Origin: Altererythrobacter sp.
GTDB taxonomy: Bacteria; Pseudomonadota; Alphaproteobacteria; Sphingomonadales; Sphingomonadaceae
Direction of reading: 5' to 3'
Length of the DNA stretch: 47,563 nucleotides
Assembly (NCBI GenBank): GCA_023260985.1
Contig: JALRKY010000028.1
Coordinates: 1-47,563, forward strand
Below, piece after piece: positions 1 to 47,563 of the stretch (its first letter is position 1; every line of letters begins with the position of its first letter). A program made the translations under genes and the position numbers. The notes below the pieces were generated by a model, which worked only from the letters and a program-made list of their open reading frames with translations, did no database searches and was not told where the DNA came from.

Positions 1-212
1 GGTCAGGTTGCCGCCGCGGGCAACTTGCCAGAAATAATACAGATGATGGTAATTCAACCGGCTCATAGTTCTGTTTTTGTGAACGATATCTAACTTATTA
101 TGTATTTTACTTATATTAAGTCAGTTTGCACAATAGCGCTACTTTTCATTGCTCGGGGTGACAGATGCAAACGTTATTTCATATTTCGGCCTTTAAAGCC
201 GTTTTACTGGCT
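1..212. other. AT-richer segment abutting truncated rpsL
   Basis: This stretch is visibly richer in A and T than the rest of the window and contains no alphaproteobacterial-looking gene. On the plus strand an ATG at 165 opens a reading frame whose first 22 residues look like a Sec signal peptide (basic start, then a run of Leu, Val and Ala). The frame then runs straight into the antisense of rpsL, so it cannot be an intact gene. The expected rpsL 3' end and rpsG are missing here. I infer a breakpoint at about 212-220, caused by an insertion, a rearrangement or a chimeric assembly. Confidence 0.6.
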
Positions 213-557
213 TTAGTCGCTCTGCTTGCGGTCCTTCACACCCTGCGTGTCGAGCACGCCGCGAAGCACGTGATAGCGCACGCCCGGAAGGTCGCGCACA
301 CGGCCGCCGCGGATCAGCACGACGCTGTGTTCCTGCAGGTTGTGGCCTTCGCCGGGGATGTAGGAGATGACTTCGCGCTGGTTGGTCAGGCGCACCTTGG
401 CAACCTTGCGCAGAGCGGAGTTCGGCTTCTTCGGCGTCGTGGTATAGACGCGCGTGCAGACGCCGCGCTTCTGCGGGTTCTGCTCCATCGCAGGGACCTT
501 GCTCTTGGCCTTCTGCGGGGTGCGGCCCTTGCGGACCAGCTGGTTGATCGTCGGCAT
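213..557 (-). CDS. rpsL: 30S ribosomal protein S12, C-terminally truncated
   Basis: S12 sits at the ribosomal decoding centre. The protein starts [12 protein letters not shown] and carries the hallmark blocks [18 protein letters not shown] and [11 protein letters not shown]. The ATG at 557 is chosen because it matches the family start and has an AGAAAGAAG stretch just upstream. The product is 114 residues, whereas S12 is normally about 123-124. It ends KDRKQSD then TAA, so the conserved tail (RSKYG.KRPK in relatives) is absent. The break coincides with a change to AT-richer DNA. Residue 88, lysine in E. coli (GGRVKDLPG), is arginine here; that change gives streptomycin resistance in E. coli. 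The gene is either damaged at a breakpoint or mis-joined in assembly. Confidence 0.9.
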
Positions 558-603
558 AGACTTCTTTCTCTTCACCGTGTTGCGGTGTCGTCCATTCTTT
601 CAA

Positions 604-633
604 CCGTTCGTGCTGAGCTTGTCGAAGCACCGT
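604..633. repeat. Short palindromic intergenic repeat, copy 1
   Basis: The segment reads CCGTTCGTGCTGAGCTTGTC followed by GAAGCACCGT. It belongs to the dispersed intergenic repeat type CGTTCGTxCTGAGCxTGTCGAA seen in many sphingomonad and caulobacter genomes. It lies upstream of rpsL and forms an inverted pair with the copy at 659-685. Confidence 0.7.
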
Positions 634-658
634 CTTCCTTGAAAGAAGCAAAGTGCAA

Positions 659-685
659 CCCTTCGACAGGCTCAGGGTGAACGGA
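659..685. repeat. Short palindromic intergenic repeat, copy 2 (inverted)
   Basis: The segment begins CCCTTCGACAGGCTCAGGGT and is the inverse orientation of the repeat at 604-633. The two copies could pair as a long imperfect hairpin across about 25 intervening bases. Confidence 0.7.
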
Positions 686-756
686 GAAGGAAATTCCTTC
701 ACCGTATGTATGGTGACACCTGATGCGATCGGGATGGAGGTTGCTCGTTCACCCGG

Positions 757-790
757 CCCGTTCGTGCTGGGCCTGTCGAAGAACGACGGG
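757..790. repeat. Short palindromic intergenic repeat, copy 3
   Basis: CCCGTTCGTGCTGGGCCTGT followed by CGAAGAACGACGGG is a third copy of the family, in the same orientation as 604-633. Three copies lie within 190 bases of the rpsL upstream region. Confidence 0.65.
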
Positions 791-887
791 CTGCGCACGC
801 GGCGGCATGAACAAGCTGAAACGCTCCACCCAAAAGCCACTGGCCACCGGGTTACTTTGACGGCTGCCCCTCTCCCCGCTCATCCGT

Positions 888-908
888 CATCCTGAACTTG
901 GTTCAGGA
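888..908. repeat. Second-type hairpin repeat
   Basis: CATCCTGAACTTGGTTCAGG contains a perfect short inverted repeat (CCTGAAC/GTTCAGG) and resembles another dispersed intergenic hairpin family of alphaproteobacteria. No gene is evident between 576 and about 1025 apart from these repeats. Confidence 0.5.
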
Positions 909-1024
909 GAACAAACCACTGGGAGCCAATAGAAAAGAGCCACGCCGCAACAGCGACTGGCCCCCGGGACATGACCGGCAATGTTCAGCTCTATTGACCT
1001 TGCGAGGCCAAAGGCCCCGTTCGG

Positions 1025-1375
1025 TTGGCGCGCCCTTATGTTGGATTCGCCCAAAGGTCAAGGATCGCGTGGCCCGGCCGCGCGATCCCCTGCCCCTCAA
1101 TCCCGCCGGTCGCGCTTTTCCTGCCCGCGCGGTACGGCCCGCAGCAGGAAAAGCCATCCGAGGCGCTCTATGCCGAGCTGGAGGCACGCGCGCTAGGCGT
1201 GGCGCGCGAGCTGGTGCAGCGCGAACGCGACCAGCAGGTGGCGGATTTGCTCCCGCTGCTCGACCACATGGTGAAGAACCGGGTGGAAGGCCGCGCCTAT
1301 ATCACCGGGGTGGATGTGACCAAGACCATCGCCGAAAATGCGGAGATGATGAGGAAGAGAAAGCTCTCTGGTTAG
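1025..1375 (+). CDS. Hypothetical protein, possibly a gene remnant
   Basis: I do not recognise this gene. The 116-residue frame looks non-coding at first (Pro- and Arg-rich). From about residue 38 it looks like a genuine soluble helical protein, with SEALYAELEARAL, then QRERDQQVADLL, and a charged end AENAEMMRKRK. The C-terminal two thirds may therefore be the tail of a gene whose 5' part is lost. No convincing ribosome-binding site precedes the ATG at 1025. It lies in a repeat-rich gap between rpsL and the copper locus. Confidence 0.35.
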   Translation: MARPYVGFAQRSRIAWPGRAIPCPSIPPVALFLPARYGPQQEKPSEALYAELEARALGVARELVQRERDQQVADLLPLLDHMVKNRVEGRAYITGVDVTKTIAENAEMMRKRKLSG

Positions 1376-1378
1376 AGC

Positions 1379-1478
1379 CAATTCGGCGCGTAGCGCCGCA
1401 AGGGCGACCGCCCGCCCGGAGGGCTTTGCCCGGAGGATAGCCAAGTGAGCGGAGGCGAACGCCGGCGCTTGAGGCCAA
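1379..1478. repeat. GC-rich imperfect palindromic intergenic repeat
   Basis: This stretch contains nested short inverted repeats (GGGCGACCGCCC and CCGGAGGGCTTTGCCCGG) and ends in a GCGGAGGCGAACGCCGGCGC block. It resembles the palindromic elements often found 3' of genes in this group. A related GC-rich block lies at 14036-14075. Confidence 0.4.
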
Positions 1479-2468
1479 TCAAAACCAACCCCTGACGCCT
1501 AGGAGGAATTTCCAGCCGGTGGGGTCATCGCCCGCGGCGCGCGCGATATCCGCCGTCTCGCCCAGCTTCGCTTCATATTCCACGCCGACATAGGGCGCGA
1601 ATTCGCGCACGATCTCATAGCGCAGGCGCAGGCCGGGTTCGATCTTGGTCAGCCCCGCGCCGATCCCGCGTTCGGGGATGTCCTGGGCCGAGGCTTCCAG
1701 CTCGACCCGCGGCTGCAGGATCAGGCTTTGCGTGATCTTCTGGTCGTATTCGCCCTTGAACCGCGCGCTAAGGTCGCCCCGGTCGCTCAGGAAGGCCGCG
1801 GCGTCGACGTGGAACATGTAGGGGGCAAGCCCCTGTATGCCGAGCGCGAGGTGGCTGCGCGTTTCGGGCTCGATATCCAGCCGCGCGCCCGCCTGTAGGT
1901 CGAAGAAGGGGCCGATCGCGTGGCTCCACAGCGCCTGCACTTCGGCACCCTCGACGCTGCCGCCGATCTCGCCCTCCCCTTCGGTCTTGAGCACGAATTT
2001 GTCGATGTCGCCGCCGTACCAGGCCTGCGCGTCCCACAGCCAGCCGTCCTCGCCGCCCTCTGCCGGGATGCGCGCCTCCAGCCGTTCGACCAGCACCATG
2101 CCGGTGGTCATTTCGCCGTGCATGCGGCGGTTTTCCTCGCGGGCGGCGGCCATCGCGTCGGCGCCCCAGATCGCATCGGCAGCGTGGAGCGGGCCTTCGA
2201 GCGCACGCGCGGGCGCGGCGCCGGGCGCTGACTTGTCCACCATCGGCATTGTGTGCTGCGAATGGTCCATCGCGCCATGATTGGCGTGATCGTCCTTCGG
2301 CGGGCATTGCTCGGGCGGCAAATGGCCCATCGCGCAATGATCCATCGGAGCTGGCGTTGGCGTGGGAGCGGGCGCCTGCTGGTGCGCAGAGTGGTCATGC
2401 GCCGCATGGTCCTGCGCCATGGCGGGGGTCGCTAGCATTGCAACGCCAGCGAGAAGGAGCGCGCGCAT
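1479..2468 (-). CDS. copB: Copper resistance protein CopB, outer-membrane
   Basis: CopB/PcoB proteins are outer-membrane beta-barrels that help move or sequester periplasmic copper. The 329-residue product has a cleavable Sec signal (residues 1-18, ending AMA). A His/Met-rich metal-binding stretch follows (about 20-75, with DHAAHDHSAH and MDHSQHTMPM). The barrel domain begins near GADAMAAAREENRRMHGE, contains WDAQAWYGGD, and ends with the aromatic C-terminus RGWF typical of barrel proteins. Its ATG overlaps the copA stop by one base (TGATG), so the two genes are almost certainly translationally coupled. Confidence 0.93.
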   Translation of the reverse strand: MRALLLAGVAMLATPAMAQDHAAHDHSAHQQAPAPTPTPAPMDHCAMGHLPPEQCPPKDDHANHGAMDHSQHTMPMVDKSAPGAAPARALEGPLHAADAIWGADAMAAAREENRRMHGEMTTGMVLVERLEARIPAEGGEDGWLWDAQAWYGGDIDKFVLKTEGEGEIGGSVEGAEVQALWSHAIGPFFDLQAGARLDIEPETRSHLALGIQGLAPYMFHVDAAAFLSDRGDLSARFKGEYDQKITQSLILQPRVELEASAQDIPERGIGAGLTKIEPGLRLRYEIVREFAPYVGVEYEAKLGETADIARAAGDDPTGWKFLLGVRGWF

Positions 2469-4189
2469 CAGTGGTGCCCCCCGTGCGGGAAGGGCCGCAC
2501 CGTCACCACCTGCATCATCCCGGCGTGCATGTGATAGAGCAAATGGCAGTGGAACGCCCAGTCTCCCGGCTCATTGGCCGTGAGGTCGAAGGTCGCGGTT
2601 CCGCCCGGTTGCACCACCACGGTATGCTTCAACGGCTGGTGCATGTGGTCCGCGCCATTGACCAGTTCGAAGAAATGGCCGTGCAGATGGATCGGATGCG
2701 CCATCATGGTGTCGTTGACCAGCTTCACCCGCACCCGCTCGTCATATCCGAAGCGGATCGGATTGTCGGTGACGGCGGAGAAGGCCTTGCCGTCAAACGA
2801 CCACATGTAGCGTTCCATATTGCCGGTGAGATGGATCTCCATCTCCCGCTCGACCATGCGGTGCGGGTTCATCCGCTTCGCCTTGAGATCGGTGTAGCGC
2901 AGCACGCGGTGCTTGACCTTGTCGAGCCCGAGGCCGGGGAAATCCATCCGGTCGACCGGCATCGGCGCAATCATGTCCACCCCCGGGCCGACTTCCACGT
3001 CATCTGGCACCAGGCTCTTGTCGCGCATCGAGTGGTCCATGCCCCCCATGTCGCTCATGCCGCCATGCCCGCCCCCATGCGCGGAATGGTCCATCCCGCC
3101 CATGCCCATGTCGGCCATGGTCAGCGTCGGCACTTCGCGCAGCGGCGGCGGAGTGGCGATATGGCCCGGGTGCGAGGTCAGGCTGGCAACGCCCATGCCG
3201 CTGCGGTCCATCGCTTCGGCCACCAGCGCGTGGCTGCCGTCGGGCGGGGTCACGATCACGTCGTAGGTTTCGGCCACCCCGATCTGGAATTCGTCCACCA
3301 CCACATCGGCCACATCGATCCCGTCCGCCGCGATCACCGTCATCGGCACGCCGGGAATGCGCACGTTGAAGAATGTCATTGCGCTGCCATTGATCACGCG
3401 CAGCCGCACCCGCTCGCCGGGCTTGAACGCCAGCTGGAGGTTGTCCGCCGGGCCGTGGCCGTTGATCAGGAACGTATAGGCCATGCCGGTCACGTCGGAG
3501 ATGTCGCGCGGGTTCATCCGCATCTTGCCCCACATGCGGCGATCCGCCCCGCTCATCTCGCCATCGCTGGCGGTCTGCATCTGGCGGTTGAAGTAATGCT
3601 CGCCGACCTTGAGCTTGCGCATGATCTCGTGCGGATGCATCGGCGTGAATTCGCTCAGCAGCACCACATAGTCGCGGTCATAGCGCGGATCGGGCTCAGC
3701 GCTTTCGATCACGATCGGCCCATACAGCCCGGCCTGCTCCTGCAGGCCCGAATGGCTGTGCCACCAATAGGTGCCGTTCTGGCGGATCGGGAATTCGTAA
3801 GTGAAGGTTTCTCCCGGCTTGATACCGGGGAAGCTGACACCCGGAACCCCGTCGAACTGGAAAGGCAGAAGCAGCCCGTGCCAGTGGATCGAGGAATCCT
3901 CGGCAAGGTTGTTGGTCACGTGCAGGCGGACGTTCTGGCCTTCCTTCAGTCGGATCAGCGGCCCCGGCACCGTGCCGTTTACGGCATGGGCATGTCCCAC
4001 GCGTCCGCCGGTCATGAAGTGGTGGTCGCCGATCGCGAGTTGGATATCCTTGCCCGACAACTCGCCGAAGCCCCGCCGCGCATGCGGCAGCGATGCGCCC
4101 TTGGCCCAGGCGGGCACGGGAAGCCAGGCAGCGGCGGCCAGGCCGACGGTGCTGGTGATCAGGCGGCGGCGGGAAACAGCAATAGACAT
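2468..4189 (-). CDS. copA: Periplasmic multicopper oxidase CopA
   Basis: CopA/PcoA is a periplasmic multicopper oxidase involved in copper tolerance. The 573-residue protein has a twin-arginine signal (SRRRLITS near residue 6, cleavage around AWA at about 29). All four copper-binding blocks are visible: HWHG, WWHSHSG, HPIHLHGHFFE (about 498) and HCHLLYHMHAGMM (about 547). A Met/His-rich insert (GMGGMDHSAHGGGHGGMSDM) precedes the last cupredoxin domain, as in other CopA proteins. It is divergent from csoR across a CsoR-type operator and forms an operon with copB. Confidence 0.96.
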   Translation of the reverse strand: MSIAVSRRRLITSTVGLAAAAWLPVPAWAKGASLPHARRGFGELSGKDIQLAIGDHHFMTGGRVGHAHAVNGTVPGPLIRLKEGQNVRLHVTNNLAEDSSIHWHGLLLPFQFDGVPGVSFPGIKPGETFTYEFPIRQNGTYWWHSHSGLQEQAGLYGPIVIESAEPDPRYDRDYVVLLSEFTPMHPHEIMRKLKVGEHYFNRQMQTASDGEMSGADRRMWGKMRMNPRDISDVTGMAYTFLINGHGPADNLQLAFKPGERVRLRVINGSAMTFFNVRIPGVPMTVIAADGIDVADVVVDEFQIGVAETYDVIVTPPDGSHALVAEAMDRSGMGVASLTSHPGHIATPPPLREVPTLTMADMGMGGMDHSAHGGGHGGMSDMGGMDHSMRDKSLVPDDVEVGPGVDMIAPMPVDRMDFPGLGLDKVKHRVLRYTDLKAKRMNPHRMVEREMEIHLTGNMERYMWSFDGKAFSAVTDNPIRFGYDERVRVKLVNDTMMAHPIHLHGHFFELVNGADHMHQPLKHTVVVQPGGTATFDLTANEPGDWAFHCHLLYHMHAGMMQVVTVRPFPHGGHH

Positions 4190-4233
4190 ACAGGGCGTTA
4201 CAACTTGTAGACTCGTAGATCGGTTCCCGCTAT

Positions 4234-4250
4234 ATACCCCCGTAGGGTAT
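4234..4250. promoter_or_regulatory. CsoR-type copper operator between copA and csoR
   Basis: ATACCCCCGTAGGGTAT is a near-perfect dyad matching known CsoR operators (TACCCC-N-GGGTA type). It lies between the divergent copA (start 4189) and csoR (start 4270). TATATA at 4231-4236, which could serve as a -10 element, overlaps its left arm. Binding here would be expected to repress both directions until Cu(I) binds CsoR. Confidence 0.75.
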
Positions 4251-4269
4251 TTGAAAAGGGACTATTTTG

Positions 4270-4542
4270 ATGTCGACTCAAACCACCGCCAAACTCAACC
4301 GGCTCAATCGCATAGCCGGCCAAGTGCGCGGCGTGGCGAAGATGGTCGAGGAAGACCGCTATTGCATCGATATCCTGTACCAGATCCAGGCAATCAGGTC
4401 CGCCCTCGCCAGGGTCGAAAGCCAGATCCTGAAGGATCATGCTGCCTGCTGCGTGGCCGAGGCGATCGCATCGGGCGACGTTCAGGAACAACGCGCCAAG
4501 TTCGAAGAGCTGGTCGATTTGATGGAGCGCGCGCGCGGCTGA
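4270..4542 (+). CDS. csoR: Copper-sensing repressor, CsoR family
   Basis: This is a small all-helical DNA-binding repressor of the CsoR/FrmR family that releases DNA on Cu(I) binding. The 90-residue protein keeps the family start (KLNRLNRIAGQVRG). It has the copper ligands Cys32, His57 and Cys61 with exactly the CsoR spacing (25 and 4 residues). This distinguishes it from formaldehyde-sensing FrmR relatives. The ATG at 4270 is preferred over the TTG at 4267 because AAAAGGGA ends 8 bases upstream. It is divergent from copAB and so probably regulates them. Confidence 0.93.
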   Translation: MSTQTTAKLNRLNRIAGQVRGVAKMVEEDRYCIDILYQIQAIRSALARVESQILKDHAACCVAEAIASGDVQEQRAKFEELVDLMERARG

Positions 4543-4609
4543 TATATTGCCGATGCTGTCGGCATTCCGCAAATATTCACCTTTCTACGACCGAACGCGC
4601 CCGGTCGGA

Positions 4610-4877
4610 TTAACCCTCGCCTTGCGCAACCTGCGCCTTCTCCGGCACTCCGGCCATTTCCTGCACGACAGCCATCCTGCCGGTTTCTACCTGATCCACG
4701 CCATCGGCCTTGCCCTCGCGGTAGACCTGTTCCGTGTAGCGTTGGCCGGCCATGACGACGACCTCGTCGAGCGCCGCCGACCCATTCGCCTATGGCTGCA
4801 GATCCTCGTCGCGGCGCAATCGGGCGCAGGATGAAACGCTCGCTCTCGAGCGTCGGGGTAGCAAGTCTTGTTGTCAT
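4610..4877 (-). pseudogene. GNAT acetyltransferase fragment, frameshifted
   Basis: The start MTTRLATPTLESERFILRPI is a typical GNAT N-terminus. After about 25 residues the frame is lost; restoring one base gives APRDEDLQP, then an in-frame TAG. Open, coding-like sequence of the same frame then runs from ANGSAALDEVVVMAGQRY to a TAA at 4610. That second part does not look like GNAT and may belong to another gene. The ATG overlaps the stop of the upstream LysR gene (TAATG), so the intact ancestor was probably translationally coupled to it. Confidence 0.6.
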
Positions 4878-5665
4878 TATGCGGTCAGGTGCGCGACAAG
4901 CGCCTTTACTTTCTTCTGGCGCCACTGCGGCAGAGGCGCGAGGAGCCAATAGCCACGTCGCGTTTCTTCCGGACCTTCGAGAATTTCGAGCTTGCCTGCA
5001 CTTATCGCTTCCTCAACCAACGGCAATGGCAGTTCGGCCTTGCCCAGCCCGGCAATCGCCGAACTCAGCGCCTGGCCCGGATTGCCCGTCGTCACGCAGG
5101 ATTTGGCATTGTCGGGCAGGCTCGATCCGGGCCAGCTGATCCAGCTATCCTGCCCGCCAGGCGCGGCCACGACAACGCGCTGCGCCGCAGCCAGTTCAAC
5201 GCCCTCGAGTTCGCCCGGCCCGTCGATGAGCCGCACTGCAAGGTCGAGGTTCGCTTCGGTGAAGTCGGCATTCTCGTCAGCCACGATGTGGTACTGAATG
5301 TCGGGATTGGCCGCCTTGAAGCTTGCCAGCCGCGCGCCGAGCCATTGCGCGTAGAACTCGCGCGGCACGGCGATGGTATAGCGGTCCGAGGCCTGCCCGG
5401 CCTGCATCGCCTGCACGCTTTCCTCGAACTTGAGGAAACCTTCGCGCAGCGTATCAAGCCCCGCGCAGCCTTCCTCGGTCAGTTCGAGCCCCTTGCTGGT
5501 GCGGCGGAACAGCACGACGCCCAAGTGATCCTCAAGCGCGCGGATCTGCTGCCCGACCGCCGCTGGCGTCACCGCCAGCTCGTCCGCGGCGCGCGTGAAG
5601 GAAAGGTGCCGCGCGGCGGCATCGTAAACGCGTAAGGCGTTGAGAGGCAGGAGGGTCCGCTTCAT
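4877..5665 (-). CDS. LysR-family transcriptional regulator, GcvA-like
   Basis: The 262-residue protein has an N-terminal winged HTH (residues about 5-64). It contains FTRAADELAVTPAAVGQQIR and the LysR block LFRRTSKGLELTEEG. A shortened substrate-binding domain follows; typical family members are about 300 residues. The HTH resembles the GcvA/AmpR subgroup. Target genes are unknown. The next gene in the same direction is only an acetyltransferase remnant, so its original partner may be lost. Confidence 0.87.
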   Translation of the reverse strand: MKRTLLPLNALRVYDAAARHLSFTRAADELAVTPAAVGQQIRALEDHLGVVLFRRTSKGLELTEEGCAGLDTLREGFLKFEESVQAMQAGQASDRYTIAVPREFYAQWLGARLASFKAANPDIQYHIVADENADFTEANLDLAVRLIDGPGELEGVELAAAQRVVVAAPGGQDSWISWPGSSLPDNAKSCVTTGNPGQALSSAIAGLGKAELPLPLVEEAISAGKLEILEGPEETRRGYWLLAPLPQWRQKKVKALVAHLTA

Positions 5666-5698
5666 GGAACACGGAAATTAGGCGCAGAGACCCCCGCG

Positions 5699-5714
5699 CT
5701 CAAGTAGCGAAGCG
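5699..5714. repeat. 16-base intergenic repeat, copy A
   Basis: CTCAAGTAGCGAAGCG occurs here, between the LysR start and the apaG stop. It occurs identically at 45528-45543. Both copies are intergenic and close to gene ends. Confidence 0.5.
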
Positions 5715-5729
5715 TAAAAACAAAAAGGA

Positions 5730-6128
5730 TTAGTTCGCCGTGGCGGGCGCCGCCAAGGGGAAGAAGGGGATGCGCACTTCCAGCGGCGTGCCGTCATCGC
5801 ACACGAAAGTGTAGAAGCCTTCCATCGAGCCATGCGGGGTCGCCAGCGGGCATCCCGAGACATAGTCGTGGCTTTCCCCGGGGCGCAGCACCGGCTGTTC
5901 GCCCACTACGCCTTCGCCGTCGACATGATTGACCATGCAGCGCCCGTCGGTGATCCGCCAATGGCGGGTGCGAAGCTGCAAAGTCTCGTGGCTGCCGTTC
6001 TCGATACGGATATGGTAGACCCAGAACCACTTGCCCACATCTGGCTGCGATTGTTCGGGCAGGAAGTTGACCGCGACCCGCACGGTAACCCCTTCGGTGG
6101 TGGCAGCGTGTTGGAACAGCTCTTTCAT
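5730..6128 (-). CDS. apaG: ApaG protein
   Basis: ApaG is a small immunoglobulin-like cytoplasmic protein linked genetically to Co2+/Mg2+ handling and diadenosine tetraphosphate metabolism; its biochemical role is unsettled. The 132-residue length and the blocks VGKWFWVYHIRIEN, LQLRTRHWRITDG, VVGEQPVLRPGE and HGSMEGFYTF are diagnostic. It is transcribed leftwards and stands apart from its neighbours. Confidence 0.95.
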   Translation of the reverse strand: MKELFQHAATTEGVTVRVAVNFLPEQSQPDVGKWFWVYHIRIENGSHETLQLRTRHWRITDGRCMVNHVDGEGVVGEQPVLRPGESHDYVSGCPLATPHGSMEGFYTFVCDDGTPLEVRIPFFPLAAPATAN

Positions 6129-6205
6129 GACAGGCTAAAGTTAGCGATTGGATCGCGCACGACAAGATGCCGGGCGCGGTAATCCACCTCCTTCGTATGC
6201 CGGCC

Positions 6206-6367
6206 GAGCTTGGGATTACCGCGCAATGGTGTTAAACTAAAGCATTCCGAAAACCTGGCGCAAGCCGAGCGGAAGCTCGGCAACAGGCTTGAGACGAAAG
6301 CGGCAGAGGCAGCGCAGGCCAAATCCTCGGCAGGCAATGGCGGCTGGCTGAGGATGGACCGGCTCTA
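6206..6367 (+). CDS. Possible small Ala/Glu-rich protein, unrecognised
   Basis: A plus-strand frame in the gap between apaG and the isomerase gene reads KHSENLAQAERKLGNR and continues as an Ala/Glu/Lys-rich helix, ending NGGWLRMDRL at a TAG (6365-6367). It has coding-like composition but no ATG; the only plausible start is a TTG near 6206-6212 with no clear ribosome-binding site. It may be the tail of a decayed gene. The exact start is uncertain. Confidence 0.25.
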
Positions 6368-6372
6368 GCCTT

Positions 6373-6975
6373 TCAGCGCGCCAGCGCTTCTTCGATCTGC
6401 GCCAGCCGCTCCTTGCCGAAGAACATCTCGTCGCCCACGAACATGGTGGGAATGCCGAAGGTGCCGCGATCAACCGCCTTTTGGGTATTGTCGATAAGGC
6501 CTTGCTTCAGCTCGTCGCTCTGCTCCCGTTCGAACAGGTCGCGCGCGTCGAAACCGGCTGCGGTCACCGCCGCGGCGACCGCTTCGGGATCGCTTACGTC
6601 GAGATCCTGCTCCCAGATCGGCGGCAGCATCGCTTCGACGAATTGCACCCCGAGCCCGTCCTGGTCCACCGCAAAGAGCATCCGTTGCAGCACGACCGAA
6701 TTGAACGGAAATTTCGAGTTCATGCGGAACCTGTCCAGGCCGTGCTTGGCGATGAAGCGCCGCATCTCCAGCATCGCATAGGCGTTCTTGCCCTTCACCT
6801 CCGCGTCGCGGATCATCGGCGGGGCATTGCCGGTGAGCTTGTGCATTCCGCCGAGGAATACCGGCAAGACATCAAGCTCCGCGTCCAGTTCGCGCAACAA
6901 GTCGCGCAGCGGCCACCACACCAGATAGGCATTGGGGCTAACGAAATCGAAGATCAGTTCGACGCGTCTGGACAT
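6373..6975 (-). CDS. 2-hydroxychromene-2-carboxylate isomerase family protein
   Basis: This is a DsbA-fold, kappa-class GST-like protein of the HCCA isomerase family. Characterised members isomerise 2-hydroxychromene-2-carboxylate in naphthalene breakdown, or act as glutathione-dependent isomerases. The start MSRRVELIFDFVSPNAYLVW is the family N-terminus. FGIPTMFVGDEMFFGKERL near the end is the thioredoxin-fold cis-Pro region. The ATG at 6975 is chosen over upstream ones because GGAGAG precedes it. The product is 200 residues, normal for the family. No aromatic degradation genes are nearby, so the substrate is unknown. Confidence 0.88.
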   Translation of the reverse strand: MSRRVELIFDFVSPNAYLVWWPLRDLLRELDAELDVLPVFLGGMHKLTGNAPPMIRDAEVKGKNAYAMLEMRRFIAKHGLDRFRMNSKFPFNSVVLQRMLFAVDQDGLGVQFVEAMLPPIWEQDLDVSDPEAVAAAVTAAGFDARDLFEREQSDELKQGLIDNTQKAVDRGTFGIPTMFVGDEMFFGKERLAQIEEALAR

Positions 6976-7150
6976 GGCCGGACACTCTCCTTCAGCGATG
7001 ACTAAGATTCGCACGATCATGATGGCGAGAGCAAGCGGGCCTTTCCTGCCCGCCACGGTTAATTTCGCATAAACTCTAGATGGTGGACAAATCTTAGTCC
7101 GCTGAAGGGCATGTGCGGCATGGACTGAAAACCGTCAGGGGACAGGTGCG

Positions 7151-7867
7151 ATGTTCAAAATGCTCGGAAGGCTGGCCCCAAGGCTGCGCCGCGACCTTCG
7201 CGGCAACGTGCTGATCGTGACCGCGATCGGCGCGGCACCGACCGTAGGCGCGGCAGGGCTTGGCGTCGACACGATCCAGTGGTTCTTGGCCAAGCGGCAA
7301 TTGCAACAGGCAGCTGGCTCGGGCGCGCTGGCTGGGGCGATGAGCCATTATCGCGGGTTCACGATCGCCGATCCGGTTAGCAACACGATCGATCGCAATT
7401 TCCCCTATGTGGTGACGCTTGAACGCGTTGTCAGCCCGCCTGCAGTAGGCGCCTATGCGGGCGACCCGCGCGCAGTCGAAGTGCTGATCAGCGTCAATCG
7501 AAAGCTGCCCTTCTCCGGTATTTTCATGGAGAATACACCCGTGATCCGCACTCGGGCGGTCGCCACTGCAATGGCGGTTGGCGAGCCTTGCGTGATCGCG
7601 ACCGCGACAGACGGCATCGGTATCGATGTGTTCGGTAATGCCGACGTCAATCTCGACTGTCCCGTTGCATCGAATTCGCCTCAAGACGTGTCGGTCGACG
7701 TCAGCGGCACCGGCTATCTCGACACCAACCTCATCATAAGCGTGGGCGGGATCGACTGGGCTGCAGCGCGCATCAGCTATCGGCTCGAGCCGTTTATCCC
7801 GTTCATCCCGATACCGCCGATCAAGATCCATGAAACTAGCGTCGCCTATATTCCCGCTGGCGTCTGA
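7151..7867 (+). CDS. TadG/TadE-like pilus assembly-type membrane protein, short
   Basis: The N-terminus follows the Tad-associated pattern: a basic stretch and RGNVLIVTAIG, then a hydrophobic helix (about 20-42) leading to VDTIQWFLAKRQLQQAAGS and ALAGA. This is the anchor found in TadG-like proteins. The remaining part is an exported domain with the pair EPCVIATATDGIGIDVFGNADV typical of this group. Only 238 residues are present, and no von Willebrand domain or other tad genes are nearby. It may be an orphan minor pilin-like protein. GGGGACAGG precedes the ATG. Confidence 0.65.
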   Translation: MFKMLGRLAPRLRRDLRGNVLIVTAIGAAPTVGAAGLGVDTIQWFLAKRQLQQAAGSGALAGAMSHYRGFTIADPVSNTIDRNFPYVVTLERVVSPPAVGAYAGDPRAVEVLISVNRKLPFSGIFMENTPVIRTRAVATAMAVGEPCVIATATDGIGIDVFGNADVNLDCPVASNSPQDVSVDVSGTGYLDTNLIISVGGIDWAAARISYRLEPFIPFIPIPPIKIHETSVAYIPAGV

Positions 7868-7900
7868 GCCTGACGAACCGAGTGGCCTCTGCCGAAAGGG

Positions 7901-9106
7901 CTAGAAACCTGCCGATTTGAGCGCCTGATCGAGATCCTCGATCAGATCTTGTGGGTCCTCCAGGCCAATATTGATCCGTAGCAGGCCTTCGGCCACGCCC
8001 ATTTCCGCGCGCGCCTCCCCGCTCATCGCTGCATGGGTGGTGGACGCCGGGTGGCACATCAGGCTCCGAGAATCGCCGATATTGTTCGAGATATCGACCA
8101 GTTCCATCGCGTCGAGGATTGCAAAGGCCTTGGCACGACTGCCCACATCGAAAGCGAAGATCGAGCCGGTCGCATCCATCTGCTTGAGCGCCAATTCATG
8201 GCGCGGATGGCTCGGCAGGCCGGGATGAAGGATGCGGGGAACGCGCGGCTCGATGAAGCGACCGAGTTCGAGCGCGTTTTCGCTCTGCTTATGCGCCCGC
8301 AAACTCAGCGTTTCGAGCCCCTTGTGCACTACCCAGGCGTTGAAGGGCGAGATATTCGGGCCAGTATTGCGCTGGAATGGCAGCAGCACATCGTTGATGA
8401 ACTCCGAGCTGCCGCAAACGGCGCCGGCGAGCACCCTGCCCTGCCCGTCCATCAGCTTGGTGGCGGAATAAGCCACAACTTCTGCGCCGAATTCGAGCGG
8501 GCGCTGAAGCGCGCTGGTGGCGAAAGCGTTGTCGACAACCGTGACGATGCCATGCGCGCGGGCGAGGCCGCAAACGAAAGCAAGATCGACCACGTCGAGC
8601 GTGGGGTTGGCGGGCGTTTCGAAGAAGAAGACCTTCGTGTTCGGGCGGATCGCGGCTTCCCACGCGGCATTGTCGGTGCTGTCGATCACGCTCACTTCGA
8701 TGCCAAAACGCGGGCAAAGGTGGTCGAGCAGCCAGCGGCACGAACCGAAGGCAGCGCGCGCGCCGACAACGTGGTCACCGGCGGAAAGCTGGCACAGCAG
8801 CGCCGCGGTCATCGCCGCCATGCCGCTCGCTTGCGCGCGGCAAGCCTCTGCCCCCTCCAGCAGCGCAATGCGTTCTTCGAGCATGGCGACGGTGGGATTC
8901 TGCAGGCGCGAATAGGTCATCCCTTCGGCCTCGCCCGCGAAACGGTCTGCCACCGTCCGCGCATCGTCATAGGTATAGCCAGAGCTGAGGAACAGCGCCT
9001 CGCTCGTTTCGCCATGCTCGCTGCGCCAGGTGCCGCCGCGCACTGCTCGGGTGGCGGGGCGCCATTTGCGGGTCACGGCCCGATCCATGCCAGTGGTTTT
9101 CTTCAT
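7901..9106 (-). CDS. metZ: O-succinylhomoserine sulfhydrylase
   Basis: This is a PLP-dependent Cys/Met metabolism enzyme that makes homocysteine directly from O-succinylhomoserine and sulfide in methionine synthesis. The fold-type I signature is present: YSRLQNPTVAMLEERIA, FFFETPANPTLDVVD, and the PLP lysine in AYSATKLMDGQGR. The C-terminus holds SLGLED-like IGLEDPQDLIEDL. The start MKKTTGMDRAVTRKW at 9106 matches the family; an upstream ATG at 9136 has no better ribosome-binding site. The product is 401 residues. No SAM riboswitch is visible upstream; an intrinsic terminator sits there instead. Confidence 0.93.
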   Translation of the reverse strand: MKKTTGMDRAVTRKWRPATRAVRGGTWRSEHGETSEALFLSSGYTYDDARTVADRFAGEAEGMTYSRLQNPTVAMLEERIALLEGAEACRAQASGMAAMTAALLCQLSAGDHVVGARAAFGSCRWLLDHLCPRFGIEVSVIDSTDNAAWEAAIRPNTKVFFFETPANPTLDVVDLAFVCGLARAHGIVTVVDNAFATSALQRPLEFGAEVVAYSATKLMDGQGRVLAGAVCGSSEFINDVLLPFQRNTGPNISPFNAWVVHKGLETLSLRAHKQSENALELGRFIEPRVPRILHPGLPSHPRHELALKQMDATGSIFAFDVGSRAKAFAILDAMELVDISNNIGDSRSLMCHPASTTHAAMSGEARAEMGVAEGLLRINIGLEDPQDLIEDLDQALKSAGF

Positions 9107-9147
9107 GACAGGCGGGTTAGTCGCCGCGGCTGCCATCGCGCAATAAA

Positions 9148-9176
9148 AAAGCGGGGCACACAGGCCCCGCTTTCTA
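9148..9176 (-). terminator. Intrinsic terminator of the small exported protein gene
   Basis: On the minus strand AAAGCGGGGC-CTGTG-TGCCCCGCTTT forms a strong hairpin followed by TTTTTTATT. It lies between the small gene (stop at 9199) and metZ and separates their transcripts. Confidence 0.85.
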
Positions 9177-9198
9177 ATTCTCCTATGCGACTGAAAGC

Positions 9199-9405
9199 TC
9201 AGGTGCTGACCGGCTCGTCATCACCGTCGAGCAGGATGATGCCCAGGGTAATACCGGCGATGGCACCTAGAACTCCCAGAAGCGTCCCTCCACCAAGCTC
9301 CTGCTCGTCCGAAACCGGAGCGCGCTCCGAAACCTGCGCTTGCAAGGCAATCGGGGCAGCCATCAATGCGGCCGCGCTTGCAGCAAGACCAATCTTCTTC
9401 GCCAT
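9199..9405 (-). CDS. Small hypothetical membrane or exported protein
   Basis: The 68-residue protein has a Sec-type signal (MAKKIGLAASAAALMAAPIA, cleavage near LQA). A polar stretch (SERAPVSDEQELGGG) follows, then a hydrophobic segment (LLGVLGAIAGITLGIILL) and an acidic tail DGDDEPVST. The ATG at 9405 has AAGGAC upstream and is preferred over a longer frame starting at 9447. Function is unknown. Small proteins of this shape are common in Erythrobacteraceae. It has its own terminator at 9148-9176. Confidence 0.7.
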   Translation of the reverse strand: MAKKIGLAASAAALMAAPIALQAQVSERAPVSDEQELGGGTLLGVLGAIAGITLGIILLDGDDEPVST

Positions 9406-9648
9406 AAAACGCGTCCTTCTGAATTCTGACGGAGAATTTCCCGTCAATTTGATTCTGCAATTCGAATTATTGCCACCTCTATTCCTTAATCATGTCAGTC
9501 CCGACTATGGAAGCAAAAGCAAAAGCATAGACTAGTACACTTTAGACCTTTTCTATGCGCCAAGCCAGTGGCTCGTTGGAGCTTGCATGAAGGGCAGGCC
9601 GCAGCCCCTCCTTGCAGGCACCGAAGCAAGGGGGTAATCGCTGGATCG

Positions 9649-10923
9649 ATGAGCCAGGCCCCTGCACAGCCCCGCGACCCGCTTGGCCTGACCATGCTCG
9701 TCGCCGTGGCTTTCGCCGCGCTCTGCTCGATCCGGCTGACGGTGCTGACCGCCCCCTATTTCGACGAGGTGCATTACCTCCCCGCCGCGCGCGAGATGCT
9801 GGCTGGCGGCGAGTATACCAACCGCGAGCATCCGCTGCTGGGCAAGACGATCCTCGCCGCCGGAATCGCGCTGTTCGGCGATGCGCCGTTCGGCTGGCGC
9901 CTATTCCCGCTGTTGGCAGGCGTGCTGGCGCTGGTCGCGAGCATGCGCGCCATCTGGCACGCCAGCCATTCGCGCTTTGCCACATTGGCCTTCGGCATCC
10001 TCCTCGCGAGCGGCTTTATGCTGCTGGTGCAAGCGCGGATCGCCATGCTCGACATTTTCATGGCCTGCTTCCTTGCGCTTGCCACGTGGCAATTCACCGC
10101 CGCGATACGCAAGCCCGAACAAGGGCGCGCGCGGCTCGCTGCGACCGGCCTGTTCCTCGGCGCAGCGATGGCGGCCAAATGGAACGCGATCCCGCTTGCG
10201 ATGCTGCCCGGTATCGCCTTCTTCCTCGCGCGGCTTTCAGCAGGCAGGCGCCGCTTCTTCTCCAGCCGCCGCGGTATCCCGGTGCCGGGGGTCTCGCTGG
10301 TTGAGGCCGCGCTCTGGCTCGGTGCGATACCGCTGGCGGCCTATGCGCTCAGCTTCTGGCCCGCGCTGTTCCTGCAGGATAACCCGCTAGCCAGCGGAGG
10401 ACTTGTCGCTTTTCACCGCGAAATGCTGGGACTGCAGACACAAGTGCTCGCGCCGCACAGCTACCAGTCGAACTGGCCCGACTGGGTGCTCAACGCGCGC
10501 GCGATCTGGTACTATTACGAGGCCGTCGACGGGGTACAGCGAGGCGTACTCCTGCTCGGCAATCCGCTCACCATGCTCCTGGGAATTCCTGCTCTTTTCT
10601 GGTGTCTTGCCAGCGGTATTTCAGAACGAAACTGGGCTCGGATCGGAATGGTGACGGGCTATCTTTCCAGCCTCGGCCTGTGGTTCGTCGCCGAGAAATC
10701 GATGCAGTTCTATTACCATTATTTCGTGCCGCATTTCTTCCTGCTGGGGGTACTCGCGCTGGCGCTCGACGCGCTATGGCAAGCTGGGTACCGGCGACTG
10801 CCGCTATCGGTGTTGGGCGGCAGCCTCGCCCTGTTCGCCTGGTTCTATCCGGTCCTCACTTCTGCCGCGCTTACCGAACCGATGAGCTTCCTTGACTATG
10901 CTTGGCTCAATGGCTGGCGTTAA
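9649..10923 (+). CDS. Protein O-mannosyltransferase-like glycosyltransferase (GT39)
   Basis: This is a multi-pass membrane glycosyltransferase of the dolichyl-phosphate-mannose protein mannosyltransferase family, which transfers mannose from polyprenyl-phosphate-mannose to exported proteins. The acidic motif of the first periplasmic loop is present in APYFDEVHYLPAAREML, followed by NREHPLLGK, as in PMT enzymes. About ten hydrophobic segments are evident over 424 residues. The ATG at 9649 has a GGGGG stretch about 14 bases upstream. It is convergent with the DPM synthase-like gene, and their stop codons overlap. Confidence 0.85.
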   Translation: MSQAPAQPRDPLGLTMLVAVAFAALCSIRLTVLTAPYFDEVHYLPAAREMLAGGEYTNREHPLLGKTILAAGIALFGDAPFGWRLFPLLAGVLALVASMRAIWHASHSRFATLAFGILLASGFMLLVQARIAMLDIFMACFLALATWQFTAAIRKPEQGRARLAATGLFLGAAMAAKWNAIPLAMLPGIAFFLARLSAGRRRFFSSRRGIPVPGVSLVEAALWLGAIPLAAYALSFWPALFLQDNPLASGGLVAFHREMLGLQTQVLAPHSYQSNWPDWVLNARAIWYYYEAVDGVQRGVLLLGNPLTMLLGIPALFWCLASGISERNWARIGMVTGYLSSLGLWFVAEKSMQFYYHYFVPHFFLLGVLALALDALWQAGYRRLPLSVLGGSLALFAWFYPVLTSAALTEPMSFLDYAWLNGWR

Positions 10924-12023
10924 TACCGGCCCCAGACGAAGCGGCTCGATAGGGCATAGTTCCAGACTGAACCGACGAGAATACCCGCCAGCGCCGCGAG
11001 GAACCACACCAGCCCCTGCATCTCGAGCAATGTCGCCACCGCCACATTGGCAAACCCGCCAACCGCGCTTGTCAGGCAGAAACCGACCCATCCCCTGAAA
11101 AGGTCTGGTCCACCCTTCAGCCGCTGGTCGCGATATGTCAGCCAGTTGTTGAGGAAGAAGTTGAAGCTCATCACGCTCAGCACGGCGATTGCCTGCCCAA
11201 CGGCAAAACCCTTGCCGAAGGCGAACAGCAAAAGGCTCAGGACTGCCATGTGCACCACTACGCCCAAGGCTCCGACAGTGCCGAACAGCGCGAAGCGCGT
11301 GGGGATCACCTTGCCCAGTAGCCTGTCATAGATTCCCGCGAGGAAATCGAAGGCAATTGCGCGATCGAGCTTGCTTTTGCCTTCGCGCCGCGCAGCAAAG
11401 TGGAGAGGGACCTCGCGCACCTTCAGCGGGCGATCCGAACTGGCCAACAGGTCGAGCAATATCTTAAAGCCGATGCCCGACAGGCGCGGCACCAGAGAAC
11501 GCGCCAGCGCGCTCGAAAGCAGGAAATATCCGCTCATCGGGTCGCTCAGTTCGACGCGGGTCAGCTTGCGGGCAAGCGCATTGGCTGCACCCGACAGCTT
11601 CTCGCGCTCGGGATTGGCCCAATTGGCGGTGCTCGCGCCTTGCGTGAAACGCGATGCCACCGCGACATCGGCTTCGGCCGCACGTACGGACGCCAGCATC
11701 TGCGGCAACAGCGCCGGGTCGTGCTGGTGGTCGGCATCCATCACCGCGACATAAGGCGCGGCAGTCGCACAAAATCCCTCGATAGCGGCGCTGGCGAGCC
11801 CTTTGCGCCCGATCCGCTGGATCACGCGAACGCGCAGGTCTTCGCGCGCGAGCGCACGCGCCTCGTCAGCCGTGCCATCGGCGGAATTGTCATCTACGAT
11901 GAGGACTTCCCATCCGGTGTCGTCCAGAGCGGCGGAAACGCGGTCGATCAGCGGAGCAAGATTGCCCCGCTCGTTCAGAGTGGGCAGGATGATCGCGAGT
12001 TCGAGATGCCCCGCGCGCGACAC
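10920..12023 (-). CDS. Polyprenyl-phosphate mannosyltransferase fused to GtrA domain
   Basis: Residues about 8-240 are a GT2 family domain of the Dpm1/DPMS type ([44 protein letters not shown]). They make polyprenyl-phosphate-mannose from GDP-mannose. Residues about 245-367 form a GtrA-like four-helix membrane domain ([33 protein letters not shown]) that probably anchors the enzyme or flips its product. The GTG start at 12023, one base after the leuB stop, is chosen because no ATG precedes the conserved domain. The natural partner is the convergent GT39 gene. Confidence 0.88.
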
Positions 12024-12024
12024 G

Positions 12025-13083
12025 TCAAAGCCGCTCGCAGACGGCCTCGCCGATCGCCGCGCAGCCGAGCGTGCCGCCCAAATCCACGCCGCGCACACCG
12101 TCCTTCAGCGCGCTGGCGACAGCATTCTCGATCCGGGCAGCTTCGGCTTCGAGCCCGAAGCTGTGGCGCAGCATCATCGCAGCCGAGAGGATCGTCGCCA
12201 TTGGATTGGCCTTGCCCTGCCCGGCAATATCGGGCGCGCTGCCGTGGATCGGCTCGTAGAGCCCGAACGTCCCGTAAGCAGTTTGCCGCTCGCCCAATGA
12301 GGCGCTGGCAAGCAGCCCGATCGAGCCGACGCACATGCTGGCCTGGTCCGACAATATGTCGCCGAAGAGATTGCTGGTAAGCACCACGTCGAAAGCACCG
12401 GGTGCCTTCACCAGCTGCATCGCGGCATTGTCGACATACATGTGCTCGAGCGCGACATCGAGATATTCGACAGCGACTTCCTCGACCACTTCGCGCCAAA
12501 GACGGCTGGTTTCGAGCACATTGGCCTTGTCCACGCTGGTGACGCGATTGCCGCGCGTCTGCGCGGTGCGGAAAGCTACGTGCGCGATCCGGCGCACTTC
12601 GTCCTCGGCATAGGCCATGCGGTCCCAGCCCTCGCGCCGCCCGTCGAGCAGTACATGGCGCGCTTTTTCGCCGAAATAGATGTCACCGGTCAGCTCACGC
12701 ACGATCACCAGATCGATCTCGCGCGCGATCTCGGGGCGCAGCGCGCTCAGTTCCTCGAGCCCGTCGAAGCCTTTCGCCGGGCGCAGATTGGCAAACAGGT
12801 CCAGTTCCTTGCGCAACCCCAGCACCGCTTGTTCGGGGCGCAAATGCCGATCCAGATTGTCGCAAGCGGGGTCGCCGACCGCGCCGAAGAGCACCGCATC
12901 TGCTTCGCGCGCCATCGCTAGGGTTTCGGGCGGCAGCGGGTGGCCGTGGTTGCGGTATCCCGCCGCGCCGACATCGCCTTCAAGCAGCTTCAGCCCCGGC
13001 AATTGCAGCGCATCGAGCACGCGCAGCGCCTCTTGCGTCACTTCGGGGCCGATCCCGTCGCCGGGCAGGACTGCAATCTTCAT
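12025..13083 (-). CDS. leuB: 3-isopropylmalate dehydrogenase
   Basis: LeuB catalyses the NAD-dependent oxidative decarboxylation of 3-isopropylmalate, the third step of leucine synthesis. The 352-residue protein starts [20 protein letters not shown] and carries [11 protein letters not shown], the loop [19 protein letters not shown], and [20 protein letters not shown]. These are the full substrate and cofactor signatures. It lies 10 bases downstream of recO and one base upstream of the DPMS-GtrA gene, in a tight leftward operon. Confidence 0.97.
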
Positions 13084-13093
13084 CGGGGCGCCT

Positions 13094-13696
13094 TCATGTC
13101 AGCATCCGCGCGAACCGTTCGCGCAGCAGGTGCCGAGCCGCCATAACATCGCCGCGCCGGTCGGCAAGCAGGTAGCGCGCAAGAGGTCCTTCCAGCCGGT
13201 CAAACGCAGCTAACAACCCGGCGAGTTCGTCTCCCGGCTCGGGACGTTCGCCGCCATAGCCCAGCTCGCGCAAGAGCAAGGTCTCATAGGCGATCATCGC
13301 TGGCAGCCAGCCGCGCGCCGAAGGGGCCTGGCACACCGCCGAAAGCAAGGCGTCGAGCGCCGAGAATAGCGAGGGGTATGGGTTGCGCTCGGGCAGCGCC
13401 GTGGCTGTGAGCGCGCAGGCCCAGCCGATTGCCGCCGCCGGAAGCGGCTCGGTCAGCCACGGCCCGCGGCTTTCAGTGAGTTCGAGCTTGGCGAAGGGAA
13501 GCTGGCTGTCCGACTTGCTACGCAGCTCGGCCTCGATGCGGTTTCCGGGGATCATCACCGGCCGCAGCTGCCGCCCGCGCCCGCCCGCGATATAGGCCGC
13601 AACCACTCCGAATTCCTCGGTCAGAAGCCGCGCAATCGCAGCGGTTTCGCCATGGTGGCGCGAGGCGATAAGGATGGCGGGCGCGCGCAGGTTCAT
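13094..13696 (-). CDS. recO: DNA repair protein RecO
   Basis: RecO mediates loading of RecA at gaps in the RecFOR pathway. The N-terminal OB-fold is visible ([48 protein letters not shown]), followed by an all-helical domain. At 200 residues it is shorter than the usual 230-250, and it lacks the C-terminal zinc cysteines. This is usual in sphingomonads as far as I recall. It is 12 bases downstream of ubiK. Confidence 0.9.
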
Positions 13697-13708
13697 TGCG
13701 CGGCCGGA

Positions 13709-13960
13709 TTACTTGCCCGCGAGCTTGGCTTCCAGCGCTTCGATTCGCGCCTTGAGCGCTTCGTTCTCCTCTCGGGCCTTTTGCGCCATCAGCTTGACGG
13801 TGTCGAATTCCTCACGCGAGACGAAGTCCATGCCGCCGAACGCTTCTTTCAGCCGCTCGCGCGCACTTTCGCGCGCTTCGCGCGTCATCCCGGCGAATGT
13901 GCCCGCTGCACTGTTCGCAAGCTTCACGAAATCGGCGATCATGGGGTTCTGGCTCTGCAT
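13709..13960 (-). CDS. ubiK: Ubiquinone biosynthesis accessory factor UbiK family protein
   Basis: This small coiled-coil protein of the BMFP/YqiC family supports ubiquinone synthesis in other Proteobacteria. The 83-residue product starts MQSQNPMIADFVKLANSAAG and contains REARESARERLKEAF. It ends in a coiled coil (REENEALKARIEALEAKLAG). This is the classic family layout. The ATG at 13960 matches the family start. It heads the leftward ubiK-recO-leuB-DPMS run. Confidence 0.85.
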   Translation of the reverse strand: MQSQNPMIADFVKLANSAAGTFAGMTREARESARERLKEAFGGMDFVSREEFDTVKLMAQKAREENEALKARIEALEAKLAGK

Positions 13961-14081
13961 GGCCGCTATCTGGCCCCGAAACCCCGCGATGACAAGCGGA
14001 GAATCGGTCACCGATAGGCGACCGCAAGCGCGACCGCGCGCCCGCAGCGCCGCGAGCTTGGCTCGCTAGGCGCGAGGAAAT

Positions 14082-14103
14082 CGCACACCCGGATGGGTGT
14101 GCG
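14082..14103. terminator. Perfect 9-bp hairpin downstream of tspO
   Basis: CGCACACCC-GGAT-GGGTGTGCG is a perfect hairpin 12 bases 3' of the tspO stop. On the minus strand it is followed by ATTTCC, a weak T-tract, so it may end tspO transcription. Confidence 0.5.
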
Positions 14104-14114
14104 GAGAACGAAAG

Positions 14115-14663
14115 CTAAAGCTGGTAGCGTTGCGTCGAAGCCGAGGGCACATCCTGCCCGCCATCGGGATTGAGCCGCTGGAACTCGTAATTGAGCACAG
14201 TCGCGAAACCCACCCAGGCGAGATAAGGCAACAACAGCAGCGCCGCCGAGTGGCGCACGCGCCAGAATGCCGCGATCACCAGCAGCAGGGTGAAATCGAC
14301 CAGCCCTAGCACCATCAGCCCGCCTTCGATGTTCTGGTTGCCGAAGAACACTGGCGTCCATGCGAGATTGCACAGGAAATGCACCACGAACAGCCCGATT
14401 GCGAGGCCGCGCCCGCGTGCGCCCCACGAACTGCACACAAGCGCCAGGGAAAAGCCGATCATCACGTAGAGGATCGCCCACACGATCCCGAAGGTAGCCG
14501 GTGGCGGATAGATCGAAGGCTTTACGAGGCTCTGGAACCACAGCGTATTGGGGCTGCCCGCCTGCCCGGCGATGAAGCCCAGCAGCACCACCAACGGCAC
14601 GGTGAACAGCGCCCAGCGGATCAGGCTGGCGCGCAGCTGGCTGCGTGACGCGATGACGTTCAT
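14115..14663 (-). CDS. tspO: TspO/MBR family protein, tryptophan-rich sensory protein
   Basis: This is a five-helix membrane protein related to the mitochondrial translocator protein. It binds porphyrins and, in photosynthetic alphaproteobacteria, modulates pigment gene expression with oxygen. The 182-residue protein has SLVKPSIYPPPATFGIVWAI and the signature FLCNLAWTPVFFGNQ, plus the closing ALLLLPYLAWVGFATVLNYE. The ATG at 14663 is preceded by GGGGGAAG. It stands alone. Whether it affects bacteriochlorophyll genes here cannot be judged from the window. Confidence 0.93.
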   Translation of the reverse strand: MNVIASRSQLRASLIRWALFTVPLVVLLGFIAGQAGSPNTLWFQSLVKPSIYPPPATFGIVWAILYVMIGFSLALVCSSWGARGRGLAIGLFVVHFLCNLAWTPVFFGNQNIEGGLMVLGLVDFTLLLVIAAFWRVRHSAALLLLPYLAWVGFATVLNYEFQRLNPDGGQDVPSASTQRYQL

Positions 14664-14771
14664 GCTTCCCCCGCGCTGATTCGATGCCAAATCATGGCCG
14701 GGCGATACACGCTAAGCAACCGGCGGTAAAATCTCTGTGCCAGAGCGGGATGGGTTGCATCATGCGTGCGG

Positions 14772-15509
14772 TCAGCCGCGCCGGGCGCAAATCAGGAACT
14801 CGACATTGCCCTGCGGCCCGGTGATCGGGCTCTCGACGATCCCTTCGACTGTCCAGCCCGCGCCTTCGAACCAGCCGCGCACTTCGCCGCACACTCGCTC
14901 ATGAAGCACCGGGTCGCGCACGACCCCGCCCTTGCCCACTTCCTCGCGCCCCACTTCGAACTGCGGTTTGATCAGCGCCACCAGCGTGCAAGAGGTTGCA
15001 GCCAGCTCCAGCGGACGCTCGAGCACTTTGGTGAGGCTGATGAAGCTGGCGTCGCACACCACCCAATTGCACGGCCGATCGATCAGCTCCGGAGTAAGCA
15101 CGCGCGCGCTGGTCTGTTCGAGCACGGTGACGCGCGGATCCTGCCGCAGCTTCCATGCCAGTTGGTTGGTGCCGCTGTCGACCGCGAAGACATGCTCCGC
15201 CCCCCCTTGCAGCAGCACATCGGTGAAGCCGCCGGTGGAGCTGCCGATGTCCATCGACACCGCGCTCGCCGGATCGAGCCCGAAATGCTCGATCGCATGC
15301 GCCAGCTTGATTCCGCCTCGGCTGACCCACGGATGGTCGCGCCCGCGCACATCCAGCGGCGTGTCCGCTCCAACCTGCTGACCAGGCTTGGCGATCTTGG
15401 TCTCGCCGCTGAACACCAGCCCCGCCATCACCAGCGCCTGCGCACGCGCACGGCTTTCGGCGAGCCCGCGCTCGACAAGCAACTGATCAATCCGGCGTTT
15501 TCCGCTCAT
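14772..15509 (-). CDS. tlyA: TlyA family RNA methyltransferase
   Basis: TlyA proteins are 2'-O-methyltransferases acting on 16S and 23S rRNA cytidines; many are annotated as hemolysins. An S4 RNA-binding domain occupies about residues 4-65 (RRIDQLLVERGLAESRARAQ). An FtsJ-like methyltransferase domain follows, with VSMDIGSSTGGFTDVLLQGG as the SAM-binding motif, then CDASFISLTKVL and ALIKPQFEVGRE. The ATG at 15509 fits the family. The product is 245 residues, the normal length. Confidence 0.93.
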   Translation of the reverse strand: MSGKRRIDQLLVERGLAESRARAQALVMAGLVFSGETKIAKPGQQVGADTPLDVRGRDHPWVSRGGIKLAHAIEHFGLDPASAVSMDIGSSTGGFTDVLLQGGAEHVFAVDSGTNQLAWKLRQDPRVTVLEQTSARVLTPELIDRPCNWVVCDASFISLTKVLERPLELAATSCTLVALIKPQFEVGREEVGKGGVVRDPVLHERVCGEVRGWFEGAGWTVEGIVESPITGPQGNVEFLICARRG

Positions 15510-15560
15510 GGTGCAGCCTTGGTCATGGACGCGAAAGGCGTTAGCGCGCATTGTGGCGAC

Positions 15561-16046
15561 ATGAAACCGATCTATTTCCTGATGGCCGCGGCAATCGCGG
15601 CGACGAGTGCCTTGGCGGCGGGCATGGCGAGTGCGCAACAGCCCGCCGATGATGACGCGAACTGGCTCGACGCGCCGCAAACGCCGGGCGACTGGAGCTA
15701 TCGCGCCATTGCCGGCAGCACGCAGGCGACCTTTGCCGCGGGCACCGCGAACGAGTTCACCATGCAATGCCAGTTGCAGCCGCGCGCGATCGTGCTGGCG
15801 CGGCGCGGCCATTCGGATACCGACCTGCTGGTGCGAGTGCGCACCGAAACGCAGGACCGCATCTTGCAGGCGAAGCCCTCGACGGCGGGCGCGCAGCAAG
15901 TGACGGTGCAATTGCCGGTAAGGGATTCGCTGCTCGATGCCATGGCGATCACTAAAGGCCGCTTCGCGATCGAAGTCGAAGGGATGGCGCCGCTCTATAT
16001 CCCGGCCTGGGCCGAAGTAACCCGCGTGATCGAGGATTGTAGGTGA
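15561..16046 (+). CDS. Hypothetical periplasmic protein
   Basis: I do not recognise a named family. The 161-residue protein has a Sec signal peptide (MKPIYFLMAAAIAATSALAA, cleavage near ASA). A compact domain of alternating strands follows (GDWSYRAIAGSTQATF, FTMQCQLQPRAIVLARRG), ending in a predicted disulfide pair between Cys in TMQC and the final EDC. It is divergent from tlyA. Similar small exported proteins are widespread in sphingomonads. Confidence 0.7.
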   Translation: MKPIYFLMAAAIAATSALAAGMASAQQPADDDANWLDAPQTPGDWSYRAIAGSTQATFAAGTANEFTMQCQLQPRAIVLARRGHSDTDLLVRVRTETQDRILQAKPSTAGAQQVTVQLPVRDSLLDAMAITKGRFAIEVEGMAPLYIPAWAEVTRVIEDCR

Positions 16047-16160
16047 AAAAATGGCGCCTCACGGGCGCCACGCAACAGCGAATTATTCTGACGTGGGAAA
16101 ACTTTTTTACAAGCCTTGTTTTCATGATTCGCATGACTCAAATTGCCCCTTGAGGCCAGC
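16046..16160 (-). ncRNA. Candidate minus-strand small RNA with strong terminator
   Basis: On the minus strand TGGCGCC-CGTGA-GGCGCCA is followed directly by TTTTTT, a strong intrinsic terminator (stem at 16052-16070). There is no minus-strand gene upstream of it. The preceding 90 bases are AT-richer than the surroundings. The hairpin could instead serve the plus-strand gene ending at 16046, but on that strand it has no T-tract. A short ncRNA ending at about 16046 is the simplest explanation. Confidence 0.35.
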
Positions 16161-16217
16161 GGCGAACGCGGTCCTCGGCCCCCGGTGAAACGGTGCGGGT
16201 CTTGGCTCAAAAGCGCG

Positions 16218-16231
16218 AAAGGAGGTGATCC
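16218..16231 (+). promoter_or_regulatory. Ribosome-binding site identical to full anti-16S 14-mer
   Basis: AAAGGAGGTGATCC is the exact reverse complement of the last 14 bases of 16S rRNA (GGATCACCTCCTTT). It ends one base before the ATG of an 18-codon ORF. Ordinary ribosome-binding sites in this window match 4-6 bases, so this is exceptional. Confidence 0.85.
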
Positions 16232-16232
16232 G

Positions 16233-16289
16233 ATGTCTCATGGTTCAGCAGAGAGGTCGGCAAGTTTCCGCGCGAGGCACTATCGGTAA
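16233..16289 (+). CDS. Putative 18-residue leader peptide upstream of ilvE
   Basis: The ORF encodes MSHGSAERSASFRARHYR and ends in TAA. It is preceded by a perfect 14-base anti-16S sequence but with a spacing of only one base. It has no Leu, Ile or Val codons, so it does not look like a classical branched-chain leader. Arg (including two AGG codons, rare in this GC-rich genome) and Ser dominate the peptide. It is followed by a small hairpin (16314-16332) and a terminator-like hairpin, then ilvE. I infer a translation-coupled leader or a stand-alone small peptide RNA. Confidence 0.5.
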   Translation: MSHGSAERSASFRARHYR

Positions 16290-16336
16290 GCTATTATCGC
16301 TAGAGGCTTCGTGAGCGGCACTTCCCGCCGCTGACC

Positions 16337-16380
16337 ATGAAAGGGCGATCCTCCGACGGGCTGGATCGTCCTTTTCATAT
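16337..16380 (+). terminator. Terminator or attenuator hairpin before ilvE
   Basis: The arms 16337-16351 (ATGAAAGGGCGATCC) and 16363-16378 (GGATCGTCCTTTTCAT) pair almost perfectly with an 11-base loop, one bulge and a U-rich 3' side. A smaller hairpin, AGCGGC/GCCGCT, lies just upstream at 16314-16332. Placed between the leader ORF and ilvE, it could terminate the leader transcript conditionally. Confidence 0.6.
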
Positions 16381-16416
16381 CTTGCCCTCGTCCATTGCTG
16401 GCATTACCCGCGAACT

Positions 16417-17496
<1,080 letters not shown>

Positions 17497-17498
17497 GC

Positions 17499-18440
17499 AT
17501 GTCGGGCCAATTGCCCATCAACGTCGCCGCGCTCTACCAGTTCACTCGGTTCGACGATCCGGCTGCGCTGCGCGAGCCCCTGCTCGCGCTGTGCGAGGAA
17601 GTCGGCATCAAGGGTACGCTACTGCTCGCCAAAGAGGGCATCAACGGCACGGTGGCGGGCAGCGAGAACGCAATCCAGCAGGTGTTGGCGCATATCCGCG
17701 CCCTACCCGGCTGCGCCAGCCTCGACGTGAAGTTCTCGCATGCCGCCGACATGCCGTTCCACCGCATGAAAGTTCGGCTGAAGCGCGAAATCGTGACCAT
17801 GGGCGAGCCCGATATCGATCCCACCTTGAGCGTCGGCCATTATGTCGATGCGCAGGACTGGAACGCGCTGATTTCTGACCCAGACACGATCGTGATCGAC
17901 ACCCGCAACGACTATGAGGTCGCTTGCGGCACCTTCCGCGGCGCAATCGACCCACACACCGCCAGCTTTCGTGAATTTCCCGAATGGTTTCGCAAGCACC
18001 GCGAGGAATTGCTCGAAGGCCGCAAGAAGGTGGCCATGTTCTGCACCGGCGGAATCCGCTGCGAGAAATCGACCAGCTTCCTGCGCGCCGAAGGGATCGA
18101 CGAAGTCTATCACCTCAAGGGAGGCATTCTCAAATATCTCGAGCAAGTCCCTGAGGATACCTCACTTTGGGATGGGGAATGCTTCGTGTTCGACGAGCGC
18201 GTGACGGTGAAGCACGGGCTGGAAGTCGGCGCATACGGCCTGTGCCGCGCGTGTCGTCGCCCGGTCAGCGAAGCCGATCGGCAATCGCCGCACTTTGTCG
18301 AAGGCGTCAGCTGCCCGCACTGCGTGGACGAACGCGACGAGGAACAACGCGCCCGCTATGCCGAACGCCAGCGGCAGGAAGAGCTCGCCCGCAAGCGCGG
18401 CTTGAGCCATGTCGGGGCCGAGTTCCCGCCGGAAGGCTAG
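17499..18440 (+). CDS. trhO: tRNA uridine(34) hydroxylase TrhO
   Basis: TrhO (YceA) is a rhodanese-type enzyme that hydroxylates wobble uridine 34 to form 5-hydroxyuridine in tRNA. The 313-residue protein has the N-terminal acylphosphatase-like domain ([18 protein letters not shown]) and [15 protein letters not shown]. The rhodanese domain carries the catalytic Cys in [18 protein letters not shown]-terminal Cys-rich tail follows ([10 protein letters not shown], then CPHC). The ATG lies two bases after the ilvE stop, indicating cotranscription. Confidence 0.95.
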
Positions 18441-18457
18441 CCCCCGGCTCATTCATA

Positions 18458-19813
18458 TCAATCGATGCGCGGCTTCAGCCGGTCGTCATGCGGCAGCTGC
18501 GCCGCATTGGCTGCCAGTGCGGCATAGAATTCCGGGCGGCGCGGGTATCTGGCGAACAGCAGCAGCGCCACCGCCATTCCCACTCCCACCACCAGGAAGA
18601 TCGAAGGCAGCCCGCCAAAGCTGTCGACCCGGCTCAGTGCGAAAGCGCCAATGCTGATCCCGAAGTTGGAGATCGCCATGTAGATGGTGCACTGGGTGGC
18701 GGCCACGCGCGGGTCGCACAACCGCATTGAGATCGGCAGGCAGGAAACCGTCAGAAGCATGTCGAGCGAAATCCATGCGTAAACGAAGGCCATGAACAGC
18801 ATCTCGTTGTTCCATTCGCCAACCGAGAAATACATGGTGGTGCGCATCGCCAGCTATACGATCAGCCAGCCGATCGAGGTGCGCTTCGCCCCAAACCTGT
18901 CACCCAGCCAGCCTCCGAGCATCAGGCACAAAATGCCCGCCACCAGACCGGCCGCCGCGGTAAGCGAGGAAATCTCGGCTTCTTTCCAGCCGAGATAGTT
19001 CGAGCCGATCAGCGGGGTCGCGCCGGTCAGCCCGCCATAGAGCAGCCCGCGCCCCATCAGCACCGGCGCCCACAGTACGCTGGGCATCTTGAACAGCGAG
19101 CTGAGCGTGCTCTTCAGGATTGGCCACCAGGCGCCAACCTGCATTTCGAGATTGCGCGGGTGCGCCGTGCCTTGTTGCCACGGCAGCTTGCGCTCGCCCT
19201 CGCGCTCCTTGAAGGCGATGATGTAGAGGCATAGCAACAGGATCAACCCGGCGACGATGGCATAGGCCGCCAGTGCGCCGTATGCGCCGATCACCGCGCC
19301 GGTCAGCGCAGTCGCCACGGCAATGCCGATCGATTGCCCGCCGAACATCATCCCGCTTCCTCGTACGCGTTCGTCTTCCTCCATGATGTCGACCGCCAAC
19401 CCGTCGACCGCCACGTCCTGGAAAGTGGTGGCCATGTTGACCACGAAGCCGATCGCACCGAGCACTGCGACATCGCCAACCCCCGGGTTGAGCACGATCG
19501 CGGCGCAGAGAGCGGCGATCATCACCGTTTGCGCGCCCAGCAGCCAGATTCGCCGCCGCCCCATCGGCAAAAAGGTGTAGCGGTCCATAAAGAAGCCGTT
19601 GACGAACTTGAGCGACCAGGGGAGTGCGGTGAGCGCCAGAACCGAGCCAACATGCTCGGCAGGCGCGCCATTGGCAGCCATCCATGCCGGTATGGCAAAC
19701 CAGAACAGGCCGATCGGCAGGCCTTGCCCCACGTAAAGTATGAACAGCGTGAACAGGCGCAGCCGCCTGCTGTGCGAAAGGATCAGTCCGTTCTGCGGTG
19801 AAATGGTCGCCAT
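18458..19813 (-). pseudogene. MFS transporter (AmpG/PAT-like) interrupted by in-frame TAG
   Basis: The frame encodes a 12-helix major facilitator of the AmpG/PAT type (LFILYVGQGLPIGLFWFAIP, PWSLKFVNGFFMDRYTF, TTFQDVAVDGLAVDIME). These import muropeptides or related compounds. Translation from the ATG at 19813 meets TAG at 18854-18856, codon 320. The same frame then continues cleanly for 131 codons (MYFSVGEWNNEMLFMAFVYA, SNFGISIGAFALSRVDS) to a stop at 18458. A single substitution therefore splits an otherwise intact 451-codon gene. It is a recent nonsense mutation or a sequence error; a truncated 319-residue product would lose the last helices. Confidence 0.85.
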
Positions 19814-19909
19814 CAGTCCCCCTGGCCCAGCTATGTCGGGCATGCGAGCGACCGCTTGGGGCCAAGCTAACGGCTTGAACCGGAAGCGCAAGACCATGCC
19901 TGTGGAGAG

Positions 19910-20797
19910 CTAGAAGCGGGCTTTTACCAGCAAGGGTTTGAAGATGTTCCGGCTGGGCCTGAGAACGATGATCGCCACGCCGACGATAGCCAGCGCGCAC
20001 CCTACGATCAGCCGCCAGCCGATCACATCGTTGGTGATCAGCGCGCCGAACACGATCGTCAGCAGCGGGGTCATCAAGGTAAGCGGCACCACCAGATTGG
20101 CGTCGTTCTGCTGAAGCATCCGGTAATAGGCGGTGTGCGCCCCGACCGAGACCACGATGCTGGCAAAGAAAAGCGCACCGGCGAATTCGAGCGGCTGCGC
20201 CGCCACTGCGGCAAATTGCCCGCTTTCCGTTGCGAACGAAAGCGGCGCCAACACCACCACCGAAGCAAAGCCAGACCACGCCTGCATCGCGTGCGCATCG
20301 ATCTCGATCCGCTTGAAGAACACTGCACCCAATGACCCGATCACCGCCGCAGCGAACAGCAGCGTCGCGCCCTCGCCGCCGCTCATCCTGGCAGGCGATC
20401 CCATCGCGATAAGCACCCCGCCGAGCGTCAGAAAAATGCCCAGCCCGCGCCGCCAGCGGACCCTTTCACCCAGGAAGATCATGGCGAACACCACCGTCAT
20501 CGGTGCACCCGAGAGGCTGATGATGCCGGCGACCGAAGGCGAGGCGGTCTCAAGCCCCATGAACAACAATGCGAAGGAGCCCCCGCCGATCGCGAGCCCG
20601 ATCAGCAATACTTTGCCCAATTCCTTGGGCAGGGGGCGCAGCAGGTAGGCCAGCGCGACAACCACCAGCAACGCGCGGGCGGATGCATAGAACAGCGGCG
20701 GCACGCCCAGATCGTCGACCACCAGCTTGCTCACAACCACGTTGAGCGACCACACCAGGTTGCAAAGCATCAGGGCGAGGATCGTGCGCAGGCTCAT
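19910..20797 (-). CDS. EamA/DMT family transporter
   Basis: The 295-residue protein has ten hydrophobic helices in two EamA repeats, with the family start SLRTILALMLCNLVWSLNVV and the repeat junction MIFLGERVRWRRGLGIFLTL. The second repeat has PLTLMTPLLTIVFGALITND. Members export metabolites or amino acids; the substrate cannot be deduced. It begins 9 bases after the nadE fusion stop, so it is probably cotranscribed with it. Confidence 0.9.
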   Translation of the reverse strand: MSLRTILALMLCNLVWSLNVVVSKLVVDDLGVPPLFYASARALLVVVALAYLLRPLPKELGKVLLIGLAIGGGSFALLFMGLETASPSVAGIISLSGAPMTVVFAMIFLGERVRWRRGLGIFLTLGGVLIAMGSPARMSGGEGATLLFAAAVIGSLGAVFFKRIEIDAHAMQAWSGFASVVVLAPLSFATESGQFAAVAAQPLEFAGALFFASIVVSVGAHTAYYRMLQQNDANLVVPLTLMTPLLTIVFGALITNDVIGWRLIVGCALAIVGVAIIVLRPSRNIFKPLLVKARF

Positions 20798-20806
20798 CTT
20801 GTGCGC

Positions 20807-23134
20807 TTAACCATCCGAAGGCGGCAGCGCATCGCGCAGCTCGGCCAACCAGACATCCGCCACCGCATCCGACGGCGCGCGCCAGTCGCCGCGCGGCGAA
20901 AGCGCCCCGCCTGCGCTTACCTTGGGCCCATTGGGGATCGCGCTGCGCTTGAACTGGCTGAAGCCGAAGAAGCGCCGCAGGAAATTCTCGAGCCAGTGAC
21001 GGATCGTGGCGAGATCGTATTCGTTTTTTTCCGCCTCCGGGAAACCGGCAGGCCACAGGCCGGCGCGCGCATCGCGCCATGCATGCCATGCGAGAAAGGC
21101 GATCTTGCTGGGCCGCTGGCCCCAACGAATAGTGTGGTGCAGGAAGAAATCGTTGAGCTCATAGGGTCCGATGATGCTTTCGGTGCTCTGGATCTCGCCG
21201 CTTTCACCCGGGGGCACGAGTTCGGGCGAAATCTCGGTGTCGAGGATCGACAGCAGCACTTCGTCGGTCGCGGGATCGAACTGTTCGGTGCTCACCGCCC
21301 AGCGGATCAAGTACTGGATCAGCGTCTTGGGCACGCCCGAATTCACCGCATAATGGCTCATCTGGTCGCCCACGCCATAGGTGCACCAGCCGAGCGCAAG
21401 TTCGCTGAGGTCGCCCGTGCCGATCACGAAACCCGAATGATGGCCCGCAAGGCGGAACAGATAATCGGTGCGCAGCCCAGCCTGCACGTTTTCAAATGTC
21501 ACGTCATGCACCGGCTCGCCTGCGGCGAAGGGGTGCTTCATGTCTTCGAGCATGCGCGTGGCTGCAGGGCGGATGTCGATCTCTTCTGCGGTGATGCCCA
21601 GCGCCTTCATCAGCTTCCAGGCATTCGATTTCGTATGATCCGAAGTAGCGAAGCCCGGCATAGTGTAGCCGCGAATGGTGCTGCGCGGCAGGCCCAGCCG
21701 GTCGCAGCATTTCGCCGCCACGATCAGCGCGTGGGTCGAATCGAGCCCGCCCGAAACACCGATCACCAAGGATTTCGCATGGGTCGATTCGAGCCGCCGC
21801 ATCAGCCCGTCGACTTGGATGTTGAAAGCTTCGTAGCAATCCTCGTCGAGCCGGTGTTGGCGATTGGGCACGAAGGGGAAGCGCCGGGTCGGGCGCACCA
21901 GCCCACGATCGCCCCCGGTCGGCGCGAGTTCGAATGTGATTGTGCGAAAGCTGTCTTCGGGCCGCCCCGCAGCCTCGGCCGCGTCGTTGAAGGTCTGCAT
22001 CCGTGCGCGCTCTGCCAGGATGCGCTCGCAATCGACATCGGCGATGCACAATTCGGCGTGAAGGCTGAAGCGCTCGCTCTCGGCCAGCAAATCGCCCAGT
22101 TCGTAGATCATGCCCTGCCCGTCCCAGGCAAGGTCGGTGGTGCTCTCGCCATGCCCGCTGGCGCAGTAGAGATAGGCCGCGACCGCGCGCGAACTCTGCG
22201 CACGGGCGAGCAGGTGTCGCTCGTCGGATTTTCCGATGGTGATATTGCTTGCCGAAAGGTTCACCAGCACGGTCGCCCCGGCCAGCGCGCCGCGCGTCGA
22301 AGGCGGCGTGGGCGACCAGTAATCCTCGCAGATTTCGACGAACAGGCGGAAGCCCGGCAGGTTCTCCGCCGCGAAGATCAGATCGGTGCCGAAGGGAACC
22401 ACGCTCCCCGCCACCGCGATCTCCATCCCCTTGATCTCGCGGCCATGCGCAAACCAGCGCTTCTCGTAATATTCGCGATAATTGGGCAGGAAGCTCTTGG
22501 GGATGACGCCGAGCAGCCTGCCGCGCGCCACCACCGCGGCGCAATTGTAGATACGCCCATTATGCCTCAGAGGCGCGCCGACCAGCAGCACCGGATCGAA
22601 CTTGCCGCTCGCCGCCGCGATTTCACCAAGCCCCGCCTCGACCGCATCAAGCAGCGCGGATTGCAAATGCAAATCGTCGATAGCGTAGGAGGAAATACAC
22701 AGCTCGGGATAGAGCACCAGGTCCACCCCCGCCTCATGCGCGCGCTCAGCCTCGGCGAGTATCCCCGCAACGTTATAGGCCACGTCTGCCGTGCGCGATT
22801 TCGGCGTGCTGGTCGCGACGCGGACGAAGCCGTGGCGGCGCATGTCGTAAAAGGGATGCGCGCGCCCCTCTTCATCGCTATCCTTATGGGATACTTCAGC
22901 TTCCTTAGAAACATCGGCATCGGGGGAAGTCTCCAGCCAGTCTTCCGGCGCGCAAATGCCCAGCTCCGCCAATCGTTTCTGCACCGGTGCACGCGCGATT
23001 TTCCCCTTAGCTTCCCAGCCATAGACGGTGCGGCTGGGCCAGGGATCGCCATAGCGCGCACCGAATTCCTCCGCCGAAAGCGGCGGTTCATGCGCTTCGC
23101 GCCATTGACGAATCTTGTGTCCAGCCAGATGCAT
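20807..23134 (-). CDS. nadE: NAD+ synthase (glutamine-hydrolysing) with N-terminal HTH fusion
   Basis: NadE makes NAD+ from deamido-NAD+ with glutamine as ammonia donor. Residues 93-775 hold a nitrilase-type glutaminase domain with the triad Glu144 (LYPELCISS), Lys213 (PKSFLPNY) and Cys269 (VEICEDYW). The ammonia-ligase domain follows, with the PP-loop SGGLDST at 461-467. Unusually, residues about 1-68 form an XRE/Cro-like HTH region (IRQWREAHEPPLSAEEFGAR, SRTVYGWEAKGKIARAPVQK). An acidic linker (69-92) follows. No ATG, GTG or TTG occurs in frame between the HTH and the conserved HPFYDM block, so the synthase must be made as a fusion or start at the internal Met98. A 19-bp palindrome lies 10 bases upstream. 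eamA follows. Confidence 0.9.
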   Translation of the reverse strand: MHLAGHKIRQWREAHEPPLSAEEFGARYGDPWPSRTVYGWEAKGKIARAPVQKRLAELGICAPEDWLETSPDADVSKEAEVSHKDSDEEGRAHPFYDMRRHGFVRVATSTPKSRTADVAYNVAGILAEAERAHEAGVDLVLYPELCISSYAIDDLHLQSALLDAVEAGLGEIAAASGKFDPVLLVGAPLRHNGRIYNCAAVVARGRLLGVIPKSFLPNYREYYEKRWFAHGREIKGMEIAVAGSVVPFGTDLIFAAENLPGFRLFVEICEDYWSPTPPSTRGALAGATVLVNLSASNITIGKSDERHLLARAQSSRAVAAYLYCASGHGESTTDLAWDGQGMIYELGDLLAESERFSLHAELCIADVDCERILAERARMQTFNDAAEAAGRPEDSFRTITFELAPTGGDRGLVRPTRRFPFVPNRQHRLDEDCYEAFNIQVDGLMRRLESTHAKSLVIGVSGGLDSTHALIVAAKCCDRLGLPRSTIRGYTMPGFATSDHTKSNAWKLMKALGITAEEIDIRPAATRMLEDMKHPFAAGEPVHDVTFENVQAGLRTDYLFRLAGHHSGFVIGTGDLSELALGWCTYGVGDQMSHYAVNSGVPKTLIQYLIRWAVSTEQFDPATDEVLLSILDTEISPELVPPGESGEIQSTESIIGPYELNDFFLHHTIRWGQRPSKIAFLAWHAWRDARAGLWPAGFPEAEKNEYDLATIRHWLENFLRRFFGFSQFKRSAIPNGPKVSAGGALSPRGDWRAPSDAVADVWLAELRDALPPSDG
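22877..22895. promoter_or_regulatory. Degenerate copy of the nadE palindrome inside the linker
   Basis: GCTATCCTTATGGGATACT matches the upstream palindrome GGTATCCCTTTGGGATACC at 15 of 19 positions. It lies in the linker-coding DNA between the HTH and synthase domains. It could be a second binding site or chance resemblance. Confidence 0.35.
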
Positions 23135-23143
23135 ATCCCGCAA

Positions 23144-23162
23144 GGTATCCCTTTGGGATACC
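23144..23162. promoter_or_regulatory. Perfect palindromic operator candidate upstream of nadE fusion
   Basis: GGTATCCCTTTGGGATACC has 8-bp perfect arms and a 3-base spacer. It lies 10 bases upstream of the fusion's ATG at 23134 and about 130 bases from the divergent yghU. Its size and symmetry suit a dimeric HTH protein, most simply the fused HTH domain itself. Confidence 0.6.
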
Positions 23163-23290
23163 AATGGCAAGTGCTGCTTGCAGGGGTGAAAGCATTTGCC
23201 GCCATCCTCCATGCAGCCATTCCTTGCGCATGGCGGCGCGATGTATAACTTCACATGCGAACGCTCAAACCAGTGACAAGGAACCCGCGC

Positions 23291-24142
23291 ATGGCCGATG
23301 CTTACACCCCGCCTAAGGTCTGGGCCTATGACAAGGAAGCAGGAGGGCGCTTTGCCAGCATCAACCGGCCGACCGCCGGCGCGCAGGTCGAGAAGGCGCT
23401 CCCGGTGGGCGAGAACCCCCTCCAGCTCTATTCGCTCGGCACTCCAAACGGGGTCAAGGTCACGGTGATGCTCGAGGAATTGCTCGAACTCGGTCACAAG
23501 GGCGCCGAGTACGACGCATGGCTGATCAACATCGGCGCCGGCGATCAGTTCACCTCGGGCTTCGTCGGGCTAAACCCCAATTCCAAGATACCCGCGCTCG
23601 AAGATCGCAGCGGCGAGGCACCCTTCCGAGTGTTCGAATCCGGCGCGATCCTGGTCCATCTGGCGGAGAAATTCGGCGAGTTCCTGCCAACCGAACCCGC
23701 CGCGCGCGCCGAGGTGATGAGCTGGCTGTTCTGGCAGGTTGCCTCCGCACCCTTCATCGGCGGCGGCTTCGGCCACTTCTACGCTTACGCACCGGAAAAA
23801 TGGGAATATCCGATCAACCGATATGCGATGGAAGTGAAGCGCATCTTCGATGTCGCCGACAAACGCCTTGCCGAAAGCCGCTACCTCGGGGGCGATGAAT
23901 ACACCATCGCCGACATCGCCAACTGGCCGTGGCTGGCACCCTTTACCACCGGCCATATCTACAACGACGCCAAGACCTTCCTTTCGATCGAAGAATACAA
24001 ACATGTCGGCCGCTGGGTGCAGGATATCTTCAAGCGCCCGGGCGTTCGACGCGGACGGATCGTCAACAAGAGTTGGGGTGATGAAAATACGCAGCTGCCC
24101 GAACGCCATTCGCCGGCCGATTTCGAAGGCAAGGATATCTAG
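23291..24142 (+). CDS. yghU: Glutathione-dependent disulfide-bond oxidoreductase YghU
   Basis: YghU is a Nu-class GST-like protein that reduces disulfides using two bound glutathiones. The 283-residue protein begins MADAYTPPKVWAYDKEAGG and has the long N-terminal extension with FASINRPTAG typical of the class. LGTPNGVKVTVMLEELLELG follows, then NPNSKIPALEDRSG and FESGAILVHLAEKFG of the thioredoxin-like domain. The helical domain holds YTIADIANWPWL. The ATG at 23291 is chosen over an upstream start because it matches the family N-terminus. It is divergent from nadE. Confidence 0.93.
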   Translation: MADAYTPPKVWAYDKEAGGRFASINRPTAGAQVEKALPVGENPLQLYSLGTPNGVKVTVMLEELLELGHKGAEYDAWLINIGAGDQFTSGFVGLNPNSKIPALEDRSGEAPFRVFESGAILVHLAEKFGEFLPTEPAARAEVMSWLFWQVASAPFIGGGFGHFYAYAPEKWEYPINRYAMEVKRIFDVADKRLAESRYLGGDEYTIADIANWPWLAPFTTGHIYNDAKTFLSIEEYKHVGRWVQDIFKRPGVRRGRIVNKSWGDENTQLPERHSPADFEGKDI

Positions 24143-24214
24143 CAGGATTTGTGCGTTTGGCAGTGAGGGCGAACATGATAACGCACGCCCTATTAGTCTA
24201 GCAGGGAGACGCGA

Positions 24215-25594
24215 TTGGCTCGAACCCCGCCTGAGCGCATCGGGCTGAAAGAGAAGCTGGGCTATGGCGTGGGCGACCTCGCTTCCGGCCTCTATCTCAA
24301 CTTCTTCGGCTTTTTCCTGCTCTATTTCTATGTCGACTTGCATGGGCTAGCGCCAGCGGCGATCGGCCTGATGCTGCTGCTGACCAAGCTGGTCGATGCG
24401 ATAACCGACCCGATGATGGGGATGATCGCAGACCGCACGCGCACGCGTTGGGGCAGATACCGCCCTTACCTCCTGTTCGGTGCCTTACCCTTCGGCCTGT
24501 TCGGCGTGCTGGTGTTTGCCGTGCCGGACCTAAGCACGGGCGGCATGCTGGTGTGGGCCTATGTCACCTACACGATGGCAATGCTGGTCTATACCGTGGC
24601 GAACGTGCCCTATGCGGGCCTGCTTGGCGTGATCTCGCCCAGCACCGCGCAGCGCGCCAGCGTTACCGCCTATCGCATGTTCTTTTCAGCCATAGCAGGC
24701 ATCCTGATCGGCGTGCTCGCGACTACGCTGGTGCGCGAGCTGGGCGGCGGCGACGAAGCGCGCGGCATCATGCTGACGATGGCCTGCATCGCCGTGCTAT
24801 CGGTCTTCTGCCTGCTGACGACTTTCGCCACCACGAAAGAGCGCATTCCCCCTGCTACGCAGAACGGTTCGATCGGCGGCGATCTGAAGGAATTGCTTCG
24901 CACCGGCCCCTGGATCGCCGTGGCGGTCGCAGCAATCATGGGCGTGATCGCGATCGCTTCGCGCGCAGGCAGCGCTCTGTTCTACTTCAAATATGTCGTG
25001 GGGGATGCCGGCACGCCGGTGTTCTTCTTCCTCGACCGCGTCGCACTGTTCTACACCGCATTGGCGCTTGGCCAAGTAAGCGGCGTGATCCTCGGTAACT
25101 TCCTTCAGCGGCACTTCGAAAAGGCGCATCTGATCATCGCCGCCGGCGCACTCAAGGCGAGCGCGATCTTGCTATTCTACATACTGCCGCTCGATGCGGT
25201 GTGGCCGCAAACCTTCGTGCAGTATTTCGTGGGGGTCGGCTTCGGCATCTTGATGGTGTTGGCCTTTGCCATGTTCACCGACATCGCCGAATATGTCGAC
25301 TGGCGTTCAGGCAAGCAGATGACGGGGCTGGTCGTCTCCGCTTCGATCTTCGCGGTAAAAGCCGGGGTGGCCCTCGGCGCAGCCATTCCCGGTTTCGTCA
25401 TGGGGCTGACAGGCTTCGTTGCGGGTGAAAGCCAGTCCGAGCAGGCAATGATGGGGATCAACCTAGCATTCGCGCTGATTCCAGCCGCGGCGCTGATCCC
25501 CGGCGGGATCGCGATGATGTTCTACCGGCTCGACCGGCGGCTGATCGCCACTGTGGAAAGCGAGCTTGCGACGCGGCGCGAATTACCCGCCTGA
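24215..25594 (+). CDS. Sugar:cation symporter, GPH (MelB) family MFS
   Basis: The 459-residue protein has twelve hydrophobic segments and the family blocks KLGYGVGDLASGLYLNF, VDAITDPMMGMIADRTRTRW and VANVPYAGLLGVIS. Members couple Na+ or H+ to uptake of glycosides, pentosides or uronides; the substrate here is unknown. It starts with TTG at 24215, decided by the preceding GCAGGGAGA at a good spacing; no ATG occurs before the conserved start. tRNA-Gln follows. Confidence 0.9.
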   Translation: MARTPPERIGLKEKLGYGVGDLASGLYLNFFGFFLLYFYVDLHGLAPAAIGLMLLLTKLVDAITDPMMGMIADRTRTRWGRYRPYLLFGALPFGLFGVLVFAVPDLSTGGMLVWAYVTYTMAMLVYTVANVPYAGLLGVISPSTAQRASVTAYRMFFSAIAGILIGVLATTLVRELGGGDEARGIMLTMACIAVLSVFCLLTTFATTKERIPPATQNGSIGGDLKELLRTGPWIAVAVAAIMGVIAIASRAGSALFYFKYVVGDAGTPVFFFLDRVALFYTALALGQVSGVILGNFLQRHFEKAHLIIAAGALKASAILLFYILPLDAVWPQTFVQYFVGVGFGILMVLAFAMFTDIAEYVDWRSGKQMTGLVVSASIFAVKAGVALGAAIPGFVMGLTGFVAGESQSEQAMMGINLAFALIPAAALIPGGIAMMFYRLDRRLIATVESELATRRELPA

Positions 25595-25640
25595 TGGGCC
25601 TTCACATTGCTTTCGAAGCCGCTATAGAGCGCCCCTCTGC

Positions 25641-25715
25641 TGGGGTGTAGCCAAGCGGTAAGGCAGCGGTTTTTGGTACCGCCATGCGCAGGTTCGAATC
25701 CTGCCACCCCAGCCA
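25641..25715 (+). tRNA. tRNA-Gln (anticodon TTG)
   Basis: The acceptor stem TGGGGTG pairs with CACCCCA, with discriminator G and an encoded CCA at 25713-25715. The anticodon stem GCGGT/ACCGC carries the loop TTTTGGT, giving anticodon TTG at 25673-25675 for CAA codons. The T-arm GCAGGTTCGAATCCTGC is canonical. It lies alone between the GPH symporter and the retropepsin-like gene. Confidence 0.97.
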
Positions 25716-25736
25716 GATCTCTCGATCCTGAAGCGC

Positions 25737-26408
25737 CTATTGCCAGTCGCCCTCGGGCTCCGGCACACGCGGCACCAGTATCATCGTGGTGCCCTCAACC
25801 CGCCACGACGCGAGCCGCGAAAGCAGGTTCATCCCAACCACATTGGTATCGCCCAGCGTGGGGGCAATCACCACGTCGAGCCCGCGCGCCGCGACATTGC
25901 CGAAGCGGATTTCGCCTGCGGTTGCGAGATGCGCACCGACTGGGCCATTGGCGGTGTTGATGGTGACCGGCAGGCCACCGCGGCGCGGCTCCAGCCCCGC
26001 GCGATCGGCCAGCCCCTTGGACACGGCGGTGAGCGTGGCGCCGGTATCGATCAGGAAATTGGCGGGCACGCCGTTGAGCTGCGCCTGCAACCAATAGTGC
26101 CCGTCAGGCGCCATCGCGATGCGCGTCTCGCCGCCTTCGACCACCTGCTCGGGCAGGCCGATTTGCGGCACCGCCACTTCAAGCCGCGAATCGAAGCGCG
26201 ACAGCTGCAACACCACCAGCACCAGCACGCCCGCCAGCACTACTGTGCTGCCCCGCCGCACGAGCTGGCCGAGCGGCAGCTGGCGGCGCACCATCAGGCT
26301 GCCGATCCAGCTCAGCCCGATTGCAGCGACCACAAGCAGCAGCAGGCCCGAGCGCGGGACCGCAGCGAGTGTCATCGCCAGATATTGCCAGACGGATTCG
26401 ATCGTCAT
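25737..26408 (-). CDS. Membrane-anchored retropepsin-like aspartic protease
   Basis: This is a single-domain clan AA aspartic protease of the bacterial TIGR02281 type. The 223-residue protein has two N-terminal hydrophobic segments (SGLLLLVVAAIGLSWIGSLM and a second about residues 54-68), then a periplasmic domain. The catalytic motif is FLIDTGATLTAVS and the closing block is VVGMNLLSRLASWRVEG. Such proteins act as homodimers because each carries one Asp motif. The target is unknown. Confidence 0.88.
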   Translation of the reverse strand: MTIESVWQYLAMTLAAVPRSGLLLLVVAAIGLSWIGSLMVRRQLPLGQLVRRGSTVVLAGVLVLVVLQLSRFDSRLEVAVPQIGLPEQVVEGGETRIAMAPDGHYWLQAQLNGVPANFLIDTGATLTAVSKGLADRAGLEPRRGGLPVTINTANGPVGAHLATAGEIRFGNVAARGLDVVIAPTLGDTNVVGMNLLSRLASWRVEGTTMILVPRVPEPEGDWQ

Positions 26409-26443
26409 TCAGCGGATATAGGAAGCACGGCTGGCTCGGTCCA

Positions 26444-27430
26444 TCATGGCGCGCTGCGCGGGAGCGTGGCGTCGGCCAGCACCAGCGCGAAGCGGCTTTC
26501 GCTGTCGGTCCAGCGGCGAATGGGCGTCCACCCCCCTGCCAGCAGCAGCATGTTGCCCGTGCGCCGATCGAATTTGTGGCTATTCTCGTTGTGAATGCTC
26601 TCGCCCGCGCGCATCGTGAAACTCCGCCCCGAAACCGCGAAGGTGATATCGCGCATGGCTACAAGATGCATCTCGATCCGCGCGATATCGTCATTCCAGC
26701 GCGCCTCGTGCCGCAAGGCGTCGAGCGGGATATCGCCATCGAGTTCGCGGTTGATCCGGCGGACGAGGTTGAAATTGAACTCGGCCGTCACGCCTGCCGC
26801 ATCGTCATAGGCAGCGACCAGCACTTCCGGATCCTTGATCTGGTCCATCCCGATCAGCAGCTTGCCGCCCTCGCCCAGCGTTTCGCGCATGGTGCACAAC
26901 AGATCGACCGCGGTACGCGCCACCATGTTGCCGATGGTCGAACCGGGAAAGAAACCGAGCTTGGGAAGTTCCGCGACTTCGCCGGGCAATTCCACCCGCC
27001 GCATGAAGTCCGCCTCGACCGGATAGACCGGCAGGCCCGGGAATTTTGCGGCGAGATCGGCTGCCGAGGCGCGCAGGAAATCGCCCGAGATATCGAGCGG
27101 CACATAGGCCCCAGGCGCAATCGCGGAAAGCAACAGCGGGGTCTTGACCGAGCTGCCCGATCCGAATTCCACCACGGCGCGGCCCGGCCCGATCAGCTCG
27201 GCGAACTCCTTGCTGCGTTCTGTCAGTATCCCGGTCTCGGCCCGGGTCAGGTAATATTCGGGGAGTTGCGTAATCTCCTCGAACAGGCGCGATCCCGCAT
27301 CGTCATAGAACCAGCGCGCTGGCACAGCCTTCTGCGGCTCCGACAGGCCCTGCAGCACGTCGGCGCGGAACGCACGGTCGACGCCGTCCTCGTCCAGATT
27401 AACCAGCGCAATGCCCTTGCGCGCGCTCAT
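26444..27430 (-). CDS. egtD: L-histidine N-alpha-methyltransferase EgtD
   Basis: EgtD trimethylates histidine to hercynine, the first step of ergothioneine synthesis. The 328-residue protein has PARWFYDDAGSRLFEEITQL, TRAETGILTERSKEFAEL, the SAM motif VVEFGSGSSVKT, and GFFPGSTIGNM. All are family hallmarks. Its ATG overlaps the egtB stop by four bases (ATGA), so the two are translationally coupled. Confidence 0.97.
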   Translation of the reverse strand: MSARKGIALVNLDEDGVDRAFRADVLQGLSEPQKAVPARWFYDDAGSRLFEEITQLPEYYLTRAETGILTERSKEFAELIGPGRAVVEFGSGSSVKTPLLLSAIAPGAYVPLDISGDFLRASAADLAAKFPGLPVYPVEADFMRRVELPGEVAELPKLGFFPGSTIGNMVARTAVDLLCTMRETLGEGGKLLIGMDQIKDPEVLVAAYDDAAGVTAEFNFNLVRRINRELDGDIPLDALRHEARWNDDIARIEMHLVAMRDITFAVSGRSFTMRAGESIHNENSHKFDRRTGNMLLLAGGWTPIRRWTDSESRFALVLADATLPRSAP

Positions 27431-28695
27431 GCCAGATCCTTAGCCAGCCTCAGGCTGGTGAACTGCCAGCGCTGGTGCGGGTAGAAGAAATTGCGATAGG
27501 AAGCGCGCGAATGGCCGCGCACCGTGGCGCAGCTGGCGCCCTTTAGCACGAACTGGCCGCTCATAAACTTGCCATTGTATTCTCCCACCGCGCCTTCTGC
27601 TGGCTTGAAACGAGGATAGGGGAGATAGGCCGAGCGCGTCCATTGCCAGCAATCGCCGAACATGCCTTCGCTGCCGACCGGCAAGACTGGCCCGGCCTCA
27701 TCGAGCTGGTTGCCTCTGGTGGGAGCGGCATTCTGTCCGATTGCCTCCCATTCCACTTCGGTCGGCAGCCTCAAACCCGCCCAGCTGGCGAAGGCGTCAG
27801 CTTCGAAATAGGAGATGTGTGCGACCGGCGCGTTCGGATCGCGCGCCTGCCAGCCCTTATGGGTGAAATATTCCTCGTCGCGCCAATATAGCGGCGCTGT
27901 GATTGCATCGCGCTGGACCCAAGCCCAACCGTCCGACAGCCACAGCGAAGGCGTGCGATAGCCGCCATCGGCGATGAACTCGCCCCACTCGGCATTGGTG
28001 ACGAGCCGGTTCGACAGCGCGAAGGGCTCAAGCAGCACGCGATGGCGCGGCCCTTCATTGTCGAAAGCGAAGCCGAAGCCGTCATGGCCGATCAGCACGA
28101 TGCCGCCGGGATGCTCATGCCAGCCCGCAGCAACGCGCTGTTCCGCCACCTTCAGCGCGCCTTCCCACATGGCGGGGCAAACCGGATTGCGGAACAGCGC
28201 GTGCTTGATATCGGTCAGCAGCAATTCGATATGTTGCTGCTCATGCGCGATGCCCAGTTCGATGAGCGAGAAGAGCTCCTCACGCCCGAGCAGCGGCGCC
28301 ATCGCACTGGTCACATGCGCGCGCCAGGCCAGCACCTCTTCGAGCGAGGGTCGCGACAACATTCCGCGCGAATAGCGCGCGATCCGCACCCCCTCGGCCT
28401 CGTAATAGGAATTGAACAGGAAGGGCCAGCGCTCGTCGAACAGACGATACCCCAGCTTGTGATCGCGCAGCAAGAATGTCTCCCAAAACCATGTGGTATG
28501 CGCCAGGTGCCACTTGGCGGGAGAGGCGTCTTCCATCGACTGGATAGTGGCATCCGCGTCACTGAGCGGCAGCACCAACTCCTCCATCATGGCGCGTATC
28601 GCGAGGTAGCGATCCGCCAGCGGCGCATTCGCTTCGGCCTCTGAACGGGCGAGGGGTTCGGGCACGGAAATCTCCTGCGGCGTCCGGTCCATCAT
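27427..28695 (-). CDS. egtB: Ergothioneine biosynthesis sulfoxide synthase EgtB
   Basis: EgtB is a non-haem iron enzyme that joins hercynine to a thiol donor to form a sulfoxide. The N-terminal DinB-like helical domain supplies the three-His iron site, with WHLAHTTWFWETF and HEQQHIELLLTD. The C-terminal formylglycine-generating-enzyme-like domain holds FALSNRLVTNAEWGEFI, RLPTEVEWEAIG and GDCWQWTRSAYLPYPRF. The ATG at 28695 is preferred over 28704 because a GAGG stretch has better spacing to it. No egtA, egtC or egtE is nearby, suggesting a compact EgtB-EgtD pathway that may use cysteine directly. Confidence 0.95.
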   Translation of the reverse strand: MMDRTPQEISVPEPLARSEAEANAPLADRYLAIRAMMEELVLPLSDADATIQSMEDASPAKWHLAHTTWFWETFLLRDHKLGYRLFDERWPFLFNSYYEAEGVRIARYSRGMLSRPSLEEVLAWRAHVTSAMAPLLGREELFSLIELGIAHEQQHIELLLTDIKHALFRNPVCPAMWEGALKVAEQRVAAGWHEHPGGIVLIGHDGFGFAFDNEGPRHRVLLEPFALSNRLVTNAEWGEFIADGGYRTPSLWLSDGWAWVQRDAITAPLYWRDEEYFTHKGWQARDPNAPVAHISYFEADAFASWAGLRLPTEVEWEAIGQNAAPTRGNQLDEAGPVLPVGSEGMFGDCWQWTRSAYLPYPRFKPAEGAVGEYNGKFMSGQFVLKGASCATVRGHSRASYRNFFYPHQRWQFTSLRLAKDLA

Positions 28696-28765
28696 GAGAA
28701 CCATGCCTCATAGAGCGCGTGAATGAAAGGCATGCCGCGCTGCGCCATGCAGTGCCAATTGCGCG

Positions 28766-29826
28766 TCAGGCTGCCATGCGAACGGTGTTCCTGCCCTGAT
28801 CCTTGGCCTGGTAAAGTGCCTGGTCGGCCCGGCCGAACATCCCCAGCCCGCTGTCGTCATGGTGTATCGAAGTGAAACCCGCGCTTACGGTCACTGGGGG
28901 TATGCCATCACCCATACTGCTTGCCGCAATTGCCTAGCGCAGTCGTTCTGCCAGGATGCGTGCAACGGAGCCATCCGCCTCAAGCACAATCCAGACGAAC
29001 TCTTCACCACCAATGCGGCCCACCACATCGCCCTCTCGCGCCTGTTGGCGCAGCAGTTGAGCGACGCTTCGTGGAACCTCATCACCGATCGGGTGCCCAT
29101 GCGTGTCGTTGATTCGTTTGAAATGCTCGATGTCCATCAAGATCAGCGCCAGTTTATTGCTACCTTGGCGCGAGTGGACGATCAGCCGGTCGAGATCCGC
29201 CATAACCCGGCGGTGGTTGGCAAGGCCGGTAAGCGGGTCTGTATTGACGAGTTCGCGCGCCTTTCGCGCCTCCTGCAGGCCGTGTCTCGCGACTGGAGTA
29301 GATCCTTCTCGCGCCTGGACTGCTCTCTTATGTCAGTTACCACCCCAAACACGCGCCGCGAGCGGCCGCCTGCCGCCCCGATATGCCGTGCGCGAAAGGA
29401 GAGCAAGCGCATCGATCCGTCGAACCGCATGATCGCGAACCGCCGGGTGAATGGCTCCATTTCGTCCTGTTTTGCCATCACAAACAAAACGATATCTACG
29501 CCGTTTGCGGCAAGCAAAGTTTCGGCATCGCCGAGCAAGAATACTTCATCCGGGTCAAGCCCGAAGATTTCGCGCAAACCCGGCGACCAATCGTTTCGCT
29601 GCTCGTCCGGAAAATACTGCCACAGGCCAATCACCGCGATCTCTTCCACCATAGCAGCCTGCGCTTGCGCTTCATTCAATTGCAACTTGAATTGTGCTTT
29701 GGCCCCGATGGCCTGAGTGCTTTCGCGCGCCAGCCGGGCGCATCGCACCCACAGCCATGCGCAAATCAGCAGCAACATGCCATCGAGCCCAGCCAGAGCC
29801 AGCGTCGTTTCGCTCGTCTCTCCCAA
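28766..29826 (-). pseudogene. Diguanylate cyclase (PAS-GGDEF), disrupted twice
   Basis: The parts are an N-terminal membrane helix (LALAGLDGMLLLICAWLWV), a PAS-like domain (EEIAVIGLWQYFPDEQ, FGVVTDI) and a GGDEF domain. The GGDEF domain contains DPLTGLANHRRVMADLDRL, MDIEHFKRINDTHGH and the active site RIGGEEF. One base is lost near 29285-29290, shifting frame before the GGDEF domain. A TAG at 28934-28936 replaces what is usually a Gln codon in the block AERLRQAIA. The frame then stays open to TGA at 28766. The ancestral enzyme would make cyclic di-GMP. The start is a TTG, so it is uncertain. Confidence 0.85.
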
Positions 29827-29957
29827 AAACCGCGCTGCCAGGGGTCTCTTCGTTAACGAGCAGGCCTCTTAGATTGCGCAGGCTCAGAAAAAGCGCGCGC
29901 GCCTCTCCGCATTTCTGCGTATTCTGGCGTTGAAATTCCCGGCGAACCGAAAGTCGT

Positions 29958-31337
29958 TCAGGCGGCGTCCGCCTGCCGCTCGCATGCCTGCTGGTTGAGC
30001 ATTTCGGCAAGCAGGAAAGCCAGCTCCAGCGATTGCGCCGCGTTGAGCCGCGGGTCGCAATGCGTGTGATAGCGATCGCCCAGCGCATCATCGGTGATCG
30101 CCACCGCACCGCCCACGCATTCGGTCACGTCCTGCCCGGTCATCTCGATATGGATCCCCCCCGGATGGGTGCCTTCGGCGCGGTGGACCGCGAAGAAGCC
30201 CTTAACTTCGGACAGGATGCGGTCGAACGGGCGCGTCTTGTATCCGCTGCCCGACTTGATCACATTGCCGTGCATCGGGTCGCAGCTCCACACCACCGGA
30301 TGGCCTTCGCGCGTGACCGCCCGCACCAGCCGCGGCAGACCTTCCTCTACCTTGTCGTGGCCGAAGCGGCCGATCAGCGTGATCCGCCCTGCTTCGCGCG
30401 CGGGATTGAGCGTGTCGAGCAGGCGCAACAGCGCATCCGGCTCTAGGGTTGGCCCGCACTTCATACCGATCGGATTGCCGACGCCGCGCAGGAACTCGAC
30501 ATGCGCCGAGCCTTCGAAGCGGGTCCGGTCGCCGATCCAAAGCATGTGCGCCGAACAATCGTACCAGTCGCCGGTGAGCGAATCGCGCCGGGTCAGCGCC
30601 TGCTCGTAAGGCAGCAGGAGTGCTTCGTGGCTGGTGTAGAAGCTGGTGCCCTGCAGTTGCGGTACGGTGGCCGGATCGATCCCGCAGGCTTCCATGAAGT
30701 CGAGCGCTTCGCCAATCCGGTCGGCAACGTCGCTGAATCGGTCAGCCCAGGGCGTACGACCCATGAAATCGAGCGTCCACTGGTGCACCTGGCGCAGATT
30801 GGCGTAACCGCCGCCGGCAAAGGCGCGCAGCAGGTTGAGCGTGGCGGCTGCCTGCGAATAGGCCTTCACCATGCGCGCCGGATCGTTGCGCCGTGCCTCG
30901 GAATCGAACTCGATGCCGTTGATATTGTCGCCAAGGTAGCTCGGCAGAGTCACGTCGCCCTGCGTCTCCGTGAGCGAGCTGCGCGGCTTTGCGAACTGCC
31001 CTGCCATGCGGCCCACCTTCACCAAGGGGCGCTTGCTGGCAAAGGTCATCACGACCGCCATCTGCAACAGCACGCGGAAGGTGTCGCGGATATTGTTCGG
31101 GTGGAACTCGGCGAAGCTCTCGGCGCAATCGCCGCCCTGCAGCAGGAAGCCGTGGCCCTGCGCTACTTCGGCCAGTTCCGCCTTCAGCGCGCGCGCTTCA
31201 CCCGCGAAGACAAGCGGCGGATAGGTCGCGAGCGTAGCTTCCGCCGCGGCCAATTCAGCTGCGTCTTCATATTGCGGCAGATGCCGCGCTTCATGGGCTT
31301 TCCAGCCCTCGGGTATCCAATTCTGCGCCACGTTCAC
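29958..31337 (-). CDS. aroG: 3-deoxy-7-phosphoheptulonate synthase, class II
   Basis: This enzyme condenses phosphoenolpyruvate and erythrose 4-phosphate, the first step of aromatic synthesis. The 459-residue protein is the plant/actinobacterial class II type. It has [16 protein letters not shown], the block [16 protein letters not shown], and [52 protein letters not shown] and [18 protein letters not shown] follow. Class II enzymes differ from class I in feedback control. The symbol follows the mycobacterial usage. Confidence 0.95.
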
Positions 31338-31450
31338 TGTCTCTGTAAGGTCGATCGAGCAGGCGCGGTTACACGCGCGGTCTCAGAAATGCAAAGTCGA
31401 ACAGCCCAAAACGATAACAAAATTTCGCGTGGATGCCCAAGCTCGACTTG

Positions 31451-34441
31451 TCAGCGACCCGATATCGCGGGTGCGGCAGGGGAGACTGCCACAGCCCTTT
31501 CGTTGTCGTATGCCGCCTGCGCCAGCTCCTGCCCTTCGGGAATTACCGCCATTCGCCAGCCCGGTCGTCCGCCGAAATAGCGCCGCGCAAGCAGCTGCAT
31601 GATCTCGCCCCGCGTCGCCGAATGGTCGGCCACGAGGCTGCGGATCAGCTCGACCCGTCCCGGATCGCTTGTCGCGCCTTCGAGCTGAAGCAGGATGAAC
31701 ATGTTGCTGGTCATAGCGCGGTTGTAGAGCTGGCCCAGTGGCTGGGCGGCGCGTTGCATTTCGTCTTCGCTGGGCGGGTTCTCGACCAGATCCTGCGCGA
31801 TCCGGTCAGCCTCAGCGAAGAACACCGGCACGTCCTTGGGCCGCAGCTGCGCCAGCGCGCGGATCGTGCCGCCGCCGGGCAGGTCGGTGGGCCAGTCGGA
31901 GATCGCGGCCGGGGCATAGCTCGCGCCCAGCCGCTCGCGGAGAGCATCCATCAGCCGGTTGTTGAAGAGGTCGGCCAGTATCGACAGCTGGCGGGATTCG
32001 CGCAGCCGGGTAGTGCCGCCGCCGCTGGGCCAGGCAATCACCGCCGCGGCCTGATCGGCATCGCCGCGATGCTTCAGCACCACCGGCGCACCATTGTCAG
32101 CCTCAGGGAATGCAGGGACGCGCTCCTCCACTTCGGCACTCAGCGGAACGCGCGGCGGCAAGGCACCGAAAGTGCGGCGCAGCGTTTCGACGACAGCCTC
32201 GCGGTCGAACTCGCCGATCACGAGTACTTCGAGCGGGCCTTCGGCCATCCGAGCTTCCCAGAACTCGCGGAAACCCTCGGGCGTGGTACCTTTCATCATC
32301 GCCGGATCGGGCGTGGCGAAACGGGCATCCTTGTCGCGGACGAGATATTCGAGGTCGCGCGCGAGCACGCCAGCGGGGCTGGTGGCGTAGGACGCATAGC
32401 CGATTTCCGCCGCCGCCTTAGCGCGCAGCACGGGGTTGCGGTCCCAGCGCGGCATGCCGAGCTTGGCTACGAAGAGGTAGAGCTGGTCGGCAACGTCGGC
32501 TGAGCGGGTCTGCGCGCCGAAGCTGAAGACGGCATCGCCGATCTCGAAATCGAACGCCATCTTGCGGCCGGTCACCAGCCGATCAAGATCGTCCTCGTCG
32601 AGCTCTCCGATGCCCGAGGATACGAGTGCCATTTCGCCGAGCGTGGCATAGGGCGCGGTTGCCTCGGTGAAGCTGCGATAGCCGCCGCCGAAACGGACCT
32701 TGACCGAGACGCGGCCCGGCTCGTCATGGTTCGACCACAAGATCGCTTTCACTCCATTGGCGAAATCGACCTGCTCGATATCGAGCAGGCCCAACGGCTT
32801 GCGCTCGACGACCTCGCCAGGCTTGCCGACGGGCGGAAGCTTGTCGAAGGAGATGGTGCGATTGGCCAGCCGCGAGGCACCATCGGGATCGGCGTCGCGA
32901 GCAAGAGCGAGCCGAAGCTCCGCTGCAGTCGCCTCGTCGCCCTGCGAGGTGACATAGATGCCGCGCACCACATCTCCTTCGAACAGCTTGCGCGTGTGAT
33001 CGAACACATTGGCTGGGTTGAACCGCGCCCGCATCCCGCGGAAAATCGCCAGCGCGGTCTCAGGCGAAGCGACCGTCTCGCGGATATCGAGCGCGCGGAC
33101 GATATTATCGGCTAGCTTGACCCCGGCGAGCACCTTTCGCTGTTCGACTTCGCTCGCGAAAGCGGTGTCGAACTGCGCCACTTCCCGGTCGATCTCTTCC
33201 TGCGTGGGTGGGTGCGACAGCGCATCGGCAATGACGCCGCGCACGTCGGCGAGCGCTGACTGCCAGTCGCCATCGAGCGGCGCGAAGCTGACGAAAGTGG
33301 CATCGGCAGAGCGCGAGATATCGTCTTGCTGAACTTCTGCATAGAGGTAGCCACCGCCGCTGCGCGCACGCGATTCCAGCCTGCGATTGATGATGGCCTG
33401 CGACACCGCGTCGAGCATCAGCCCTTCATTATAGACCACCGTATCCTGCACCTGACGCCATGGCCGCATGACGGCATAGGTCAGGTTACGGGGCATGTCG
33501 GGCTCGACAGCGACTGCAAGCTCGCCGATCGGATTGCTGCCCTCCCCGCCGGGAGGCGCCAGAGGATCGCCGAAGTCGGGAGCGACCATCGCCGGGCCTT
33601 GCCCATGCCAATCGCCGAAATAGCGCTCGATCAATTGCGCGAAGTGTACCGGATCGACATCACCCACAACCACGATCACGGTATTTTCCGGGCGGTACCA
33701 GCGCTCGTGGAATGCCTCGAGGCTGGCCTGGTCGGTTGCGCGCAATGTGGCTTCGGTTCCGATCGGGCGACGATTGGCCAGCCGTTGCCCGGCGAACAGC
33801 GTCGCCAGCGTCTGTTCGCTCACGCGTTGTCCCGCCCCGCTCTGCTCGCGCATTTCGGCGAGCACGATCGGCACTTCGGCGGCGATATTGTCGTTGGTGA
33901 GCACTGGTTCGCGCACCATGCCCGACAACAGCTTGAAGCTCTCCTCCAGCCCCTCGGACGTGATCGCCGGCAGGTCGATCTTGTAGACCGTGTGGGTCGG
34001 CGTGGTTTCGGCATTGGCGTCATGCCCCAGCGTCGCGCCAAGTCGCTGCCACGTCGGGATCGCTTCGCCCGAGCCGAGATACTTGCTCTCGCGGAAAAGC
34101 ATGTGTTCGAGCAAGTGCGCATAGCCCTGTTCCTCGTCGCTCTCGTGAAGCGAACCGGCGTCGATCCGGATGCGGATCGAAACCTGCCCCGGCGGCACGC
34201 CATTCTTGCGCACGGCATAGCGCAAGCCGTTGCCCATTTCGCCGAACTGCCACTCGCGGTCGACTGGAATGTCGCTATCGCGATAGAGCCACGGCACCTC
34301 GTCACCACTTTGCATCGAGGTTGGCGGCGCTTGCGGAACAGGCACGGCAGCAGGCGCCTCTTGCGCGGCAAGCGAAAGCGGGGCGGGCAATGGGGAAACC
34401 ACCAAGGCGAGCGCGCCAATAGCGCGAAACAACGCAGTCAT
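31451..34441 (-). CDS. M16 family zinc metallopeptidase, double-domain
   Basis: The 996-residue exported protein has a Sec signal (about 1-26) and two tandem M16 halves. The first half carries the inverted zinc motif HLLEH at residues 109-113 and the downstream Glu ligand region (IVLAEMREQ). The second half is inactive, as in pitrilysin-like enzymes. ERYFGDWHGQGPA and EEHLLEHMLF-type surroundings match periplasmic insulinase-like peptidases. The ATG at 34441 is chosen as the start of the signal peptide. The substrate is unknown. Confidence 0.93.
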   Translation of the reverse strand: MTALFRAIGALALVVSPLPAPLSLAAQEAPAAVPVPQAPPTSMQSGDEVPWLYRDSDIPVDREWQFGEMGNGLRYAVRKNGVPPGQVSIRIRIDAGSLHESDEEQGYAHLLEHMLFRESKYLGSGEAIPTWQRLGATLGHDANAETTPTHTVYKIDLPAITSEGLEESFKLLSGMVREPVLTNDNIAAEVPIVLAEMREQSGAGQRVSEQTLATLFAGQRLANRRPIGTEATLRATDQASLEAFHERWYRPENTVIVVVGDVDPVHFAQLIERYFGDWHGQGPAMVAPDFGDPLAPPGGEGSNPIGELAVAVEPDMPRNLTYAVMRPWRQVQDTVVYNEGLMLDAVSQAIINRRLESRARSGGGYLYAEVQQDDISRSADATFVSFAPLDGDWQSALADVRGVIADALSHPPTQEEIDREVAQFDTAFASEVEQRKVLAGVKLADNIVRALDIRETVASPETALAIFRGMRARFNPANVFDHTRKLFEGDVVRGIYVTSQGDEATAAELRLALARDADPDGASRLANRTISFDKLPPVGKPGEVVERKPLGLLDIEQVDFANGVKAILWSNHDEPGRVSVKVRFGGGYRSFTEATAPYATLGEMALVSSGIGELDEDDLDRLVTGRKMAFDFEIGDAVFSFGAQTRSADVADQLYLFVAKLGMPRWDRNPVLRAKAAAEIGYASYATSPAGVLARDLEYLVRDKDARFATPDPAMMKGTTPEGFREFWEARMAEGPLEVLVIGEFDREAVVETLRRTFGALPPRVPLSAEVEERVPAFPEADNGAPVVLKHRGDADQAAAVIAWPSGGGTTRLRESRQLSILADLFNNRLMDALRERLGASYAPAAISDWPTDLPGGGTIRALAQLRPKDVPVFFAEADRIAQDLVENPPSEDEMQRAAQPLGQLYNRAMTSNMFILLQLEGATSDPGRVELIRSLVADHSATRGEIMQLLARRYFGGRPGWRMAVIPEGQELAQAAYDNERAVAVSPAAPAISGR

Positions 34442-34537
34442 GGCTGGAACTATAGAGGCTCTACAGGTGAAGGGATAGTGAATGGCGCGCAGCTTTGCCG
34501 GCTTGCCGCGCGGCTGCACCGCACCTACATGGGCGCC

Positions 34538-35122
34538 ATGTTCATCGAGACCGAAACCACGCCCAACCCCGCCAGCCTGAAGTTCCTGCCCGGGCGGCAG
34601 GTGATGACGAGCGGGACACGCGAATTCGCCACACCCGAAGCCGCAGAAGCCAGCCCGCTGGCACAGGCAATCTTCGACACAGGCGAAGTCACCAATGTGT
34701 TTTTCGGCAGCGATTTCATCAGCGTGACCGCCGCGCCCGGCACCAGCTGGACTGCGCTAAAGCCGCAAGTGGTCGCAATCCTGCTCGATCATTTCGTATC
34801 CGAAGCGCCACTCTTCGCAGGCGGCGATGCCTCGGGAATCAGCGTACCGCCCGAATCGGACGATGCGCTGCTGGTCGCGGAAGACCCGGCCGATGCTGAT
34901 ATCGTCGCACAAATCAACGAGCTGCTTGAAACGCGTGTGCGCCCTGCGGTCGCGGGCGATGGTGGCGATATCGCCTATCGCGGCTTCAAGGACGGAATCG
35001 TCTATCTGACGCTGCAAGGCGCCTGTTCGGGCTGCCCTTCCAGCACTGCTACGCTCAAGCACGGGATCGAAGGGCTGCTAAAGCACTACGTGCCAGAAGT
35101 AATCGAAGTTCGCGCCGCCTGA
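34538..35122 (+). CDS. NfuA/NifU-like iron-sulfur cluster carrier
   Basis: This is an Fe-S scaffold or carrier with an N-terminal Nfu_N domain ([19 protein letters not shown]) and a C-terminal NifU domain. The C-terminal CxxC is in [20 protein letters not shown] and binds a [4Fe-4S] cluster at a dimer interface. The 194-residue length is normal for the mitochondrial-type Nfu. The ATG at 34538 matches the family start; an ATG at 34529 adds three residues. It runs divergently from the M16 peptidase and just before a nitroreductase. Confidence 0.93.
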
Positions 35123-35144
35123 ATCGCGCCTGCCGGAGCCAACC

Positions 35145-35753
35145 ATGACAAAGCAATTTCACGACCATATTCTCTCCGCCGAAGCGCTCGACCAGCTTTT
35201 CAACGATGCGCGCACCTATAACGGCTGGCTCGACAAGCCGGTGAACGACACGCAGCTCCGCGCGATCTACGATTTGATGAAGATGGCGCCCACTTCGGCC
35301 AACATGCAGCCGGCGCGGATCGTGTGGGCCAAGTCGCATGCCGCCAAGCAGAAGCTGGCTGACTGCGCGTCCGAAGGGAACACGGCGAAGCTTCTCGCCG
35401 CGCCCGTGACTGCGATCGTGGCTTATGACATCGACTTCCACGAACAGCTGCCCTGGCTGTTCCCGCACACCGATGCAAAAAGTTGGTTCGAAGGCAATGA
35501 GGAAGGGCGAAAGGAAGGCGCCTTCCGCAATTCCTCACTACAGGGCGCCTATCTCATGCTCGCCGCGCGGGCACTCGGGCTCGATTGCGGGCCCATGTCG
35601 GGCTTCGACCCGGCTGCGGTCAATGCTGCCTTCTTCGGCGACGAACCGCGCCACCGGGTAAACTTCATCTGCTCGATAGGCTATGGTGATCCCGCCAGCA
35701 TTTTCGAACGCAGCCCGCGCCCTGCGTTCGACAAGTTCAACCGCATTCTCTGA
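35145..35753 (+). CDS. Malonic semialdehyde reductase-type nitroreductase (RutE-like)
   Basis: This flavin-dependent nitroreductase family member is of the RutE/HadB subgroup. RutE reduces malonic semialdehyde in pyrimidine breakdown; others act on nitro compounds. The FMN-binding blocks are [16 protein letters not shown] and [20 protein letters not shown], with the closing [10 protein letters not shown]. The 202-residue length is typical. No other rut genes are in the window, so the physiological substrate is open. Confidence 0.88.
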
Positions 35754-35798
35754 TTTCACAAGCTTGAACCGCGCGCAACCTTGAGGCATCGCGCAGGG

Positions 35799-36428
35799 AT
35801 GCGCACGCTTGCAATAGAAACCGCTACCGAAGCCTGTTCCGTTGCTCTGTTCGACGGGGTCCAACTTGTTGCGCGCGACCACCGCGTTCTGGGGCGCGGC
35901 CATGCCGAACAGCTCGTGCCGATGATCGCCGCTCTGCCCGGTAAGGGGCAGGCCGACCGTATCCTCGTCTCGCGCGGCCCCGGCAGCTTCACAGGGGTTC
36001 GGATCGGGATCGCGACCGCGCGTGCGCTGGGCTTCGCCTGGAAGGCCGAAGTACTGGGCTACCCCACGCTCGCCCTTGTGGCCGCCATGGCGCGCGCAGA
36101 TTATCCTGGGCATCCGGTTACCGTCTGCATGAACGGCGGGCACGGCGAATGGTTCGTGCAGGATTTTGGCGCTTTGGGCGAACCGCAAGACGCGGTGCTT
36201 TCGCTCGCGCCCGGCCAGGCCGCCGCATCATTCCGTAACACTCTGGTTGCCGGCAATCGCGCCAGGGGGTTGGCCGACCTTCTGGGCAGCGGAACAATCG
36301 CGCTCGACATTTTGCCTGAAGCAAGCACGGTCCCGCTCCTAGCCGACAGCGCCCTCGGCAATGACCTAGCTCCGATCTATGGGCGGGGTCCCGATGCCAA
36401 GCTGCCCGGCGAGGCAAAGATCCGATGA
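35799..36428 (+). CDS. tsaB: tRNA threonylcarbamoyladenosine biosynthesis protein TsaB
   Basis: TsaB pairs with TsaD to form t6A37 in tRNAs that read ANN codons. The N-terminal ASKHA block MRTLAIETATEACSVALFDG and the hallmark VSRGPGSFTGVRIGIATARA are present. GYPTLALVAAM and a shortened second lobe complete the 209-residue protein. The ATG at 35799 is preceded by GCAGGG. rimI overlaps its stop by four bases. Confidence 0.95.
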   Translation: MRTLAIETATEACSVALFDGVQLVARDHRVLGRGHAEQLVPMIAALPGKGQADRILVSRGPGSFTGVRIGIATARALGFAWKAEVLGYPTLALVAAMARADYPGHPVTVCMNGGHGEWFVQDFGALGEPQDAVLSLAPGQAAASFRNTLVAGNRARGLADLLGSGTIALDILPEASTVPLLADSALGNDLAPIYGRGPDAKLPGEAKIR

Positions 36429-36913
36429 GCGGCCCGGCCTATCCTGCCCTCCACTCGGTCGACCAGATCATGGAGATCATGCACACAGCCTTCGATCCTG
36501 CGTGGGGTGAAGCGTGGAACCGCCGACAACTCGAAGATTCATTAGCCATGCCGAATACCTTCGCACTGCTCGTGGATGCGAACGGTGAATTGATTAATGT
36601 CGACGCCGGAATCTCACAAAACGCCGCCGGATTCGTGCTCTCGCGAAACGCCCCGGGCGAAGAGGAACTTCTACTGATTGCGGTGCGCCCCGAGTTCCGT
36701 CGAAAGGGCGTCGGAGAGACGTTGATCCGCCTTCTGGCACTAGCCGCACGCGCGCGCGGAGTAGATCGTATCTTCCTCGAAATGCGCGAAAACAATCCCG
36801 CTTCCTCGCTCTACCGCATGGTCGGATTCGAACCGATCGGACGACGCAAGGACTATTACTTGTTCGCCGATGGCACACGCATGGATGCAATTACTTTTGG
36901 TCTTTCCATTTGA
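36425..36913 (+). CDS. rimI: Ribosomal-protein-alanine N-acetyltransferase RimI
   Basis: This is a GNAT-fold acetyltransferase that modifies the N-terminus of ribosomal protein S18 in E. coli. It has the acetyl-CoA motif LLLIAVRPEFRRKGVGETLI, then FLEMRENNPASSLYRMVGFE and IGRRKDYY, the typical RimI ending. The product is 162 residues. The ATGA overlap with tsaB gives the tsaB-rimI arrangement found in many bacteria. Confidence 0.93.
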   Translation: MSGPAYPALHSVDQIMEIMHTAFDPAWGEAWNRRQLEDSLAMPNTFALLVDANGELINVDAGISQNAAGFVLSRNAPGEEELLLIAVRPEFRRKGVGETLIRLLALAARARGVDRIFLEMRENNPASSLYRMVGFEPIGRRKDYYLFADGTRMDAITFGLSI

Positions 36914-37035
36914 TCATCATCATAAATAGTTAAAGTGAATTTATCCACCCTTGGCGGTTGCAATTTCAGAGATAAAGATCCATGCGTTTCTGATCGGAAG
37001 AACAATCCGGAAAAAGCAAAGAGTACGAGGAACTC

Positions 37036-37476
37036 ATGGATACGACTGAAGCAGAAATGAAGGAAACGCTGATTACGCTTACCTCCGATATTGTTGCAGC
37101 TCATGTCAGCAACAATAGCGTTAGCGTGGACGATGTTCCGTCCCTGATCACAAACGTCTTCGCGGCGTTGTCGTCGCTTGGCGGTGCAATGCCGGCCAAG
37201 GAAGAAAGGCCGGAACCCGCTGTTTCGATCCGCTCGTCGGTGAAAAAGGATCACATCGTTTGCCTCGATTGCGGCAAGAAGATGAAGATGCTCAAGCGCC
37301 ACCTTTCGACCGAACATGGCATAACGCCGGAACAGTATAAGGCACGGTGGGAGCTTGGCCCGGATTATCCGCTGGTCGCGCCCAAATATGCCGATAAGCG
37401 GCGCGAGCTGGCCAAGCAGATCGGCCTGGGAAAAATGCCCGGTCAAAAGCGCGGTCGACGCAAGAAAGCTGCATAA
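37036..37476 (+). CDS. MucR/Ros family zinc-finger transcriptional regulator
   Basis: This is a global regulator family of alphaproteobacteria that binds AT-rich DNA. The 146-residue protein carries the prokaryotic C2H2 finger CLDCGKKMKMLKRHLSTEH with the spacing C-x2-C-x9-H-x4-H. HGITPEQYKARWELGPDYPL follows, then a basic tail. The N-terminal half is helical and probably mediates oligomerisation. The 120 bases upstream are AT-rich, fitting autoregulation known for the family. GAGGAACTC precedes the ATG. Confidence 0.95.
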   Translation: MDTTEAEMKETLITLTSDIVAAHVSNNSVSVDDVPSLITNVFAALSSLGGAMPAKEERPEPAVSIRSSVKKDHIVCLDCGKKMKMLKRHLSTEHGITPEQYKARWELGPDYPLVAPKYADKRRELAKQIGLGKMPGQKRGRRKKAA

Positions 37477-37496
37477 CTCTGCAGGTCTACTGCTTG

Positions 37497-37547
37497 AGGT
37501 GAGCGCCTTGTGCCGATAGATGTTATCGGATTACTGAGCGCTCACCT
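37497..37547. promoter_or_regulatory. Nested inverted repeat between mucR and fur
   Basis: The outer arms AGGTGAGCGC (37497-37506) and GCGCTCACCT (37538-37547) are a perfect 10-bp inverted repeat. They enclose a second hairpin CCGATA-GATGT-TATCGG (37513-37529). There is no T-tract, so it is a poor terminator. The position, 19 bases before the fur start, suggests a structured fur leader or a DNA operator. Confidence 0.55.
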
Positions 37548-37565
37548 GAACCAGCGGAGGGCTAC

Positions 37566-37988
37566 TTGCCGCAAAAGATCGATCTGGAACAATTGTGCGC
37601 CGACAAGGGGTTGCGTATCACCGAGCAGCGCCGAGTGATCGCGCGCGTCCTGTCGGAAAGCGAAGATCATCCCGATGTCGAGCTGTTGCACCAGCGCGCT
37701 TCTGCAATCGATCCCAAGATTTCGATCGCGACCGTCTATCGCACCGTCCGGCTCTTCGAAGAGGCTGGTATCCTTGACCGCCACGATTTCGGTGACGGGC
37801 GGGCGCGCTATGAGGCGGCTCCCGAGGCGCACCACGACCATCTGATCGACGTGGAAACGGGCAAGGTGATCGAATTCGTCGATCCCGAGCTCGAGGCGTT
37901 GCAAAGAACGATAGCCGAACGGCTTGGCTATCGCTTGGTCGACCACCGGATGGAACTCTATGGCGTCCGGCTCTCGCGCGACAGCTGA
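37566..37988 (+). CDS. fur: Ferric uptake regulator family protein Fur
   Basis: The 140-residue winged-helix metalloregulator has RITEQRRVIARVL and the helix SIATVYRTVRLFEEAGI. The metal-binding region HHDHLIDVETGKVIEFVDPE and a later His in LVDHRMELYG follow. The C-terminal CxxC zinc site is absent, as in many alphaproteobacterial Fur proteins. It starts with TTG at 37566, supported by GGAGGG seven bases upstream; no ATG lies near the family start. The plsC-like gene overlaps its end by 29 bases. Confidence 0.92.
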   Translation: MPQKIDLEQLCADKGLRITEQRRVIARVLSESEDHPDVELLHQRASAIDPKISIATVYRTVRLFEEAGILDRHDFGDGRARYEAAPEAHHDHLIDVETGKVIEFVDPELEALQRTIAERLGYRLVDHRMELYGVRLSRDS

Positions 37989-38847
37989 CGCCGAGCTGCG
38001 CGCTGCCGCCGCGCGCGGTGAGCCAACCCCGATCAGCCCGATGGGATGGACGCGCCTGTACTGGCGCGCACTGCTGCTGGTGCTGGCGCTGCTGGCACTT
38101 ACACCGCTGCACTATCTTTTCCGAACGCTCGCTTACGGATCGCCCTTTCCGATGTATTTTCTGCGTTTCGCCACATGGGTGGTGGGTGCGCGAGTGAAAG
38201 TGGTGGGCACACCGCTCAAGCGCGACGTGTTCTTCGTCGCCAACCACATTTCCTGGATCGACATACTCGCGCTTGCGGGAGCGAGCGGTACCGCCTTCGT
38301 TTCGAAGGCGGAACTGGCCGACGTACCAATCCTCGGCTGGCTTGCCAGTTTGAACCGCACGGTCTTCGTCAAGCGGGAGAACCGCATGGGGGTAGCGGCG
38401 CAGATTAATGATTTGCGCGAAGCACTGAGCGATAATTGGTCCGTCACGGTCTTTCCCGAAGGCACCGTTACCGACGGGCAGTCGCTGCTGCCGTTCAAGA
38501 CCAGCATGCTGCGGGTGCTCGAACCACCGCCGGCGAACGTCCTAGTCCAGCCGGTGATGCTTTATTACGGCGAGATCGCCGAATGGATTGGCTGGGTGGG
38601 TGACGAAGGCGGTGTCAACAACGCGCGTCGCGTGCTTGCGCGTCGCGGCTCCTACCCGCTCGAACTACACTTCCTCGAGCCATTCAGTCCGGAAGACCAC
38701 CATGGTCGCAAGGCGATCGCTGCCGAAGCGCGCGACCGCATCGAGCAAGCGCTGGTCAATGCGCTCGGAAAGCCGCTTCGCGAGTTCGCATATTCGGTCG
38801 GCCCGGTCCGTTACCAGGCGCCCGAACGCAACATTCCGATCGAATAG
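37960..38847 (+). CDS. 1-acyl-sn-glycerol-3-phosphate acyltransferase family protein
   Basis: PlsC-type enzymes acylate lysophosphatidic acid at the inner membrane. A hydrophobic helix (about residues 36-50) precedes the acyltransferase motifs NHISWID (95-101) and VFPEGTVTDG (about 157-166), plus VQPVMLYYG. The product is 295 residues. The ATG at 37960 overlaps fur; a later ATG near 38040 would also leave the domain intact. Ornithine-lipid acyltransferases belong to the same family and cannot be excluded. Confidence 0.87.
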   Translation: MASGSRATADAELRAAAARGEPTPISPMGWTRLYWRALLLVLALLALTPLHYLFRTLAYGSPFPMYFLRFATWVVGARVKVVGTPLKRDVFFVANHISWIDILALAGASGTAFVSKAELADVPILGWLASLNRTVFVKRENRMGVAAQINDLREALSDNWSVTVFPEGTVTDGQSLLPFKTSMLRVLEPPPANVLVQPVMLYYGEIAEWIGWVGDEGGVNNARRVLARRGSYPLELHFLEPFSPEDHHGRKAIAAEARDRIEQALVNALGKPLREFAYSVGPVRYQAPERNIPIE

Positions 38848-38850
38848 GGC

Positions 38851-39738
38851 TCAAAGCCCGGCGCTGATCAGCCAATCGTGGAACAGCCGCACCGGGCGCG
38901 ATTCAAGCGCGGTCGGCTTGCAGACGAACCAGTAGCTATAGGGGCTTTCGACCTCGACCCCATAGAGATTGGTCAGGCGGTTATCGCCAGCGCGGCGAAA
39001 GTGATCGTCATGCATGATCGCAATGCCCAGCCCCTGGCCGGCGGCGGCGAGCATCAGCTGGCCCGAATCGTAGTGGTCGATCGCTGCTGGATCGAAATCG
39101 ACGAGGCCCAGTTCGTTCTTCCATGCTTCGAAACTGGCAGGAAGCTCGTTGTGGATCAGGAAGGTTTGCTTAGCGAGCTTGGCCGGATCGACCTCCTTCC
39201 CGAGCGTTTCCGCCATCTCCTTGCTGCAGATCGCATGCACCATGTTGTGATCGAGCCGCACCGCATGCAGCCCGCGCTCGGGCCCGCGCGACAAGATGAT
39301 CGCAGCATCGAGCGTGTCGCCCACGCGGTCTTCCAGATGCGGTCCGGTATCGATGTCGATATGCAGCAGCGGGTGCCGCTTGCGCAGCTCCCCCAGATGC
39401 GGGAACAACCGCTGGCTACCGAACAGCGGGAGCACGCCCAGCCTGAGCCGCAGAAGCGAGATATTGTCCGACTGGCTTTCAACCGCCCGCGCCAGCGCTT
39501 CCATGTGCGGGTTGACCGCTTCGTAAAAAGCCTGCCCTTCGTCCGTCAGCTGCATCGACTGCCGCGCGCGGGTGAACAGCTTCTTGCCGACGAAATCCTC
39601 GAGATTGCTGATCCGCCGCGAAAGCGCCGATGGGCTCAACGCGATCTCTTCCGCCGCCGCGCGTGCAGAACCGAGGCGCACAGTGCGCATGAATGCTTCA
39701 AGGGCGCGCAGAGGTGGAAGGCGACGGGTCGGCATCAT
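38851..39738 (-). CDS. LysR-family transcriptional regulator
   Basis: The 295-residue protein has an N-terminal HTH (PPLRALEAFMRTVRLGSARA, LSPSALSRRISNLEDFVG, then LFTRARQSMQLTDEG). A full substrate-binding domain (about 95-290) follows. It resembles the GcvA subgroup. It is convergent with the plsC-like gene, with only four bases between stops. The target is unknown. Confidence 0.9.
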   Translation of the reverse strand: MMPTRRLPPLRALEAFMRTVRLGSARAAAEEIALSPSALSRRISNLEDFVGKKLFTRARQSMQLTDEGQAFYEAVNPHMEALARAVESQSDNISLLRLRLGVLPLFGSQRLFPHLGELRKRHPLLHIDIDTGPHLEDRVGDTLDAAIILSRGPERGLHAVRLDHNMVHAICSKEMAETLGKEVDPAKLAKQTFLIHNELPASFEAWKNELGLVDFDPAAIDHYDSGQLMLAAAGQGLGIAIMHDDHFRRAGDNRLTNLYGVEVESPYSYWFVCKPTALESRPVRLFHDWLISAGL

Positions 39739-39812
39739 CTCTCTCTTTTCCTGCTGCAGATACGCGCCAAGCGCCCAAAAGGGTGCAAAAAATCGAACCT
39801 GAGGCGTAAAAT

Positions 39813-40736
39813 TTATTCGTCGCTTGCCGTTTCTGCATCTGCGGGCGCGTGCAGGCGCAGCCGGGTGACATGGGTTTCGTCACCCGCGGTCACTTCGATC
39901 CGCCAGCCGCTGGGATGCTCGACCACAGTGCCCACCGGTGGCACCTGCTCGGCCAGGACATAGGCAAGCCCACCCAGCGTATCGACCGATTCCTCTACTT
40001 CGGCGAGGCACGGATCGACCATTTCGGCAACGTCGTCGAGCTCTGCGCGCGCGTCGCAATCCCAGATGCCTTCGCCGATCGGCACAATTAGCGCTTCGGG
40101 AGTATCGTCATGCTCGTCCTCGATCTCGCCGACGATTTCCTCGACCAAATCCTCGATGGTGATGAGCCCGTCGGTGCCCGAGAATTCGTCGACCACGATC
40201 GCAAGGTGCGTCCGCTTCGCGCGCATGTCCGCCAGCACATCCAGCGCGCCACGCGCCTGCGGCACGTAGAGCGGCTGGCGCATCAGCGTGGCCCAGTCCT
40301 TCGGCGGCGGGATACGGTCGGCCAGATAAGGGAACACATCCTTGATGTGTATCATCCCGATCACATGGTCGAGCGTGTCGCGATAGACCGGCATACGCGA
40401 ATGACCGTGCTCGCTGAAGGCGGCGACCAGATCATCCCAGCTGATCGCCGCGTCGACCGCGATGATCTCGCTGCGCGGCACGGCGACGTCGTCCGCATCG
40501 TGCTCGCTGAAATGCAGCAGATTGCGAAACATCTGGCGCTCGACCGGCGAAAGATCGCCGCTGGCGCTTTCGGGTGCGGTTTCCGAACCCTGTTCGTCTT
40601 CGTGCTCGTCGATCGCCTCTTCGAGCTGCGCGCGCAGCGAGCGATCGCCCTCGCCGATCTTTAGGAATTTCTTCAGGGCGGGCAAGAGCCCGCCGCTACT
40701 GTCCGCGTCTCCGGCGGGGGATGGGGAATCGGGCAT
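39813..40736 (-). CDS. CorC/HlyC-type CBS domain protein
   Basis: This is a soluble CBS-pair protein of the CorC family, linked to Mg2+/Co2+ efflux. An acidic N-terminal region (about 1-70) is followed by two CBS motifs (VPRSEIIAVDAAISWDDLVA, then LYVPQARGALDVLADMR). VVDEFSGTDGLITIEDLVEE follows, then a C-terminal CorC/HlyC domain (LGGLAYVLAEQVPPVGTVVE). The product is 307 residues. It lies 20 bases downstream of ybeY, the usual ybeY-corC pair. Confidence 0.93.
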   Translation of the reverse strand: MPDSPSPAGDADSSGGLLPALKKFLKIGEGDRSLRAQLEEAIDEHEDEQGSETAPESASGDLSPVERQMFRNLLHFSEHDADDVAVPRSEIIAVDAAISWDDLVAAFSEHGHSRMPVYRDTLDHVIGMIHIKDVFPYLADRIPPPKDWATLMRQPLYVPQARGALDVLADMRAKRTHLAIVVDEFSGTDGLITIEDLVEEIVGEIEDEHDDTPEALIVPIGEGIWDCDARAELDDVAEMVDPCLAEVEESVDTLGGLAYVLAEQVPPVGTVVEHPSGWRIEVTAGDETHVTRLRLHAPADAETASDE

Positions 40737-40756
40737 GGCCCTGCAAAGCGTCCTTC

Positions 40757-41260
40757 TCAAGTTTCGCGGTCACCATATGGGTCAGCGATACCCAGTTTTG
40801 CAAGTATCGCTATCTCCAGCGCTTCCATCTTGTCCGCATCTTCATCGCCGGTCTCATGGTCGAAGCCGGCGAGGTGGAGCAATCCATGGACGACAAGGTG
40901 CGTTGCGTGGTTTTCGAGCGGGACGCCCTTCTCCACCGCTTCGCGCGCGCAAGTCTCGAATGCCAGCGCCAGATCGCCCAGCATTTCGGGCGGGCCATCC
41001 GAGGCGAGCGAGAGCAATTCCTCGCGCTCAAGCATCGGGAAGCTGAGGACGTTGGTGGGCTTGTTGCGCTGGCGCCATTCGCGATTGAGCGTGTGGACTT
41101 CGGCATCGGTGGTGAACAGCAGGCTGGTAGCGAGGCGCGGGTTGGCCAGTTCGGGCACGATAGCGCCGCAAGCCTGAGCCGCGCGTTCGGCCAGTTCCTC
41201 CCACTCGCGCGCTTTTGTATCTGGGCCAGGCCAGCCCTCGATGTCGATGTCGACCTGCAT
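40757..41260 (-). CDS. ybeY: Endoribonuclease YbeY
   Basis: YbeY is a zinc endoribonuclease acting in 16S rRNA 3'-end maturation and ribosome quality control. The 167-residue protein carries the zinc motif HGLLHLAGFDH (H-x3-H-x5-H), preceded by NREWRQRNKPTNVLSFP and the block MLGDLALAFETC. The ATG at 41260 matches the family start. phoH, its usual upstream neighbour, is absent; a gap and the DUF411 gene lie there instead. Confidence 0.96.
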   Translation of the reverse strand: MQVDIDIEGWPGPDTKAREWEELAERAAQACGAIVPELANPRLATSLLFTTDAEVHTLNREWRQRNKPTNVLSFPMLEREELLSLASDGPPEMLGDLALAFETCAREAVEKGVPLENHATHLVVHGLLHLAGFDHETGDEDADKMEALEIAILAKLGIADPYGDRET

Positions 41261-41293
41261 CAGGTCGCCCGATGTGCCGGGTCGCAGTGAGCG

Positions 41294-41311
41294 ATGCGAC
41301 ACATGCGACAC
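41294..41311. repeat. Tandem 9-base repeat upstream of ybeY
   Basis: ATGCGACAC occurs twice in direct tandem (41294-41302 and 41303-41311), 34 bases upstream of the ybeY ATG. This could be a regulator site or a chance duplication. Confidence 0.45.
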
Positions 41312-41321
41312 AGTCTTAATG

Positions 41322-41354
41322 CAAAAAAGCCTGTGCGCCATGCACGCCCACAGG
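41322..41354 (-). terminator. Intrinsic terminator downstream of DUF411
   Basis: On the minus strand CCTGTG and CACAGG pair around a 13-base loop, followed by CTTTTTTG. It is about 180 bases past the DUF411 stop and probably ends the DUF5676-DUF411 transcript. The gap 41261-41530 has no gene that I can support; the plus-strand frame at 41430-41571 is probably remnant sequence. Confidence 0.6.
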
Positions 41355-41530
41355 ACCCGGCGAAAAGAAGGACTGGCGAAGCGTGGCTCATGCCCGCCAC
41401 CTAGCGCGGACAGCGAGAGTTGGAAAGGTGATGGAAGCTCGCGATTTCTGCTCGTGGGTGGGAAGCGGACACGACGGTTTGCCAATGAGCGCCAACGTCA
41501 AATTACGCTATCAGAGGTCAGCTTTCACAC

Positions 41531-42007
41531 TCAGTAGTTGGCAAAGACCCGAGCCTGACCATTTCGATTAAAGGCTATGACCTGATAAGGATCTCGGCGG
41601 TCGCCCATTTCCATTCCGGGTGAGCCGATGGGCATTCCGGGCACTGCCAGACCCGCAACGTCTGGGCGCTCTTCCAGCAGCCTACGGATCTCGCGCGCTG
41701 GCACATGCCCTTCAATCGCGTATCTCCCCGCGATTGCGGTGTGGCATGAGCGAAGCCCGCGAGGCACCGCGTATTGAGCTGCAATCGGGGCTGTATCGGC
41801 CACTTCTATCGTGCGAACATCAAAGCCAGCACCCTTGACGTGCTCCACCCAAGAATTGCAACAGCCACAGCTGGGAGTCTTGTAAACCGTGAGCACGAGC
41901 GACTTCTCGGCTGAAGCTTGCTCCCTTACTCCGCTGGCCTGACCAGAACAGGCCACGAATGCGAAAGGCAGCGCTCCAACAAAGCTGCGGCGAGAAAGTG
42001 CAGACAT
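41531..42007 (-). CDS. DUF411 metal-binding lipoprotein-like protein
   Basis: DUF411 proteins are periplasmic thioredoxin-like proteins often found with copper resistance genes. The 158-residue protein has an RR-type signal (SALSRRSFVG) with a possible lipobox (FVACSG). The conserved KTPSCGCCNSWVEHVKGAGF with its CxCC metal site follows, then CHTAIAGRYAIEGHVPAREI and GLAVPGMPIGSPGME. It lies 37 bases after the DUF5676 gene in the same operon, about 37 kb from copAB. Confidence 0.92.
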   Translation of the reverse strand: MSALSRRSFVGALPFAFVACSGQASGVREQASAEKSLVLTVYKTPSCGCCNSWVEHVKGAGFDVRTIEVADTAPIAAQYAVPRGLRSCHTAIAGRYAIEGHVPAREIRRLLEERPDVAGLAVPGMPIGSPGMEMGDRRDPYQVIAFNRNGQARVFANY

Positions 42008-42044
42008 ATTTTCTCCATACCGGCACATGCATAACCGGTTCGGA

Positions 42045-42299
42045 TCAGCCTACCAAACGGTTGTAAATCGCTGCAATGCCCCAGCCCATGATGCCGGCGA
42101 CTACTGACCAGGCAACCAGCCCGTAGGCGAAGCCGATCCAGCCTAGGTTCCACGACATCTCTCCGAAATCGACATGAACCATGTGGTCCGACATTTGCAT
42201 CATTGCCGTGGGCATTGAGATGACGAACAGACTGCAAATCACCCATGCGGCAGCAAAGATGATCGCTACTGCGAGGCCAAATTTTAAGGCATCGATCAT
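42045..42299 (-). CDS. DUF5676 family small membrane protein
   Basis: The 84-residue protein has two hydrophobic helices (LKFGLAVAIIFAAAWVICSL near the start, and LVAWSVVAGIMGWGIAAIYN near the end). Between them lies a Met-rich loop (MPTAMMQMSDHMVH). This is the DUF5676 pattern, frequently beside metal resistance genes. AAGGAG precedes the ATG at 42299. An FNR-type box lies upstream at the position expected for activation. Confidence 0.82.
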   Translation of the reverse strand: MIDALKFGLAVAIIFAAAWVICSLFVISMPTAMMQMSDHMVHVDFGEMSWNLGWIGFAYGLVAWSVVAGIMGWGIAAIYNRLVG

Positions 42300-42355
42300 C
42301 GTGGCAAATCTCCTTCTTCCATGTTTCAAAATAAGATGAAGAGAGTTTACCAAGC

Positions 42356-42369
42356 CTGATCCAGATCAA
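42356..42369 (-). promoter_or_regulatory. FNR/FixK-type binding site upstream of DUF5676
   Basis: The minus strand reads TTGATCTGGATCAG, matching the consensus TTGAT-N4-ATCAA at nine of ten fixed positions. Counting 41 bases downstream places a start site near 42322, with TTATTT at the -10 position. This is the standard class II geometry. The box lies 57 bases before the DUF5676 start and just past the ada stop. Confidence 0.6.
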
Positions 42370-42379
42370 CCAAACAGTG

Positions 42380-43387
42380 TCAGCCCCCATGCTCGCGCTT
42401 GAGCAGCTCTTCCTTGATCCTCAGGCCATAGGCATAGCCGCCCAACGTCCCGTCTGACTGGATCACCCGGTGGCATGGGATCAGCACGGCGATATTGTTC
42501 GCGCCGTTGGCACCGCCCACAGCCCGGCTCGCCTTGGGACTGCCCAGCGCAGCAGCAAGCTCGCCATAGCTGCGCGTTTCGCCTGCGGGGATACGGAGCA
42601 GCTCCTGCCATACGCGTTGCTGGAACGCCGTGCCTTTCACATCGAGCGGGATATCGGTGCCGGAGCCGGGCCGTTCTACTGCCCGCGTCACGCGTTCGGA
42701 AAGCGCGCGGAATTCCTGTCCGCCGCGAACAAGATCGGCCTTCGGGAAGCGCGCGCGCAATTCCTCCTCTCCTTCGTTGAAGCTGAGGCAGCACACACCC
42801 TTTTCGGTCGCGGCGACCAGCATCGGCGCTAGCGTGGTATCAATCACACCCCAGTGAATCACACGGCCCGCGCCGCCATTCTTCCAGTCGCTAGGGGTCA
42901 AGCCCATCTTGCCTTTCATTCCATCGTAGAAGCGGCTCGGGGCTTCATAGATCGCGTCCGTCACACGCCCGACCTGCCCCAGCGCATCACGGGCTCGCTC
43001 TTCGCGGAGCGCGAGGGAATAGGCTGCAGGAGAGAGGCCGGTTGCGCGCTTGAACAGGCGCTGTAGATGCGCAGGGCTGTAGCCGGTGATCGCGGCCAGC
43101 TCGTCGAGCCGTTCCGCTTCGCCCAGCTTGATCGCTTCGATTGCCGCCAGTACAGCCGCTTCGTCGCGCCCCACTTCGTCGGGCCGGCAGCGCTTGCACG
43201 GCCTGAGACCAGCCGCGAGCGCCTGCGCGCCGGTGGCGAAGAAGCCCACATTCTTGCGATCTGGGTGCCGCGCCACGCATGACGGTCGGCAATAGACGCC
43301 GGTCGTGAGTACTCCCGTGAAGAAGCGCCCGTCGAACGACCGGTCGCGCCGCTTCACTGCGTCCCACGCTTTATTGTCGTCGAGCAT
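42380..43387 (-). CDS. ada: Ada, O6-methylguanine-DNA methyltransferase/transcriptional regulator
   Basis: Ada repairs O6-alkylguanine and methyl-phosphotriesters and activates the adaptive response. The N-terminal zinc domain has Cys33, Cys37, Cys64 and Cys67 with the same spacing as E. coli Ada (38, 42, 69, 72). An AraC-type HTH region follows (LAAITGYSPAHLQRLFKRAT). The methyltransferase domain ends with IPCHRVIQSDGTLGGYA, Cys at about 305. The full 335-residue bifunctional form is present. Its ATG overlaps the DUF1203 stop by one base. Confidence 0.95.
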   Translation of the reverse strand: MLDDNKAWDAVKRRDRSFDGRFFTGVLTTGVYCRPSCVARHPDRKNVGFFATGAQALAAGLRPCKRCRPDEVGRDEAAVLAAIEAIKLGEAERLDELAAITGYSPAHLQRLFKRATGLSPAAYSLALREERARDALGQVGRVTDAIYEAPSRFYDGMKGKMGLTPSDWKNGGAGRVIHWGVIDTTLAPMLVAATEKGVCCLSFNEGEEELRARFPKADLVRGGQEFRALSERVTRAVERPGSGTDIPLDVKGTAFQQRVWQELLRIPAGETRSYGELAAALGSPKASRAVGGANGANNIAVLIPCHRVIQSDGTLGGYAYGLRIKEELLKREHGG

Positions 43388-43853
43388 CACGTCCTCCTCG
43401 CACGATCCAGGAAACACCCGCGTGCCACATTATGCGCGTCGACTTCAAGGATGCGCGGATCTTCGAACAGCTTCAGCAGCCCTTCCTCGGTCCCGCCCTG
43501 CACGGTCGTAATGGCATCTGCCATCATGCCCGCCGCATCGAAGCCGCGAAAGGACAGCGCGCGGGTGAGGAGCACCGGCGGGAAATCATCCTCGAAACTA
43601 GCTGGCGCCACAACGCTTTCACGCACGAAGATGGCGTGGCTGGCGCGAAAGGGCTTGCTCTTCTCGCGGCTGAAAGGTTGATTAGGATTGCTGTTTCGCC
43701 CGGATCGGCATCTTCCAGCGTGACGCGGCAGGGAGAGCCCGGCTTGTTGGTAACCGCATAGCGGATGGCATTGTGCGCAGCCAGTTCGCTATCGGTCATG
43801 CCGAGGAATCTTTCAAACCGCTGTGGGTTCAGTCCTTCAATTATGGAGGCCAT
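43387..43853 (-). pseudogene. DUF1203 protein gene with frameshift
   Basis: The N-terminal half (IIEGLNPQRFERFLGMTDSE, AHNAIRYAVTNKPGSPCRVT) starts at 43853 and runs to about 43685. The remainder lies in another frame (SKPFRASHAIFVRE, LLTRALSFRGFDAAGMMADA, VDAHNVARGCFLDR) and ends at 43387. Together they make one DUF1203 protein of about 155 residues. One base is missing or added near 43675-43690 (AATCAACCTTTCAG). It would be translationally coupled to ada. It is a pseudogene or a sequencing error. Confidence 0.8.
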
Positions 43854-43954
43854 TACCGTTGTCCGTCTGGTACGACGCGTGGCCTACCGGGCAATCAGGC
43901 GCGCCGCATCCCGAAGCTTGCGGTCAAAGCAAATGCGGGCCAAACAGCGTGGCC

Positions 43955-45520
43955 ATGGGCCGCATCCTGACTTTGTTCGCGCTTTTCCTTGCGCTGGCCA
44001 TGCCGCAACCGGCTGGTGCAGACCCCGCCGATATCGACGCGGCAGCGCGCGGCGTGGTCCGCGTGGTGATCATCGGCACCGACGGTCGCGAAGTGTTCCC
44101 GGTAAGCCATGGGTCGGGCTTTGCAGTTACCTCGACGCGGATCGTCACCAATGCGCATGTCATTCGCGAGGCCTTGCATGACGATACGCTGAGGATCGGC
44201 GTGGTGCCCTCGGAAGGCGCCGATGCCGCCTATGCCCGCGCGGTCTCGGTCAATCCGCGCAACGATCTGGCACTGATCGAGATCATCGATGGCAGCTTGC
44301 GGCTGCCTCCGCTGACGATTTCAGGCAGCGCCATGGGCGACATGGGTGAAGTCTCGGCGGTTGGCTATCCGATGAATGTCGACCAGGCGCAGGGGCTCGA
44401 AATCGGCGACATCTTTCGCGCACAGCCCCCTGTTAAGAGCCGCGGCTTCCTCTCGGGCGCACGGCCTTCGCGCCAGTTCGACACCATCCTCCACACAGCG
44501 CCGATCGCGCGCGGAAATTCGGGCGGCCCGCTGCTCGACGGCTGCGGAAGGGTGGTTGGTGTGAACAGCTTCGGCGCGGATTCGGACGGTTCCGATGCCG
44601 AGTTCTACTTCGCCGTGTCGACCCGCGAGCTGCTACCTTTCCTGCGAACCAATGACGTAGAGCCCAGCATCAATGCTCTGCCTTGCCGCAGCCTCGATGA
44701 TCTCGAGGAAGCCGAACGCACCCGCATCGATCAGCAGCGCGCGGAAGCACGAGACCGCCTTGCAGCGCGCGAAGCGGAGCTGAACGAGCGGCGCGACCGT
44801 GCCGAGCTCAAAGCGCAGTTTGAGGTTCAGGGAGAGCGCGAGAATGCGATGGCGCTGGCTCTTATTCTGCTGCTCATGGCCATCGCGGCAGGCTATTTCG
44901 CTATGCAGGCGCGCGGACAGGAAGGTTTGGAGCGCCGCATGACTGCCGCCGCGGCCATAGCAACGGCAACATTCTTCGCCGCCATCGGGCTGTGGGTCAT
45001 GCGTCCAGGAATCGACGAGATCGACCGGCGGGTCGAAGACGCGATGAAGGCCGCCACAGGCGAAGCGCCCGACGAACCTTCGTCCGAGGCGCGCGAAGGC
45101 ACCATGCTGTGTACGCTGGTGCCCGAACGCAGCCGCGTGACCGGCGCGCGAACGGACGACGTCGAATTCGACTGGGCCGCCGACGGCTGCGTCAACACGC
45201 GAACGCAATATGGCCTCAACAGCGGCGAATGGACTCGCGTTCTGATCCCCGACGACGCGGATGCGGTTTCAATAAACCGTTACGATCCGGAAACCCGCAC
45301 CTTCCTGAGCGACCGTTACCTCCTCGGTCGCAATGCGATGTCTGGCGCGCGCGCAACGCGAGACGCCTATACCCCGCCGCAATGCCACACTACCGACGCG
45401 GCGAAACTATTGGGCGAACAGCAGCAGGCCGTGATCTCCATGCTGCCTGCCCAGCCGAACGAGCGGCTCGTATATAACTGTGCGCCGCGCGCATTTGCCG
45501 CTGGTGGGAACGAACAATAG
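43955..45520 (+). CDS. Membrane-anchored trypsin-like serine protease
   Basis: The 521-residue exported protein has a Sec signal (about 1-22) and a trypsin-like domain (about 30-235). The triad is His in IVTNAHVIREAL, Asp in NPRNDLALIEI and Ser in IARGNSGGPLLDG, as in HtrA/trypsin-2 proteins. There is no PDZ domain. Instead a charged coiled coil (EEAERTRIDQQRAEARDRLA) leads to two membrane helices (about 300-320 and 332-350). A C-terminal domain with paired Cys follows (GTMLCTLVPERSRVTG, DGCVNTRTQYG). This C-terminal part I do not recognise. Confidence 0.85.
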   Translation: MGRILTLFALFLALAMPQPAGADPADIDAAARGVVRVVIIGTDGREVFPVSHGSGFAVTSTRIVTNAHVIREALHDDTLRIGVVPSEGADAAYARAVSVNPRNDLALIEIIDGSLRLPPLTISGSAMGDMGEVSAVGYPMNVDQAQGLEIGDIFRAQPPVKSRGFLSGARPSRQFDTILHTAPIARGNSGGPLLDGCGRVVGVNSFGADSDGSDAEFYFAVSTRELLPFLRTNDVEPSINALPCRSLDDLEEAERTRIDQQRAEARDRLAAREAELNERRDRAELKAQFEVQGERENAMALALILLLMAIAAGYFAMQARGQEGLERRMTAAAAIATATFFAAIGLWVMRPGIDEIDRRVEDAMKAATGEAPDEPSSEAREGTMLCTLVPERSRVTGARTDDVEFDWAADGCVNTRTQYGLNSGEWTRVLIPDDADAVSINRYDPETRTFLSDRYLLGRNAMSGARATRDAYTPPQCHTTDAAKLLGEQQQAVISMLPAQPNERLVYNCAPRAFAAGGNEQ

Positions 45521-45527
45521 GCTAGGC

Positions 45528-45543
45528 CTCAAGTAGCGAAGCG
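45528..45543. repeat. 16-base intergenic repeat, copy B
   Basis: CTCAAGTAGCGAAGCG is identical to 5699-5714 and lies between the convergent protease and TauD-family genes. Confidence 0.5.
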
Positions 45544-45556
45544 GTAGGCCGATAGA

Positions 45557-46384
45557 TTACGCCGCCAGCGCTTCTCCGCTCAGCGTGATGCGGTGCATCT
45601 CGCGATAGTACCCCTGATAGTCGTTGAGCGCGTTGTGCCAGGTGGTGCGGTTGTCCCAGATCGCCACCGTACCCGGCTCCCATTCGACCCGGCACTGGTG
45701 GTCGTCGCGCAAGGCCGCTGCAAGCAGCTTCTGAAGCAAAGGCAGGCTCTCTTCGCGCGTATTGCCGACGAAATTGATCGTGAAGGCACCATTGACATAG
45801 AGCAACTTGCGCCCGGTGTGCGGGTGACGGATCACGACCGGGTGGACTGCTCCGGTCTTGAGGTCTTGCCCGCGAAGTTCGCCGCCCATATCGGTCTGGG
45901 CGTAGAGGCCGCCTTCTTCATAGACATGATCGGCGGTATGGAAGGCTTCGAGCCCTTCGATCTCGGCCTTCAGGTCGTCAGGTAGCGAATCATAGGCAGC
46001 GCCCATATGCGCGAACAGCGTGTCTCCACCCTTGGGCGGAAGCTCCCTCGCCACCAGTATCGAGCCCATCGCCGGGATTTGGTCGTATGAATGGTCGGTG
46101 TGCCAGGCGCCCCCGATATTGGTCACCTGGTCGGGCTTCTTCCGCACAATCGCGATCTCGGGATATTGATCCTGCAGCGGGAAGTAGTTGTTGATATCGA
46201 TCCCGCCCCAACGCTTGGCGAAGGCAATGTGATCTTCGGGAGAAAATTCCTGCGCGCGGAAAATCGCGACCCCGTGTTTGTAGATCGCTTGCTTGATGTC
46301 GCTCATTTCCGCGTCGCTGCAAACGGCGAGCGAAACTCCCGAAATCTCGACCCCGCAATTGGGGGACATCGGCGTCAGCTTCAT
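45557..46384 (-). CDS. TauD/TfdA family 2-oxoglutarate-dependent dioxygenase
   Basis: This is an Fe(II)/2-oxoglutarate dioxygenase of the taurine/2,4-D type. The 275-residue protein has the iron-binding HxD in GGAWHTDHSYDQIPAMGS. The distal His is in WDNRTTWHNALNDYQGYYRE, where the following Arg binds 2-oxoglutarate. VNGAFTINFVGNTREESLPL is typical of the family. The substrate could be a sulfonate or another acid; no ssu/tau transport genes are adjacent. Confidence 0.92.
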   Translation of the reverse strand: MKLTPMSPNCGVEISGVSLAVCSDAEMSDIKQAIYKHGVAIFRAQEFSPEDHIAFAKRWGGIDINNYFPLQDQYPEIAIVRKKPDQVTNIGGAWHTDHSYDQIPAMGSILVARELPPKGGDTLFAHMGAAYDSLPDDLKAEIEGLEAFHTADHVYEEGGLYAQTDMGGELRGQDLKTGAVHPVVIRHPHTGRKLLYVNGAFTINFVGNTREESLPLLQKLLAAALRDDHQCRVEWEPGTVAIWDNRTTWHNALNDYQGYYREMHRITLSGEALAA

Positions 46385-46590
46385 GTTCCTCTCCCTAGCC
46401 GTTCCATGGGCCTTGAAACGCTATCTTACGCCTCGAAACAAACGAGTCCATAGAATCGCTTCCATTCGGGTTGCATCGCAGCATCCTCGATGCTAGGCGC
46501 GCGCCAGCTTTGCCGGGGTGCCCCCTTACGTGCCCGGAACGGTCAAGGCTGTGCAACGTTATCTTCCGGATCCAAGAGGACCTTCAGCGC

Positions 46591-47145
46591 GTGGATATTT
46601 CCGCCGGTATACAGGCTAGCCTTGCTGGGCGTTATGCTTCCGCTCTGTTCGAGCTCGCAGCCGAACAGGGAGCAGTGACTGCAGTCGAATCGGACCTCGA
46701 AACGCTCAGCGCCGCGCTGGCCGAATCTGCCGACCTGCGCGCGGTCACGTCCAACCCCGAGCTGAGCCGCAAGGCGCAGGGCGAAGCGATCGCAGCCGTT
46801 GCCGCGCTTCTCGGGCTTGGCGAGCTGACGATGAACTTCCTCGGCGTGCTCGCCGCCAATCGCCGCCTTTCGGCCGTTGGCGACATGATCCGCGCCTTCC
46901 AGATGATCGCCGCCGCACAGCGCGGCGAAGTCACCGCAGAAGTCGCCAGCGCGCACCCGCTCACTGAAGAACAGTTCAATGCGCTCAAGGACAAGCTGAC
47001 CGCCCGCCAGGGCCGAACATTAAAGCTCAAGCCGAGCGTCGACCCGGGTCTCCTGGGCGGCCTCGTCGTCACCATCGGATCGCAGCGCATCGACGGCTCG
47101 ATCCGCACCCGTCTGAATTCCCTCGCTAACGCGATGAAAGGCTGA
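46591..47145 (+). CDS. atpH: ATP synthase F1 subunit delta
   Basis: The delta subunit links F1 to the stator stalk. The 184-residue protein has [20 protein letters not shown] and the C-terminal hallmark [20 protein letters not shown], then [11 protein letters not shown]. The GTG start at 46591 is chosen because the family begins just before this block and an AGAGGA stretch lies about 11 bases upstream; the longer upstream frame is not conserved-looking. atpA follows after two bases, the usual alphaproteobacterial atpHAGDC order. Confidence 0.95.
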
Positions 47146-47147
47146 AA

Positions 47148-47563
47148 ATGGAAATCCGCGCCGCAGAAATCTCCAAGGTCATCAAGGACCAGATCGCCAG
47201 CTTCGGTACCGAAGCCGAAGTGAGCGAAGTCGGCTCCGTGCTTTCGGTGGGTGACGGTATCGCCCGCATCTACGGCCTCGACAAGGTCCAGGCCGGTGAA
47301 ATGGTCGAGTTCGCCAATGGCATTCAGGGCATGGCACTCAACCTCGAAGCCGATAACGTCGGCGTCGTGATCTTCGGCTCGGACGCCGAGATCAAGGAAG
47401 GCGACAGCGTGAAGCGCACCGGCACTATCGTGGACGTTCCGGTAGGCAAGGGCCTGCTGGGCCGCGTGGTCGACGCGCTGGGCAACCCGATTGACGGCAA
47501 GGGCCCGCTGACCGACGTGGTCCGCACCCGCGTGGAAGTGAAGGCCCCGGGCATCATCGCCCG
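47148..47563 (+). CDS. atpA: ATP synthase F1 subunit alpha, partial
   Basis: The frame starts [20 protein letters not shown] and continues with [20 protein letters not shown] and [20 protein letters not shown], the beta-barrel and early nucleotide-binding regions of subunit alpha. About 138 residues are present. The gene runs off the right edge of the window before the P-loop. Confidence 0.97.

Follow-up and report, generated by a model that had tools for sequence, protein, structure and literature searches.

A helix-turn-helix domain fused to NAD+ synthase in Sphingomonadaceae, and a predicted operator before the fused gene

In NadR, a helix-turn-helix (HTH) domain is placed in the same chain as enzymatic domains, and the protein also has ribosylnicotinamide kinase activity. 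Excerpts of two papers describe NadR of the Enterobacteriales as an HTH joined to an NAD-pathway enzyme and acting on DNA (PMC8249747; PMC5343134); in the excerpt of the first it carries NMN adenylyltransferase and is multi-target (PMC8249747), and in the survey excerpted from the second it is absent from other proteobacterial lineages (PMC5343134). The protein that we describe here is encoded in a 47,563-nucleotide stretch of DNA from Altererythrobacter sp., the whole of which was analysed (the window). It resembles NadR in joining an HTH to an enzyme of NAD synthesis, and differs from it in that the enzyme is NadE and in that its own gene is the only supported target. We found no NMN adenylyltransferase or ribosylnicotinamide kinase domain among its Pfam matches, and the NCBIfam models above cut-off were NadE models only. 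BzdR likewise consists of a DNA-binding domain, a linker and an enzyme-derived (shikimate-kinase-like) domain (PMC3602430); it is no longer catalytic and its targets are other genes, whereas the protein described here has intact catalytic residues and is the sole NadE found. Searches of the window protein with Pfam and NCBIfam gave no shikimate-kinase-like C-terminal domain. By domain content, the fusion is neither NadR nor BzdR.

PutA, BirA and PepA differ from HTH-NadE in their folds, targets and signals. They resemble it in being enzymes with DNA-binding activity, and the excerpt that treats them gives PutA and PepA as single-target (PMC8249747). NrtR and NadQ are separate regulators and, unlike HTH-NadE, are not fused to a pathway enzyme. 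NrtR controls NAD genes through palindromes. The same is described for NadQ in the excerpted text (PMC5343134), and the NadQ motif, ttATRCTCannntGAGYATaa, differs from GTATCCYWWWRGGATAC. Type 1 NadE, the class of the M. tuberculosis enzyme, is octameric according to the excerpt of a further paper (PMC7196632). The M. tuberculosis protein shares the whole enzyme part of the fusion; its chain has no HTH, and the match begins at its residue 4. Our literature searches turned up no account of an HTH fused to NadE or to DAHPS, in agreement with the first-pass annotation of this DNA, which knew of none. We propose, with a probability of about 0.78, that one protein acts both as the NAD synthase of the cell and as a DNA-binding repressor of its own gene.

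The HTH-NadE gene and its product

The window gene is read from an ATG at 23134 to a stop codon at 20807-20809 on the minus strand, and is divided as follows.

20807..23134, minus strand: fused HTH-NadE coding sequence, 775 aa, stop included (ORF, profile search and in-frame homologues)
22931..23134, minus strand: N-terminal Cro/CI (XRE)-like HTH domain, aa 1-68 (profile matches, AlphaFold2 and Foldseek)
22859..22930, minus strand: linker, aa 69-92 (of differing length among species; predicted to be disordered)
20810..22858, minus strand: NadE1-type glutamine-dependent NAD+ synthase, aa 93-775 (profile and motifs)

The 775-aa ORF and its in-frame homologues confirm that an HTH is fused in frame to a complete glutamine-dependent NadE, as had been read from the window sequence at the outset. 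The glutaminase and synthetase domains are of NadE1 type and full length, and are matched by the Pfam domains CN_hydrolase and NAD_synthase. The NCBIfam model NF002730 (NAD(+) synthase) covers aa 94-769 at 1060 bits, and the M. tuberculosis NadE structure 3dla aligns to aa 95-771, nearly end to end (E 3.8e-263). Residues E144, K213 and C269, which we take to be the glutaminase triad of NadE, are invariant among 46 fused proteins, as is the SGGLDS motif (461-466).

Neither Pfam nor NCBIfam makes a call for the HTH of the window copy. Pfam HTH_31 matches three of 36 members at E<=0.5, none of the heads examined scores above the cut-off of a Pfam HTH model, and a sequence search of solved structures gave no match to the head below E 0.1. 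An AlphaFold2 model of the head has five helices at a mean pLDDT of 88.4, within the four- to five-helix repressor-like fold of XRE (Cro/CI) HTH domains. In a Foldseek search of the PDB with this model, the leading matches were mostly of Cro/CI type (MBF1, HigA, BldD, P22 c2, 434), all of them weak (TMq about 0.5-0.64; E-values all >0.3). In a full-length model the head is poorly resolved, at low confidence, and aa 67-90 fall below pLDDT 50, as a disordered tether joining head and enzyme. The acidic linker of the first-pass annotation is present in the window copy; in other copies, many linkers are Lys/Ala-rich, and linker length, measured by pattern, runs from 12 to 56 aa across species.

If translation began internally, the head would not be made and the in-frame HTH would be a relic. 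Consistent with such a relic, an ATG is kept in the linker in 59 of 77 named loci, often near the start of unfused NadE. In the window gene, however, the in-frame starts within aa 1-110 are, CTGs apart, ATG1, GTG51, TTG55 and ATG98. GTG51 and TTG55 sit within the end of the HTH and the linker contains no ATG, GTG or TTG, bearing out the earlier observation that the stretch from the HTH to the conserved HPFYDM block lacks these codons. Linker ATGs in other loci seldom have a strong ribosome site: a Shine-Dalgarno match of at least 4 was found for 8/59 linker ATGs, as compared with 28/60 unfused nadE starts, the positions of which were approximately placed (Fisher p ~1e-4). The same match was found for the fusion ATG in 24/77 loci. 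Because strong Shine-Dalgarno matches are rare at linker ATGs and the window linker has no such codon, we expect the fused product to be the only or main product. The HTH is, moreover, under purifying selection, with a median dN/dS of 0.153 (1223 usable pairs), below the median of 0.200 for the NadE blocks (1930 usable pairs), both medians being taken without an identity filter on pairs. Selection on the head is at least as strong as selection on NadE. These observations, and an operator that follows the HTH in 91/91 loci (see below), make an unmade or vestigial head very improbable.

Distribution of the head on NadE and other enzymes

The window genome is an 82-contig draft with one NadE match only, and an apparent fusion could come from a frameshift or assembly error that joins two genes. 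When the window protein was compared with its own genome and 60 relatives, ten genomes (the window's included) gave a full-length match; in others of the genus, the match starts only at query residue 77-92. An HTH profile found a single match in each of 31 genomes of the genus, out of 114 searched. The other 83 genomes had no match and, because those inspected have a NadE without the HTH, the head is dispensable. Thirty of the 31 matched loci were returned, and in all 30 the reading frame runs on into the NadE N-terminus, with the synthetase motif seen in 27. Two of the three incomplete loci (L046 and L057) end at a contig edge, and the third, L058, is cut short by a stop near aa 300. Like L058, L208 is a MAG fusion gene in which a stop codon interrupts the NadE frame at about aa 296-301; both were matched at contig positions 18740-18946 and are probably a single record.

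We then considered a sample of the family, in which the head was found in 69 of 397 genomes and 19 of 96 genera. Sixty of the 69 heads are fused to NadE, in frames of >=564 aa, and seven to class II DAHP synthase, in frames of 531-542 aa, both assigned by motif (G523 being L102); two are short separate ORFs, in frames of 77 and 85 aa. The first-pass annotation had proposed that N-terminal HTH domains be sought among NadE proteins and their spread mapped; these 60 fusions belong to 16 of the 96 sampled genera, being the 19 less the genus with the DAHP synthase fusion and two with a standalone head. Named records of the fusion include Qipengyuania citrea, Q. flava, Pontixanthobacter luteolus, Aurantiacibacter xanthus, Croceibacterium selenioxidans, Tsuneonella flava and Altererythrobacter xiamenensis. 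We parsed 77 of 78 named loci, leaving out L236 (a Novosphingobium MAG); this set overlaps the other genomes. The NadE N-terminus is reached in 77/77 and the synthetase motif is in frame in 73. Of the remaining four frames, two end at a contig edge, one meets an early stop and one is full-length, with a motif that the pattern missed. A search of the order placed the head in 37 of 196 genomes, all of Sphingomonadaceae. A search of the class matched 9 of 337 genomes, among which the four strong ones are of the same family; the six weak places that we opened resemble common regulators or frames open by chance. No stop parts the HTH from nadE in the fused loci examined, an arrangement that would have spoken against the fusion, and the unfused relatives examined have no head. 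As tens of genomes, named isolates among them, share this in-frame fusion, a frameshift or assembly error can for practical purposes be dismissed.

The fusions to DAHP synthase, which catalyses the first step in making the aromatic amino acids, are all of genus g112 (L094, L095, L096 and L130-L133). L094 matches TIGR01358 at 684 bits over aa 77-521, and the other six were assigned by motif. The g112 head is homologous to the NadE head (profile-profile probability 98.5%, E 1.6e-15). In the g112 genomes G339 and G378 the NadE gene (L265, L266) has no head, and in G290, also of g112, neither NadE nor DAHP synthase carries one. Profile searches of 114 genus and 397 family genomes gave no genome with two heads. 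The window itself also contains an unfused class II DAHP synthase gene (29991-31319, minus strand).

Two standalone heads of 73-75 aa (L097:3480-3701 and L098:3246-3473) lie upstream of weakly TraI-like genes. The L097 head (73 aa) overlaps the next gene, which is TraI-like at 44 bits against a cut-off of 930, by a few bases, and has a near-palindrome, TTATTC-N5-GGATAA, before its ATG; L098 has no clear palindrome. The DAHP synthase and standalone heads examined reach 22-27 bits at best with Pfam HTH_31/HTH_3, below the cut-offs. A standalone head beside a TraI-like gene would be a hint of mobile origin, not proof, and the L097 relative may point to the source of the head. Neither the 50,697 phage records nor the 72,556 plasmid records searched contain a match to the L097 head, and the window head likewise had none in the plasmid records.

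To place the fusion on a phylogeny, we used 139 of 174 NadE cores, having removed 35 that shared >95% identity with another core of the same label. The tree requires 13 or more changes of the trait, nine of them forced by well-supported branches, and the trait is clustered far beyond what shuffled labels give. Distances between HTH domains are correlated with distances between NadE domains (Mantel r 0.39; 0/2000 permutations as high). One gain with 17 losses, or several gains, would both be possible on this tree.

Predicted operator, promoter-like elements and recognition helix

Upstream of the window ATG stands GTATCCCAAAGGGATAC (23145-23161), a palindrome 10 nt from the start codon. The predicted elements are as follows.

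23145..23161, minus strand: candidate operator O1, GTATCC-N5-GGATAC, with 8-bp perfect arms at 23144-23151 and 23155-23162
23167..23170, minus strand: TTGC, -35-like, 5 nt upstream of the palindrome, conserved
23144..23149, minus strand: -10-like GATACC/T, coinciding with the right operator arm, in conserved strings
22878..22894, minus strand: second operator-like site in linker codons, 11 of 12, about 267 nt from O1

Operator scores were 10-12 of 12 in 30/30 fused loci of the genus and 11-12 of 12 in all 77 parsed named loci, the named and unnamed sets overlapping. The named loci have 33 distinct 17-mers, and the palindrome ends 9-10 nt from the ATG in 62/77. By contrast, the best score within 300 nt of unfused nadE was 7-8 of 12 in 20 loci of the genus, the palindrome being absent, and 7-9 of 12 in 40 further loci (39 of the family and one of another family). 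Since the fused relatives that were scored have the palindrome and their unfused counterparts lack it, binding of the protein to its own promoter is likely. The linker site reaches 11/12 in the window (L031) and one close relative (L037) and <=10/12 in 24 of the 26 loci scored, and we treated it as minor.

The sequence upstream of the palindrome contains TTG in 28/28 distinct genus strings, and TTGC at the same place in 62/77 named loci, with one base off in 13. As the right arm forms GATACT/C, the palindrome would lie within the promoter, between a -35-like TTGC and a -10-like GATACT, and transcription would start at or beside the ATG, near its A, giving a leaderless or nearly leaderless transcript. 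The spacing between TTGC and GATACT is short (~15 nt). We infer this promoter from the conserved strings, since a scan for the sigma-70 consensus found no promoter site upstream of the fused gene.

The operator class agrees with the class of the recognition helix in 91/91 fused genes. WPSRTVYGWE pairs with GTATCC-N5-GGATAC in 80/80 loci, FKTQTVFGWE with TTATCC-N5-GGATAA in 4/4, and GSTVQGWE with TTACCC-N5-GGGTAA in 7/7, the last being the DAHP synthase fusions. The four FKTQTVFGWE loci (L099, L103, L128 and L129) are HTH-NadE genes of genus g99, with a TTATCC-type site at 10-11 of 12. In all seven DAHP synthase fusions the TTACCC palindrome lies 9-12 nt before the ATG at 11-12 of 12, as compared with at most 8 of 12 in 14 loci of unfused DAHP synthase. 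The rows are related, so the 91 loci are not 91 independent events; the covariation amounts to at least two coupled specificity switches.

HTH proteins can also activate, and the promoter elements match the consensus poorly, so the head could instead activate, or could regulate other genes globally, and be no repressor of nadE. The palindrome, however, sits between the -35-like and -10-like elements, which is a repressor position. We searched 16 fused genomes for one-mismatch operator sites, with the reversed pattern as a control, and found 2-9 sites per genome for the operator and 1-10 for the control, the forward count not exceeding the control in 12/16. Twelve further sites were opened (nine in eight regions, plus three), most one-mismatch sites lying outside those opened, and 12/12 are inside ORFs that are 247 aa or longer. 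Of the nine, six fall in one peptide, DG[IL]LKGYMQD, of a gene that we take to be TldD-like. No NAD gene was seen as a further target among the opened sites. With one-mismatch sites at or near background and the 12 opened sites intragenic, we rejected a wider regulon; the protein appears to regulate one target, its own gene, and a role as activator or global regulator is unlikely. One operator-like site (11/12; L280:6646-6662) lies inside an ORF that is EamA-like by eye, and was judged to be chance.

Two genes flank the fusion in the window.

19910..20797, minus strand: eamA, 9 nt after the nadE stop (ORF list)
23255..24142, plus strand: divergent gene, presumably YghU/GST-like, the usual upstream neighbour

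The first-pass annotation had put eamA in an operon repressed by the fusion. The gene adjoins nadE in the window, where co-transcription is probable, but it is downstream on the same strand in only 15 of the 69 named loci with enough downstream sequence, which weakens the operon and suggests an occasional passenger. The presumed YghU/GST-like gene is upstream and divergent in 55/76 named loci. Elsewhere in the window, a 328-aa ORF (26444-27430, minus strand) resembles, by eye, what we take to be an EgtD-type histidine methyltransferase.

Regulatory reading and significance

On the sequence comparisons above, autoregulation of the fused nadE is well supported. The first-pass proposal, that the enzyme is a sensor-regulator of its own nadE, stands as regards a genuine fusion that most likely binds its own promoter and is trigger-enzyme-like, as the palindrome and the covariation indicate; direct binding, repression rather than activation, and a response to ligand we each infer. 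The best reading would be a trigger enzyme, NadR-like in its working, with another enzyme part. The NadE1-type oligomer would offer several tethered heads, two of which would grip the 17-bp palindrome between the -35-like and -10-like elements, before the ATG of the HTH, and RNA polymerase would be shut off once the cell has sufficient enzyme. Since enzyme and sensor are one, binding would probably also be set by catalytic state (NAD+ or NaAD/ATP/glutamine bound), and NAD demand would then set nadE expression. The predicted repressor may accordingly be under the control of NAD, NaAD, ATP or glutamine.

The HTH might instead do nothing more than steady the amount of NadE through its concentration, with no metabolite altering its binding to DNA. 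The evidence for autoregulation counts equally for such a concentration-only mechanism, the variable, predicted-disordered linker makes tight allosteric coupling less obvious, and the same kind of head is found on an unrelated enzyme. However, a covalent link is needless for feedback alone. NAD synthase and DAHP synthase are feedback-regulated in other bacteria, and heads on two feedback-regulated biosynthetic enzymes would be a coincidence if nothing were sensed. We regard concentration-only control as a real contender, but one that we would bet against.

The trigger-enzyme reading can be extended to both kinds of fusion. Two or more unrelated sphingomonad enzymes may each have acquired, in frame, a portable promoter-operator-HTH cassette and become a one-gene homeostat, an idea to which we give slightly less than an even chance. 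The enzyme in each fusion would be sensor, repressor and catalyst at once, and operator and recognition helix would have re-specialised together (GTATCC, TTATCC and TTACCC half-sites), so that the copies would not cross-talk.

The three pairs of helix and operator offer a ready-made test of HTH specificity, close relatives without head and operator are natural controls, and the linker start codons, taken as a series, may hold a record of how a fusion becomes fixed. If our reading is true, HTH-NadE would join NadR as a second HTH-enzyme of NAD synthesis that was built independently, one that sits on the last step of the NAD pathway and is found across many genera. To judge from the parallel fusion on DAHP synthase, regulation seems able to evolve repeatedly by the attachment of one type of repressor to an enzyme.
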